From Gallionella sp. (GTDB taxonomy: Bacteria; Pseudomonadota; Gammaproteobacteria; Burkholderiales; Gallionellaceae), in NCBI GenBank assembly GCA_024641025.1, contig JAHEDW010000003.1:1-64000 (forward strand): 64,000 nucleotides of DNA. Reading direction: 5' to 3'. The notes under the pieces are model-generated. The model saw nothing but the letters and a program-made list of their open reading frames with translations. It searched no databases and was not told the origin of the DNA. The first letter of the stretch is position 1; every line of letters begins with the position of its first letter. The translations under genes were made by a program, and so were the position numbers. This document shows positions 1 through 64,000 of this stretch, piece after piece.

Positions 1-2
1 AG

Positions 3-347
3 TTGGATCTGGAGCATTTGATCAGTGTTCCGGTGATGTTTCGTGCCAGCAGCAATGCAACCTGGCTACACGACAAGCAGAACTTCGATCTGCGTCAGGA
101 TCTGTCTGTCTACCAGACCCTGAACGAGCGCAGTGCCTTGCTGTACCAGGCGAGCGCTATTGGTGTCAGCAATCCCCAGGTGCAAGTCACGGAATATGTC
201 GCATTGCTGCTGTATCGTCACCGTTTGCACCGGGACTGGGTCTTCTTCGAATTAAGTCCACAGCTGCATTTTCCCAAGGCAGATAATTTCAAATCCAACC
301 CCTCGCTCAGCATGCGCCTCGAAATACTGTTCGACAAGTCTAGATGA
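3..347 (+). CDS. C-terminal part of a protein beginning upstream of the window; possibly an outer-membrane beta-barrel-type protein
   Basis: Open frame from the window edge to a stop at 347; C-terminus ends in alternating residues (SMRLEILF..). Family not recognised. Confidence 0.5.
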   Translation: MDLEHLISVPVMFRASSNATWLHDKQNFDLRQDLSVYQTLNERSALLYQASAIGVSNPQVQVTEYVALLLYRHRLHRDWVFFELSPQLHFPKADNFKSNPSLSMRLEILFDKSR

Positions 348-443
348 CATCGGCCAAAGCATGCCGGCAATCCGGGCTGAACAAGCTCGCGAACAGGTTT
401 TTCCCTTGAGGATAAAGCATTGCGCTCGATCAGATAACTTTAT

Positions 444-469
444 GTAACCTTTGTCCGGCCATGGACGAA
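444..469 (+). promoter_or_regulatory. Putative ECF sigma-factor promoter (GTAACC-N16-CGAA)
   Basis: gtaacc at 444-449, 16-nt spacer, cgaa at 466-469, about 140 nt upstream of the DUF2282 start. Matches the SigF-type ECF motif known from related Caulobacter heavy-metal operons (from memory). Confidence 0.6.
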
Positions 470-610
470 TATGTCAGTGCGTGGAGGAAATAATCCTGAA
501 TCCGCGTTTTATCAGAAAGTTTTATTTTGCTGCATGGAAGGCGAAAACTCTCCGACCCTTGGTTGGGGGCCAGCTCTCCGATATATCAACCAACTTAAGG
601 AGTTTCACCC

Positions 611-895
611 ATGAAAAATCATCAAATGTTATCAGTGGCGATCGGTGGCTTGCTCGCGCTTGGCTTGGCCGGCAATGCGAGTGCGGCCGATAAAAAGGTC
701 GAGATGGAAAAATGTTTTGGCATCGCCAAGGCGGGCATGAACGATTGTTCCAGCAACAAGAGCGCGCATTCCTGTGCCGGTCAGGCCAGCAAGAACAATG
801 ATCCGATGGACTTCGTTGCCGTACCAAAAGGCACTTGCGACAAGATCGCCGGCGGGATGTCCTCGGACAGCGGCATGATGAAGAAAGCCATGTAA
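611..895 (+). CDS. bufA1: DUF2282 (BufA1/bufferin-like) small secreted RiPP precursor
   Basis: Signal peptide ([26 protein letters not shown]), then a short core with four Cys ([32 protein letters not shown]); RBS aaggag; followed by DUF692 and DUF2063 genes. Confidence 0.88.
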
Positions 896-1737
896 TGAAA
901 AAGCCCGCAGCCGACACTTTGCCGCATATCGCAGGTATTGGCTTGCGGGCACCTCATTATCGCGAGGTATTGCAACAACTTCCCCCGATTGGTTGGGTGG
1001 AAGTGCATAGCGAGAATTTTTTCGGGGGCGGTGCGCCCCTGCACACCTTGCTCAAGGTGCGCGAACATTATCCGGTCAGCTTGCATGGCGTCGGGATGGG
1101 ACTGGCTTCCACGCAGCCGCTGGATCAGGCGCATTTGTCGGCATTGGTTCGATTGTGCGACGCGGTCCAACCTGCTGCGGTGTCGGAACATCTGTGCTGG
1201 AACGCTGCCGGAGGCATGGTCGTCAACGATCTGTTGCCATTCCCCTATACGCAGGCAGCATTGTCCAATGTGGCTGCACGCGTGGAACAGGTCCAGGAAA
1301 AGCTCGGTCGCCGCTTGCTGGTGGAAAACCTTTCCAGTTATTTGTCGTTCTCGCACAGCGAGATGAACGAAGGCGAGTTCCTGGCCGAGCTGTCGCGGCG
1401 CACCGGTTGCGGCATCCTGTTCGACGTCAACAATCTATACGTGAATGCGCGCAACCTTGGTGTGGATGCCGAGGCCTTTATCAAGGCGATGCCGGCTGAT
1501 GCAGTATCCGAATATCATTTGGCCGGATACAGTGAGCGTGACGGTTGTCTGGTGGACACCCACAACAATCCGGTCTATCCCGAAGTTTGGGAATTATATG
1601 AAACCGCGCTGCGACATATCGGGCCGCATCCCACATTGATCGAATGGGATGCAGACATCCCTGCATTGCCAGCCCTGATGGCAGAGGCTGCACAAGCGCA
1701 ATCGCGCATTGAGAAATGCTGTGAATACGTTGAGTGA
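895..1737 (+). CDS. bufB: DUF692 family multinuclear non-heme iron oxidative enzyme (MNIO, BufB-like)
   Basis: Motifs GIGLRAPHY, EVHSENFF, SLHGVGMGL, SEHLCW, FDVNNLYVNARN, HLAGY, DTHNNPV, IEWD. ATG at 895 overlaps the TAA of the preceding gene; ORF track gives an upstream in-frame start at 835. Confidence 0.9.
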   Translation: MKKPAADTLPHIAGIGLRAPHYREVLQQLPPIGWVEVHSENFFGGGAPLHTLLKVREHYPVSLHGVGMGLASTQPLDQAHLSALVRLCDAVQPAAVSEHLCWNAAGGMVVNDLLPFPYTQAALSNVAARVEQVQEKLGRRLLVENLSSYLSFSHSEMNEGEFLAELSRRTGCGILFDVNNLYVNARNLGVDAEAFIKAMPADAVSEYHLAGYSERDGCLVDTHNNPVYPEVWELYETALRHIGPHPTLIEWDADIPALPALMAEAAQAQSRIEKCCEYVE

Positions 1738-2503
1738 CGATCTGCTGACATTCGCGCACGCAATCATCCATGGTAAAGACCTGCCGCCGGAAGCTGGTTC
1801 TGTTTATCCCGCATACTCTGCCACGACTGCTATTGAGGTTTATCGCAACAATTATTACGGCAATCTTCATGACGCTTTGGCAGGAGCATATCCGGTCATC
1901 GAGCAACTCGTCGGCAAGGAATTTTTCTGGATGTTGACACGGCAATTCATCGGGCAACACCATTCCGGCAGCGGCAACCTGCATCATTACGGCGTAGAGA
2001 TGGCTAATTTTATTGCTGATTTCGAGCCTGCACAGGGTCTGGTATATTTGGCAGACATCGCGTCGCTGGAATGGGCTTGCCACTGCGCCTACTTTGCACC
2101 GGATGCCGATGCGCTGGATTTCGGCCGATTGTCGCAGGTATCACAAGATAAATACTCCAACCTGGTTCTGATCACACATCCTGCATGCCATGTGGTGCCG
2201 TCAAGATTTCCTATTGCGGAAATCTGGCATGCACATCAGCCCGGCACGCACGGCGATTTTCATATCGAACTGGATAGCGGACCAAGCACTGTGGTGGTAA
2301 GCCGCAAGGATGATGCTGTCCTGGCCAAAAAAATATCCGAAGCTGATAGCGAATGGCTGACACGAGTCAAGGCTGGAACCACACTTGGAGAAGCAACTGT
2401 CAGTACACTGGAAAGATTCCCGGACTTTGATTTGCAGTCCGGCTTGTCGAACCTGGTTACACAGGGTGTGTTTGCCGACTTCTATGTGAAGGGCTTGCCA
2501 TGA
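1709..2503 (+). CDS. bufC: DUF2063 domain protein (BufC-like RiPP recognition/partner protein)
   Basis: N-terminus typical of DUF2063 (VYRNNYYGNLHDALAGAYPVIEQLVGKEFFWMLTRQFI), adjacent to and overlapping the DUF692 gene. Confidence 0.85.
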   Translation: MRNAVNTLSDDLLTFAHAIIHGKDLPPEAGSVYPAYSATTAIEVYRNNYYGNLHDALAGAYPVIEQLVGKEFFWMLTRQFIGQHHSGSGNLHHYGVEMANFIADFEPAQGLVYLADIASLEWACHCAYFAPDADALDFGRLSQVSQDKYSNLVLITHPACHVVPSRFPIAEIWHAHQPGTHGDFHIELDSGPSTVVVSRKDDAVLAKKISEADSEWLTRVKAGTTLGEATVSTLERFPDFDLQSGLSNLVTQGVFADFYVKGLP

Positions 2504-2961
2504 ACTCGATGCTGCGTATGGTTCGGCATTACTACGCTGCTTCACATCTGCCTGAATATCTTGCGCCGGTTCTAGATTTGGTGCTGAGGTTGTTCCTCGC
2601 TGATGTATTCTTCAGGTCCGGTCTGACCAAAATAAAATCCTGGGACAGTACGTTATATCTGTTTCGAGATGTCTATCAGGTGCCTTTGCTATCGCCCGAT
2701 TTTGCTGCCTGTATAGCCACAGGTGCGGAACTGGGTTTGTCCGTGATGCTGGTATTGGGTTTGTTCGGGCGCTTCGCCGCAACCGGGTTGTTCATCCTGA
2801 ACGTGGTGGCGGTTATTTCTTACTCTGAACTCAGCGAGGCAGGACTCAGGCATCACCTTTATTGGGGACTGTTACTGGCCGTGCTGCTGATGATTAGTCG
2901 CGGGAAATTGTCGATAGACTATTGGCTTGAAAAGCGGATACAAGCAACTTCCGGGGCTTGA
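2500..2961 (+). CDS. DoxX family membrane protein
   Basis: ATGA overlap with bufC; DoxX-like (LDLVLRLFLADVFFRSGLTKIKSWDSTLYLF..YQVPLLSPDFAACIATGAELGLSVMLVLGLFGRFAATGLFILN). Confidence 0.85.
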   Translation: MNSMLRMVRHYYAASHLPEYLAPVLDLVLRLFLADVFFRSGLTKIKSWDSTLYLFRDVYQVPLLSPDFAACIATGAELGLSVMLVLGLFGRFAATGLFILNVVAVISYSELSEAGLRHHLYWGLLLAVLLMISRGKLSIDYWLEKRIQATSGA

Positions 2962-2982
2962 TGGTAATTCCTGCAAATTCTT

Positions 2983-3246
2983 TTGCGGGATCATTCAGCA
3001 AAGGAGATAAAAATATTTATGGCATTGCACCAGCCAGTCTCCCTAATGCGAGAAATTGACGATTTACCTGCTGCCGCAGTCGCAATTGCCCAATCCCTCG
3101 ATATCGCTACCCTCGCAGAGGGTGTTGAAACTTACTGGCAGTTCGGCCTACTCAAAATTATGAGCTGCGACCAGATACAGGGATACTATTTCAGAAAACC
3201 ATTGCAGGCAGATGAATTCCTGGTTTACTACAACGCACACGTTTAA
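2983..3246 (+). pseudogene. EAL-domain C-terminal remnant (cyclic-di-GMP phosphodiesterase fragment)
   Basis: AVAIAQSLDIATLAEGVETYWQFGLLKIMSCDQIQGYYFRKPLQADEF matches the C-terminal third of EAL domains; the ExL active-site region and all upstream parts are missing. Confidence 0.65.
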
Positions 3247-4917
3247 TCAGAGGCTCCCCAGTTGCTGTCCATGCTCCCGCGTGGCGTGGAACTCGACTTT
3301 CGGCCAGCGTTCCTGAGCCAGGCGCAGGTTTACCCCGGTATCGGCGAGGTAGGCATAGTTGCCGTCAACGTCTTTGGCAAGGCGGTTCTGGTTAGCCTTC
3401 ACGAATTCATTGAGATGATTTTTATCAGTACAGTTCACCCAGCGTGCGGTGTGAATACCGGCGCGCTCGAACACCGCATCCACGCCGTACTCTGATTTCA
3501 AACGATGTTCGACCACTTCGAACTGCAATTGACCCACTGCGCCAATCAGCGGTGTATTGTCAGCCAGCGGTGAGAATACCTGTACGGCACCCTCCTCTCC
3601 CAGTTGGCGCAGGCCTTTCTCCAGCTGCTTGGCCTTCATCGGGTCGCGCAGTCGCGCGCGGCTGAACAACTCCGGCGCGAAGTAAGGGATGCCCTTGAAC
3701 GTGAGTGCTTCGCCTTCGGTGAGCACATCGCCGATCTGCAGCTGGCCGTGGTTGTGCACGCCGATGATGTCGCCTGCGTAAGCTTCTTCCATGCGGGTGC
3801 GCTCGTTGGCCATGAACGTCACTGCATTGGCGAGTTTCATTTCCTTGCCGGTGCGTCTGTGTTTGACCTTCATGCCGGGCGTGTAACGACCTGAACATAT
3901 GCGCAGGAAGGCGATACGGTCGCGATGATTCGGATCCATATTGGCCTGGATTTTGAACACAAAACCGGTGAAGGCAGCCTCGGTTGGTTGCACGATGCGT
4001 ACATCGGTTTCGCGCGGCAACGGAGCGGGAGCCCAGTCCACCAGCGCACGCAGCACTTCACGCACGCCGAAGTTGTTGATGCCTGAGCCGAAGAATACCG
4101 GGGATTGTTGCCCGTCCAGGAACTCGTGCAAATTGAAAGACGCGCCCGCGCCTTTGACCAGTTCGGTCTCGTCGCGCATGGTTTTCATTTCGATTGGACA
4201 TTGATTCGCTAATTGCTCGACCTGCGCACCTCGCAGGGTTTCGACTTCCTGACCAGCCTTGGCTTCGCCCGGAGAGAAGCGCAGCACCTCGTCATTCAGC
4301 AGGTGATATACACCCTGGAAACGTTTGCCCATGCCGATCGGCCAGGTTACCGGCGCGCATTTAATTTTCAGCACCGACTCGATCTCGTCCAGCACTTCCA
4401 ATGGGTCGCGAACTTCGCGATCCATCTTGTTGATGAACGTGATGATGGGTGTGTTGCGCAAACGGCATACTTCCAGCAATTTGATGGTCTGCGCTTCCAC
4501 GCCCTTGGCCGCGTCCACCACCATCACCGCCGCGTCCACCGCGGTCAGCACACGATAGGTGTCCTCCGAGAAATCCTGATGGCCGGGGGTGTCGAGCAGA
4601 TTGATCACGCAATCATCGTAGGTGAACTGCATCACAGAGCTGGCCACCGAGATGCCGCGCTGTTTCTCGATTTCCAGCCAATCAGAAGTTGCATGACGGC
4701 CGCTCTTGCGCGCTTTCACCGTTCCCGCCATTTGGATCGCGCCACCGAACAGCAGCAACTTTTCAGTGAGTGTTGTTTTGCCCGCATCTGGGTGGGAGAT
4801 AATCGCAAAAGTCCTGCGTCGTCTGACTTCACGCACAATATCGTTTCCATGTGCCACCGCATCAGTGATATCTGATGTGTTTGGTGCGGAGATTGTTGCT
4901 TGTGCAGAGTTATTCAT
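3247..4917 (-). CDS. prfC: Peptide chain release factor 3
   Basis: Translational GTPase with [37 protein letters not shown] and [20 protein letters not shown]. Confidence 0.96.
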
Positions 4918-5082
4918 GTGGAATTCTGTTGCGCAACCAAGTAGGGAAAACGAAAAAGGTCTGCACGTTTTCAGTGTAGACCTTGGAAGTCAATTCAAGA
5001 ACTTATTGATTCGGTTGTATATGCCATATCATGGAAATTACATTAACCAAGCGTGCTGGTAAATGCCATCCAATTCTAAATT

Positions 5083-5158
5083 TGGTGGCCCGGGGCGGAA
5101 TCGAACCACCGACACAAGGATTTTCAATCCTCTGCTCTACCGACTGAGCTACCAGGCC
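5083..5158 (-). tRNA. tRNA-Phe (GAA)
   Basis: Minus strand: GGCCTGGTAGCTCAGTCGGTAGAGCAGAGGATTGAAAATCCTTGTGTCGGTGGTTCGATTCCGCCCCGGGCCACCA. 76-nt cloverleaf, anticodon GAA, encoded CCA. Confidence 0.97.
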
Positions 5159-5241
5159 ATTTACTGCAATATTTCGAGCCAACTAAACTTAAGGATCCGC
5201 TAACTTCGGAAGCCGCGCATTATACCGATAACACCCCAAAT

Positions 5242-5269
5242 GACAAACCCCGCTTTCGCGGGGTTTGTC
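5242..5269 (-). terminator. Intrinsic terminator-like hairpin downstream of groEL
   Basis: Perfect 12-bp inverted repeat gacaaaccccgc-tttc-gcggggtttgtc just past the groEL stop. Confidence 0.75.
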
Positions 5270-5292
5270 GGATTACTGCAATACAAACAAAA

Positions 5293-6951
<1,659 letters not shown>

Positions 6952-6970
6952 TCAATAATTACGTTCCAAC

Positions 6971-7261
6971 TCAAGCTTCAATGATGCCGATGATGTCATC
7001 TTCGCGCATAGTCATATATTCCTGACCATCCATCTTGAAGGTTTGACCGGCATATTTGCCGAACAGAATACGGTCACCGACCTTTACGCTCATAGGTTGC
7101 AATTTACCGTCATCACTGACCTTGCCTTTGCCTACGGCGATTATTTCGCCCTGATCGGGTTTCTCTGTGGCTGCATCGGGGATTACGATACCGGAAGCAG
7201 TTTTACGCTCTTCTTCCATGCGTTTTACGATGACGCGATCGCTCAAAGGACGGATTTTCAT
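6971..7261 (-). CDS. groES: Co-chaperonin GroES
   Basis: [40 protein letters not shown]. Confidence 0.99.
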
Positions 7262-7306
7262 ACTGGTGTCTCCTAAAACAAGGGGTTTAAAAAATGGAGG
7301 CGAAGT

Positions 7307-7333
7307 TTAGCACTCTCTGCCTGTGAGTGCCAA
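7307..7333 (-). promoter_or_regulatory. CIRCE operator (HrcA binding site) upstream of groESL
   Basis: ttagcactc-tctgcctgt-gagtgccaa: CIRCE consensus TTAGCACTC-N9-GAGTGCTAA with one mismatch, 46 nt upstream of groES. Confidence 0.92.
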
Positions 7334-7394
7334 TAGTGGGGTGTGTCCTCCCGATTTCAAGAGCCGGGCGAAAATATTTTTATTATGGAGGTGG

Positions 7395-8636
7395 CTAGGG
7401 GAGGGTGATGTTGTTATCGGTGCTGAACTGATAGTCTTTGAAGATATGTTCAGCAGTAAGTATCTGGTATGTGCCATCCGCATTACGATGTGTCGTATCC
7501 TTGAGACGATAGGTGTAATGCCCGCAGGTCCAGCAATCGTAGTTGCGCATGTGGGTGCAAAGACAGGTCTTTTCCTTCACGGATATCTTTTTGGCATCGG
7601 GATGCAACGCAACTTCCCGGTTGTACGCATCGATATAATCGCAATGGCCATTGGCATCGAGCAGGTAACCGAATGCTTCACAGTTGGGACGAATTCCGGC
7701 ACCAATCGCAGGACTGCTCTTGATCATTCGCATCGGATAACCGGTCGGAGATATCATGTTAACCTCAATCTCATCCTCGTTTGCCTTGAAATATTCCTGC
7801 TGAACCTTTTCTGGGATGCCGCATTCTTTTGCAACGGTAAAACGCGTTGCCACCTGCACTGCAGCCGAACCGGTTTCCAGATAACTCACCGCATCACTGC
7901 CAGTAAATATACCGCCAGCTGGAATTACCGGGATATTCAGTTTTTCGGCCTGAAGATGTTGTTGGATCTCGGTAACGATGGTACGCAGGTCGTATTTTGC
8001 CCAATCCAGACCAAAGCCGAGGTGCCCGCCAGCCAAAGGACCTTCTACAACGATGAAATCAGGCAGACGATTGAGCTTTGCATTCTTGCGCAAAAACAAT
8101 TGTAAAGCTCGAAGGGAGGAAACGATGATGCCTAATTGTGCATCGCGGAAACGTGGATTGTCTTCCATCAATGCGAACGAACCGAGGTGCAGTCCCGCGC
8201 TAAGGGTAATACCATCGATTCCTGCATCAAGCGCACCGCATAGGCGAACACGCAGTGTCTCGCGAGGTGAGTTCATGGTCAGCTTTTCCATGCAGTTGAC
8301 GAAGATCATGCCATCTCCACGCTTTGCTTCCATGGTCTTGCTGACGTGTAAGCGGGTCGATTCGGCAACTTGAGCCAGATCGAACTTAACGATCGATTTG
8401 TCGGTTTTTTCGACGTTGAGCTTGTATTGCTTTTGCTTCGTACTGACGAATTTCGTTTTGTCGAGGCGGTCAGTCACGGTAGGTAACATGGCATCGGAAA
8501 TGTGTCCGATACCTCCGAGCCGTGCGGCCTCCAAGGCCAATTCTCGACTGGAAATATCAACGCCCATTCCGCCTATTATGATTGGAACTATCTCGCGCTT
8601 GCCGAAGCACAGGCGGAAATCATCAACACATTTCAT
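7395..8636 (-). CDS. NAD(P)H-dependent flavin oxidoreductase / nitronate monooxygenase family protein with Cys-rich C-terminus
   Basis: IIGGMGVDISSRELALEAARLGGIGHIS, VEGPLAGGHLGF, IPAGGIFTGSDAVSYLETGSAAVQVATRF; C-terminal CLCTHMRNYDCWTCGHY. Confidence 0.85.
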   Translation of the reverse strand: MKCVDDFRLCFGKREIVPIIIGGMGVDISSRELALEAARLGGIGHISDAMLPTVTDRLDKTKFVSTKQKQYKLNVEKTDKSIVKFDLAQVAESTRLHVSKTMEAKRGDGMIFVNCMEKLTMNSPRETLRVRLCGALDAGIDGITLSAGLHLGSFALMEDNPRFRDAQLGIIVSSLRALQLFLRKNAKLNRLPDFIVVEGPLAGGHLGFGLDWAKYDLRTIVTEIQQHLQAEKLNIPVIPAGGIFTGSDAVSYLETGSAAVQVATRFTVAKECGIPEKVQQEYFKANEDEIEVNMISPTGYPMRMIKSSPAIGAGIRPNCEAFGYLLDANGHCDYIDAYNREVALHPDAKKISVKEKTCLCTHMRNYDCWTCGHYTYRLKDTTHRNADGTYQILTAEHIFKDYQFSTDNNITLP

Positions 8637-8941
8637 TGCTTCTATCCTTCCGTGGCTCCCAAATATATAACTAAGGAGCGCAAATAATCAGTTAGTGCAT
8701 GTTCACAGAGTGTGAAGGATGCCACAAATGGCGAAATCCTCAAAGCAAGTAAATTTCTCCTTTGTAATTCTGTAATTCAATTGTAGGAGAATTGGTTGCT
8801 GTGTGTTATTGCGAGGCCATGGTATTGATGGGAAAAAGCTATCTGATATTGGCATCCGGATTGCTTCATGCAACTAACTCAATTATCGCGTGATTACAAC
8901 CATATAATCTTGAGCGAAGCAAAAACGGCTATGATTAAGGT

Positions 8942-10321
8942 ATGTCAAATTACCATCAATCCAGCGCCGAGCTTCTTAACCGTAGTCTTTCCTCAGTGTG
9001 GCATCCATGTTCGCAGATGAAGAGCTATGAGAAGTTTCCTTTGCTTCCTATCTCAAGCGGATCGGGTGTATGGCTATACGACTATGATGGAAGAAAGTAT
9101 TTGGACACTGTGAGTTCTTGGTGGGTGAACCTCTTCGGGCACTGCAACCCACGTATAAACACTGCTCTTGTGAAACAACTGGAGATGCTTGAGCACGTGA
9201 TGCTTGCAGGATTCACACACGAACCGGTGGTACAACTTTCTGAAAGGTTAAAATCGCTTGCTCCTGAAGGAATGGGTCATTGCTTCTATGCATCAGATGG
9301 AGCTTCAGCGACAGAAATCTCACTGAAGATGAGCGCACATTACTGGCTCAATTGCGGTAAGCCGGGCAAAGCCGAATTCATAAGTCTCGAGAACAGTTAT
9401 CACGGAGAGACTTTGGGTGCGTTGTCTGTAACCGATGTGGCGCTGTTTCGCTCTGCTTATGGTGCGTTGATTCGGCATCAGGCTACCGTGCCTTGTCCTG
9501 ACTGGCGAAATGCTTCTGCAGGAGAGAGTGCCGAAGCATTTGCTTTGCGCTGTGCGGATGCACTTGAGCGCCATCTGCAACAAAATCATTCGCAATTGGC
9601 CGCATTGATCATTGAGCCCCTGGTTCAGGGAGCGGCGGGAATGGCAATGTATCACCCGATCTATTTAAGGCGCGCGCGAGAGCTTTGCACAGAATACAGT
9701 GTGCATTTGATTGCTGATGAAATTGCTGTCGGAATGGGACGTACCGGGACAATGTTTGCCTGCCAACAGGCGCCAACTACACGAGATACTGGTCTTGACA
9801 GTTCATTGGGCATCAAGCAGGGAATAACTCCCGATTTTTTGCTGCTTTCAAAGGGCATTACAGGTGGATATCTGCCCTTGTCCGTAGTCATGACCACTGA
9901 TGAGATTTATCAGTCATTTTATGGGGACGAGCCTGCTCGAGGATTCCTGCATTCACATTCTTATACCGGTAACCCGCTGGCGTGCCGCGCCGCGCTTGCC
10001 ACACTGGATATTTTTGAACAGGACAGGGTGCTGAAATCAAACCATGAAAAGGCAGCATTTCTAAATAAGATCACTCAGCCCTTGCAAGCCCATAGCTCGG
10101 TCCGTAACTGGCGCAATACTGGAATGATCTGGGCGTTTGAGGTAGATAGCCGGCATTCTGATTTCCCTCAGCGTTGTTTTGCAATCGCTCTCGAAAAAGA
10201 ATTGCTGTTGCGCCCCATTGGCAATACGGTATATTTCATGCCGCCTTATGTAATCAGTACAGATGAAATGACCTTGATGGTTGAGCGCTTGCTGGAAGTC
10301 ATTGAGCTGTTGGGTAAATAG
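8942..10321 (+). CDS. bioA: Adenosylmethionine-8-amino-7-oxononanoate aminotransferase
   Basis: VWHPCSQMKSYEKFPLLPISSGSGVWLYDYDGRKYLDTVSSWWVNLFGHCNPRIN; class III PLP aminotransferase, Lys in LLLSKGITGGYLPLSVV. Confidence 0.95.
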   Translation: MSNYHQSSAELLNRSLSSVWHPCSQMKSYEKFPLLPISSGSGVWLYDYDGRKYLDTVSSWWVNLFGHCNPRINTALVKQLEMLEHVMLAGFTHEPVVQLSERLKSLAPEGMGHCFYASDGASATEISLKMSAHYWLNCGKPGKAEFISLENSYHGETLGALSVTDVALFRSAYGALIRHQATVPCPDWRNASAGESAEAFALRCADALERHLQQNHSQLAALIIEPLVQGAAGMAMYHPIYLRRARELCTEYSVHLIADEIAVGMGRTGTMFACQQAPTTRDTGLDSSLGIKQGITPDFLLLSKGITGGYLPLSVVMTTDEIYQSFYGDEPARGFLHSHSYTGNPLACRAALATLDIFEQDRVLKSNHEKAAFLNKITQPLQAHSSVRNWRNTGMIWAFEVDSRHSDFPQRCFAIALEKELLLRPIGNTVYFMPPYVISTDEMTLMVERLLEVIELLGK

Positions 10322-10689
10322 TGTGCCTCATTGCGGCGGACATAATTCCGCGCGCATCATAACTGCTGCATTTCATAGCATATTTGAATTTACTTCAAAA
10401 TATACGGGTCTGATGAAATAGCTTATAGCCGCATCAGGTGTTACGTTATGCTTGATGAATCCAGCAGCTGCTTCGCCTCTGCCTGTGGTGTTCCTGATAA
10501 ACCTTCCGAATGCATCCATATCACAGCCTGTACTGATCGAATGGTTGCAGAAATGGCATTAACTTGCTTATATATTTCCATTATAATTTCTAGGTTTTGC
10601 AAGGGTTCACACAAATGTGGCTGGTTGCAGTTCGACATTCATATCAAGGGATCAAAAATCTTTTTTGAATAAAATCTAAGGAGTAACAA

Positions 10690-11190
10690 ATGATAAAAAC
10701 TGCTGTCGCCTTGTTGTTAATTGCTTCATTTGCTGCGCCTGCCGTAGCTGCTGAGGGTAAAAATAGTGTTGGGATCAATTATGGCTTTGATGGAGATGGC
10801 GTGTTTGGTATACAGGGAGACTTCGATATTTCCTCCAGTGTAAAAAATGCACCGGTTTCAGCGCAAGTTTTTTGGAAGAGTTATACGGATTCCTTTGATC
10901 GTCCTTTGGGAACGTATCAGTATAGCTACTATGGCTTTGGAATTGCTGGTATATATAACTTTGGTTCCGTTTTAAAGCAGAATCCAAAAATCAAACCTTA
11001 CGCAGGCCTGGGTTTGTATACATTAAATAATAAATTAAGCGGACCCTCTGCACCATTGAATGTTTCTTCTGATTCCGGTGGGTTGTATGCTGTTGCTGGG
11101 ATTCGATATGCAATGTCACCTCAATATTCTATCGATGTGAACTATAACAACATAGGCGGAGCGACGATCGGTGTAAATCTTGATTTCTGA
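10690..11190 (+). CDS. Secreted outer-membrane beta-barrel-like hypothetical protein
   Basis: Signal peptide MIKTAVALLLIASFAAPAVAA, alternating beta pattern, C-terminal NLDF; RBS aaggag. Confidence 0.75.
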   Translation: MIKTAVALLLIASFAAPAVAAEGKNSVGINYGFDGDGVFGIQGDFDISSSVKNAPVSAQVFWKSYTDSFDRPLGTYQYSYYGFGIAGIYNFGSVLKQNPKIKPYAGLGLYTLNNKLSGPSAPLNVSSDSGGLYAVAGIRYAMSPQYSIDVNYNNIGGATIGVNLDF

Positions 11191-11223
11191 TTTGTCACAT
11201 ATTGGTTGAGGTTATGACTTCTA

Positions 11224-11256
11224 AACAATAAACCGGAACAAGTCCGGTTTATTGTT
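11224..11256 (+). terminator. Intrinsic terminator-like hairpin
   Basis: Perfect 14-bp stem aacaataaaccgga-acaag-tccggtttattgtt, 34 nt after the preceding stop. Confidence 0.8.
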
Positions 11257-11370
11257 GGATTTTCATTGACGCAATATTGGTCAAGCAGTATATCGGTTCG
11301 ATCAAACTGACCGAAGTTTAAACAACTAGGTCAATTTTCCAGATAAATAAAGAATTATTTGAAATAGGGT

Positions 11371-11715
11371 GAAGTTGGCCGATAAGCCGGGTTCTGTCGT
11401 GGACAGTCATTCCTCTAGGCGTTTCGTTACCTGACGCTCAAGCGATCTACCCGCAGACGACGCGAGCAACGTCATGACCTGCCTATTTGATCTTGCTCCG
11501 GATGGAGTTTGCCGTGCCGTGTGTGTTACCACACACGCGGTGGGCTCTTACCCCGCCATTTCACCATCGCCGTTACCTTTCGGTACTTGGGCAGTTTATT
11601 TTCTGTGGCACTTTTCATCACCTCACGGTGTCCGGCCATTAACCGGCATCCTGCTCTGTGGAGCCCGGACTTTCCTCTTAGCACTTGCGTGCGCAGCGAC
11701 TGTCTGGCCAACTTC
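11371..11715 (-). ncRNA. rnpB: RNase P RNA (class A)
   Basis: Minus strand begins GAAGTTGGCCAGACAGTCGC, contains AGGAAAGTCCGGGCTCCACAGAGCAGG and ends ...AGAACCCGGCTTATCGGCCAACTTC. Exact ends approximate. Confidence 0.95.
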
Positions 11716-11867
11716 CCGAACAGTTTAACATGATAGATTCAGGTACAAGGGAGTTTGACTGTCAGCAGCATGACTTTTACTCCCCAGTTAACTCGACTAC
11801 GAAGTACCGTGAATTCGTATAGGTTAAACTTGCAGTACATTTATAGTTTACATAAACGTTATAAGGC

Positions 11868-12938
11868 ATGAAAGAACCACTTTTCACTGGAAGCAATGCG
11901 CGGCTGCGTTCTTTTCTCGCAATCGGATATGCGTTGTTCATCATTTACGGCAGTCTATCTCCGTTTTCTGGGTGGCGCTCTCGGGGAATGGATTTTTTCG
12001 AGATGCTGGAAGTACCCTTCAGGCTAACTTATACAACGTTCGATGCGGTCTTGAACCTATTGTCCTATTTACCTTTCGGGCTTCTTGTCGGTTTGGCTTT
12101 GCGCGCCAGATTTGGTGCTGTAACCAGTGTGCTGGTTGGTCTGCTGATTGGGATGTCACTGTCGGCGTCAATGGAATACCTGCAAATGTATCTGCCAGCG
12201 CGCATTAGCTCGAATATGGATTTGCTATCAAATAGCACCGGCATGCTGATGGGTGTATTGTTGGCAGTGCGTATTGCATCGTGGCCATGGTTGCTAAATC
12301 GACTGACACATTGGCGCAGCAGCCTTTTCTTACATGGTAAGGAAATGGATTTCGGCCTTGCATTGCTGATGTTATGGATGTTCGGGCAAGTCAATCCCTC
12401 TTTGCCCATGCTTGGTAATGTGTTCATAAGCGAAGTGGCACGTCAGCCTTTTGCAGTTCTTCAGTCCGCACCCTTCGACTTCTGGGAAAGCATTGCCGTG
12501 ACACTGAACCTATTGATGATAGGCACCTTGCTGCTGACACTTTTGCGAGAGCCTCGCAAAGTCGTCAACATCCTGATGGTAGTGCTGGGAATGGTGGCCT
12601 TGGTGAAATTCATTGCGGCTGCTTTGCTGTTGAGGTCCTGGGCTTTGCTATTGTGGATCAACAGCGAGGCAGTTCTGGGTATTCTGCTTGGATTGACGTT
12701 GTTAATCGCTCAGCTATGGTTGTCGCGCATAGCTTCATTTGTATTTGGCGCGGTGGTTGCCCTTTGTTATTTTGCTATCGTGAACATCGTTTTCGAAGAT
12801 AACACGCCATCCGCCGCGATGTCGGTATATCACTGGCACTATGGACATCTGCTCAACTACAACGGATTGGCGCAGACTATCACGCTAATTTTTCCGATAC
12901 TTCTGTTGTTTCACTTGTTGCGCATCCGGAAAGTATAA
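11868..12938 (+). CDS. VanZ family membrane protein
   Basis: YALFIIYGSLSPFSGW.., NLLSYLPFGLLVGLALRARFG, SASMEYLQMYLPARISSNMDLLSNSTGMLMG, typical VanZ; multiple TM segments. Confidence 0.85.
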   Translation: MKEPLFTGSNARLRSFLAIGYALFIIYGSLSPFSGWRSRGMDFFEMLEVPFRLTYTTFDAVLNLLSYLPFGLLVGLALRARFGAVTSVLVGLLIGMSLSASMEYLQMYLPARISSNMDLLSNSTGMLMGVLLAVRIASWPWLLNRLTHWRSSLFLHGKEMDFGLALLMLWMFGQVNPSLPMLGNVFISEVARQPFAVLQSAPFDFWESIAVTLNLLMIGTLLLTLLREPRKVVNILMVVLGMVALVKFIAAALLLRSWALLLWINSEAVLGILLGLTLLIAQLWLSRIASFVFGAVVALCYFAIVNIVFEDNTPSAAMSVYHWHYGHLLNYNGLAQTITLIFPILLLFHLLRIRKV

Positions 12939-12969
12939 TTCGAGTTTCTAGCCCTAGAAGGAGCATGCA

Positions 12970-13281
12970 ATGAGCTATTACAACAAACATGTGTTTTTCT
13001 GTGTCAATCAACGCGAGGATGGCGAGGATTGCTGCGCCAGCCATAGCTCTCAAAGAGCTCGAGACTATGTGAAGGATAAGGTGCGAGAACTAGGTTTGTC
13101 CAACCAGCAGAATAATATCCGGATTAACTCCGCCGGATGCATGGACCGTTGCGACGAAGGGCCTGTTGTTGTAGTTTACCCAGAAGGTGTCTGGTATACC
13201 TTCGTAGATGAAAGTGACCTAGATGAGATTATTGATGAGCATTTGAAGAACGGCCGTGTCGTTGAACGTCTGAAGATTTGA
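12970..13281 (+). CDS. Thioredoxin-like [2Fe-2S] ferredoxin
   Basis: MSYYNKHVFFCVNQREDGEDCCASHSS ... INSAGCMDRCDEGPVVVVYPEGVWYTFVDESDLDEIIDEHL. Confidence 0.9.
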   Translation: MSYYNKHVFFCVNQREDGEDCCASHSSQRARDYVKDKVRELGLSNQQNNIRINSAGCMDRCDEGPVVVVYPEGVWYTFVDESDLDEIIDEHLKNGRVVERLKI

Positions 13282-13901
13282 TGTCCCCGCTACAAAAAAT
13301 CAGCTATACCGGAGCTGTCGGTCAGCTTGAGGGCATGGTGCATTTGCCCGATGCTGATCCTAGAGCCATTGCAGTGGTTGCTCACCCCCTGCCAACCATG
13401 GGCGGTACGATGGATAACAAAGTCGTTACGACTTTGGCGAAAGCATTTGTGGAGTTAGGATGTGTTGCATTGCGCTTCAATTTTAGAGGAGTGGGAGCTA
13501 GCGAAGGGGAATTCGATAGCGGCAACGGGGAAATGGAAGATGTGTTGGCGACAGTGCGCTATGCAAAGGATAAGTATGGCGATTTGCCGTTGTTGTTGTC
13601 AGGATTTTCATTTGGTGCTTATGTTCAGGCTCGCGTTGCACAACATTTGCACCCACATCCTCACAGGCTTGTTTTAATAGCGCCTGCAGTGGGCCGTTTT
13701 GCAATGCCTCCCGTTCAGCATGACTGTTTGTTGGTACATGGAGAGTTGGATGAGGTAGTTCCTCTGACTGATGTATTGAATTGGGCACGACCAATTCATC
13801 TACCCATCGTTGTTTTGCCTGAAGCAGGTCATTTCTTCCATGGGCGTTTGAATCAACTAAAGCAGATTGTGATTAATGCATTCAACGGTCGGTCGCTATG
13901 A
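13278..13901 (+). CDS. Alpha/beta hydrolase
   Basis: AIAVVAHPLPTMGGTMDNKVVTTLAKAFVELGCVALRFNFRGVGASEGEFDSGNGE; GFSFGAYV nucleophile elbow; GHFFHGRL. Confidence 0.88.
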   Translation: MMSPLQKISYTGAVGQLEGMVHLPDADPRAIAVVAHPLPTMGGTMDNKVVTTLAKAFVELGCVALRFNFRGVGASEGEFDSGNGEMEDVLATVRYAKDKYGDLPLLLSGFSFGAYVQARVAQHLHPHPHRLVLIAPAVGRFAMPPVQHDCLLVHGELDEVVPLTDVLNWARPIHLPIVVLPEAGHFFHGRLNQLKQIVINAFNGRSL

Positions 13902-13976
13902 GCCATAGTAATATTTTGGCACATCATTTGCATTTGTACGCGAATGACGAAATATCTGGGCTATGGAATTGTTGAG

Positions 13977-14891
13977 ATGAATGTCGTAATGAGCGCACAC
14001 GATCTGCGCAAATCTTACGGAGATCAATTGGTGGTCGATGGGTTGAACCTGTCCATACGGCGTGGCGAGTGTTTCGGACTGCTCGGACCAAATGGCGCAG
14101 GCAAGACTACAACTTTGCGATTATTGCTCGGACTGATTGCACCGGACAATGGCGATATACACCTTTTTGATCATTCCATCCCTGCTCATGCACGAGCAGC
14201 GCGGCTTCGTGTAGGTGTCGTTCCACAGTTCGACAATCTCGACCCCGACTTCACGGTGTCCGAAAATCTGCTTGTATATGGCCGTTACTTCGGAATCAGC
14301 GATGCAGAAATTGAAGCACGTCTACCGGAGCTGCTTGAATTTGCGAATTTATCTGGAAAACGAGACGCTAGAGTGCCGACGCTGTCAGGGGGGATGAAGC
14401 GACGCTTGACCTTGGCACGCGCGCTAGTGAACGATCCAGAAGTCATCTTTCTCGATGAACCAACTACCGGCCTTGATCCGCAGGCGCGCCACCTGATATG
14501 GCAGCGGCTTCGAGAACTGACAGCCCGTGGAAAGACACTTCTCCTAACTACCCATTTCATGGATGAAGCGGAGCGTTTATGTCATCGCCTTGCTGTGTTG
14601 GACAATGGGAGGATCATCAGCAGCGGCTCTCCGCGCGATTTGATTGCGCAGAACATCGAACCTCAAGTCATTGAAATATTCGGTGAGAGCGCAGCGGCAT
14701 GGGCACAGAGCCATGCCGTACGTCTCGCCCAGCGCTTCGAGGTAAGTGGGGAATCTGTATTTTGCTATGTAGAAGATGCCCAGCCCTTATTGCTTGAATT
14801 GCAGAAACAACCGTCATTGCACTATTTACATCGACCGGCAAATCTGGAGGATGTGTTTCTGAAGCTAACAGGCAGGGAGATGCGAGAATAA
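13977..14891 (+). CDS. ABC transporter ATP-binding protein, NodI/drug-exporter type
   Basis: Walker [20 protein letters not shown], signature [32 protein letters not shown]. Start may be 13944, 13977 or 13989. Confidence 0.93.
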
Positions 14892-15248
14892 GCCTCGTGT
14901 ATTTCATTCTTCAAATACTCTTGCATTGCAGTTTTGGAATTTATTTCCACATAGACAGCGGCCGATATATGACCTCAGATGTTCATAATCGGGGGTGTGA
15001 AGTTCATTCGCACATGGTTGTTGAAAATGATGTTCATGAGAATGGATTCTGGCCATCTTTAAATCATGCGAATGTAATCTTAATGCGGATCTGCTTGTTG
15101 GGCGGTTGCGCTATCTATCTGGAAGTGACACATTGAGTTTGAAATATCTCTAAGTGACGAATACCTTTGGCAAGGGTGGGAGACATTATGATAAGTGTCT
15201 TGATCTGGGTAACTGTGGCAAAGGACTATCAGAAAATGGAAGAAGAAT

Positions 15249-16034
15249 ATGACCAGATTTGACTACTCATTGCCGTTATTAAGCCTGAGATTTTTCCCAA
15301 TATGGCGGCGCAACTTTATGGTTTGGAGAAAAATGGCTGGTGCTTCCGTGCTTGGACATCTTGCTGATCCAGTGATCTATATGTTAGGACTTGGATATGG
15401 CCTTGGCGGAATGCTGCCTGAAATAAACGGCATGTCCTACATCGCATTTCTCGCAGCTGGAACGGTATGTTACAGCACCATGAACAGTGCCAGTTTCGAG
15501 TCGCTATATTCTGGGTTTGCACGAATGCACGAACAACGTACTTGGGAGGCTATTCTCAATACCCCTGTCACGCTGGATGATATTGTACTAGCGGAAATTA
15601 TCTGGGCTGCAAGCAAAAGTCTTTTGTCTGGCATGGCAGTGTTACTAGTGGTCTGGATTCTCGGATTGTCGCATTCGGTTTTGACTCTATGGATAATCCC
15701 ACTATCATTACTGGTGGGGCTCTGCTTTGCTTCACTCGGATTGATTATGACTTCACTTGCGCCAGGGTATGACTTTTTCATGTATTACTTTACCCTGATC
15801 ATCACCCCGATGGTGCTATTATGCGGCGTGTTTTTCCCGGTCGAGCAGTTGCCCCCTTTTCTGCAATCTATATCGTCGGTTCTGCCACTGACCCATGCGA
15901 TTAATCTTGCACGGCCGTTGATGAATGATGTGGTTCCGTCACATTTACCGTTGCATATCGGTGTGTTGCTGGCCTATGCCTTTGCAGGATTTTATGTGTC
16001 GATGGTGTTGTTCAGGAGAAGACTTTCCCGATAA
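15249..16034 (+). CDS. ABC-2 type transporter permease, NodJ-like
   Basis: FPIWRRNFMVWRKMAGASVLGHLADPVIYMLGLGYGLG ... LAAGTVCYSTMNSASFESLYSGFARMHEQRTWEAILNTPVTLDDIVLAE. Confidence 0.92.
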   Translation: MTRFDYSLPLLSLRFFPIWRRNFMVWRKMAGASVLGHLADPVIYMLGLGYGLGGMLPEINGMSYIAFLAAGTVCYSTMNSASFESLYSGFARMHEQRTWEAILNTPVTLDDIVLAEIIWAASKSLLSGMAVLLVVWILGLSHSVLTLWIIPLSLLVGLCFASLGLIMTSLAPGYDFFMYYFTLIITPMVLLCGVFFPVEQLPPFLQSISSVLPLTHAINLARPLMNDVVPSHLPLHIGVLLAYAFAGFYVSMVLFRRRLSR

Positions 16035-16117
16035 ATTTGCAAATCAATTGCATTGAATGACTCTAGCAATAGAGCTTTAAGAAATATGGCCGTATTACTA
16101 ATCATTAGAGGTGATTT

Positions 16118-16528
16118 ATGTTGTGGGTAAAGGCATTCCATATAATCTTCGTTGTGAGCTGGTTCGCCGGCCTGTTTTATCTTCCGCGTATTTTCGTGAA
16201 TCATGCTATGGCGACTGAACCTCCAGAGATTGCCAGGCTAAAGCTTATGGAGCGCAAGCTGTACCGTTTTGTTACGCCGATCGCATGGCTGGCAATTGGT
16301 TTTGGTTTGTGGCTATGGCTTGGATATGGCATAGGCGGCGGTTGGATGCACGCCAAAGTAATGTTGGTTTTATTGCTGATTGGTTATCACTATTATTGTG
16401 GCAGGTTGGTCAAGCAATTTGCTGCCGATCAAAATACCCGTAGCCATGTTTTTTATCGATGGTTTAATGAAATCCCGGTGCTTGTGCTGACAGCCGTGGT
16501 CATACTCGTTACGGTAAAGCCGTTCTGA
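16118..16528 (+). CDS. hemJ: Protoporphyrinogen IX oxidase, HemJ (CopD/UPF0093) family
   Basis: MLWVKAFHIIFVVSWFAGLFYLPRIFVNHA ... RKLYRFVTPIAW; four-TM HemJ-like protein. Confidence 0.85.
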   Translation: MLWVKAFHIIFVVSWFAGLFYLPRIFVNHAMATEPPEIARLKLMERKLYRFVTPIAWLAIGFGLWLWLGYGIGGGWMHAKVMLVLLLIGYHYYCGRLVKQFAADQNTRSHVFYRWFNEIPVLVLTAVVILVTVKPF

Positions 16529-16532
16529 TTCG

Positions 16533-17678
16533 TTGATGCCGGAATTTTTCGCCCCTTGCCCGCGTGGCCTGGAATCAATCCTTAGCGCAGACCTCGATCA
16601 TCTCGGCGCTCTACAGGTAAAAAGTGCCGAGGGTGGAGTGCACTTTTCAGGTGATTGGGAGCTTTGTTACCGAGTCAATCTGGAGAGTCGCATCGCAAGT
16701 CGTATATTGTGGCGGATCAAGGAAACGCAATATCGTACCGAGCAGGATATATATCAGGCTGTGTTCAACCTGCAATGGCAACGCTGGTTCGATGTTGACA
16801 ATACTATCCGCGTGAACACGACAGCGATTCGTTGTGCACTGAAAAGTTTGGAATACGTCACGCTGCTGGTCAAGGATGCGGTGTGCGACCGATTCCGCGC
16901 GCATTGCGACGAGCGCCCGAGTGTCAACACATTGCAGCCAGACGTGCGCATCCATGTGTTCATCGAAGATAACAGGCTGACTCTGTATCTGGATACTTCA
17001 GGAGACGCACTATTTAAGCGGGGAGTCCGCCAACACACCAATATCGCTCCCATACGTGAAAATCTGGCTGCGGGGATATTGCGTCTGGCGGGGTGGAAGC
17101 CCGGTACGCCATTGCTTGACCCGATGTGCGGCAGCGGAACGTTTCTGATCGAGGCAGCTCAGATATCGCTCAACATCCAACCCGGTATCACGCGATGCTT
17201 TGCATTCGAGAAGCTGAAGAATTTTGATGCCGTAAAGTGGGCGGGAATGCGCGAGCATGCTATTGCGTCGCAGTTTCCTGCGAAGCCGCTCGAGATTTAT
17301 GGCAGCGATCTTTACGGAGATGCGCTGAAGGCCGCATGGCGCAACCTACACGATGCAGGACTTTCGGATTGTGTACAACTTAAGCAGGCCAATGTGCTTG
17401 AAATATCTGCTCCTGCGGAGCATGGTATTCTGGTGGCGAACCTACCTTACGGTGAACGCATGGGTGAATTGGACGAACTTGCAGAACTTTATCCAAAATT
17501 GGGCGATGCTCTCAAGAAAAAGTTCGGCGGATGGACAGCTTATCTGTTTACCGCAGACAAAGCTATACTGAAACTGATGCGACTTTCCCCTTCCAGGCGG
17601 ACTCCATTATTCAATGGTGCGATCGAGTGCCGCCTCCTTGAATACAAGATCGTTAAAGGTAGTAACCGTCCTAAGTGA
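16533..17678 (+). CDS. THUMP-domain class I SAM-dependent RNA methyltransferase (RlmL/RlmK N-terminal-type)
   Basis: FFAPCPRGLESILSADL, DTSGDALFKRGVRQHTNIAPIRENLAAGILRLAGW, DPMCGSGTFLIEAAQ, LVANLPYGERMG. Confidence 0.9.
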   Translation: MMPEFFAPCPRGLESILSADLDHLGALQVKSAEGGVHFSGDWELCYRVNLESRIASRILWRIKETQYRTEQDIYQAVFNLQWQRWFDVDNTIRVNTTAIRCALKSLEYVTLLVKDAVCDRFRAHCDERPSVNTLQPDVRIHVFIEDNRLTLYLDTSGDALFKRGVRQHTNIAPIRENLAAGILRLAGWKPGTPLLDPMCGSGTFLIEAAQISLNIQPGITRCFAFEKLKNFDAVKWAGMREHAIASQFPAKPLEIYGSDLYGDALKAAWRNLHDAGLSDCVQLKQANVLEISAPAEHGILVANLPYGERMGELDELAELYPKLGDALKKKFGGWTAYLFTADKAILKLMRLSPSRRTPLFNGAIECRLLEYKIVKGSNRPK

Positions 17679-17798
17679 GTTTTACTTAGAGCAGTGCATG
17701 ACAGGATTTCCAGAGGTGTCCATATCAACGTTCCGGTACTATTTACCAAGCCGCGTTGGATTATTACTGCAATTTTCGAGTGCGTTCCACATAAAAAA

Positions 17799-17827
17799 AT
17801 CCCCCAAACCTCTATGGCATGGGGGAT
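17799..17827 (-). terminator. Intrinsic terminator-like hairpin, probably for the pilT-pilU transcript
   Basis: Minus strand: atccccc-N15-gggggat followed by a T-run (ttttttt). Confidence 0.5.
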
Positions 17828-18104
17828 AAAGGAGTTCCAACATGGTGTTAGAACGCATGCTCAAAGGGAGGAGAAGAGCATGGGCGAATTGATTCAACGC
17901 CGGAACAAATTGTCTGATAAGGCGTTTGTCTTTTGAAGTCTTTAACGATGAACGGCGGAGAGGGGGCGATAAGTGGTAATTCTTGCAGCAATTTTGTCCG
18001 AGTAGAGGGCCAAGTATCGTATCTTTTCGGCGCTACCTCACAGAATAGGGCAATAATTAGCACAATGTGAGTTGGTTCTCAAACCGAAAATTAACATTAA
18101 GTTT

Positions 18105-19241
18105 CTAGGTGATTCTCATGTTTTGAGTTCCGCTCATTACATCCCTGTCTAAGGAATTTTTGCTTTCAAGTTTGATTCGTAAACGCAAATCGTTTACCGA
18201 GTCTGCATTCTTCAGGGCTTCCTCGTAGGAAATTTTCCCGTCTTCGAATAACTTGAACAGTGCGCCGTCAAATGTTTCCATGCCCTGCTCTCGCGACTGT
18301 GCCATCACACCCTTGATCGAGTTGACCTCACCCTTGAATATCAGATCAGCAATTAAGGGAGAGTTGAGCATGACTTCAATCGCGGCAGCACGTCCCTCCC
18401 CATCCTTTTTCGGGATAAGGCGTTGCGATATCAATGCCTTGATATTCAAGGATAAATCCATAAGTAGCTGTGCTCGACGTTCCTCAGGGAAGAAATTGAT
18501 GATCCGATCCAAAGCCTGATTTGCACTGTTTGCATGAAGTGTAGCAAGGCATAAGTGACCGGTTTCGGCGAATGCAACAGCATACTCCATGGTTTCATGA
18601 TCGCGAATCTCGCCGATTAAAATCACATCGGGTGCTTGGCGCAAGGTGTTCTTTAACGCGTTATGCCAAGATTCGGTATCTACGCCAACCTCTCGGTGCG
18701 TAATGAGACAATTTACGTGATCGTGCACATACTCCACTGGGTCTTCGATGGTTATGATGTGCCCATAAGTGTTTCGGTTGCGATGACCGATCATGCCGGC
18801 GAGGGTGGTGGATTTTCCTGATCCAGTTCCCCCGACCACGATCACCAACCCTCGTTTGGTCATCACTATATCCTTGAGTACGGGCGGCATACCCATCTCG
18901 TCTAGGTCAGGTATTTTGGTGGTAATGGTTCGCAGAACCATTCCGACACGTTGCTGCTGCATGAAAACATTGACACGGAACCGGCCAATGCCGTGCGGGC
19001 TGATCGCAAAGTTGCACTCGTGAGTAGACTCGAATTCGGCAGCTTGGCGGTCGTTCATTATGCTGCGGGCCAATTCTTGAGTATGGGCGGAAGTTAATGC
19101 CTGACTTGATACGGGCGTCATTTTTCCGTCCACCTTGAAGGCGGGAGGAAAGCCAGAGGTAATAAACAAGTCAGAAGCATTTTTGCTGATCATGCCACGC
19201 AGCAAGTTGTGTATCAGGTCTGTAGCCTGGTCTCTTTCCAT
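18105..19241 (-). CDS. pilU: Type IV pilus retraction ATPase PilU
   Basis: PilT/PilU family ATPase: GGTGSGKSTTLAGMIGHRNRNTYGHIITIEDPVEYVHDH, second gene after pilT. Confidence 0.93.
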   Translation of the reverse strand: MERDQATDLIHNLLRGMISKNASDLFITSGFPPAFKVDGKMTPVSSQALTSAHTQELARSIMNDRQAAEFESTHECNFAISPHGIGRFRVNVFMQQQRVGMVLRTITTKIPDLDEMGMPPVLKDIVMTKRGLVIVVGGTGSGKSTTLAGMIGHRNRNTYGHIITIEDPVEYVHDHVNCLITHREVGVDTESWHNALKNTLRQAPDVILIGEIRDHETMEYAVAFAETGHLCLATLHANSANQALDRIINFFPEERRAQLLMDLSLNIKALISQRLIPKKDGEGRAAAIEVMLNSPLIADLIFKGEVNSIKGVMAQSREQGMETFDGALFKLFEDGKISYEEALKNADSVNDLRLRIKLESKNSLDRDVMSGTQNMRIT

Positions 19242-19289
19242 GTTAAAAACTCCTAATGTAGTTCTCTTCAGCTAATGGCTGATAACCTG

Positions 19290-20336
19290 TCAGGCGGCGG
19301 GGAACATATCCTTGTTCATGGCTTTGCTGCGAGCTTCAGCTGAGCTGATGGTATTTGCCTTGACCAGACCGGACAGGCATTGGTCGAGGGTTTGCATGCC
19401 CAAAGCCTGTCCAGTCTGAATGGCCGAATACATTTGTGGTACTTTGGCTTCACGGATGAGATTGCGGATTGCAGGAGTGCATATCATGATCTCATGCGCA
19501 GCCACCCGTCCTGAGCCATCTTTTGTCTTGAGCAGCGCCTGGGAGATAACGGCGCGCAAAGACTCAGACAACATCGCGCGTACCATTTCCTTTTCATCAG
19601 CGGGGAACACGTCAATTATGCGGTCGATAGTTTTGGCCGCTGAACTTGTGTGCAGCGTGCCAAACACCAAGTGGCCGGTTTCAGCAGCGGTCATCGCCAG
19701 CCTTATGGTTTCCAGATCACGCATTTCGCCGACCAGAATAACGTCGGGATCTTCACGGAGTGCACTGCGCAGGGCGTTCTGGAAAGACAGGGTGTGCGGA
19801 CCTACTTCGCGTTGGTTGATAAGGCATTTCTTGCTTTCGTGTACGAACTCGATTGGGTCCTCCACAGTCAGGATATGTCCCATTTCGTGTTCATTGCGGT
19901 GATTGATCATTGCTGCCAGCGTAGTAGATTTTCCGGATCCTGTCGGACCGGTGACCAGCACCATACCGCGAGGATAATCCGAAATCGACTCGAAACTTTT
20001 TGGTGCCTTCAAGTCCTCTAGCGACAAGATCTTGGATGGAATGGTACGCATGACTGCGCCAGCACCGCGATTATGAACGAAAGCATTGACGCGGAAGCGC
20101 GCTAGTCCTGGAACCTCGAATGAGAAATCAACTTCCTTGTTCTCCTCGTAAAACTTACGTTGCCCGTCGTTCATGATGTCATACACCAGCGCATGCACTT
20201 CCTTGTGCTCCATTGCAGGTAGATTAATCCTGCGGATATCGCCATGCACGCGAATCATTGGCGGAAGTCCAGCAGACAGATGCAGGTCGGAGGCCTTGTT
20301 TTTGACACTAAAGGCAAGCAGTTCAGTGATATCCAT
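19290..20336 (-). CDS. pilT: Type IV pilus twitching motility ATPase PilT
   Basis: MDITELLAFSVKNKASDLHLSAGLPPMIRVHGDIRRINLP, GPTGSGKSTTLAAMI, AETGHLVFGTLHTSSAAKTIDRIIDVFP. Confidence 0.97.
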   Translation of the reverse strand: MDITELLAFSVKNKASDLHLSAGLPPMIRVHGDIRRINLPAMEHKEVHALVYDIMNDGQRKFYEENKEVDFSFEVPGLARFRVNAFVHNRGAGAVMRTIPSKILSLEDLKAPKSFESISDYPRGMVLVTGPTGSGKSTTLAAMINHRNEHEMGHILTVEDPIEFVHESKKCLINQREVGPHTLSFQNALRSALREDPDVILVGEMRDLETIRLAMTAAETGHLVFGTLHTSSAAKTIDRIIDVFPADEKEMVRAMLSESLRAVISQALLKTKDGSGRVAAHEIMICTPAIRNLIREAKVPQMYSAIQTGQALGMQTLDQCLSGLVKANTISSAEARSKAMNKDMFPAA

Positions 20337-20425
20337 TATAATTGTCCCGGATTTATGATGCGGCCATGACCTCAGTATCCAAATTTCTAGGCCGCGTGGA
20401 TTAGGTAGTTATTGCGCACTGGATT

Positions 20426-21127
20426 ATGACAACAATCGCTTCCAACTTGCAAGCTGTGCGCGACGCCATCGTGGCTGCAGCCAAACTGGCGGGTCGCCAT
20501 GCCGAGGAAGTCAGTTTGCTTGCAGTCAGCAAGACATTTCCTTCCAATGCGGTACGTGAGGCCTATTTGGCCGGGCAGACCCGGTTTGCCGAGAGTTATG
20601 TTCAGGAGGCAATTGAAAAGATCGATAAGCTTCACGGCCTAGACATCGAATGGCATTATATCGGTCCCATTCAAACCAACAAGACTCGTGCCATTGCAGA
20701 AAATTTTTCCTGGGTGCATAGCGTCGATAGATTCAAGATTGCCGAGAGACTTTCTAGACAGCGACCCACCCATTTGCCGCCGTTACAGGTGTGCCTTCAG
20801 GTCAATATCAGCCTGGAGACCAGCAAAAGTGGCGTAGAACCAGATAATGCGGAGCCAATGGCGATTGAAATCTCAAAATTGCCGAATTTGACATTGCGCG
20901 GTTTGATGGCTGTTCCCGCACCAAGCGATGATTTCAACTTGCAGCGTGAATCTTTCGAGCAGTTGAGGAAGCTGCGTGATCGGTTGAATCTGAAGGGTTT
21001 GCAGTTAGATACATTATCGATGGGTATGTCGCATGATTTTTCTGCTGCCATCGCAGAAGGTGCAACAATGGTGCGCATCGGCACAGCAATATTCGGCGAT
21101 CGGATATACCTGAAGGGAGCGACATGA
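20426..21127 (+). CDS. yggS: YggS family pyridoxal phosphate-binding protein
   Basis: VSLLAVSKTFPSNAVREAYLAGQTRFAESYVQEAIEKI, LDTLSMGMSHDFSAAIAEGATMVRIGTAIFG. Confidence 0.95.
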   Translation: MTTIASNLQAVRDAIVAAAKLAGRHAEEVSLLAVSKTFPSNAVREAYLAGQTRFAESYVQEAIEKIDKLHGLDIEWHYIGPIQTNKTRAIAENFSWVHSVDRFKIAERLSRQRPTHLPPLQVCLQVNISLETSKSGVEPDNAEPMAIEISKLPNLTLRGLMAVPAPSDDFNLQRESFEQLRKLRDRLNLKGLQLDTLSMGMSHDFSAAIAEGATMVRIGTAIFGDRIYLKGAT

Positions 21128-21936
21128 AAATATGTTTCATTGGCGGTGGCAACATGGCCACCGCATTGATAGGCGGAATGCTAAGCAAGGGATTTGTTGC
21201 TTCGGATATTAGCGTGGTCGAGATCATTGCCGAAAATCGCACGCGATTGAAACGTGACTTTGCTGTTCGCACTTTCGAGAATGCTGCCGAAGGAATTGTG
21301 GGCAGCGAGACCATCGTCTTCGCGGTCAAGCCACAACAGATGCGCGAAGTGGCATTGCAGCTTGCACCACAATTGAAAGGCCAGTTGTTGATTTCAATCG
21401 CTGCAGGAACCCGGACAGAAGACTTGGCGCGATGGTTCGGCAGTCAGGCAGTGATACGAGCGATGCCTAACACTCCGGCGTTGATACGGAGCGGCATGTC
21501 AGGCTTGTTTGCTATGCCCTCGGTTAGCGAAGAGCAGCGCGAAAGGGCTCAAAGTATATTGTCAGCAGCAGGTGAGACGTTGTGGTTGACCGACGAAGCC
21601 AAGCTGGATGCTGTTACGGCGATTTCTGGAAGTGGCCCCGCATATGTGTTTTACTTCATAGAGGCATTGCAGCAAGCAGCGCTCGAGTTGGGTTTGGATG
21701 CCGATCAGGCTCGTCAATTGAGCTTATCGACTTTTCTGGGAGCAACCAAATTAGCCGTTGCAAGCCATGAGGACGTAAGCGTTCTGAAAAACCGCGTAAC
21801 TTCTAGGAACGGGACGACCGAGCGTGCCTTGTTGAGCCTTTCAGCCAACAAAGTTGCTGAGCATATTATTCAGGCAGCCAAGGCTGCAGCAGATCGCGCA
21901 CGTGAAATGGGTGACGAGTTAGGTGATGATTCATGA
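21124..21936 (+). CDS. proC: Pyrroline-5-carboxylate reductase
   Basis: MKICFIGGGNMATALIGGML, RAMPNTPALIRSGMSGLFA, AISGSGPAYVFYFIEAL. Confidence 0.96.
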   Translation: MKICFIGGGNMATALIGGMLSKGFVASDISVVEIIAENRTRLKRDFAVRTFENAAEGIVGSETIVFAVKPQQMREVALQLAPQLKGQLLISIAAGTRTEDLARWFGSQAVIRAMPNTPALIRSGMSGLFAMPSVSEEQRERAQSILSAAGETLWLTDEAKLDAVTAISGSGPAYVFYFIEALQQAALELGLDADQARQLSLSTFLGATKLAVASHEDVSVLKNRVTSRNGTTERALLSLSANKVAEHIIQAAKAAADRAREMGDELGDDS

Positions 21937-21946
21937 GGATTCAATA

Positions 21947-22513
21947 ATGTTTAGTGAAGCAATCATGTTCCTGCTTGATGTTCTGTTGCAACCTTTTGCG
22001 GCGATATTGTTATTGCGCTTTCATTTGCAATGGCTTCGTGCCCCGATGCGAAATCCGGTTGGTGAGTTTGTAATGGTACTCACTGACTTTGTGGTGCTGC
22101 GCATTCGCCGCTTTGTTCCTCCCATAAAAGGATTGGATAGCGCATCCCTGCTGCTATCTTTGCTGTTTGAAATTCTATATCTTATTGGTTATTTGTGGTT
22201 GCAGGGTTTCCAGTTTCACGGATTTGTGTTGCCCGGCCTGATGTTGTTGGCAATGGTCAAGCTGCTGAAAATCAGTATATATTTACTAATGATGGCGGTT
22301 TTCGTTCAGGCGATTCTGTCCTGGGTGAATCCCTACACGCCGATTGCCCCGTTACTGACATCCATCACCCATCGCTTCCTTCAGCCATTACGCAGGGTGC
22401 TTCCGATGCTAGGAAGCCTTGATTTGTCTGCCCTGTTGCTGATCATTGTCTGTCAATTGATCGTGATTATTCCAGTTCGCATGCTGGAGATAGCTGCGAT
22501 GAATCTGCTCTAA
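21947..22513 (+). CDS. yggT: YggT family membrane protein
   Basis: Follows proC; two YggT repeats (AAILLLRFHLQWLRAPMRNPVGEFV; AILSWVNPYTPIAPLLTSITHRFLQPLRRVLP). Confidence 0.92.
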   Translation: MFSEAIMFLLDVLLQPFAAILLLRFHLQWLRAPMRNPVGEFVMVLTDFVVLRIRRFVPPIKGLDSASLLLSLLFEILYLIGYLWLQGFQFHGFVLPGLMLLAMVKLLKISIYLLMMAVFVQAILSWVNPYTPIAPLLTSITHRFLQPLRRVLPMLGSLDLSALLLIIVCQLIVIIPVRMLEIAAMNLL

Positions 22514-22514
22514 C

Positions 22515-22805
22515 ATGCCTTCATGGTATTGCCGAAATGGCGAGATGCTGACCCTGAACCTTCATGTTCAGCCTGGCGCCAAGCGTAATGAAATCGCTGG
22601 ATTACACGGTGGAGCGCTGAAAATTCGTTTGGCTGCACCTCCGGTTGATGGTCGTGCAAATTTAGCTCTGCAGAAATTCATCGCGGATTTGTTTTCAGTG
22701 CCCTTGCGCCGGGTAGAATTGAAACAGGGAGCGCAATCACGCTGCAAGATATTGTCCATCATCGGAAGTAAAGTCGACCCGGAAAAACTTCTGGATAGCC
22801 AGTGA
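22515..22805 (+). CDS. DUF167 (YggU) family protein
   Basis: LTLNLHVQPGAKRNEIAGLHGGALKIRLAAPPVDGRANLALQKFIADLF. Confidence 0.93.
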   Translation: MPSWYCRNGEMLTLNLHVQPGAKRNEIAGLHGGALKIRLAAPPVDGRANLALQKFIADLFSVPLRRVELKQGAQSRCKILSIIGSKVDPEKLLDSQ

Positions 22806-22882
22806 GCTCTGATTCAGCATGTGATCAGACTTGCCTACCGCTTGTTCGTAATTATTGAGACGCGTAACTGGTTTAGAACATA

Positions 22883-24337
22883 CTACATCAAGATAACGTC
22901 GTATTGTTCTTGGCTGTAAAGCGTTTCTACCTGCATCGAAATTGGCTTTGCAATGAAATCTGATAGTTCGGCCAGTGCTTGAGATTCTTCTTCCAAAAAA
23001 AGATCAATGACTTGTTGAGAGGCAAGGATGCGGTATTCGCGTGCGTTGAATTGGCGGGCTTCACGCAGGATCTCACGCAGGATCTCATAACATACTGTTT
23101 GTGCCGTTTTTACTTCCCCGCGGCCTTGACAAGTTGGGCAAGGTTCGCAAAGGACGTGTGCCAGGCTTTCGCGGGTACGCTTGCGAGTCATTTCCAGCAA
23201 GCCCAAAGGTGAAAATCCGTTTACGCTAATGCGAGTGTGATCCCGTGCCAAGGCCTTGTTGAATTCTTCAAGTACTGCGTCGCGATGTTCCTGGGTATCC
23301 ATGTCGATGAAGTCACAAATGATGATTCCCCCAAGGTTGCGCAATCGGAGTTGTCGAGCAATGACTTGTGTGGCTTCCAGGTTGGTCTTGAAAATTGTGT
23401 CATCGAAATTGCGAAGTCCGACAAATCCCCCAGTGTTCACGTCAATTGTGGTCATAGCTTCGGTTTGGTCAATGATCAGATAACCTCCGGATTTCAGATC
23501 AACACGCTTGGATAATGCTTGTTCGATTTCCTCTTCCACATTGTACAAATCGAACAGCGGACGAACACCAGAATAGTGTTCCAATCTATCGGCCGCACTT
23601 GGATTGTAGGCTTGAGCAAACTCCAACATCTTTTGAAATGTACTTCGTGAATCGATCAGGATACGGGTAGTGTCCTCATTGACGAAATCGCGCAACACCC
23701 GCAAGCTGATGTCGAGTTCCTGGTATAACAACTGAGGAGCACTTGCAGTTTTGGCTGCTGCCTGCAAATTGGCCCATAACTTGTCCAGATAGGAGATGTC
23801 AGCCAGAAAATCTGGATCAGCCGTTGTTTCCACCACGGTACGTATGATGTAACCTCCGCTATGTTCCTGTGGTAACGTGTCCATCAGTTTTGCACGCAAT
23901 GCCTCGCGCTGTTCGGGGTTCTCGATTCGCTGCGATACTCCGATGTGTGTCTCTTTTGGTAGGTACACGAGCGTACGCCCGGCAATACTTAGTTGAGTGG
24001 AAAGACGTGCACCTTTGGTACCTATGGGTTCCTTAATGACTTGCACTGGCAGGGTCTGTCCTTCGAACAGGACTTTTTCAATCGGCTTGGCAGTGTCGCC
24101 ATTTACGCTGTTTTCCCAGATGTCAGCTACATGCAGGAATGCAGAGCGTTCCAAGCCGATATCAATGAATGCGGATTGCATTCCCGGTAGAACGCGTAGG
24201 ACTTTGCCGAAATACACATTGCTGACGATTCCTCGGCTGCTGCTACGTTCTATATATACGTCCTGAACTACACCGAGTTGCATCACTGCAACACGTGATT
24301 CTTGTGGGGTGACATTGATCAGTATTTCTTCACTCAT
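22883..24337 (-). CDS. rng: Ribonuclease G
   Basis: MSEEILINVTPQESRVAVMQLGVVQDVYIERSSSRGIVSNVYFGKVLRVLPGMQSAFIDIGLERSAFLH; CEPCPTCQGRG. Confidence 0.96.
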   Translation of the reverse strand: MSEEILINVTPQESRVAVMQLGVVQDVYIERSSSRGIVSNVYFGKVLRVLPGMQSAFIDIGLERSAFLHVADIWENSVNGDTAKPIEKVLFEGQTLPVQVIKEPIGTKGARLSTQLSIAGRTLVYLPKETHIGVSQRIENPEQREALRAKLMDTLPQEHSGGYIIRTVVETTADPDFLADISYLDKLWANLQAAAKTASAPQLLYQELDISLRVLRDFVNEDTTRILIDSRSTFQKMLEFAQAYNPSAADRLEHYSGVRPLFDLYNVEEEIEQALSKRVDLKSGGYLIIDQTEAMTTIDVNTGGFVGLRNFDDTIFKTNLEATQVIARQLRLRNLGGIIICDFIDMDTQEHRDAVLEEFNKALARDHTRISVNGFSPLGLLEMTRKRTRESLAHVLCEPCPTCQGRGEVKTAQTVCYEILREILREARQFNAREYRILASQQVIDLFLEEESQALAELSDFIAKPISMQVETLYSQEQYDVILM

Positions 24338-24346
24338 AAGGAATGA

Positions 24347-24967
24347 TCAAGGTGTCGGGCAGTCAAAGCGATGCAGCAATTGTACGGTCTCGAACAGCGG
24401 CAGGCCCATTACACCAGAATAACTGCCGGAAATGTGTTCGATGAATGCACCTGCGACCCCCTGGATTGCATAACCACCTGCCTTGTCCAGATATTCACGA
24501 TTTAGCAGGTAACGGTGGATGCGGTCGTCACTGAGTTCGGTAAATCGGACTGTGGAGATGGAAAGCGCTGCTTCAACATGTTCATTCATCGCGATTGCGA
24601 CAGCGCTGAGTACCTGGTGCTCGCGGCCAGATAACTGACGCAACATCGATGCGGCTTGTTCGGCGTCAACCGGTTTTCCGAAGATAACACCGCCCAATAC
24701 GACTGTGGTATCCGCGGCCAAAACAGGGAAGGGCGGTAAACCGCGAAATCGAAGCGACCCCCATCCTGCAAGAGCCTTTGCCTTGCAGATTCGCAGCACA
24801 TAGTCTTCAGGATGCTCATCTGGAAGTGGTGTTTCATCTATATCAACTATGCGCCGTGGATCCTGTCGCAGCAGCAACATCTCGAAATTTATTCCTACTT
24901 GCTTTAACAGCTCCCTGCGACGGGGACTCTGCGATGCAAGATAGATACGTGGATGTAATATGCGCAT
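24347..24967 (-). CDS. Maf family nucleotide pyrophosphatase
   Basis: IYLASQSPRRRELLKQVGINFE, VLAADTTVVLGGVIFGKPVDAEQA, GGYAIQGVAGAFIEHISGSYSGVMGLPLFET. Confidence 0.95.
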   Translation of the reverse strand: MRILHPRIYLASQSPRRRELLKQVGINFEMLLLRQDPRRIVDIDETPLPDEHPEDYVLRICKAKALAGWGSLRFRGLPPFPVLAADTTVVLGGVIFGKPVDAEQAASMLRQLSGREHQVLSAVAIAMNEHVEAALSISTVRFTELSDDRIHRYLLNREYLDKAGGYAIQGVAGAFIEHISGSYSGVMGLPLFETVQLLHRFDCPTP

Positions 24968-25023
24968 AAGTAAATTTGTCCCATTTGAAGCACATGATGA
25001 CGAAGAGCAATTTCAACTATGTG

Positions 25024-25494
25024 TTATTCACGGTGATAAGGGTGATTGTGCATCATGCTGTGTGCCCGGTACAACTGTTCGGATAACAATACGCGCACCA
25101 TGGAGTGAGGCAAGGTAAGAGCCGATAATGCCATCAACTGGCTTGCATCGTTCTTGACTGATACATCCAGTCCATCTGCGCCGCCGATAATGAATGCCAC
25201 GTTTTTGCCCTCACGCATCCACACATGCATTTGTTCCGCGAGTTCCTTGGTAGTCAGTTGCTTGCCGTGCTCGTCCATTGCTATGCGAAGACAGTCCTGC
25301 GGCAGTGCAGCGAGAATTCGCTGTCCTTCTGATGCCTTGATCTGCCCTACTGTTTTGCCAGTTGATCGAGGCTCTGGCTTGATCTCCAAAAGTTCGATCT
25401 TGGCTTCGCGCGGCATTCGTTTGGCGTATTCGTCGAAGCCCTTCGTGATCCAGTCAGGCATCTTGTGTCCGACCGAGACTATAATCAACTTCAT
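25024..25494 (-). CDS. rlmH: 23S rRNA pseudouridine(1915) methyltransferase RlmH
   Basis: MKLIIVSVGHKMPDWITKGFDEYAKRMP, FIIGGADGLD, ALSALTLPHSMVRVLLSEQLYRAHSMMHNHPYHRE. Confidence 0.97.
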   Translation of the reverse strand: MKLIIVSVGHKMPDWITKGFDEYAKRMPREAKIELLEIKPEPRSTGKTVGQIKASEGQRILAALPQDCLRIAMDEHGKQLTTKELAEQMHVWMREGKNVAFIIGGADGLDVSVKNDASQLMALSALTLPHSMVRVLLSEQLYRAHSMMHNHPYHRE

Positions 25495-25596
25495 TAATTT
25501 AATACCTTGACCACGGAAAGTCTGGAATAAAAACCAACATCGAAAATGTGGGAAATCATATGATATTAAAACAATACTATCATGTCATCGCAATGA

Positions 25597-25959
25597 TTAT
25601 ATTGGCGGTTTGGCCAGCTTTGGCCTTGCGGCCTGCGCCTTGCTCCACAACTCCTCCAAGTTATAGTAATCACGGATAGCTGGCTGCATGATATGTACCA
25701 GTACTTCATTTAGGTCGACTAGTATCCACTCACCGCTGTCTTCACCCTCACAACCCATCACTTGTTCGCCCAGTTCTTTCAATTTGACCACTACATTGTC
25801 TGCAAGCGCTTTTGTCTGTCGCTTTGAAGCAGCACTTGCGATGATCATGCGATCGAATAGCGGACTGAGTTTGCTGGTATCGATTACGGTGATGTTGGCC
25901 GCTTTGATGTCTTCAAGGGCATCGACAACGGCTTGAGTTTTTTCTTCTGTAGTCAGCAT
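25597..25959 (-). CDS. rsfS: Ribosome silencing factor RsfS
   Basis: DALEDIKAANITVIDTSKLSPLFDRMIIASAASKRQTKALADNV, GWEGEDSGEWILVDL-like motif. Confidence 0.95.
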   Translation of the reverse strand: MLTTEEKTQAVVDALEDIKAANITVIDTSKLSPLFDRMIIASAASKRQTKALADNVVVKLKELGEQVMGCEGEDSGEWILVDLNEVLVHIMQPAIRDYYNLEELWSKAQAARPKLAKPPI

Positions 25960-26612
25960 GTTAAATATAAATGATGTTGTTGAATGTATTCGGCAACCAC
26001 TTTCGGAAGCAGGTAACGAATGCTGCGTCCTTCCGCAACACGGTTGCGGATCAGTGTGGCGGAGATTTCCAGTTTCGGAATCGCCAGTTCTACGATCCCG
26101 CCACAGGCCTGCTGTGACAATGCCTGCACTGTGCAGAGTCGCTGCATAAATTGATTGCGCAATTTTCCGTTGGCACTTTGGATACGCTCTTCAAGGGTGA
26201 AACCGGGTCGGGATCCCACCACGATGTGTGCCAGTTCGAACAATTGCTCCCATTCGTGCCAAGTGTGCAATTGAAGAAATGCATCACCACCCATCAGTAG
26301 GCACAATGGTTGCACTGTTCCCAATTCCATACGCAATTCCCGTAAGGTGTCTACTGTATAGCAAGGTGTGGTCCGATCAACTTCCCGTTCGTCCATCACA
26401 AATGCAGGCTGCTCTGCTATTGCCAGTCTTACCATGGCGCTGCGATGCTTTGCTGATGCCTTAGGCATATCTCGATTCGGTGGCGTACCGGCAGGTATGA
26501 AGCGGATCAACTTGAGTTCCGCAAGCTCCAGCATTTCCTCGGCAAGCCGCAGATGACCGAAATGGATCGGATCAAAAGTGCCACCCAGAATGCCGATGGG
26601 TGTTATTGCCAT
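25953..26612 (-). CDS. nadD: Nicotinate-nucleotide adenylyltransferase
   Basis: IGILGGTFDPIHFGHLRLAEEMLE; ISATLIRNRVAEGRSIRYLLPKVVAEYI. Confidence 0.97.
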   Translation of the reverse strand: MAITPIGILGGTFDPIHFGHLRLAEEMLELAELKLIRFIPAGTPPNRDMPKASAKHRSAMVRLAIAEQPAFVMDEREVDRTTPCYTVDTLRELRMELGTVQPLCLLMGGDAFLQLHTWHEWEQLFELAHIVVGSRPGFTLEERIQSANGKLRNQFMQRLCTVQALSQQACGGIVELAIPKLEISATLIRNRVAEGRSIRYLLPKVVAEYIQQHHLYLTC

Positions 26613-27025
26613 GCGCCCAGTATTGCGCCGCTAATGGTAAGTGCTAACACCACGTAACCCGCATCGATCAATGTCAGCCAGAACGAGCGCATGGAAAATA
26701 GGTTGCTGACTGCAGTGGGCAGCAGAACGAAAGCAATACCCAGCAGAAATCCTGTCAATGCTGCGTTGAGGATCATGGTTATCTTTGCGGCCGAAAGCAA
26801 GCAAGCCAACGCATAAATTGATATGACTCCTCCCGCATATGATACACCCAGGAATATTCCCAAACCTCCATTGGCCCTTAGGTTGGTGGTACGGTCAGCC
26901 TCGCTGATATGGTTGAGCGACAACCATTTTTTACCTAACAGGAACGGCGCGTACCATAGCCCACCAATGAGAAAATATACGACTGAAGCGACCCATACGG
27001 CTGTGTGGTTTATTTCGAAATTCAT
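26603..27025 (-). CDS. DUF1761 family membrane protein
   Basis: HTAVWVASVVYFLIGGLWYAPFLLGKKWL ... DAGYVVLALTISGAILGAW. Confidence 0.8.
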   Translation of the reverse strand: MNFEINHTAVWVASVVYFLIGGLWYAPFLLGKKWLSLNHISEADRTTNLRANGGLGIFLGVSYAGGVISIYALACLLSAAKITMILNAALTGFLLGIAFVLLPTAVSNLFSMRSFWLTLIDAGYVVLALTISGAILGAWQ

Positions 27026-27039
27026 CCGGCTTTCTTTCC

Positions 27040-28374
27040 CTACAGTGCCAGACGGCGCGTATCGGACAATACCTGCGAGAGGAAAACGATAAAGCGCGCA
27101 GCTGCTGCACCGTCGATTACGCGATGGTCGTACGACATTGACAACGGCAACATCAACCGAGCCACGAACGTGTCATCCTGATGCATTGGTTTGATGATGG
27201 CCTTGGACACCCCCAGGATTGCCAATTCTGGCGCATTGATGATGGGTGTGAAAGCAGTCCCGCCGATACCACCAAGGCTAGAGATCGAAAAGCAACCGCC
27301 CTGCATCTCAGCAGCAGTAATCTTTTTCTCCCGTGCGCGCGTGCTGATTTCGCCGAGTTCCTTGGCAAGTTGAACGATACCTTTCTTGTCTACATCGCGC
27401 AAAACCGGCACAACCAAGCCTTCCGGTGTATCCACTGCCACGCCAATATGGAAATACTGTTTGAGTATCAAATTTTCGCCGCTTGCATCCAGGGATGCGT
27501 TGAATTCGGGATACTTCTGCAGCGCGACAACGACTGCCTTGATCATGAAAGCCAGTGGTGTGATCTTGATGTTCTGCTTGGCGTATTCCGCATTGAGTTC
27601 CTTGCGGAAGGCCTCCATTTCGGTAATATCAGCTTCATCGAATTGAGTAATGTGTGGAATGGTCACCCAGTTGCGATGCAGGTTCGCGCCCGAGAGTTTC
27701 TTGATGCGCGACAATGGCTTGCTTTCGATTGCGCCGAACTTGGCGAAATCTACCACCGGCATAGCTAATACCTGCAGCCCATTTCCACCAGCAGCACCTC
27801 GCGTTTGACCAAGGGCAGATTTGACAAAATTTTGCACATCGTCCTTGGTGACACGGCCTTTTTCTCCGCTTCCCTTTACAAGAACAATATCAACGCCTAG
27901 TTCGCGAGCGAAACGGCGTATGGCGGGGCTGGCATGAGCTTTTGCTGAAGAAGTGTCGCGGTTGAGCAGTTGCGCCATACCCTGAGTAGAAGGTTGGGCG
28001 TCTGCCCGAGCAACCTGTGAGGGTACTTTGGCCTCAACAGCTTTTTCAGAAACCTCTTTTGCAGCAGGCGCGGTGGCCTTATTAGGCGTTGGTTGGGATG
28101 ACTGATCATTCTTTTGCAGTACACCACCGGAATCACTGCTTTCCAGCATCAGGATCACAGATCCCTGCGATACCTTGTCACCGACCTTTACCTTCAATTC
28201 CTTGACTACACCCGTGTAAGGAGAAGGTACATCCATGGCTGCTTTGTCGGTTTCCAGCGTTATAAGGTTATCCTCGGCGTTGATCTTGTCACCTGCCTTG
28301 ACCATAACATCGATGATACTTACATCCTTGTAGTCGCCGATGTCCGGCACAATTACTTGTTTGATTTCTGCCAC
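27040..28374 (-). CDS. aceF: Pyruvate dehydrogenase E2 (dihydrolipoamide acetyltransferase), single lipoyl domain
   Basis: One lipoyl domain (LITLETDKAAMDVPSPYTGVVKEL), E3/E1-binding domain (ASPAIRRFARELGVDI), catalytic domain ending SYDHRVIDGAAAARF. GTG start at 28374 preceded by aaggggag. Confidence 0.93.
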   Translation of the reverse strand: MAEIKQVIVPDIGDYKDVSIIDVMVKAGDKINAEDNLITLETDKAAMDVPSPYTGVVKELKVKVGDKVSQGSVILMLESSDSGGVLQKNDQSSQPTPNKATAPAAKEVSEKAVEAKVPSQVARADAQPSTQGMAQLLNRDTSSAKAHASPAIRRFARELGVDIVLVKGSGEKGRVTKDDVQNFVKSALGQTRGAAGGNGLQVLAMPVVDFAKFGAIESKPLSRIKKLSGANLHRNWVTIPHITQFDEADITEMEAFRKELNAEYAKQNIKITPLAFMIKAVVVALQKYPEFNASLDASGENLILKQYFHIGVAVDTPEGLVVPVLRDVDKKGIVQLAKELGEISTRAREKKITAAEMQGGCFSISSLGGIGGTAFTPIINAPELAILGVSKAIIKPMHQDDTFVARLMLPLSMSYDHRVIDGAAAARFIVFLSQVLSDTRRLAL

Positions 28375-28393
28375 AGTGTGTCTCCCCTTAACC

Positions 28394-31051
28394 TTAAAGA
28401 GTCGTTGGGTTCGGTTTGTCTGTATCAACTTTATATAGCTTGATCGCTTTGCTGACCTGGCTAACTTTGATGGAACCTTCATCGGCCAATGACTTCAATG
28501 CTGCGATAGCGATGTAATGTCGGTCAACCTCAAAGAACTTGCGCAACTTCTTGCGAGTGTCGGAACGGCCAAAGCCGTCGGTGCCCAGTACTTTGTAATG
28601 CTTTGGTAGAAATCCGCGAATTTGGTCGGCGAACGAGCGCATGTAATCGGTAGCAGCGACCACCGGCCCATTTCGACCTGCCAGACACTGCTCGACATAA
28701 CTTATCTTCGACTTGGCTTCAGGATGCAGCATGTTCCAACGTTCGCAATCCATGCCCTCACGGCGGAGTTCGGTAAAGCTGGTCACACTCCAGATGTCGG
28801 AGGAAATTCCAAAGTCCTTCTCCAGCAAATCTGCCGCAGCAATTACTTCACGAAGTATCGTGCCACTGCCGAGTAATTGAACTTTCTTGGCATCAGATTT
28901 CGCTTTTCCTTCCTTAAACAGATACATCCCCTTGACGATGCCTGCTTCCGCCCCCTTTGGCATCGCTGGATGAGCATAATTTTCGTTCATCACGGTGAGA
29001 TAATAGAACACGTCTTCCTGGTTGATATACATGCGGCGCATACCGTCGTGGATGATCACAGCGAGTTCATATGCAAAGGTAGGGTCGTAGGAAATGCAAT
29101 TTGGTATGGTCGCCGACATCAGATGGCTATGACCGTCTTCGTGTTGTAAACCTTCGCCATTCAGGGTGGTCCGACCCGCGGTGCCTCCAAGCAGGAAGCC
29201 GCGTGCTCGCATATCTCCGGCAGCCCATGCAAGATCACCGATGCGTTGGAAGCCGAACATTGAATAATAGATATAAAAAGGCAACATCGCCTTGCCGTGG
29301 TTGGCATAAGAAGTCGCAGCAGCGATCCATGATGACATAGCGCCGGCTTCGTTGATGCCTTCCTGCAATATCTGCCCAGACTTGTCTTCCTTGTAGAACA
29401 TCAGCTGATCAGCATCCTGTGGAGTGTAGAGCTGACCTTGCTGCGAGAAAATTCCCAATTGTCTGAACATGCCTTCCATGCCGAATGTACGAGACTCGTC
29501 CGGGACAATCGGTACGATTTGCTTGCCGATATTCTTGTCTTTAACCAGGATGCCAAGCAGGCGAACAAATGCCATCGTGGTCGAGATCTCTCGATCCTCG
29601 GTGCCCTTAAGTAATGTATCAAAGGCTTCAAGTTCTGGAATTTGTAGCGGTTCAGTGACGGGTGTACGCTGAGGCACCACGCCCATCTCCCTGCTTCGTT
29701 CGGCAAGGTATTTCATTTCCAGACTGTCTGGTGCAGGACGATAAAAATTCAGACTGGCAACTTGCTCGTCGTTCAGTGGTATGTTGAAACGATCCCGAAA
29801 TTTTAACAACACTTCACCTGTCATCTTCTTTTGTTGGTGGGTAATGTTTTGTCCTTCGCCCGCCTGACCCATGCCATAGCCCTTTACCGTCTTCGCCAGG
29901 ATTACGGTCGGCTGGCCGCTGTGCTTGGTAGCTTCCGCATAAGCCGCAAATACCTTCTGAGTGCTGTGACCGCCGCGATTCAAATACCAGATCTCCTGGT
30001 CGGTCATATCTGCAACCATTTCAAGCAATTCCGGATACTTGCCAAAAAAATGCTCTCGTACATAGGCGCCATCCTTGGACTTGTAAGTCTGGTAATCGCC
30101 GTCTACCGCTTCCTCCATGCGTTTTTGCAACAAGCCATTTTTATCCTTGGCTAACAATCGATCCCATTTGCCGCCCCAAACCACCTTGATGACATTCCAG
30201 CCAGCACCACGGAATACGCCTTCCAGTTCTTGGATAATCTTGCCATTGCCACGCACCGGGCCGTCAAGGCGTTGCAGGTTGCAATTGACAACGAAGATCA
30301 GGTTGTCGAGTTTCTCGCGCCCAGCCATCGAAACAGCACCTAGTGATTCCGGTTCGTCGGTCTCGCCGTCACCTAGGAAAGCCCACACCTTTCGTCCTGC
30401 GGTCTGAGCCATGCCACGATGTTCCAAATATTTCATGAATCGGGCCTGGTAAATCGCCATGAGCGGACCGAGACCCATTGAAACGGTTGGGAACTGCCAG
30501 AAGTTTGGCATCAGCCACGGATGTGGGTAGGAAGACAAGCCACCCCCCTCGGATTCCTGTCGGAATTTATACATCTGTTCTTCGCTGATGCGCCCTTCAA
30601 GAAAGGCGCGAGCATAGATGCCGGGTGATGAATGACCCTGAAAATACACCAGATCGCCGCCGTGGCTATCTGTCTTGCCGTGAAAAAAATGATTGAAACC
30701 GACGTCATACAATGTTGCTGCAGAGGCAAAACTGGCAATATGACCACCCAGCTCGGATGAATCACGATTTGCATTCAAGACCAACACCATAGCGTTCCAG
30801 CGCATCCATGCCCGGATGCGATGCTCCAAATCCTGGTTGCCTGTAGAGCGCTGCTCTTTTTCGAGCGGAATGGTGTTGCAGTAAGGAGTGACTGCGCTGA
30901 AAGGCATGCTTGCACCGGAACTTCGCGCCTTGTCCATCAGTTGCCCGAGTAGAAAGTGGGCTCGTTCTACCCCTTCTTTTTCCAGCACTGACTCGAGGGC
31001 GTCCAGCCACTCTTGGGTTTCTTGCGGATCGTAATCAGGTAATGAAGACAT
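28394..31051 (-). CDS. aceE: Pyruvate dehydrogenase E1 component, homodimeric type
   Basis: QETQEWLDALESVLEKEGVERAHFLLGQLMDKAR ... FLGDGETDEPESLGA ... GLQHEDGHSHLM ... GTDGFGRSDTR. Confidence 0.98.
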   Translation of the reverse strand: MSSLPDYDPQETQEWLDALESVLEKEGVERAHFLLGQLMDKARSSGASMPFSAVTPYCNTIPLEKEQRSTGNQDLEHRIRAWMRWNAMVLVLNANRDSSELGGHIASFASAATLYDVGFNHFFHGKTDSHGGDLVYFQGHSSPGIYARAFLEGRISEEQMYKFRQESEGGGLSSYPHPWLMPNFWQFPTVSMGLGPLMAIYQARFMKYLEHRGMAQTAGRKVWAFLGDGETDEPESLGAVSMAGREKLDNLIFVVNCNLQRLDGPVRGNGKIIQELEGVFRGAGWNVIKVVWGGKWDRLLAKDKNGLLQKRMEEAVDGDYQTYKSKDGAYVREHFFGKYPELLEMVADMTDQEIWYLNRGGHSTQKVFAAYAEATKHSGQPTVILAKTVKGYGMGQAGEGQNITHQQKKMTGEVLLKFRDRFNIPLNDEQVASLNFYRPAPDSLEMKYLAERSREMGVVPQRTPVTEPLQIPELEAFDTLLKGTEDREISTTMAFVRLLGILVKDKNIGKQIVPIVPDESRTFGMEGMFRQLGIFSQQGQLYTPQDADQLMFYKEDKSGQILQEGINEAGAMSSWIAAATSYANHGKAMLPFYIYYSMFGFQRIGDLAWAAGDMRARGFLLGGTAGRTTLNGEGLQHEDGHSHLMSATIPNCISYDPTFAYELAVIIHDGMRRMYINQEDVFYYLTVMNENYAHPAMPKGAEAGIVKGMYLFKEGKAKSDAKKVQLLGSGTILREVIAAADLLEKDFGISSDIWSVTSFTELRREGMDCERWNMLHPEAKSKISYVEQCLAGRNGPVVAATDYMRSFADQIRGFLPKHYKVLGTDGFGRSDTRKKLRKFFEVDRHYIAIAALKSLADEGSIKVSQVSKAIKLYKVDTDKPNPTTL

Positions 31052-31095
31052 TTTTTCGTTCTCTCACTAATTGCAGCGGTATATATTAGGTTGGC

Positions 31096-31692
31096 TTAAG
31101 CCGAGCATTTGATTGTCTTTTGCTCGGTGATGATCCACTCGACTTTCACATCTGTCGCTTCCTGCGGAATTTGCTCCATGATCTGCAGTTCGAAAGCAGC
31201 GGCAACCAACGTGGGCCGACGATCCATGCGTGCCAGAAGCTTATCGTAAAATCCGCCTCCGTAGCCCAGACGTGCGCCCTTTTTGGTAAAAGCCACACCC
31301 GGTAAAAGTGCGAATTCTACCTCATTTAAAGCTGACACCCGCTCACACCGTTCGACTATCGGTTCGCGGATACCCCATAACCCTGCGGCCAGCTGGAATT
31401 CGGGGTCTTTCACCCAAAACAAATCGAGTTGATTGGTGTGATGGTTAACTCGCGGTAGTGCCAATTTCTTTCCTTCCGCCAGAACCTTCGTTATCCAGAC
31501 TTCGCTTGCGAATTCAGTCCCGAAATTCATGTAACCCAGAATTGCAGAAGTATTCTGGTATTCAGGCTGCTGCATTAGGCGTTCTGCGATAGTCTGGCTG
31601 TACGCGGCACGTGTTTCTGCGGGTAGTTGTTGACGCAGCGCAAGAATTTTCTTTCGGATATCAGGCTTGGATGTTTGTGGCAATGCTGGCAT
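31096..31692 (-). CDS. 5-formyltetrahydrofolate cyclo-ligase
   Basis: LRQQLPAETRAAYSQTIAERL, ALLPGVAFTKKGARLGYGGGFYDKLLAR. Confidence 0.93.
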   Translation of the reverse strand: MPALPQTSKPDIRKKILALRQQLPAETRAAYSQTIAERLMQQPEYQNTSAILGYMNFGTEFASEVWITKVLAEGKKLALPRVNHHTNQLDLFWVKDPEFQLAAGLWGIREPIVERCERVSALNEVEFALLPGVAFTKKGARLGYGGGFYDKLLARMDRRPTLVAAAFELQIMEQIPQEATDVKVEWIITEQKTIKCSA

Positions 31693-31698
31693 TGCGGA

Positions 31699-33207
31699 TC
31701 AACCAAGGAACAACCGATATGCCGGATTGTCACTCTCGTCCCAGTAACGGTAACCGAGCGAGTCAAGGAATTCACGCAATGCCATTTTATCGTGGTGTGG
31801 CACTTGCATACCGACCAGCACCCGACCGTAATCGGCACCGTGATTGCGATAGTGAAATAGGCTGATATTCCAATTGTGGCTCATGCTGTTGAGAAAGTTC
31901 ATCAATGCGCCGGGACGCTCAGGGAATTCGAAGCGAAAAATGATCTCGTCCTTGACTTCCGGAGCATGGCCGCCGACTAAATGTCGCAGATGCAGCTTTG
32001 CCATTTCGTTGTTACTCAAGTCCAATGTGGCGAGATTATTATGGCTTAATTTGTTGACCAATTCCTCAGTTTCCTTTTGGTCGCGGACCTGAATGCCGAC
32101 GAATACCTGCGCTGCCTTAGGGTCGGCATAACGATAATTGAACTCGGTGATGTTGCGTTTTCCAAGCAGCGAGCAGAATTTCCGGAAGCTTCCAGGCGTC
32201 TCAGGTATTGTGACTGCCAATATTGCCTCGCGTTTTTCACCGATCTCTGCGCGCTCTGCAACAAAACGTAGGCGGTCAAAATTCATGTTTGCGCCACTGG
32301 CAATGGCGACCAGCGTTTCGCCCTTGACCTTCTCTCGTGCGGCATATTTTTTTGCTCCTGCAACTGAAAGTGCGCCCGCTGGCTCTAGGATGGAACGTGT
32401 GTCTTCGAATACGTCCTTGAGTGCGGCACAGGCCGCGTCAGTGTCCACCAGGATGATTTCGTCAACCAACTTTCGGCACAGGCGGAATGTCTCAGAGCCG
32501 ACCTGTTTTACCGCCACGCCGTCTGCAAACAAGCCGACATGGTCTAGCGTAATGCGCCGCTTGGCTTTCAGCGAGCGATACATGGCATCTGAATCAATCG
32601 GTTGAACGCCGATGATCTTGATATCTGGGCGCAGTAGCTTGACATAGGCAGCTACGCCGGAGATCAACCCGCCTCCGCCAATGGGAACAAAAATCGCGTG
32701 GATTGGATTGGTATGCTGGCGCAGGATTTCCATGGCAATTGTGCCCTGTCCGGCGATAACATCCGGGTCGTCATAGGGATGGACAAATGTCATCCGGCTC
32801 TGCTGCTCCAACTCTAGTGCATGCTGATAAGCATCGGAATATGAATCGCCATGCAGTACCACTTTTGCACCACGACTTGACACTGCCTGTATCTTGATCT
32901 GCGGTGTTGTAGAAGGCATCACGATAACGGCACTGCAGCCGAGCTTTTGTGCACTTAGGGCCACGCCCTGCGCATGATTTCCTGCAGAAGCGGCGATCAC
33001 GCCATGCTTGAGTTGTTCGGGGGTAAGTTGCGCCATCTTGTTGTATGCCCCACGCAGCTTGAATGAGAATACCTGCTGCACATCTTCTCGCTTGAGCAAC
33101 ACCGTATTGCCAATCCGCGCAGACAGGTTGGGGGCATATTCCAACGGGCTTTCGATTGCAACATCGTAGACGCGCGCATTAAGTATGCGTTTCAAATAAC
33201 CATTCAT
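31699..33207 (-). CDS. ilvA: Threonine ammonia-lyase, biosynthetic (two ACT-like domains)
   Basis: LSARIGNTVLLKREDVQQVFSFKLRGAYNKM, SAGNHAQGVALSAQKLG, PIGGGGLISGVA; C-terminal ACT-like repeats. Confidence 0.97.
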   Translation of the reverse strand: MNGYLKRILNARVYDVAIESPLEYAPNLSARIGNTVLLKREDVQQVFSFKLRGAYNKMAQLTPEQLKHGVIAASAGNHAQGVALSAQKLGCSAVIVMPSTTPQIKIQAVSSRGAKVVLHGDSYSDAYQHALELEQQSRMTFVHPYDDPDVIAGQGTIAMEILRQHTNPIHAIFVPIGGGGLISGVAAYVKLLRPDIKIIGVQPIDSDAMYRSLKAKRRITLDHVGLFADGVAVKQVGSETFRLCRKLVDEIILVDTDAACAALKDVFEDTRSILEPAGALSVAGAKKYAAREKVKGETLVAIASGANMNFDRLRFVAERAEIGEKREAILAVTIPETPGSFRKFCSLLGKRNITEFNYRYADPKAAQVFVGIQVRDQKETEELVNKLSHNNLATLDLSNNEMAKLHLRHLVGGHAPEVKDEIIFRFEFPERPGALMNFLNSMSHNWNISLFHYRNHGADYGRVLVGMQVPHHDKMALREFLDSLGYRYWDESDNPAYRLFLG

Positions 33208-33301
33208 GATTCAACATCACCAAAAAAATACATGTGCAGATTAGCACAAAAGCGCTGCGAGCCCCTTGCGATGGCAGCAAAAATCGGTTCAAATGCCGTT
33301 C

Positions 33302-33685
33302 ATGGAAAAGATTGATACACATGACATTGATATAAAAGTGCAGGTGAGTTACTTGCCAGAACAATCCGATGAAGCGGGCAACCGTTTCGTATTTTCCTAC
33401 ACCATCAGCATTACCAATCATGGAAGTGTGCCAGCTAAACTGATCAGCCGCCATTGGATCATTACCGATGCCAACCATCATGTTCAGGAAGTGCGTGGGC
33501 AGGGCGTGGTGGGTGAGCAACCTTTGCTCAAGCCTAGCCAAAGTTTTGAGTATACCAGCGGCACTGTATTGGCGACCCAAGTTGGCACGATGCGGGGCAG
33601 TTACCAGATGCAATCAGAAGATGGCGAGCAGTATGATGTCGAAATTCCGCAATTCGTATTGAGTGTCCCCCGTGTCTTGCATTAG
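33302..33685 (+). CDS. apaG: ApaG (Co2+/Mg2+ efflux-associated) protein
   Basis: VQVSYLPEQSDEAGNRFVFSYTISITNHGSVPAKLISRHWIITDANHHVQEVRGQGVVGEQPLLKPSQSFEYTSG. Confidence 0.96.
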   Translation: MEKIDTHDIDIKVQVSYLPEQSDEAGNRFVFSYTISITNHGSVPAKLISRHWIITDANHHVQEVRGQGVVGEQPLLKPSQSFEYTSGTVLATQVGTMRGSYQMQSEDGEQYDVEIPQFVLSVPRVLH

Positions 33686-34871
33686 CAATATTTATGTTTC
33701 TTTTCGTAAAATACTGATACAACGTCTGACAATCCTGTTGTTGCCGATGGTTTTCCTTGTAGCCTGCGGCACATCCAAGCCGCCTGTTGTGTCGTTACCT
33801 TTAGATACATCGCCCTATGCCCCGTTTGCAGTCAGCAAGTGGGAAATGCTTCCGGATTGGCAGTCTATAGATCTGCAGCCAGCCTGGGGCGCTTTCTGGC
33901 AAAGCTGCGTCGCACTCAGGAACAAACCCGGTTGGCAACCGGTCTGCATTAGCGCTAACGAACTGAAGCAACCAGACAATAGTTCTTTGCACGCCTTTTT
34001 TGAGGAGCAGTTTATTCCCTATCAGGTATTCAATCCTGATGGTTCCTCCCAAGGCTTGATCACCGGCTATTACGAACCCAGGCTCTATGGCAGTCGCGTC
34101 AAAACTGCTCGCTTTCGCTATCCCCTGTATGGTGTTCCGAACGATCTGCTGACAATAGATTTGGGTGAAGTTTATCCACAGTTGAAGGACTTGCGTTTGC
34201 GTGGTCGTCTGCAAGGCAAGCGTATCGTTCCTTACTATGATCGCGGAGAAATTGATAACGGCAAGGCTCCGCTTCAGGGGCACGAACTATTCTGGGTAGA
34301 CAACGCTGTCGACTTATTCTTCCTGCAAATCCAGGGTTCAGGGCGCATTCAACTGCCAGATGGCAGCCTCGTGAAAGTTGGTTACGCGGAACAGAACGGA
34401 CACCCATATAACTCCATTGGCAAGGTGCTGGTGGAGATGGGCGCTTTCAAGATAGAAGAGTCATCGATGCAGAACATCAAGTTTTGGGCGGAGAAAAACC
34501 CAGAGAAACTAGCCAGCCTGTTGGAGCAGAATCCCAGCTATGTGTTCTTCCGAGAATTACCGAATGATTTGCCAGCGCCCTTGGGCGCTTTGGGGGTGCC
34601 TCTTACAAATGAGTACAGCCTGGCGGTTGATACTCGAACCATCCCGCTTGGAGCACCGGTCTTTCTTTCTACTACCTATCCGAATACCACCGAGCCATTG
34701 AACCGCCTCATGCTGGCCCAGGATACAGGTGGTGCTATCAAGGGGGCGGTGCGCGGGGATTTCTTCTGGGGCTTTGGCGAACAGGCTGGAAACCAAGCGG
34801 GACGGATGAAACAGGCAGGTCAGATGTGGGTGTTGTTTCCGAAGGGTGCTGAACCAGAGTTGTCACCTTAA
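33663..34871 (+). CDS. mltA: Membrane-bound lytic murein transglycosylase A (lipoprotein)
   Basis: Lipobox LVAC; GLITGYYEPRLYGSR, ELFWVDNAVDLFFLQIQGSGRIQLPDG, LMLAQDTGGAIKGAVRGDFFWG. Confidence 0.95.
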   Translation: MSPVSCISNIYVSFRKILIQRLTILLLPMVFLVACGTSKPPVVSLPLDTSPYAPFAVSKWEMLPDWQSIDLQPAWGAFWQSCVALRNKPGWQPVCISANELKQPDNSSLHAFFEEQFIPYQVFNPDGSSQGLITGYYEPRLYGSRVKTARFRYPLYGVPNDLLTIDLGEVYPQLKDLRLRGRLQGKRIVPYYDRGEIDNGKAPLQGHELFWVDNAVDLFFLQIQGSGRIQLPDGSLVKVGYAEQNGHPYNSIGKVLVEMGAFKIEESSMQNIKFWAEKNPEKLASLLEQNPSYVFFRELPNDLPAPLGALGVPLTNEYSLAVDTRTIPLGAPVFLSTTYPNTTEPLNRLMLAQDTGGAIKGAVRGDFFWGFGEQAGNQAGRMKQAGQMWVLFPKGAEPELSP

Positions 34872-34988
34872 TTAATTTCAGCAGATGCCCATTCCACAAT
34901 GCGGTGAAATCGCCCACCCAAGGGGAGAGCTAAGCGAGCTCAGGGGAATATTCCATTAATAATAAATAACTTGCCTTAGATTTCGTCG

Positions 34989-35780
34989 CTACTTTTTTAC
35001 CGGCTCATTCAGATTTTTTTCCAAGTCTTGAGCAGACAAATAACCTGGTGATTGTATTCCGTTGCCAAAAATGATGTTTGGTGTGCCGCTGACGCGCAAT
35101 TTCTGCCCAAGTGCCTTTACCTGTTCGGTTTGAGGTGTATCGCATAAGGCTTTCTCGGGAGCGATACCGCTCAGCATCCAGTTGTCCCAAGTCTTGACTG
35201 GGTCTTTCGAGCAAAGCACGTTGCGGACGATTTCATCAGAGCCAGGGAATATCGGGTAAAGGAAGCTGTATATCGTGACATCAGTGACTTTGTCTAACTC
35301 CTTTTCCAGTCGCTTGCAGAAACTGCAATTCGGGTCCGTGAACTGAGCAAGTCTGCGTTTGCCATTCCCCTTTACTTTTTTTACAGCCAACTCTAATGGC
35401 AACTGGTCGAAATCTATTGCGAATAAAATACGGCGTCGTTCCTCGCTGAGGTTTCGGCGGGTCTTGGTCTCGATCATGTTACCGTCAAACAGGTATAAGC
35501 CCTTTGAATCGGTGTAAAGCAACTGTCCTTCAATGAGGATTTCATACAGTCCTGCATAGGGTGTAACAATGATGTGCTCGATTTTACCTATGCCGGGAAA
35601 ATTAGTTTGCAGAGACTGACGGATTTCCTTCTCTCCAGCGTATGCAGATGTAGACAGGGTGATCAGGAGCAGGATACCCAGTATCGACATAAGCAGTGAA
35701 TTGGCATTACTTATGAACGAGTTATGTTTACTGGTTGAAGGTAAGATCGGTGGTTTCATCAGAAAAATTGGAGTAGTCAT
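34989..35780 (-). CDS. dsbC: DsbC-type thiol:disulfide interchange protein
   Basis: N-terminal DsbC domain (GLYEILIEGQLLYTDSKGLYLFDGNMIE..), active site FTDPNCSFCKRLEKEL, cis-Pro region VSGTPNIIFGNG. Confidence 0.88.
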   Translation of the reverse strand: MTTPIFLMKPPILPSTSKHNSFISNANSLLMSILGILLLITLSTSAYAGEKEIRQSLQTNFPGIGKIEHIIVTPYAGLYEILIEGQLLYTDSKGLYLFDGNMIETKTRRNLSEERRRILFAIDFDQLPLELAVKKVKGNGKRRLAQFTDPNCSFCKRLEKELDKVTDVTIYSFLYPIFPGSDEIVRNVLCSKDPVKTWDNWMLSGIAPEKALCDTPQTEQVKALGQKLRVSGTPNIIFGNGIQSPGYLSAQDLEKNLNEPVKK

Positions 35781-35797
35781 GTAATTTGGCTCAAAAG

Positions 35798-36967
35798 TTA
35801 ATTAAGGGCATGCTGCATCAGCATTTTCTTCAAAGGAGTGAGATGATTAGTTGCACCAAGTCCAAGATTGCGAAGGTTGCGCAGAATCGGATCATCATTA
35901 TTAAATAAGTATTTCAGGCCGAAAGTGGTAGCCTGCATCGAGTAGATATCTTCTTTGCGTTTTCGTTCATAGCGACGCAATAAATGTGCATCGCCACAAT
36001 CGCCTAGTGAGCGATGTTCGAGCAGCAATTGCGTCAGTTGGCGTGCATCACGAAAGCCAGTATTTACACCTTGTCCTGCCAAGGGGTGGATGTTGTGCGC
36101 GGCATCGCCGATCAGTGCCAGCCTCCGGGAGATTATGTGCGGCAAAGTCAGCATGCGCAATGGGAAAGCCGCAGGCGAAGTTAGAATCGTCAATTTTCCA
36201 AGCTTATGTTGCGAGGCTGCGGCTACCTGCGCGCAAAGTTCATCATGCTCAAGTGCAAGCAGGTCTGTTGACTTCTCTGGTACGACAGACCAGACCATCG
36301 AAACCCGGTTGCCCGGCAATGGAAGCAGGGCGAGGATACCGTCCGATTGGAACCATTGGTAAGCGATTCCGCGGTGCGGCAACTCGCAGTCGAAATTGGC
36401 GACAACACCATATTGATGGTAATCCACTGGCGCCGCTTTAATGCCAGCCTGGTTGCGAACCCATGAATCCCTTCCGTCGGCGCCGACCACAAGTTTTGCT
36501 TTCAGGGTACGGCCGTCCTCCAGTTCAAGCTCTGCAGCTTTATCGCCAAGATGCAGAGCCGCGCAGGATGCCGGTTGAATCAAGGTGAGGTTTTCCTGAC
36601 TCTGCATTTTCTGCCACAGTGCGCGATGCAAAGCACGGTTTTCCAGAATGCAAGCCAGCTCGGCAACACCCATCTGATAGGCGCTAAATTCCAGTTCTGC
36701 ACCGGTATCCCCAAAAACGCGCATCATCTCGACTGGAGAGGAGCGGTCAGGTTCAAGCAATGGCCATACTCCGGATTGTTCGAGAAAATTGCGACTGCCC
36801 GGGCTGATAGCATAGATTCGCCCATCCCATTCCCCAGAAGATTGAGGAGTAGTCTGGCTTTCTACCATTGCCAACGACAGCCCGCTTGTCCCAAGGGCAG
36901 CAGCAAGGCTTGCGCCAACCAGCCCTCCGCCAATGATCACTACATCGAAATTCATGAAAGCAATCAT
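35798..36967 (-). CDS. UbiH/UbiF/Coq6-family FAD-dependent ubiquinone biosynthesis hydroxylase
   Basis: FDVVIIGGGLVGASLAAALGTSGLSLAMVE, VGADGRDSWVR, ALIGDAAHNIHPLAGQGVNTGFRD. Confidence 0.93.
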   Translation of the reverse strand: MIAFMNFDVVIIGGGLVGASLAAALGTSGLSLAMVESQTTPQSSGEWDGRIYAISPGSRNFLEQSGVWPLLEPDRSSPVEMMRVFGDTGAELEFSAYQMGVAELACILENRALHRALWQKMQSQENLTLIQPASCAALHLGDKAAELELEDGRTLKAKLVVGADGRDSWVRNQAGIKAAPVDYHQYGVVANFDCELPHRGIAYQWFQSDGILALLPLPGNRVSMVWSVVPEKSTDLLALEHDELCAQVAAASQHKLGKLTILTSPAAFPLRMLTLPHIISRRLALIGDAAHNIHPLAGQGVNTGFRDARQLTQLLLEHRSLGDCGDAHLLRRYERKRKEDIYSMQATTFGLKYLFNNDDPILRNLRNLGLGATNHLTPLKKMLMQHALN

Positions 36968-37032
36968 AGCATGCTGTCCAGTTTCATTTATAATCGTCCT
37001 CCCTCGCGGAAATTCCCATTGGCTAACGCAAG

Positions 37033-38040
37033 ATGCAAATCGGTAAATACCAACTAAAAAACAATCTCATTGTCGCTCCAATGGCAGGAGTGACCGACCG
37101 ACCCTTTCGGATGTTGTGTAAGCGAATGGGTGCGGGCATGGCGGTAAGTGAAATGGTTTCTTCGAACTCGCTGTTATATGGCTCGGAAAAAACCAGACGT
37201 CGCGCAAACCATGAAGGGGAGGTCGATCCCATATCCGTACAGATCGTTGGAGCTGAACCTGGCATGCTGGCAGAAGCTGCAAAGTATAACGTTGACAATG
37301 GCGCGCAGATAATTGACATCAACATGGGTTGCCCAGCCAAGAAGATCTGCAATGTGATGGCCGGTTCTGCACTGTTGCAGAATGAGCCATTGGTCGCGCG
37401 ATTGCTTCAGGCTGTGGTCGCTGCCGTTAAGGTTCCTGTGACATTGAAAATACGTACTGGCTGGGACAAGCAGAATCGTAACGCGATACGCATTGCCAGG
37501 ATTGCTGAAGACTCCGGCATACAGGCACTGGCAATTCATGGTCGAACCCGTGCCTGTGCCTACACTGGGGAGGCAGAGTACGATACTATCGCCGACGTAA
37601 AGACCAGCGTGAACATACCCATCATCGCCAACGGCGATATCACTTCCCCGGAAAAAGCCAGGCATGTCTTGAAGTATTCAGGGGCGGATGCGGTAATGAT
37701 AGGACGTGCAGCGCAAGGACGTCCGTGGCTGTTCCGCGAAATTGACCACTTCCTCAAAACAGGTCAGCATCTTCCAGCGCCGGAAGTGGATGAAATTCAT
37801 CAAGTGCTTCTGGGTCACGTTCATGAGTTATATGAATTCTACGGTGAGCACACTGGATTACGCGTGGCACGCAAACACATTTCATGGTACACCAAAGGAC
37901 TGACAGGTTCGGCCCACTTTCGACACCGGATGAATCAATTGGAAACACCTTCCGAGCAGTTGGCGGCAGTGGGGGAGTTTTTTGCGCAGCAAGAGCAGCA
38001 GGGATCTCAGCTGCGGTATCTTGAGGAGTTGGCCGCATGA
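37033..38040 (+). CDS. dusB: tRNA-dihydrouridine synthase DusB
   Basis: LIVAPMAGVTDRPFRMLCKRMGAGMAVSEMV, INMGCPAKKICN, IHGRTRACAYTGEAEYD; followed by fis. Confidence 0.97.
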   Translation: MQIGKYQLKNNLIVAPMAGVTDRPFRMLCKRMGAGMAVSEMVSSNSLLYGSEKTRRRANHEGEVDPISVQIVGAEPGMLAEAAKYNVDNGAQIIDINMGCPAKKICNVMAGSALLQNEPLVARLLQAVVAAVKVPVTLKIRTGWDKQNRNAIRIARIAEDSGIQALAIHGRTRACAYTGEAEYDTIADVKTSVNIPIIANGDITSPEKARHVLKYSGADAVMIGRAAQGRPWLFREIDHFLKTGQHLPAPEVDEIHQVLLGHVHELYEFYGEHTGLRVARKHISWYTKGLTGSAHFRHRMNQLETPSEQLAAVGEFFAQQEQQGSQLRYLEELAA

Positions 38041-38288
38041 ATGATGTTCTGATAAATGAAAACGACATGGCGCGCCACGTTCGTAGAGCCATCAAGGAAT
38101 ATTTCCGGGACCTTGATGGCGAGGATCCGTGCTGTGGCATGTTCAACATGGTAATGAACTGCGTAGAGAAGCCGTTGATTGAAATTGTCCTGGAGCATGT
38201 TGGTGGAAATCAGACACGCGCCGCTGAGATGCTAGGCATCAATCGAAACACCTTACGAAAAAAGATGCTTGAACATGGCATCACATGA
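38037..38288 (+). CDS. fis: Fis family DNA-binding regulator
   Basis: EKPLIEIVLEHVGGNQTRAAEMLGINRNTLRKKMLEHGI; dusB-fis overlap (ATGA). Confidence 0.95.
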   Translation: MNDVLINENDMARHVRRAIKEYFRDLDGEDPCCGMFNMVMNCVEKPLIEIVLEHVGGNQTRAAEMLGINRNTLRKKMLEHGIT

Positions 38289-38384
38289 TTAATCATTCCA
38301 ATGACCTGCTGACCTGTTGCGCTAAGGCTGCGCACAACAGTATGTATTGGCTAGCAAGTTTCATGTAATTTAACTGGGATCATC

Positions 38385-39950
38385 ATGGCAGCAATCAAAC
38401 AAGCGCTCATCAGCGTATCGGATAAATCAGGCGTGGTTGAATTCGCATCGGGTCTGAATCAGCTTGGTGTGAAAATATTATCCACCGGCGGCACTGCAAA
38501 GCTGCTTGCCGACAAGGGCATTCCTGTCACCGAGGTGGCCGATTACACCGGCTTTCCGGAGATGCTTGACGGGCGCGTGAAGACCCTGCAACCTAAAGTA
38601 CATGCCGGCATTCTTGCCAGGCGGGATCTTCCGGAGCATGTTGCCACTCTGAAGAAGCATGAAATTCCGACCATTGATCTAGTGGTGGTGAACCTGTATC
38701 CGTTTGCAGCAACTATCGCAAAACCAGATTGTTCTTTGGAGGATGCCATCGAAAACATCGATATAGGCGGCCCTACGATGGTTCGTGCGGCAGCAAAGAA
38801 TTATGGACATGTCGCAGTCGTCACTGATCCGGGGGACTATGCGGATGTGCTATCCGAAATGCAGACCAACACTTGCTCAGTGTCTGACTTGACTCGTTTT
38901 GACTTGGCAAAGAAAGCGTTCTCTCACACCGCTGCTTACGATTCAGCGATTAGCAACTATCTCACATCAACCAATCCGGACGGCACGAAGAGTCCGTTCC
39001 CTGCACAGATCAATTTTAACTTTGGAAAGCTCCAGGATATGCGCTATGGCGAAAACCCGCATCAGCAGGCAGCGTTTTACCGGGATCTCGAGCCAGTACC
39101 TGGGGGTATTGCCGACTATACCCAGTTGCAGGGTAAGGAGCTTTCGTACAATAACATCGGGGATGCCGATGCGGCTTGGGAACTTGTCAAGACTTTTAAT
39201 CAGCCTGCATGTGTGATCGTGAAACATGCCAACCCGTGTGGCGTTGCGGTCGCTGACAGCCCACATAATGCTTACAAGCTTGCATATGCGACAGACCCGA
39301 CTTCAGCATTCGGAGGAATTATCGCTTTTAATCGCGAGCTTGATGTTGACAGTGCGAGTCAGATCACAGCAAACCAGTTCGTCGAGTTGATCATTGCACC
39401 GTCCGCATCAGAGGCGGCACTGAAGGTTGCCGCAGCCAAGCAGAACGTGCGCGTACTTACCGTTCCGTTGTCGAATGCGCATAACTTGTTCGATTTCAAG
39501 CGCGTCAGCGGTGGCCTGCTAGTTCAGACTCCAGATGTGCTTAACGTTCAGGCATCACAATTGAAGGTGGTTACCGGGCTTCAACCAAGCAAGAAACAGC
39601 TTCAAGATTTGTTGTTTGCGTGGCGCGTAGCAAAGTATGTGAAATCCAACGCAATTGTGTTTTGCAAGGACGGACAGACGCTTGGTGTGGGAGCAGGGCA
39701 GATGAGCAGAGTGGACAGTACGCGTATAGCAAGCATCAAGGCGCAGAATGCAGGTCTTAGTCTGAATGATTCTGTGGTCGCATCTGATGCATTTTTCCCA
39801 TTTCGCGATGGACTGGATGTACTTGCTTCTGCCGGTGCAAAAGCGGTAATCCAGCCGGGTGGATCTATGCGTGATGCAGAAGTGATTGCAGCTGCGGACG
39901 AACACGGAATCGCGATGGTGTTCACTGGTTATCGGCACTTCCGGCATTAA
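38385..39950 (+). CDS. purH: Bifunctional AICAR transformylase / IMP cyclohydrolase
   Basis: [35 protein letters not shown] ... KHANPCGVA ... TGYRHFRH. Confidence 0.98.
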
Positions 39951-40072
39951 ATCCCCTGTACTTGTAATATACACCATGCTGCATGGAACAAAGTTCATTC
40001 ACCTTTATCTACTTTGCATCATCGGTTTACGCTTTGTTTTAACAGGCATTCTTATGAATTTGAAAGTTGGAA

Positions 40073-41353
40073 ATGAAACTATTAGTCATCGGTTCCGGTG
40101 GTCGTGAGCATGCACTAGCGTGGCGGTTGTCCCAAGGTGCCAGGATTCAGAAGGTTTATGTCGCACCTGGGAATGCAGGTACTGCTTTGGAGAATAACCT
40201 GGAGAATGTTCCACTGGAAAGTGTCGATGATTTGCTGGCGTTCGCCCAGCGCGAGAAAATCTATCTCACTGTTGTCGGTCCGGAAGCTCCGCTTGCAGCA
40301 GGAGTAGTGGATGCATTCCGAAAGGCCGGGCTTAAGATATTTGGCCCAACCAAGGCAGCGGCGCAACTTGAGTCCTCAAAAGATTTCGCCAAGGCTTTCA
40401 TGGCGCGTCATAACATCGCAACTGCGCTATATCAGACTTTTAACGATGCTGCAGCTGCTCATGCCTATGTGGACAAACACGGCGCACCAATCGTTATCAA
40501 GGCCGATGGTCTTGCAGCAGGGAAGGGTGTAGTAGTAGCGATGACGCCGGAAGAGGCGCATCAGGCTATCGATATGATGCTGTCCGGCAATCAGCTTGGC
40601 AATGCCGGCGCTAGAGTGGTTATAGAGGAATTTCTAAAAGGTGAAGAGGCAAGTTTTATCGTTATGGTGGACGGCAAGAATGTGCTGCCGCTGGCAACCA
40701 GCCAAGATCACAAGCGACTACTGGATGGAGACCTCGGTCCCAACACCGGTGGTATGGGTGCGTATTCCCCGGCGCCTGTGGTCACCCCTGAAATTCACGC
40801 GCGTGTATTGCGCGAAGTTATTCAACCAGTGGTGCGTGGCATGGAACAGGAGGGTATGCCCTATACCGGCTTCCTGTACGCGGGCTTAATGATAGATCCA
40901 CAGGGTGGTATAAAGGTACTTGAATTCAACTGTCGCCTGGGAGATCCCGAAGCCCAACCAATCCTGTTGCGCCTAAAGAGTAATTTGCTGACATTGGTCG
41001 ATCATGCGGTAAGCGGAACGTTGGACAAAATAGATGTTGAATGGGATAGACGCACTGCTTTGGGAGTGGTGCTCGCGGCGGCAAATTATCCAGGCACGCC
41101 ACGCAAAGGTGATGTGATTGCCGGATTGCCTAAGCAGGCTAGTGATGATGCGCGAGTATTCCATGCTGGAACATCGCTACTCGATGGCGCAGTGGTAACC
41201 AGCGGTGGGAGAGTGCTGTGCGTAACTGCACTTGGTGATAGCGTGAAGATGGCTCAACGTCGCGCCTATCAACTCGCTGAGGAGATACATTTTGAAGGCT
41301 GTCAGATGCGTCGTGACATTGGATATCACGCTATTGCGAGTGGTAGGAATTGA
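40073..41353 (+). CDS. purD: Phosphoribosylamine-glycine ligase
   Basis: MKLLVIGSGGREHALAWRLSQ, VVGPEAPLAAGVVDAFR, EFNCRLGDPEAQPILLRLKS. Confidence 0.98.
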   Translation: MKLLVIGSGGREHALAWRLSQGARIQKVYVAPGNAGTALENNLENVPLESVDDLLAFAQREKIYLTVVGPEAPLAAGVVDAFRKAGLKIFGPTKAAAQLESSKDFAKAFMARHNIATALYQTFNDAAAAHAYVDKHGAPIVIKADGLAAGKGVVVAMTPEEAHQAIDMMLSGNQLGNAGARVVIEEFLKGEEASFIVMVDGKNVLPLATSQDHKRLLDGDLGPNTGGMGAYSPAPVVTPEIHARVLREVIQPVVRGMEQEGMPYTGFLYAGLMIDPQGGIKVLEFNCRLGDPEAQPILLRLKSNLLTLVDHAVSGTLDKIDVEWDRRTALGVVLAAANYPGTPRKGDVIAGLPKQASDDARVFHAGTSLLDGAVVTSGGRVLCVTALGDSVKMAQRRAYQLAEEIHFEGCQMRRDIGYHAIASGRN

Positions 41354-41485
41354 TAGGGAAGTTCACATTTCTTAACCATGGTTTGTTGTGCTGAAATCAC
41401 TGGCTGCGTATAACAATAACTTTGTGCTTCAGTCGGTTTCTTGTGTCCGTTTTGCACCCGAAATGTAAATTTTCAGGGACCTAAA

Positions 41486-42043
41486 ATGTACCGCGTTCCA
41501 ATTTCGTATCGCCGCATCGCGGTGCACCTGAGACGAGGTGGCCTTATCGCCTATCCAACTGAGTCATGCTATGGTCTTGGGTGCGATCCTGACAACAGCA
41601 AAGCAGTCAAAAGGCTACTTAAACTAAAGCGGCGCCCGCAACACAAGGGATTGATTCTCATCGCAGCCAACTATCGGCAAGTGGCCCGTTATCTGCAGCC
41701 GCTAACACCAGCGCAGCAAATCAAAATTTTTGATGGTGGTGCGCAGGCAATCACTTATCTTATGCCCGCACGTCACTCCGCTCCTCGCTGGTTGCGCGGC
41801 GCGCACGATACGCTGGCCGTGCGATTGACCGCGCACCGGCAAGCAGCACAACTGTGCCGGGGCTTGGATAGTGCTTTGGTTTCCACTAGCGCAAATCGCA
41901 GCGGACAGCGACCAGCTAGAACATTTTCACAATGCCGGCGTTTGTTCGGGAACAAGGTTTGGGTGTTGCCAGGGAGCGTTGGCAAACGAAAAAATCCTTC
42001 GACCATAAGATCGTGGGCTGATGATAAAATAATACGCAATTAA
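41486..42043 (+). CDS. L-threonylcarbamoyladenylate synthase (Sua5/YrdC/TsaC family)
   Basis: [59 protein letters not shown]. Confidence 0.93.
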
Positions 42044-42059
42044 GCCTTCTGGAGCAAAC

Positions 42060-42965
42060 ATGAGCAGTTTCGATTCCGCGGCGGTAAGAGAATATCTATA
42101 TGAACTTCAAGAACTCATCGTCGAGCGTCTTGAACAAGTGGATGGCAAGAAATTTCTTCGCGACAATTGGGAGCGATCCGAAGGTGGAGGAGGCAGGAGT
42201 TGCATACTTGAAGAAGGAAATGTGCTCGAACGTGGCGGCGTAGCGTTCTCACACGTGATGGGAACGAGCATGCCTCCTTCTGCCACGGCAATGCGGCCAG
42301 AACTAGCTGGCCGAAGTTGGGAGGCGATGGGTGTATCACTGGTATTGCACCCTCGCAATCCCTATGCTCCAACAACGCACATGAATGTCCGTATGTTTGT
42401 GGCGAAGCGTGATGGAAGTGATCCGGTGTTCTGGTTCGGCGGCGGAATGGACCTTACGCCTTATTACGGTTTTCAGGAAGATGCGGTGCACTTTCATCAG
42501 ACCTGTAAGAATTCACTCAATCCGTTCGGAGCCGACCTGCATTCAAAATACAAGAAATGGTGTGATGAATACTTTTTCATCAAGCACCGCAACGAGCCAC
42601 GCGGTATTGGGGGAATATTCTTCGATGATTTGAGCGAACCTGATTTCGACACTGCATTCGGAATCCAGCAAAGTGTCGGAGATCACTTCCTGTCAGCTTA
42701 TATTCCTGTACTCGAACGCCGTAAGGACACACCCTACGGTGAGCGCGAAAGGGACTTCCAGTTATACCGGCGTGGACGTTATGTAGAATTCAATCTGGTA
42801 ATCGACCGAGGCACCATCTTTGGCCTACAGTCCGACGGTCGCACCGAGTCTATCCTGTTGTCAATGCCGCCACTAGTTAAATGGCGTTATGACTGGCATC
42901 CTGAAAGCGGTACTGCAGAAGCAAAGCTATATGAAGAATTCCTGGTGCCCAAGAATTGGATATGA
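42060..42965 (+). CDS. hemF: Oxygen-dependent coproporphyrinogen III oxidase
   Basis: [67 protein letters not shown]. Confidence 0.98.
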
Positions 42966-43006
42966 AGTTCTGATTCATTTCCTTAGTTGTTAGTTTGACT
43001 TTCAAA

Positions 43007-43040
43007 AATCCCTCGACAGTCACGCGATGAGGGATTTTGT
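43007..43040 (+). terminator. Intrinsic terminator-like hairpin after hemF
   Basis: aaaatccctc-N14-gagggatttt, followed by gtttgttt. Confidence 0.65.
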
Positions 43041-43131
43041 TTGTTTGACAGTATTAGATTGTCAGGCCGGAAACGGGCGTCAAAAATTCAATGTGCTATG
43101 CTTTCAAGGTTGGATTTAATGACGGTTTTTA

Positions 43132-45702
43132 ATGAGGTTCATACTTTTCTTTATAATTTTTGCATCCACTTCCGCTCTGGCGGATCAGGATGCAGATTTT
43201 CTAGCGGCGAACAATGCATTTCGTGCCGGTGATTCGCTGAAGTTGCAACAATACGCAAAGCGCTTGAAAAACACGCCCCTTGAGGCGTATACGGATTATT
43301 ATCAGTTGCGACTGAACCTGGATAGAACTGATCCTGATGCGATCAAGACTTATCTCTCCAGGCCTGAGGATACTCCTATGGTCGACCAGCTTCGCGGCGA
43401 GTGGCTAAAGGTTCTGGGCAGCAAGCAGCAATGGGACTTGTTCGATGTGGAATATTCCAAGTTGATAGAGGATGACATCGAACTGACGTGCTATCACTTG
43501 CAGTCGCGACTGCGCAGCAATGATCAGGTGGCTTTAGGTGAGGCACGTGCACTGTGGTTTAACGGAAAGGCGCAGCCGGAGAGTTGCTCCATCCCTTTTG
43601 AAGAGGCAATCACATCAGGCATCATCACACCTGAGGATATCATTCAACGGTTCCACCTGGCATTGGAGTCTGGCAACGTCTCGCTTGCAAAACAACTCTT
43701 TGCTCGGCTTGAAGGTGACCAAGGAGTTTCGGCAAAGGCGTTGGACAGCGCTGCGGCAGATCCACTGCGTTATCTGGATCAACTAAAGCTTGATGAACGC
43801 AAGACCCTTGCTAAACCCTCTCGCGAGTCAGCAAGACCCTTTCCGGTAACGCTTGTTGATGAATCCTCTTCATTTGGTAAGAAAAGGGGATTTCATAAAG
43901 AATCCGAGTTTCCTTTGATGCAGATGACGTCTGCCGGAGGCAATGGCTGGCGAGGCGGTATTTCTTCTGGATGCCTGAACTTTACACCTGTGTTGGAGAC
44001 ACCCGGATTCGCGGCATCGGAATTACTGCTTGTGAATCCGTCTGGATCGTGGAACTGTCCAAACCCATGTGTGATTTTCAGTATCACTACCGCTCTTGCA
44101 ATGCAGCAAGGTATCGAAGGCGCAGGCCACGCTACGCTTCTTCTGTCTAAACTTCAGTTAGGAGAGGTGGATGCTGCGGCTATTGAACTGATTCTAGAGA
44201 ACTTTATGGCGAAACATACCATTAACCGTTTTCGCTTTCCCTCACATGAAATTTCAAATAATCTCGGCGAGCGCACGGGTTGGAGTGCCTTTTGGGAGCA
44301 GCTTGGACTGGGCACATCCAACAATGACACTATGCCAGGAATTGACGGCGGATCAAGTGTGCAGTCAGTCTGCGACCCCTGCACAGTAGCTGGTGAAGCC
44401 AGCACGGTGTCGCCGATGGAATGGAATCCGAAATTGGCGACTGAAGGACAGCGTGCCATTGTGTTATTTGCCTTACAACGCCTAGCAAGGCAATCACTTG
44501 ATCTGGCGGCCGCGCGCTGGATCAAGATCGCGCCTTATTTCCCAGCTCCGGAAAAGCATTATTATTATGGCAGGATGGCATATGAGGCTGCACGAAACCT
44601 AGATGACCGGGCGCTGCAATGGTACAAGGCGGCTGCAAACACTCCGCTTAATGAGCAGCAATCTGCGTGGAAGGTGCGCGCAGCGCTGCGTGCACAGGAT
44701 TGGATCGGGGTGCTGGAGAGCATCAATTCGATGGATGAACAGCAGCAGAGCAAAGCTGCATGGAGATACTGGAAAGCGCGTGCCTTGCAGGCGTTGGGGA
44801 AGCCTGTTGAAGCAAGGAATATATTTGCACCGTTAAGCAGCGAATATCATTTTTACGGGATATTAGCTGGAGAGGAATTGACTGGCACGCCAGTGATGAG
44901 TGAGTCGGGAGGGACATACAAACCAGACATTCGTGCGATCACTGAGATGGAGTTGCAGCCGGGAGTGCAGCGCTCGATTGCGCTTTATCGCATGGGCTTT
45001 CGCAACGAGGCGTTGGAGGAGTGGCGGTGGTTGGTGCGTAATCTCAATGATCGTGAGTTACTGACGGCAGCAGAGATCGCACGTCGCAACGAGATGTATG
45101 ATCGTGCCATAGGTGCAGCTGACTTGACCGTCAATGTTCATGATTTCAGTTTGCGCTTTCTTGCACCCTATCGCGATGTGCTTCAGGAGCACATCCAGGA
45201 GCATGGGTTGGAGGAGGCATGGGTGTATGGCCTAATGAGGCAGGAAAGCCGGTTTGTCAGCAGCGCCAAGTCAGGTGCAGGTGCAGCGGGATTGATGCAG
45301 ATCATGCCGGCAACGGCGCGCTGGGTGGCTAACAAGTTGGGTCTGAAAAGTTATCGCAATAAACTAATACATCAACTGGATACCAATTTGCGACTAGGTA
45401 CCTACTATATGAAATCAGTTCTTTCCCAGTTCGATGACAGTCCAGTGCTGGCAACGGCGGCATACAATGCTGGGCCACGGCGCGCCAGGCAATGGCGCGG
45501 AGACAATCCTATGGAAGGTGCAATTTACACCGAATCCATCCCGTTTGATGAAACGCGCGATTATGTGAAAAAGGTAATGAGCAATACTATGTACTACTCA
45601 GTTCAGTTCAATGCGCGAATCCGTTCTTTGAAAACGCGTCTGGGAACCGTACCGGGCAAAGGGGTAGATAATCCCAAGAATATGCCGTCTGTTCCTGGCT
45701 AG
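43132..45702 (+). CDS. Soluble lytic murein transglycosylase (Slt) with an insertion of about 210 aa in the alpha-superhelical region
   Basis: Signal peptide MRFILFFIIFASTSALA; catalytic YGLMRQESRFVSSAKSGAGAAGLMQIMPATARWVANKLG and AAYNAGPRRARQWR; extra segment between the helices LDQLKLDERK and TEGQRAIVLFALQRLARQ. Confidence 0.93.
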   Translation: MRFILFFIIFASTSALADQDADFLAANNAFRAGDSLKLQQYAKRLKNTPLEAYTDYYQLRLNLDRTDPDAIKTYLSRPEDTPMVDQLRGEWLKVLGSKQQWDLFDVEYSKLIEDDIELTCYHLQSRLRSNDQVALGEARALWFNGKAQPESCSIPFEEAITSGIITPEDIIQRFHLALESGNVSLAKQLFARLEGDQGVSAKALDSAAADPLRYLDQLKLDERKTLAKPSRESARPFPVTLVDESSSFGKKRGFHKESEFPLMQMTSAGGNGWRGGISSGCLNFTPVLETPGFAASELLLVNPSGSWNCPNPCVIFSITTALAMQQGIEGAGHATLLLSKLQLGEVDAAAIELILENFMAKHTINRFRFPSHEISNNLGERTGWSAFWEQLGLGTSNNDTMPGIDGGSSVQSVCDPCTVAGEASTVSPMEWNPKLATEGQRAIVLFALQRLARQSLDLAAARWIKIAPYFPAPEKHYYYGRMAYEAARNLDDRALQWYKAAANTPLNEQQSAWKVRAALRAQDWIGVLESINSMDEQQQSKAAWRYWKARALQALGKPVEARNIFAPLSSEYHFYGILAGEELTGTPVMSESGGTYKPDIRAITEMELQPGVQRSIALYRMGFRNEALEEWRWLVRNLNDRELLTAAEIARRNEMYDRAIGAADLTVNVHDFSLRFLAPYRDVLQEHIQEHGLEEAWVYGLMRQESRFVSSAKSGAGAAGLMQIMPATARWVANKLGLKSYRNKLIHQLDTNLRLGTYYMKSVLSQFDDSPVLATAAYNAGPRRARQWRGDNPMEGAIYTESIPFDETRDYVKKVMSNTMYYSVQFNARIRSLKTRLGTVPGKGVDNPKNMPSVPG

Positions 45703-45761
45703 CCATCTTAGGATGGGGCTAGGGATTGGCTTGGAAGTAATGCAGAACAGGTTAGCAGAAG

Positions 45762-47021
45762 ATGGGTAATCAAAAAGAATCCTCAAAAAGCACGCTTCAG
45801 GGAACCGCCAAAGTCTATTGCGTCGGAGGCGCGGTAAGAGACCGGCTGCTAGGACTGGACGTTCAGGACCACGATTGGGTGGTGGTGGGCAGTACGCCTG
45901 AAGCGATGGTGGCTCAAGGTTTCCAGCCGGTCGGCAAAGACTTTCCGGTATTCCTGCATCCGCAGACCCATGAGGAGTTCGCTCTGGCGCGAACCGAGCG
46001 CAAGATTTCGCTCGGCTACCAGGGATTTGCCGTGTATGCGGCGCCAGAAGTCACGCTCGAGCAGGATTTGCTTCGCCGCGATTTCACCATCAACGCGATT
46101 GCCCAAGATGCCGATGGTAATCTGATCGATCCTTACAATGGCGTTGCTGACCTGAACATGGGAATCCTGCGCCATGTCAGTCCGGCTTTCAATGAAGATC
46201 CGGTACGTGTTCTGCGTGCGGCAAGGTTTGTTGCACGCTTTGGTTTCAAGATTGCACCAGAGACCATGCAATTGATGCGCGACATGGTGAACAGCGGCGA
46301 AGTTGATGCGCTGGTAGCAGAGCGTGTCTGGCAGGAGATGGCGCGCGGTCTGATGGAGAAAAAGCCATCACGCTTTTTCGGTACGCTGCGCGAATGCGGC
46401 GCTCTGGCAAAGATCGCTCCAGAAGTGGATGAATTGTTCGGTGTGCCGCAGCCAGAAAAACATCATCCTGAAATTGATTGCGGCATCCATACGATGCTGG
46501 TGATCGACGAAGCGGCTAAGCAGAATTACACTCTGGCAGTCCGCTTTGCCGCACTTTCCCACGACCTTGGCAAGGCAACCACACCCAAGGACATATTGCC
46601 GCGACATATTGGCCATGAACTGCGCAGTGTGGACTTGGTTAACATGCTTTCCCTTCGATTGCGTGTATCAGGTGACTGTCGCGACCTTGCATTGCTTGCC
46701 GCACGATATCACGGTGAGGTACACCGCGCCATGGAGTTGCGTGCAGAGACGATCATAAAGCTTTTTCAGTCGGTAGACGCATGGCGCAGGCCCGAGCGAT
46801 TTAAAAATTTGTTGCAGGTGTGTGCTTCAGATTTTCGCGGACGTATCGGACATGAGAATGATGAATATCCCCAGGCAGAATATTTGAAACAATTATTGGC
46901 CGTTGCGAGTTCGGTAAATGCGGGCGAGATTGCGAAGCAATCTTCAGACAATAATACGATTGCTACGGAAGTGCGGTTGGCACGCATAAGATCGATAGAA
47001 AAGCTAGTCGAAATACAGTAA
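45762..47021 (+). CDS. cca: Multifunctional CCA-adding enzyme (tRNA nucleotidyltransferase with HD domain)
   Basis: VYCVGGAVRDRLLGLDVQDHDWVVVG, LLRRDFTINAIAQD, HD motif FAALSHDLGKATTP. Confidence 0.97.
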   Translation: MGNQKESSKSTLQGTAKVYCVGGAVRDRLLGLDVQDHDWVVVGSTPEAMVAQGFQPVGKDFPVFLHPQTHEEFALARTERKISLGYQGFAVYAAPEVTLEQDLLRRDFTINAIAQDADGNLIDPYNGVADLNMGILRHVSPAFNEDPVRVLRAARFVARFGFKIAPETMQLMRDMVNSGEVDALVAERVWQEMARGLMEKKPSRFFGTLRECGALAKIAPEVDELFGVPQPEKHHPEIDCGIHTMLVIDEAAKQNYTLAVRFAALSHDLGKATTPKDILPRHIGHELRSVDLVNMLSLRLRVSGDCRDLALLAARYHGEVHRAMELRAETIIKLFQSVDAWRRPERFKNLLQVCASDFRGRIGHENDEYPQAEYLKQLLAVASSVNAGEIAKQSSDNNTIATEVRLARIRSIEKLVEIQ

Positions 47022-47101
47022 GGCAGTTCTGTCGCTCATAGCTGATGCATAGTAGTCCAGCAATTCCCATAGGTGTGACTGAGCACTCACTTTTCCTTGG
47101 T

Positions 47102-48886
47102 CTAATTGTTAGTCGCGTTCTTTAGGTTGCCACCATTAAAGTAACTGATATGAGCCTTGCCCTGCGAGTCCAATGCGATTGCGGTATCAGTGAAGTCAGC
47201 CGCATCAACGGGTAAGAAGCGCCATGTTCCGGTGGCATTCGATGCATATATGATCTGACCACCATTTAATCCCGAGATATAGCTGATATGCCCTTTTCCA
47301 ACTGAATCCAATGCGAGAGAAGGGTAACCCCCCCAATCGCTGAAAATGAATTCGATTATCCAGGCACCTGAAGCATCCTGATGGGCATACTTGATGTTAT
47401 GAGCGTTATCGTAATATGCAGCATGTATTTTTCCATTTGCTCCTACAACTGCAGATAACTTTAGAATGTTGCCTGTATCAATTGTGGAGGATGTCCATGT
47501 GCCACCTTGGTTGGAAGCATATTTCAGACCGTAATCTGGATACTTTCCTGCATAGATGATGTGTGCGACACCGGTAACATCGACAGCCAAAGACAAAGGA
47601 CTCTCAGGCGCACCGCAGCCGATATCCTGAGTGAACAAGTCTACGGTTCCATGTACCCAGGTACCGGTTTTGTTGGTGGCATACCTGAGTTCTTGGGATT
47701 GTGGACCACCCACGAAGTAGGCAAAATAAACATTATCTGAAGTGTCGAGCGCAAGCGAAGACTTACACCATCCCTCAGCATCAACCTCTTCTGCAGTCCA
47801 TGCACCTGAGCTATATACCTTATGGGCAATACCAAAATTATCTGCATAACCGACATGTACTGAGTTGACTGAATCAATTGCTATATTTGCGTCAACAAAG
47901 GGTGAAGTGCCGATTGATTGTCTACTCCAGGATCCCGTTGTATCAGTTATGTATTCATTGTAATAATTGTAAGAGTCGCAGTAAGTAAAACTGGTGGGCA
48001 AGGTGGTGTAATGCGTACATTCATTATAGGCATCGTGAATATGCGTGTTGCCGGTCTGATCCATTGCAATGGAGGTAACCTTCATGTCCGTCGAGGAAGT
48101 CGTGGGCGCAATTAATTCTGAACGCCATCCCGAAGTTGCAAATATGATCGGAGATGGTGTGCTTTCCAAGCCGCCTATTAACGCAGTCACGAAATAGTAA
48201 TAGGTGACATCATCAGTAAGTCCATTGTGCACATAGGGACTGGTAATGCCTTCTATCTTGGTGCCCGTGGTTGCTGTCAGGTTGGAAGAAGTGGACCAAT
48301 AAAGGTCGTATGAAGTTGCTTCGGCGACGCTGTTCCAATTAAGCGTAATTTCTCCCTTTCCCGCCAGTACAGATAATTCTACAGGTGTTGCTGGTATGCG
48401 CGTGATCGCAACGGTGTCCTTCGCTGATGCACCCGACAAATCCGATACAATAGCTTCTAATACATTTTCACTGGTATCGAGCGGCACACCATAAGCCAAC
48501 CATTGGAAACTGTATGTGGTGAAGCAATAGGAGAACAGGCAGGAACAAGAGCCATATATCCCATGTATCGTATTACCTGTTGCACCAGTGGTGCGGTTCT
48601 TCCATGTGACGTCAATTGAGGAACTCAATGGCCCCAGTATCTGCGGGCAATATCCGAAGGCGGCTACAGAAGATGGACAATTGTCACAATAGGCTTTTCC
48701 ATGCAGGTCGACAGAGCTTGTCTGTACGGTGGAGTCGGTGGAATCAATGTATACCCAGAGTGGATTATATGCGGTACTCCCTGCATCACCATCGCCGCCG
48801 CCACACCCGCTGAGAATCAGAGCATGTAATACTGTAAAACCGATAACCAATCCAGTTTTGTGGAGGTGCAAGTTAACAAGTTTCAT
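47102..48886 (-). CDS. Secreted lipoprotein with Fn3-like domain and C-terminal beta-propeller-like repeats
   Basis: Lipobox ALILSGCGGG; Fn3-like (PVELSVLAGKGEITLNWNSVAEATSYDLYWS..NGLTDDVTYYYFVTAL); repeated S(L/I)A(L/M)D..G..HI.Y...... YA.N..GTW units. Confidence 0.8.
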   Translation of the reverse strand: MKLVNLHLHKTGLVIGFTVLHALILSGCGGGDGDAGSTAYNPLWVYIDSTDSTVQTSSVDLHGKAYCDNCPSSVAAFGYCPQILGPLSSSIDVTWKNRTTGATGNTIHGIYGSCSCLFSYCFTTYSFQWLAYGVPLDTSENVLEAIVSDLSGASAKDTVAITRIPATPVELSVLAGKGEITLNWNSVAEATSYDLYWSTSSNLTATTGTKIEGITSPYVHNGLTDDVTYYYFVTALIGGLESTPSPIIFATSGWRSELIAPTTSSTDMKVTSIAMDQTGNTHIHDAYNECTHYTTLPTSFTYCDSYNYYNEYITDTTGSWSRQSIGTSPFVDANIAIDSVNSVHVGYADNFGIAHKVYSSGAWTAEEVDAEGWCKSSLALDTSDNVYFAYFVGGPQSQELRYATNKTGTWVHGTVDLFTQDIGCGAPESPLSLAVDVTGVAHIIYAGKYPDYGLKYASNQGGTWTSSTIDTGNILKLSAVVGANGKIHAAYYDNAHNIKYAHQDASGAWIIEFIFSDWGGYPSLALDSVGKGHISYISGLNGGQIIYASNATGTWRFLPVDAADFTDTAIALDSQGKAHISYFNGGNLKNATNN

Positions 48887-48962
48887 GATAACCGCGCTTA
48901 GAATCTACTAAACCTCATGGGTTAATGCTTCAAACACACAATTGCAAGCTACTCCTTCGCAA

Positions 48963-49223
48963 TCAAACTATCAACAGAGCGCAGTGCTTAAATATTAAAT
49001 TTCTAATATATTGTTTGTCGTGTTTCCTGGAATGAATGTACACCGTATGTTCGAAGCTTTTCTTTTCAAAGGGCTGTTCATATATAAGATTAAGTGAGTT
49101 GCTTTCAAGTTTGATTGCTATGCGAACCCAATTATTTTGCTTGGAATAAATGAATGTTCTAACTGATGAGATTTCGTCACATATATCCAGTAACTCTTCA
49201 ATATCATGTGTCACTACAATCAT
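48963..49223 (-). CDS. Small hypothetical protein
   Basis: 86-aa ORF with a plausible upstream ggaaag RBS in an AT-rich intergenic pocket; no family recognised. Confidence 0.35.
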   Translation of the reverse strand: MIVVTHDIEELLDICDEISSVRTFIYSKQNNWVRIAIKLESNSLNLIYEQPFEKKSFEHTVYIHSRKHDKQYIRNLIFKHCALLIV

Positions 49224-49330
49224 TAAGATTCTACTTTCCTTTTGGTTTAATTGGCTTCAGACGTTCCATAAGAATGCTGGCATAAGAATTGCTTAACTAA
49301 AACTGTCTAGCAATACTTATTATTCTACAA

Positions 49331-50026
49331 ATGAAAATATTTAATCATGATCAATCTGGCTTCACGTTAATTGAGCTTTCAATTGTTCTACTCGTTATCG
49401 GGCTTCTCATAAGTGGTGTCATTAAGGGACAGGAATTAATTAACACGACCAAGATTAAGAACCTGGAATCTGAATTTAAAGACATACAATCCTCCATCTA
49501 TACCTACCAGAACAAATATAGGGCCATTCCTGGGGATGATATGCAAGCAGTTTCCCATGTGGGGGGGGATATGGCGACATCACCTTCAGGATTACAAGGT
49601 AACGGGGTTGTTAACGGTGCTTGGAACAGTACAGCAAATACCGATGAGTCATATTTGTTCTGGCAGCATATTCGAATGGATAAATTGGCGATGGGATCCA
49701 CTGACATTTCTGATACACGCTATTTGCCCATCAACATAGTTGGGGGAAATATCGGCATTCAGGGGATGACATCTGACCAAGCCAACACCCCAATCTTTGG
49801 TGGTCCCGGTTTGGCTAATCCGATTCGAGGTATTTATATCATTTGCTCAGCAGGGATTCCTGGAAAGTTTGTAAGAATTATGGAATCTGATCTGGATGAT
49901 GGAAATACTGCCGCTGGTTCTATGATGGCCACTCCGAGCTCAAGCTATAGCATCGGATCAGCAATTGCCACTCCAAAGGATGAAATTAATGATGATGAAA
50001 CCTACACTGTTTGTAAAGGTATATAG
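49331..50026 (+). CDS. Prepilin-type N-terminal cleavage/methylation protein (type IV pilin / pseudopilin-like)
   Basis: MKIFNHDQSGFTLIELSIVLLVIGLLISGVIKGQELINTTKIKNLESEFKDIQSSIYTYQNKYRAIPGDD; two Cys in the C-terminal half. Confidence 0.9.
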   Translation: MKIFNHDQSGFTLIELSIVLLVIGLLISGVIKGQELINTTKIKNLESEFKDIQSSIYTYQNKYRAIPGDDMQAVSHVGGDMATSPSGLQGNGVVNGAWNSTANTDESYLFWQHIRMDKLAMGSTDISDTRYLPINIVGGNIGIQGMTSDQANTPIFGGPGLANPIRGIYIICSAGIPGKFVRIMESDLDDGNTAAGSMMATPSSSYSIGSAIATPKDEINDDETYTVCKGI

Positions 50027-50268
50027 GGAAATTCTGTTTTGTTTCGTCCGTTATTAAGTTGTTACCAAGCTGATTCGCGAAGTACAGATTATTGTCTTTT
50101 GTAGCATTTGATATCTAGAAGGTGCGGTGAAAGATTTTTCACGTATTTGTAAGTTAAATTCACGCTTAATTGCGAATTGTTGAAGTGATGTCAATGTTCC
50201 ATCTTATTGGGATTCTTTGAAGTGGAAATTCTTCTCATGCGTCAAGTGCTGTGATGTTGGCCTTTAAA

Positions 50269-51435
50269 TTATAAGGAACGTATTAGTTCACCACGTGCGA
50301 ATCCACAAAGAGGGGTTGTAATATTTTTTCCTAACGCAATCACCTTGAACAACTCCCCCATTTCAGCCGGACTGGTAAGCTTTTGTAGTTGCGACGAGAG
50401 GGGGAGGTATTCACGCAGTTCGTCTGGCGAAGTGTCTTTGAGCAGGTCGGTGATGCCGCAGTTAATGAGGAAGTGTGCCTGCGAAGTGTAGCCGGCCAGA
50501 TCCAGTCCGGCATCAATGCCACTTTCAGCGATATCGGTAAAGTTTACATGCGCCGTTATGTCCTGGAGACCGGGGAAAAGGAATGGGTCACTGTGCGCAA
50601 AGTGACGGTAATGGCACATGAGCGTACCGCTACTGCGTTGTGGATGGTAGAACTCACGCGCGCCGAATCCGTAGTCGATGAATAACAATGCGCCCTGTTC
50701 GAGTCTTTGAGCAAGGCTGTGAACCAAGCCTCGCGCGGCAAGACATATCTCGCTCACATAATCATTCGGTACCTTGATATTCTGTGCGGCCTGTAACAAT
50801 GCAGCATTGCTTATGGGTTGTTCCCGCCAGACAAAATTGTTCTCCTTTAACGAAACGCCTCGCTCGTTTATGCCGCTGTCGTGCCAGTGAACAAGATGTG
50901 CAGGTAAGGCGTCTAGCACCTCGTTTGCAACGATCACTCCGTTTAAACTTTCCGGAAGCGCATCTAGCCATTGAATGCGGTTCATCAGACTCGGCAAGCG
51001 TTCGCGAATCAGACCCTTCTGACGTTCCCTTAGGTCTGCGCTTACTTCCAGTATCGAATATTTATTTGGCAGGCAGCCTAGTTGCTCTAAATGCTCGAGC
51101 ATGTCTACTGCCAGTTTCCCACTACCCGCACCCAGTTCAAGAATGTGCGGGGTACTGCGTTTCATGATCTCGGCAACTTGTCGCGACAAGGTGCGTCCAA
51201 AAAGGGACGAGAGCTCGGGTGCGGTGATGAAGTCTCCTGCCAAGCCGAATTTGTGCGCACCTGCAGTGTAATAACCAAGACCGGGTGAATAGAGTGCTAG
51301 TTCCATGAATCTTTCGAAAGATATCCAGCCATCATGGGCAGCGATATCGTGTCGGATGAACTCAGCCAAAGACTCGCTATGGTCGAGTGCTTCAGGACTG
51401 GGTACTGGCAAAGTGGTTGATAAGTGGCTAGGCAT
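50269..51435 (-). CDS. MidA/NDUFAF7-family SAM-dependent methyltransferase
   Basis: ISFERFMELALYSPGLGYYTAGAHKFGLAGDFITAPELSSLFGRTLSRQ, ILELGAGSGKLAVDML, NEVLDALPAHLV, FIDYGFGAREFYHPQRSSGTLMCHYRH. Confidence 0.94.
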   Translation of the reverse strand: MPSHLSTTLPVPSPEALDHSESLAEFIRHDIAAHDGWISFERFMELALYSPGLGYYTAGAHKFGLAGDFITAPELSSLFGRTLSRQVAEIMKRSTPHILELGAGSGKLAVDMLEHLEQLGCLPNKYSILEVSADLRERQKGLIRERLPSLMNRIQWLDALPESLNGVIVANEVLDALPAHLVHWHDSGINERGVSLKENNFVWREQPISNAALLQAAQNIKVPNDYVSEICLAARGLVHSLAQRLEQGALLFIDYGFGAREFYHPQRSSGTLMCHYRHFAHSDPFLFPGLQDITAHVNFTDIAESGIDAGLDLAGYTSQAHFLINCGITDLLKDTSPDELREYLPLSSQLQKLTSPAEMGELFKVIALGKNITTPLCGFARGELIRSL

Positions 51436-51500
51436 GGTCAGGTATAATTCGAAGAATGGTAGTTTAACAGTTTGGATAAATACATAGCGAGGAAGTCAGG

Positions 51501-52241
51501 ATGCAAGGCAAGGTGGTGCTGGTAACAGGCGGGGCAAAGCGGGTCGGCGCAGCAATTTGTCGTCGTCTGCACGCGTCTGGCGCACAGCTCGCAGTGCACT
51601 ATCGCAGTTCCATAGAAGAGGCTTTGGACTTGCAAAAAGAGTTGAACAGGCAGCGCCCGAAAAGCGCTGCCATTTTCCAAGCGGATCTGCTGCGCCAGAA
51701 CACACTTCCAAAACTAGTGCAGAAAGTAGTCAAAAGATTCGGACGATTAGATGCTTTGGTCAACAATGCTTCCAGTTTTTATGCTACCCCATTGGCGGAA
51801 ATCGATGAGCAACAATGGCTCGATCTGCTCGGTACCAATCTGCGCGCACCGTTGTTCCTGGCGCAGGCGGCAGCCTCCGAATTACGCCGTCAGCATGGTT
51901 GTATCGTGAATATCGTAGATATCCACGCCGAGCGTCCAATGCACGGCCATCTGCTTTACAGTGTCGCAAAGGCTGGATTGGTTGCGCTGACCAAAGGATT
52001 GGCGCAAGAAATGGCGCCGCAAGTACGCGTCAATGCCGTTGCACCCGGCGTTATCATCTGGCCAGAGGGAGCGGCATGGGAGAACCAGGAACAGCGACGC
52101 AAGATCGTCGCGCACACTTTGCTCAAGCGTGAAGGTGAACCAGATGATATCGCGCGCACGGTGCAATTCCTCTTAAATGATTCGCCATACATTACAGGTC
52201 AAGTCATTGCGGTTGATGGTGGCCGAAGCGTTAACTTATGA
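51501..52241 (+). CDS. SDR family pteridine reductase-like oxidoreductase
   Basis: [62 protein letters not shown]. Confidence 0.9.
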
Positions 52242-53227
52242 AAATCGACATGAACGAAATTGCCAATGGAAAGCCCTCGGAAGTCGGTGAGGTACACGGG
52301 GTTGGAAACACAGTGTCCGGGACAAATCGAGAGAAAATTCTTTCAAATGTTGAGCTAGCCAACAAGCCGAGCTTTGCAGGAGTGGATTCTCCGATTCAAT
52401 TCGAGCGGCATTCGACCAATTTCAATCGTCTTAAAGGTCGTTTGGAGCACCTGGTTGGGATGGCGATCGCCGATTTCAATATGATCGAGGACGGTGACAG
52501 CGTGATGGTATGCCTTTCTGGAGGCAAAGATTCCTACACCTTGCTGGATATTCTGCTCACTCTTCGCAAGCGTGCGCCAATCGATTTTCGCATAGTCGCT
52601 ATGAATCTCGACCAGAGGCAGCCAGGCTTTCCGGTCGAAGTGCTGCCGAATTACCTTAAGTCTCTCGGGGTCGAATATCACATTGAAACACAGGATACCT
52701 ATTCCATTGTCAAGCAGAAGATTCCAGAGGGCAAAACCACCTGCTCATTATGTTCGCGGCTTCGTCGCGGAATCATTTACCGTGTGGCAAAGGAGCTCGG
52801 TGCGAACAAGATTGCATTGGGACATCATCGCGATGACATGATCGAGACGCTGTTCCTAAATATGTTCTTTGGCGGTAAGCTAAAGGCAATGCCACCAAAG
52901 CTGGTGACCGACAAAGGTGACCATATTGTGATTCGCCCCTTGGCTTATTGTGTGGAAAAGGACATAGCACGCTATGCGCGCGGCATGGAATTCCCGCTTA
53001 TTCCATGCAATCTTTGCGGCTCTCAGGAAAATCTCCAACGCCAGAACATCAAGGAGATGCTTGCCACATGGGAGCGTGAATACCCAGGCCGAAGTCAGAC
53101 CATTTTTACTGCGATGCAGAACATCGTTCCTTCGCATTTACTGGACAGCAAGCAGTTCGATTTTATGAATATCGGAGTTGGGCATAATCAAACTGATGGT
53201 GATTTGGTGTTTGATCAAGCGCTTTGA
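52238..53227 (+). CDS. ttcA: tRNA 2-thiocytidine(32) synthetase TtcA
   Basis: PP-loop [62 protein letters not shown]. Confidence 0.96.
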
Positions 53228-53403
53228 GCTCCAAGATCATGCATTTGAGGCGTGTTCATGATAACTTTTGTCTATGATATGCTTGAACCAGATAAACTAG
53301 TTGTTGTCCGATTTGTGACACGTTCGTATCTAAAGTATAAATACTGCAGACTTGTCCCAATATCTCGACCAACCTGAATTTCTTTAATATTAGGAGTGAA
53401 GTT

Positions 53404-53967
53404 ATGTGTTTTCGCCGAATTCTTGCACTCTCCCTGCTTGTTTTCAGCGCCCCTGCCTTGGCTGATACCTTTGATATAAACATGAACGATACCAGTGTCC
53501 AATTGCAATACGGTGCTTCGATGGGTCACGACACCCTCGGAAGATCCGAACTTCACTTGGGGTATCTCTATGCCAACGATAAAAATTCATTCCTGGATTT
53601 GGGGTTCCGGGTGAAGGATGAGTTGGGAAGCAATGCACCTGGGGTCACAGTGGGTTTTGGTCTGAAAGGTTTGTATGCAAATGCAAAAAACTATGATGCG
53701 AGTGCGATGGCCATAGGTGGATTGCTTCGATATGCACCGTTTTCCGACACGCGTTTTGGTATTGGAGGCCTAGTGTATCTGTCACCGAATATTGTCACAT
53801 TCGGTGATGCCGACCGCTTTATCGAAACCGGAGTCAAAGTGGATTATGAAATCATTCCACAGGCAGTTGTTTACGTGGGTTATCGCAAAATCGAGTTCAA
53901 GCTAAAACCAGGCCCATATGCAATTCTAAACGAAGGTGCAAATATCGGTCTGACAATGTCGTTTTGA
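53404..53967 (+). CDS. YfaZ family outer-membrane protein
   Basis: Signal peptide MCFRRILALSLLVFSAPALA; DTFDINMNDTSVQLQYGASMG..; beta-barrel ending LTMSF. Confidence 0.78.
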   Translation: MCFRRILALSLLVFSAPALADTFDINMNDTSVQLQYGASMGHDTLGRSELHLGYLYANDKNSFLDLGFRVKDELGSNAPGVTVGFGLKGLYANAKNYDASAMAIGGLLRYAPFSDTRFGIGGLVYLSPNIVTFGDADRFIETGVKVDYEIIPQAVVYVGYRKIEFKLKPGPYAILNEGANIGLTMSF

Positions 53968-54029
53968 AGTGACCCGTTTAGCAAGGTCGCAGAATTCCGA
54001 CTACATGTTCCTAATGACGGTGAATTCGT

Positions 54030-54479
54030 TTATTCTGCTGCGATCTTGAAAACCACTTTTCGTATCTGACCATCTGATACGAGCGGAGCATGTGCATCAT
54101 CCGGAAAAAAGATGCAGAACGCTCCTGGTGGGGTCGCTATCCATGTGTCGGGTATATCATCGAAGAACCGGATGTCCTTTTCCGGACTGTAGTCACTTAC
54201 CGGTTTGTGGCAGTCTGCCAACGCTTTCCATCCCATCTCATCCGTACCTTCCAGGACCAGCTGTATATCAATATATCGTCGGTGAGACTCAAGTTTCGCT
54301 TCCGAACGTTTACGTCCATGCGCATATTCCACGATGGCCAACAGGTCATCGCCAACGATAGGATAGCATCCTGGTGCAAGTGATATCAGGTTGGTGTTTC
54401 GAATATATTCGAAGGCTCGCGGAAATAGTGGATGAAGCGCAGCATAGCGATGAGAATTAGGAAGGTTAGAGAAGATCAT
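54030..54479 (-). CDS. YhcH/YjgK/YiaL family protein (DUF386)
   Basis: EYAHGRKRSEAKLESHRRYIDIQLVLEGTDEMGW, FCIFFPDDAHAPLVSDGQIRKVVFKI. Confidence 0.92.
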   Translation of the reverse strand: MIFSNLPNSHRYAALHPLFPRAFEYIRNTNLISLAPGCYPIVGDDLLAIVEYAHGRKRSEAKLESHRRYIDIQLVLEGTDEMGWKALADCHKPVSDYSPEKDIRFFDDIPDTWIATPPGAFCIFFPDDAHAPLVSDGQIRKVVFKIAAE

Positions 54480-54527
54480 TCGAGAATTTCCAGATTGGTT
54501 ATCTTGCTTGCCTGTCAGACACTCTAC

Positions 54528-55874
54528 TTAAACAAATCTGGCCAGCATACCCTTGGCCAAGTCTCCGTGCAATGGGATCTGAACCCTATGGCCACTGCCT
54601 GGCGCAGTATTGATTGCTTCGCCTGAAAGGTTGTGCATCTCTAACAGATCGACGATACGATTCCCTGATGGATGAATGATCTCCAACTTGTCACCGACAT
54701 GGAATTTATTCTTGACGTCTATCTCTGCAATGCCGTTGACACAGCTGACGATATCTCCGACATATTGCTGTCGCGAGTTCTCTGAATGGCCACGCAGGTA
54801 GTTCTGCTGTTCGTGAGTATGATGGCGTTCGTAGAAGCCGTCGGTATAGCCACGGTTTGCCAGTGCGTCAAGCGCGCCAAGTAAATTCGGATTGAACGGC
54901 CTGTCTAATACTGCATCTTCGATTGCCTGGCGATATACCTGAGCGGTACGGGCAACGTAGTAGATGGATTTGGTGCGCCCCTCGACCTTGAGTGAATTGA
55001 TGCCGATCTTTACAAGGCGCTCTATGTGTTCTACAGCGCGCAAGTCTCTTGAATTCATGATGTAGGTGCCGTGCTCGTCCTCCATGACAGGCATCAGTTC
55101 ACCCGGATGATCCTGCCGAGAGATGACATATATTTTGTCGGCCATTGGATGCCGCGGTTGCCCACCGCAGTCGGACAAGTCACTTTGGCTAAGCGCCTTG
55201 TCGAAATCGAAGTCGATCTTTGTAATGTCGCCAGTCTCGTCCTCGAAAGCGTTGCCAACTTTATAATCCCAGCGGCAGGCATTAGTGCAGGTTCCCTGGT
55301 TGGCATCGCGGTGGTTGAAATAACCTGACAGTAAGCAACGTCCGGAATATGCGATGCAGAGTGCGCCGTGTACGAAAACTTCCAGTTCGATGTCCGGGCA
55401 CAACTGGCGAATTTCAGCTATCTCGTCCAGTGAGAGTTCACGCGACAGGATCACACGGGTCAGGCCAAGTGACTTCCAAAATTTCACCGAAGCAAAGTTG
55501 ACCGTGTTGGCCTGTACGGATAGATGGATTGGCATTTCAGGCCAATGATCGCGTACCATCGCAATCAGGCCAGGATCGGCCATGATAAGAGCATCCGGTC
55601 GCATAGCGATTACCGGAGCCATATCCGCTATATAAGTCTTCACCTTTGCGTTGTGCGGGATCAGGTTGCTTGCGACGAAGAATTTCTTGCCTAATGCCCG
55701 TGCTTCATTAATGCCGTCGTTTAGCTCTTCCAACTTGAACTCGTTGTTGCGTGCACGAAGTGAATAACGCGGCTGTCCAGCATACACCGCGTCCGCGCCG
55801 AAAGAAAAAGCAGTGCGCATTTTGTCCAGTGTGCCGGCAGGCAACAGCAATTCAGGTGCGATCGAATTTATCAC
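54528..55874 (-). CDS. trhP: U32 family peptidase-like prephenate-dependent tRNA uridine(34) hydroxylase TrhP (YegQ)
   Basis: PELLLPAGTLDKMRTAFSFGADAVYAGQPRYSLRARNNEF, VFVHGALCIAYSGRCLLSGYFNHRDANQGTCTNACRWDY. Confidence 0.92.
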   Translation of the reverse strand: MINSIAPELLLPAGTLDKMRTAFSFGADAVYAGQPRYSLRARNNEFKLEELNDGINEARALGKKFFVASNLIPHNAKVKTYIADMAPVIAMRPDALIMADPGLIAMVRDHWPEMPIHLSVQANTVNFASVKFWKSLGLTRVILSRELSLDEIAEIRQLCPDIELEVFVHGALCIAYSGRCLLSGYFNHRDANQGTCTNACRWDYKVGNAFEDETGDITKIDFDFDKALSQSDLSDCGGQPRHPMADKIYVISRQDHPGELMPVMEDEHGTYIMNSRDLRAVEHIERLVKIGINSLKVEGRTKSIYYVARTAQVYRQAIEDAVLDRPFNPNLLGALDALANRGYTDGFYERHHTHEQQNYLRGHSENSRQQYVGDIVSCVNGIAEIDVKNKFHVGDKLEIIHPSGNRIVDLLEMHNLSGEAINTAPGSGHRVQIPLHGDLAKGMLARFV

Positions 55875-56701
55875 AGTCCTAATCGCTTCCAGATTGCCAA
55901 GCTTGGTGCAGCATGGTTCAGAGTATAAAAATGCAGTCCAGGCGCACCACCGGCAAGCAGTCTTTCACATAACTGTGTGACGACATCCAGTCCAAAAGCC
56001 TGAATCGCTTCGGTATCGTCTCCTAAGCCTTCCAGTGTCTTGCGCATCCACCGTGGAATTTCAGCGCCACAGGCGTCAGAAAAACGCGCAAGCTGGGCAA
56101 ATTTAACGATAGGCATGATGCCAGGAACAATTGGAATGGTGATGCCCAGCTTGCGACACTCATCTACGAAGCGGAAATAGCTGTCGACATTGTAAAAATA
56201 CTGCGTGATCGCTGAATCAGCACCGGCATCGACCTTACGCTTGAAATTGAGAAGGTCGCTGCGAGCTGATTTGGCTTGTGGATGAATTTCAGGGTAACCA
56301 GCTACTTCAATGTGGAAGTGGTCACCAGTCTGGGTTCGGATGAATGATACAAGTTCGTTGGCATACTGGAATTCGCCTGTGGTGGCCATTCCGGAGGGTA
56401 AGTCGCCACGTAGAGCAACGATACGGCTGATACCCAGATTCTTGTAGGTGTCGAGAATGGCGCGGATGTTTTCGCGGGTAGATCCGATGCAGGATAAATG
56501 TGGTGCCGCGGTGTAGCCTTCGGCCTTGATCTGTTGAACAGTTTCAAGCGTTCGGTCGCGAGTTGAGCCACCTGCGCCAAATGTCACGGAAAAGAATTCC
56601 GGATTGAGTTTTTCCAGTTGCTTGCGCGTAGCGGCTAGTCTTTCTGCACCTTCCGGAGTCTGAGGTGGAAAAAACTCAAAACTGAATATTGGCTTACTCA
56701 T
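55871..56701 (-). CDS. metF: Methylenetetrahydrofolate reductase
   Basis: MSKPIFSFEFFPPQTPEGAERLAATRKQL, SVTFGAGGSTRDRT, ALRGDLPSG, ITQYFYNVDSYFRFVDECRKLGI. Confidence 0.96.
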   Translation of the reverse strand: MSKPIFSFEFFPPQTPEGAERLAATRKQLEKLNPEFFSVTFGAGGSTRDRTLETVQQIKAEGYTAAPHLSCIGSTRENIRAILDTYKNLGISRIVALRGDLPSGMATTGEFQYANELVSFIRTQTGDHFHIEVAGYPEIHPQAKSARSDLLNFKRKVDAGADSAITQYFYNVDSYFRFVDECRKLGITIPIVPGIMPIVKFAQLARFSDACGAEIPRWMRKTLEGLGDDTEAIQAFGLDVVTQLCERLLAGGAPGLHFYTLNHAAPSLAIWKRLGL

Positions 56702-57063
56702 TTTCTTCTCATCAGTTGAGCAGCAGCTGCGGATAAAGCCCATGAAAAAAAGCTGTACAGTACCGATCCCAAAACACCGTGCCAGAAACTATCCACCAGG
56801 AAGCCCTTAAGTATTGTGCCGACGAACCAGAACAGCAGGCCGTTAATGACAAAGATGAACAGCCCGATAGTCAGTAAAGTGACTGGCAGGGTCAGCAACA
56901 GCAACAGAGGTCGAATCAGCGTGTTTATAAGACCTAGAAAAAATGCGGCAATTAGTGCGGCAGTAAATCCGTCCACGCGGATTCCTGGAACGAAATTGGC
57001 CACCGCGAGAAGGGCAAGCGCATTGAGTATCCAGATCAGCAACAATTCAAACTGCAGTTTCAT
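56698..57063 (-). CDS. Phage holin family-type (YvlD-like) four-TM membrane protein
   Basis: LLIWILNALALLAVANFVPGIRVDGFTAALIAAFFLGLINTLIRPLLLLLTLPVTLLTIGLFIFVINGLLFW. Confidence 0.9.
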   Translation of the reverse strand: MKLQFELLLIWILNALALLAVANFVPGIRVDGFTAALIAAFFLGLINTLIRPLLLLLTLPVTLLTIGLFIFVINGLLFWFVGTILKGFLVDSFWHGVLGSVLYSFFSWALSAAAAQLMRRK

Positions 57064-57246
57064 ATAAGCTTTCTAATTCACGGCTTCAGTATGATTGATC
57101 ATCCAGTCACTCCGTGCGGAAAAGTTGGCAATGTGATGCCCAGGCAGTCATTAGTGCTGAAGACTCACTAAAGGCTTGAGGTGCCTGCGAGTCATACTTT
57201 CCGCTCGTGAGTGCAGGTATTGCTCGCATGAAGCGCGAGTACGGAT

Positions 57247-58689
57247 TCAATAACGGTAATGGTCTGGTTTGTAAGGGCCATCCTTGGGTACGCCGATATA
57301 AGTGGCTTGCTTGTCGGTAAGAGTGCTTAGCTGCGCATTAAGCGTGGTCAGTTGCAATCTGGCAACCTTCTCATCCAGATGCTTGGGCAAGGTATAGACG
57401 CCGATCGGATAATCCTTGGTTCGGGTGAATAGCTCAATCTGCGCGATGGTCTGGTTTGCGAATGAAGAGGACATCACGTAGGAAGGATGTCCAGTGCCGC
57501 AACCGAGGTTCACCAAACGCCCCTTTGCGAGCAGAATGATCCTCTTGCCGTCAGGGAAGATTACATGGTCGACTTGCGGCTTGATTTCTTCCCACTTGTA
57601 TTTTTCCAGCGAAGCGACGTCGATCTCGTTATCGAAGTGCCCGATGTTGCAGACGATGGCCTGATCTTTCATTTTCACCATGTGGTCATGAGTAATAACG
57701 TGGAAGTTTCCAGTGCAGGTGACAAATATGTCAGCCTTGTCTGCTGCATATTCCATGGTCACTACGCGGTAGCCTTCCATTGCGGCCTGCAATGCACAGA
57801 TTGGGTCTATTTCCGTTACCCAGACTTGGGCGGACAGGGCTCGCATGGCTTGCGCTGAGCCTTTGCCAACATCGCCGTAACCACAAATCAGTGCGACCTT
57901 GCCGGCAATCATTACATCGGTGGCTCGCTTAATCCCGTCAACCAGCGATTCGCGGCAGCCATAAAGATTATCAAATTTTGACTTGGTGACTGAGTCATTG
58001 ACGTTGATTGCAGGGAATTTCAGCTCTCCGCGCTCGTGCATCTGGTAGAGTCGATGCACGCCGGTGGTAGTTTCTTCAGTCACGCCTTGGATCTTGGCAA
58101 GACGGCTTGAATACCAGTTCTTGTCGACAGCGAGCTTGGCTTTGATCGAGGCAAACAGGCAGGTTTCCTCTTCAGAACCGGGATTGCTCAAGAGCGATGC
58201 ATCGTTTTCAGCGCGCGCGCCCAGATGCAACAGTAATGTTGCATCACCCCCGTCATCGAGGATCATGTTGGACATGCCCCCATCCGGCCATTCGAAGATG
58301 CGGTGGGTGTAGTCCCAGTACTCGGTCAGCGTCTCGCCCTTTACAGCGTATACTGCGATACCTTCAGCCGCGATGGCCGCTGCTGCATGATCCTGGGTCG
58401 AATAGATGTTACAGGATGCCCAACGTACCTCAGCACCGAGCGCAGTCAGCGTTTCGATCAGCACGGCGGTCTGGATCGTCATATGAAGTGAACCGGTAAT
58501 ACGCGCGCCCTTGAGAGGCTGGCTTTGAGCGAATTCATCGCGGATTGCCATCAGTCCGGGCATCTCGGTCTCGGCGATTGCTATTTCTTTGCGTCCCCAA
58601 GTGGCCAGGGAGATATCAGCGACTTTGAAATCCGTGGTGTGTTTTGATGCAGCGTTCCCGCTAGTAACTGAGTTCATAAGTGGCTCCAT
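57247..58689 (-). CDS. ahcY: Adenosylhomocysteinase
   Basis: [62 protein letters not shown] ... KPDHYRY. Confidence 0.98.
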
Positions 58690-58704
58690 TCATATAGTAA
58701 ATGA

Positions 58705-58786
58705 ATGGGTGCGGTTGAAACGTGTAAAGACCTCGAGCCTGACGGGGGACTGGTTGTCCAGACCCGCTGCAGCACCCCTCGAAGGA
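58705..58786 (-). ncRNA. SAH (S-adenosylhomocysteine) riboswitch
   Basis: Minus strand: CCTTCGAGGGGTGCTGCAGCGGGTCTGGACAACCAGTCCCCCGTCAGGCTCGAGGTCTTTACACGTTTCAACCGCACCC. Matches the conserved CGAGG.GYGCUGCA...CAGGCUCG...AAC.GCRC layout; perfect P4 GGGTGC/GCACCC; upstream of ahcY with TATAAT at 58792-58797. Confidence 0.92.
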
Positions 58787-58817
58787 CGCGGATTATAAAC
58801 CCAAAAGGGGAGTTTTG

Positions 58818-59981
58818 TTAAATCCCGGCATCCGCGCGCAGTGCATTTGCCTTATCAGTTGCTTCCCAGGTAAATTCCGGTTCTTCACGACCGAAGTGTC
58901 CATAGGCAGCAGTCTTCTCGTAGATCGGGCGGAGCAGATCAAGCATTTGTACGATGCCTTTTGGCCGCAGGTCAAAGTGCTTTCTAACCAGTTCCGATAT
59001 CCTTTCATCAGAGATCTTGCCGGTGCCATATGTAGTCACCCATACGCTGGTAGGTTGGGCTACCCCGATCGCATATGAAATTTGGATGAGACACTTGCTG
59101 GCCAACCCTGCAGCCACGATATTTTTGGCTACATACCGCCCGGCGTAAGCCGCAGAGCGGTCTACCTTGGAAGGATCCTTCCCAGAGAACGCACCTCCGC
59201 CGTGCGGTGCGGCGCCACCATAAGTATCAACAATGATCTTGCGCCCGGTCAGGCCACAATCACCCTGTGGACCACCGACGACGAATCGGCCGGTCGGATT
59301 AACCAGATACTTGATGTTACCCTTGACGAGTTGCTTCGGCAGGATAGGCTTGATTATCTCTTCGATTGTAGCTTCACGAATCTTTTCCAGAGTCATTTCA
59401 GGTGAATGCTGTGTGGATAAAACCACTGTGTCTATAGAGTGTGGCTTGCCATCCTCGTAGCGGATGGTGACTTGTGATTTTGCGTCCGGTCGCAACCAGG
59501 GCAAACGCCCGTCGTGGCGCAACTGCGCCTGGCGTTGCACGAGACGGTGCGAAAGATAGATCGGCAGCGGCATGAGCGTATCTGTTTCGTCGCATGCATA
59601 GCCGAACATAAGTCCCTGGTCTCCAGCACCCTGGCCAAGCTCATCATCGTAGGCCTTGTTCACACCTTGGGCAATGTCGGGACTTTGCTTGTCATAAGCA
59701 ACAAGCACCGCGCACCCTTTATAGTCTATGCCAAAATCAGTATTGTCATATCCGATACGCTTGATGGTGTTGCGTGCCACCTGGATGTAATCGACATTGG
59801 CTGTGGTTGTGATTTCGCCTGCCAGTACAACTAAGCCGGTGTTGCACAATGTTTCGGCTGCAATACGCGAATGCCTGTCCTGCGCTAGAATGGCATCCAC
59901 GATCGCATCGGATATCTGGTCGGCTACTTTGTCCGGATGACCTTCGGAAACTGACTCGGATGTGAAGAAATATTCGCTCAT
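58818..59981 (-). CDS. metK: S-adenosylmethionine synthetase
   Basis: [32 protein letters not shown] ... [40 protein letters not shown] track gives an upstream in-frame start at 60044. Confidence 0.98.
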
Positions 59982-60053
59982 GGTTCTCCGTTCGATCACT
60001 TCGTTAGTAAAAAGGGCGCGCATTATAACAAAACTCCCGTTCATTTTGACTTT

Positions 60054-60932
60054 ATGATTTCTTCCTTGATGGTTGGATTATTTGAATTCCTTGCCCGCTT
60101 GCCCTTGTTGGTGTTGCACTGGCTTGGTACATTGCTTGGTTGGGTAACCTACTTGTCTTCACGGAAATATGCCGCGCGATTACAAGAGAACCTACGAAAT
60201 GCAAGGATTGTGCAGTCTGGCAATGAATTGCGAAAATTACAGCACGCCAACATCCGAGAAGCTGGTAAAGGCATTTTGGAGCTACCATGGGTATGGCGGC
60301 GCCCCCTTGGGAAAGTGGTTGCAAGCGTCAAAGAATGCCATGGATGGGATTATGCAGAGGCAGCACATGCAAAGGGCAAAGGCGTAATTTTGTTGACGCC
60401 GCATATTGGTTGCTTCGAGGTCATCAGTCTGTATATAGCAGCACGTCTTCCGATGACATCAATGTATCGTGCTCCGCGGTGGAAATTTCTGGATACTCTG
60501 ATGCATCAGGGACGCGAACGCGGGCAGATGAAGTTGGTGGCGGCTGACTTTGGCGGTGTACGCCAGATGCTCAAGGCGCTGAAGCGTGGGGAATTTATTG
60601 GTGTATTGCCTGATCAAGTGCCGGGCAATGGCGAGGGTGAGTGGGTTTCGTTCTTTGGGCGCCCTGCTTATACGATGACGCTGATCGGTCGCCTGATGGC
60701 ATCTAGTGGTGCCCCAGTTGTGATGTGTTACAGCGTACGTCTTGCAAATGGGGCTGGTTATATTTTGCACTTTTCTCCATTGGATATGGATGCTTCCCGC
60801 TCTATTCCACTTCAAATTAACAGTGCATTGGAAGCAGTGATTCGCAACTGTCCGGAACAATATCTATGGAGTTACAACCGGTACAAGGTTCCACGTGGCG
60901 TTCTGCCTCCGGATGCTGACAAGGGGCAATGA
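60054..60932 (+). CDS. Lysophospholipid / lipid A acyltransferase family protein (LpxL/HtrB-like)
   Basis: [70 protein letters not shown]. Confidence 0.9.
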
Positions 60933-61801
60933 TGCTGGCACGTCTGGGTGTATTCGTATTTTGGCTGATCCATTTTTTGCCGTTCCGCATTATTGTTGCT
61001 ATTGGTAACGTCATCGGCTTGCTTCTCTACCATTTGGCAGTTGAGCGCCGCCGAGTCGGCACCATCAATTTGAAGCTGTGCTTTCCCGACATGAGTGATG
61101 AGGCGCGAAAGGAACTGTTGCGGAATCACTTCAAGATGTTCGGTAGAGGCCTCATCGAACGCAGCATCCTTTGGTGGTCGAGTGCAGAGCGTATTTCCAG
61201 CCTGATTCGCGTCGAGGGGGTAGAACATTTTGAAGCCTTGAAAGATAAACCGGCAATCCTGCTTACACCCCATTTTGTCGGGATGGATGTGGGGGGGCAG
61301 TGGATCGCCCAGAAGATAGACACGGTGTGCATGTATGCGAACCAAAAAAGCGTCTACTTGACTGAATTGCTCTTAAAGAAACGAGCACGCTTCCGTAACC
61401 AGCATCTTTATTCACGCCAGCAAGGATTGCGCCCCATCCTTAAAGGGATGAGAGCAGGGATGCCGTTCATCTATCCACCTGATCAGGATCAGGGCGTCAA
61501 GGATGGAGCCTTTATTCCCTTCTTCGGGGTGCCTGCAGCAACGATGACCTCAGTTCCCCGAATTGCACAGATGACAGATGCGAAAATTTTGCCCAGTATC
61601 ACTCATCTGTTGCCTGGCGGGGCAGGGTATGTGCTTACCTTTTATCCTCCATGGGATAATTATCCGAGCGGAGATGATATCGCTGATGCACGCCGCATGA
61701 ACGAATTCATCGAGCAGCGTGTTCTCGAAATGCCCGAACAGTATTTTTGGCTGCATAAGCGGTTCAAGACCAGACCGGAAGGTGAAGAAAGGTTCTACTG
61801 A
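60929..61801 (+). CDS. Lipid A lauroyl/myristoyl acyltransferase family protein
   Basis: [78 protein letters not shown]. Confidence 0.92.
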
Positions 61802-63264
61802 TGAAATACCATGACCTGCGTGATTTTATTTCACAACTTGAGCGGATAGGCGAGTTGAAGCGTGTGACCGTCCCCGTTTCCGCGCATCTTGAAATGACCG
61901 AGATCTGCGACCGGGTACTACGCTCCGGGGGGCCGGCAATATTGTTCGAAAACATCTCTGGGTACAACATGCCTGTTCTGGCAAACCTGTTTGGCACGCC
62001 GCGACGCGTCGCATTAGGTATGGGTGAGGAGTCGGTTGCCGCCTTGCGCGAAGTGGGCAAGTTGCTGTCTTATCTCAAGGAACCCGAACCCCCCAAGGGA
62101 TTAAAGGATGCCTGGGAGAAATGGCCGGTATTGAAGCAAGTTCTCACGATGTCTCCAAAAACGATGTCGTCAGCGCCGTGTCAGAAAATCGTCTGGGAGG
62201 GCAGTGATGTGGATCTCGGCAAGCTGCCAATCCAGACATGTTGGCCAGGCGACATTGCTCCGCTGATTACCTGGGGGTTGGTGGTCACGTCCGGTCCAAA
62301 CAAGCCACGCCAGAATCTTGGCATCTATCGTCAACAAGTGATCGGGCCGAACAAAGTCATCATGCGCTGGTTGGCACATCGCGGGGGTGCCCTCGATTTT
62401 CGCGACCACAATGCGAAGAATCCTGGAATGACTTTCCCGGTCGCGGTGGTGATCGGTGCCGATCCAGCCACCATCCTTGCTGCTGTCACTCCGGTGCCAG
62501 ATAATTTGAGTGAGTATCAGTTTGCAGGATTGCTTCGGGGAAGCAAAACCGAACTGGTAAAATGCATAGGCAGCGATCTGTTGGTGCCTGCTTCAGCTGA
62601 GATTGTGCTCGAGGGTGTGATCTGTCCGGATGAGTATGCACTGGAGGGGCCATTCGGCGACCACACCGGCTACTACAACGAACAGGAAAGATTTCCTGTA
62701 TTCACAATCGAGCGTATCACGATGCGCTCAGATCCAATCTACCATTCTACCTATACCGGCAAACCACCCGATGAACCTTCCATGCTGGGCGTAGCTCTCA
62801 ATGAGGTGTTCGTCCCGCTGTTGCAAAAACAGTTTTCAGAGATCGTGGATTTCTATCTTCCGCCAGAGGGTTGTTCCTATCGTATGGCGGTCGTGAGTAT
62901 CAGAAAGCAATACTCTGGTCACGCAAAGCGCGTTATGTTCGGTATCTGGAGTTTTCTCCGACAGTTCATGTATACCAAGTTCATCATCGTGGTCGATGAG
63001 GACATTGATGTGCGTGACTGGAAAGAAGTCATATGGGCGGTCACTACTCGTGTCGATCCTGTGCGCGATACGCTATTGGTGGATAACACGCCTATCGACT
63101 ATCTTGATTTTGCCAGCCCGGTGTCCGGTCTGGGCGGAAAGATGGGGCTCGATGCAACCAACAAGTGGAAAGGTGAGACACAGCGTGAATGGGGAACGAC
63201 CATTGCGATGGATGAGTCAGTGAAACGTCGTATCGACGAGATGTGGGAAGATCTGGGTTTGTAG
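61801..63264 (+). CDS. ubiD: 4-hydroxy-3-polyprenylbenzoate decarboxylase UbiD
   Basis: [51 protein letters not shown] ... [28 protein letters not shown]. Confidence 0.97.
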
Positions 63265-63310
63265 CACAGCGGTTAAATACACCGGACTTGATTCGGTTTG
63301 TTCGAGCATT

Positions 63311-63856
63311 TTAGAAATTGAACACTGCGCCAATGTAGAGCATGCCGGCGTGAGAGGTATTGGTGAGGGCGGCGTCACCTACAGGATAGCTGTCATAACC
63401 GAATAGTATTCCAGCACTATTGCCAACGTTGAATTTACCCCCAAAGCCAATAGATAAGCCAGTGTTGGTATACGTGAATATGGGGCCACTAAAACCAGGC
63501 TTGGGTGAATCTTCCAAGGAACTACTGGTAATTCCCATCTTCCCATACAAGGAGAATTCAGGACTTAATGGCAGAGTACCTACTCCGCTAATCCCAAATG
63601 ATTTCCCTTTGATGGTGCTGTCAAAAGTATCAAATCCACCGAGTCGATTGAATTCGGCTTCCATTGCAAAATAATCGTTTATGGTGAAACCACCCAACAA
63701 GCTATAGCCGGCCTGGCTATTGTTGGATATGTTAGCGTAATCATAATTGACACTGCCGAACTTGGCGCCAAGGTATAAGCCTGTGTCAGCAGCAGCAGCA
63801 GGCGAAGCTGCGAATGCGGAAAACAGAGCAGCCATAAAAATTTTTTTCATGATCAT
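63311..63856 (-). CDS. Outer-membrane beta-barrel protein (OmpA-like transmembrane type)
   Basis: Signal peptide MKKIFMAALFSAFAASPAAAA; beta-barrel pattern, C-terminal aromatic LYIGAVFNF. Confidence 0.82.
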   Translation of the reverse strand: MIMKKIFMAALFSAFAASPAAAADTGLYLGAKFGSVNYDYANISNNSQAGYSLLGGFTINDYFAMEAEFNRLGGFDTFDSTIKGKSFGISGVGTLPLSPEFSLYGKMGITSSSLEDSPKPGFSGPIFTYTNTGLSIGFGGKFNVGNSAGILFGYDSYPVGDAALTNTSHAGMLYIGAVFNF

Positions 63857-64000
63857 TTCCCTGAGTTTGGTAATTCAGTGTGGCTAGAAGTATTCAAGTA
63901 GATCTTCATTGTCAGTGTGTTTCACGGCCAAAAATAGGCCAGGGTGCGTCTGGGTGAGAGCAGATCAAAAACTGTATAAGCCTGCGAAGTAATACACATC

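Follow-up and report, generated by a model that had tools for sequence, protein, structure and literature searches.

The operon at the start of the analysed DNA is, with a probability of about 90%, an ordinary and complete Buf1 (captophorin) cluster of a Gallionellaceae-like iron-oxidizing betaproteobacterium, one that would be transcribed by sigma-F and would buffer copper by the mechanism proposed below. It is preceded by an exact sigma-F promoter box that it has in common with related iron oxidizers, and this suggests how the operon is switched on. The class, its gene order, the peptide modification, the copper role and the sigma-F link are already published, and no new chemistry comes with this operon.

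A complete bufferin operon at the contig start

The window, by which we mean the whole 64-kb stretch of DNA that was analysed, starts at base 1 of its contig in a 2.5-Mb assembly that is 91% complete. Its placement in Gallionellaceae or a closely allied group is based on the named sequences nearest to BufB. ORF calls and Pfam matches placed four intact genes, bufA, bufB, bufC and doxX, on the + strand at 611-2961. This is the DUF2282-DUF692-DUF2063-DoxX order of the original prediction, and the family search it had proposed returned a match for every gene. The first gene, bufA (611..895), encodes a Buf1/DUF2282 precursor of 94 aa (PF10048, E 2.7e-24). It is followed by bufB (895..1737), encoding a 280-aa MNIO (DUF692) bufferin maturase (PF05114, MbnB_TglH_ChrH/MNIO, E 1.4e-104), by the DUF2063/PME-type-1 partner gene bufC (1721..2503; PF09836, E 3.8e-19) and by doxX (2500..2961), encoding a 153-aa DoxX-family membrane protein (PF07681, E 9.2e-18). 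DoxX scored 64.7 bits against the HvfX-family model NF050144, under its cut-off of 80.

The junctions TAATG (893-897) and ATGA (2500-2503) are as previously described. An overlap of bufB and bufC had also been described correctly, but its length of 29 bp assumed the first possible start codon of bufC, TTG 1709. The bufC ATG of relatives aligns with GTG 1721, and in four of them (L044, L045, L048 and L059) the overlap with bufB is 17 bp. GTG 1721 is therefore the most likely start, giving an overlap of 17 bp here too.

The same core genes were found at 80 homologous loci. Together with the Pfam and NCBIfam scores, this rules out a chance or mis-called operon. Beyond this operon, no second MNIO or DUF2282/bufferin gene was found in the genome assembly.

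Precursor, maturase and partner protein

The N-terminus of BufA, read by eye, has a basic and hydrophobic stretch followed by an A-S-A cleavage motif, which makes up a Sec-type signal peptide. Its four cysteines (Cys 35, 46, 55 and 76) are invariant across 24 aligned homologues. The product of this lineage had been thought probably undescribed; that holds in so far as this ortholog itself is unstudied, but the four-Cys pattern is the usual one. In characterised Buf1 peptides the central cysteines are converted to thiooxazoles and the outer pair is joined by a disulfide; after export, the peptide sequesters copper in the periplasm (PMC12452194). Buf1 products and related ones were grouped in a 2026 paper as captophorins, with 5-thiooxazoles (PMC13097082). 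By analogy with these members, the cysteines of this BufA would be modified and the peptide would bind copper.

BufB reached 371 bits against NF050167 (MNIO_BufB, "bufferin maturase"), exceeding the cut-off of 310, and matched PDB 3bww at E 8.5e-34; its identification as an MNIO (DUF692) modifying enzyme was accordingly borne out. Across 81 sequences, 66 BufB positions are conserved in at least 98%, among them H64, E98, H99, E144, N145, D177, N180, H208, D221, H223 and E250. Membership of the HvfB/oxazolin family was rejected, as BufB scored 221 against the HvfB cut-off of 360 and the precursor is DUF2282, not EGKCG.

A sequence search of the PDB with BufC returned a chance match only, and a fold search was needed. 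The AlphaFold2 model of BufC, built with 30 aligned homologues, had a mean pLDDT of 91.8. Its best Foldseek matches in the PDB were 3dee, the gonococcal partner (E 7.9e-6), and TglHI 8hci_A (E 8.3e-6). The predicted fold thus resembles 3DEE and TglI, in keeping with the DUF2063 partner originally proposed. BufC probably carries an RRE-like C-terminal domain, a reading based on the whole-fold match to 3dee; single RRE matches to BufC, such as TbiB1, were not significant. Precursor, four cysteines, a BufB score above the cut-off, partner fold, DoxX and bufABC order were all found, and every feature of the proposed bufferin-type architecture that can be read from the sequence is therefore present.

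A sigma-F-type promoter box upstream of bufA

A sigma-F-type (ECF) promoter, GTAACC-N16-CGAA, lies at 444..469 on the + strand (-35 element 444-449, -10 element 466-469) and matches the Caulobacter sigma-F site exactly. The original prediction began at 444, which coincides with the -35 element, and made no mention of a promoter. In the 64-kb window the box is the only match, even with one mismatch allowed; a pattern search of the genome returned a second box-like match, with a spacer of 17, on another contig. GTAACC-N16-CGAA is also the sequence that sigma-F uses to transcribe the bufferin operons of Caulobacter (PMC3511200). In that organism copper induces the sigma-F regulon (PMC8224329).

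The box is also preserved in L042, the nearest relative (84% BufB identity), inside an intergenic region that has diverged. The exact box was found within 400 bp upstream of 18 of 48 bufA genes from 43 related loci, while composition shuffles gave 0.01 and the reversed pattern 0. None of 40 more distant bufA genes carried the exact box. About half of the related loci lack it, so other promoters are able to drive buf operons. A search of the region ahead of bufA in the present genome revealed no sigma-70-like site.

Distribution of SigF, NrsF and a linked repair operon

Among 101 genomes of the family, the anti-sigma factor NrsF was found in 26 of the 35 that bear DUF2282 and in 19 of the 66 that do not (Fisher p 2e-5, uncorrected for relatedness). 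In genomes of the named relatives, NrsF accompanied the exact box in 16/17 and a box with one mismatch in 5/6, compared with 5/17 where no box was present (exact box versus none, Fisher p 2e-4, again uncorrected for relatedness). Neither NrsF nor a SigF orthologue was found in this 91%-complete assembly, in which the best match to SigF was an RpoE-like factor of 25% identity. The 1.6-Mb assembly of L042, which is the closest box-bearing relative, likewise yielded no NrsF.

Several relatives carry sigF-nrsF upstream of bufA, no more than about 5 kb away. Since bufA here begins 611 bp into its contig, and the assembly is incomplete, sigF and nrsF are probably located in missing sequence, which is the simplest account of their absence. 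At four other loci (L013, L026, L035 and L042) the contigs also stop shortly upstream of bufA; a repeat or duplicated buf copies may be breaking these assemblies.

In the relatives that were fetched, sigF-nrsF adjoins a divergent operon of periplasmic type, which encodes MsrB (SelR), a fusion of a DsbD-like membrane protein with thioredoxin, and MsrA. Pfam typing identified it in L172; in the other loci it was assigned from size and position. The buf genes are commonly a few kilobases away, and in several loci the repair operon has a sigma-F box of its own.

Flanking genes and second bufA copies

Neither an exporter nor a protease gene adjoins the operon, as had been noted before. Upstream, the contig start truncates a gene for a predicted envelope protein, of which the 3' end remains (3-347); this part has no Pfam match. 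Its product is 89% identical to a protein of ~345 aa in L042 that bears a signal peptide, and was not seen at other loci. Downstream are a 75-aa ORF (3019-3246), whose match is confined to the final ~45 residues of an EAL domain, and, on the minus strand, a translation GTPase-like gene (3247-4917).

At L043, L046, L068 and L177, doxX is followed by a second bufA and then by a full GGDEF-EAL gene. Here only the 3' end of the GGDEF-EAL gene seems to be left, and the second bufA is absent. A second DUF2282 gene was located downstream of buf at L043:4212-4541, L046:3064-3522, L068:7121-7381 and L172:11585-11872. The copy in L172 adjoins a chemotaxis-receptor gene, and a sigma-F box lies between the two; elsewhere the neighbour is GGDEF-EAL. 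Among L085-L101, most loci from Aquitalea, Pseudogulbenkiania and Chromobacterium have a tandem pair of bufA genes ahead of bufB and no sigma-F box.

Relation to characterised systems

The closest counterpart is the Buf1 operon CC3254-CC3257 of the Caulobacter crescentus sigma-F regulon. It has the same DUF2282-DUF692-DUF2063-DoxX order, the exact GTAACC-N16-CGAA promoter and a DUF2282 precursor of similar length (93 aa, against 94 aa here). The Caulobacter operon is linked to sigF and nrsF, neither of which was found in the present assembly. The gig ("gold-induced genes") cluster of Cupriavidus metallidurans, which is induced by gold, silver and copper, is of the same kind by its description in PMC8224329. 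The HvfABC/oxazolin and gonophorin operons of Haemophilus and Neisseria likewise combine an MNIO enzyme with a DUF2063 partner and DoxX. They yield 5-thiooxazole products under the control of ECF sigma factors, together with MsrAB, but their precursors carry EGKCG repeats in place of DUF2282. Methanobactin MbnABC and pearlin TglAHI share the MNIO enzyme superfamily, and the BufC fold resembles TglI. Unlike this operon, they have precursors without a signal peptide, and other partners and products.

Proposed mechanism and alternative readings

From the characterised members we propose that metal stress in the envelope would release sigma-F from NrsF, and that free sigma-F would use the box at 444-469 to transcribe the operon. 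BufC would then hand BufA, still bearing its signal peptide, to the iron enzyme BufB, which would convert the central Cys 46 and 55 into 5-thiooxazoles; Cys35 and Cys76 would form a disulfide. Sec export and maturation by signal peptidase would follow, and the mature peptide would buffer periplasmic copper, with DoxX as a putative membrane accessory.

The same peptide chemistry could instead serve mainly in envelope defence against oxidants such as hypochlorous acid, or against sulfur stress, copper binding being secondary. This is the main rival because control together with Msr is also seen in Neisseria and Haemophilus, although we consider it unlikely. The position of the relatives' sigma-F genes beside the msrB-DsbD/thioredoxin-msrA operon, with its own box in several loci, speaks for it. 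Haemophilus and Neisseria have MNIO operons, related to this one but distinct from it, that are regulated jointly with MsrAB, and HOCl induces that of Haemophilus (PMC7907618, PMC2893595). Against this, the Caulobacter Buf1 operons belong to the core copper response, the sigF mutant shows copper sensitivity (PMC8224329), and published bufferins bind copper. The association with Msr is compatible with either reading, because copper itself oxidises envelope methionines.

That iron-oxidizing bacteria use the peptide mainly to bind another metal, such as chromium, cadmium, gold or zinc, is very improbable. Caulobacter sigma-F does respond to chromate and cadmium (PMC3511200), and the Cupriavidus gig/buf genes to gold and silver as well as copper (PMC8224329), but the strong phenotype of the sigF mutant is seen with copper, not with chromium or cadmium (PMC8224329), and the Cys pattern of BufA is that of copper-binding Buf1. 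A loss of the sigma factor, which would leave this strain's operon silent or dependent on a different promoter, is also quite improbable. The lack of SigF and NrsF in the assembly would fit such a loss, as would the decay downstream (the EAL remnant and the missing second bufA). However, the box and all four reading frames are intact, the contig ends within the distance at which relatives carry sigF-nrsF, and the search for a sigma-70-like site upstream of bufA found none. Copper buffering under sigma-F is our preferred reading.

A possible joint regulon

We tentatively suggest that in Gallionellaceae the bufferin and the dedicated MsrB-DsbD/thioredoxin-MsrA repair operon form a joint sigma-F/NrsF envelope programme. 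One signal would evoke both copper buffering and methionine repair, and the bufferin would act mainly against metal-driven oxidation during iron oxidation. This is conceivable rather than probable. Limited literature searches returned no published statement on the distribution of the box in Gallionellaceae or its pairing with msrB-dsbD-msrA, and nothing on MNIO enzymes with methionine sulfoxide reductase and copper. The present findings carry the sigma-F control of bufferins beyond Caulobacter, where it was known, to iron-oxidizing betaproteobacteria that share the promoter sequence, and they suggest a testable joint regulon that would couple a metal-binding peptide to the repair of methionine sulfoxide.
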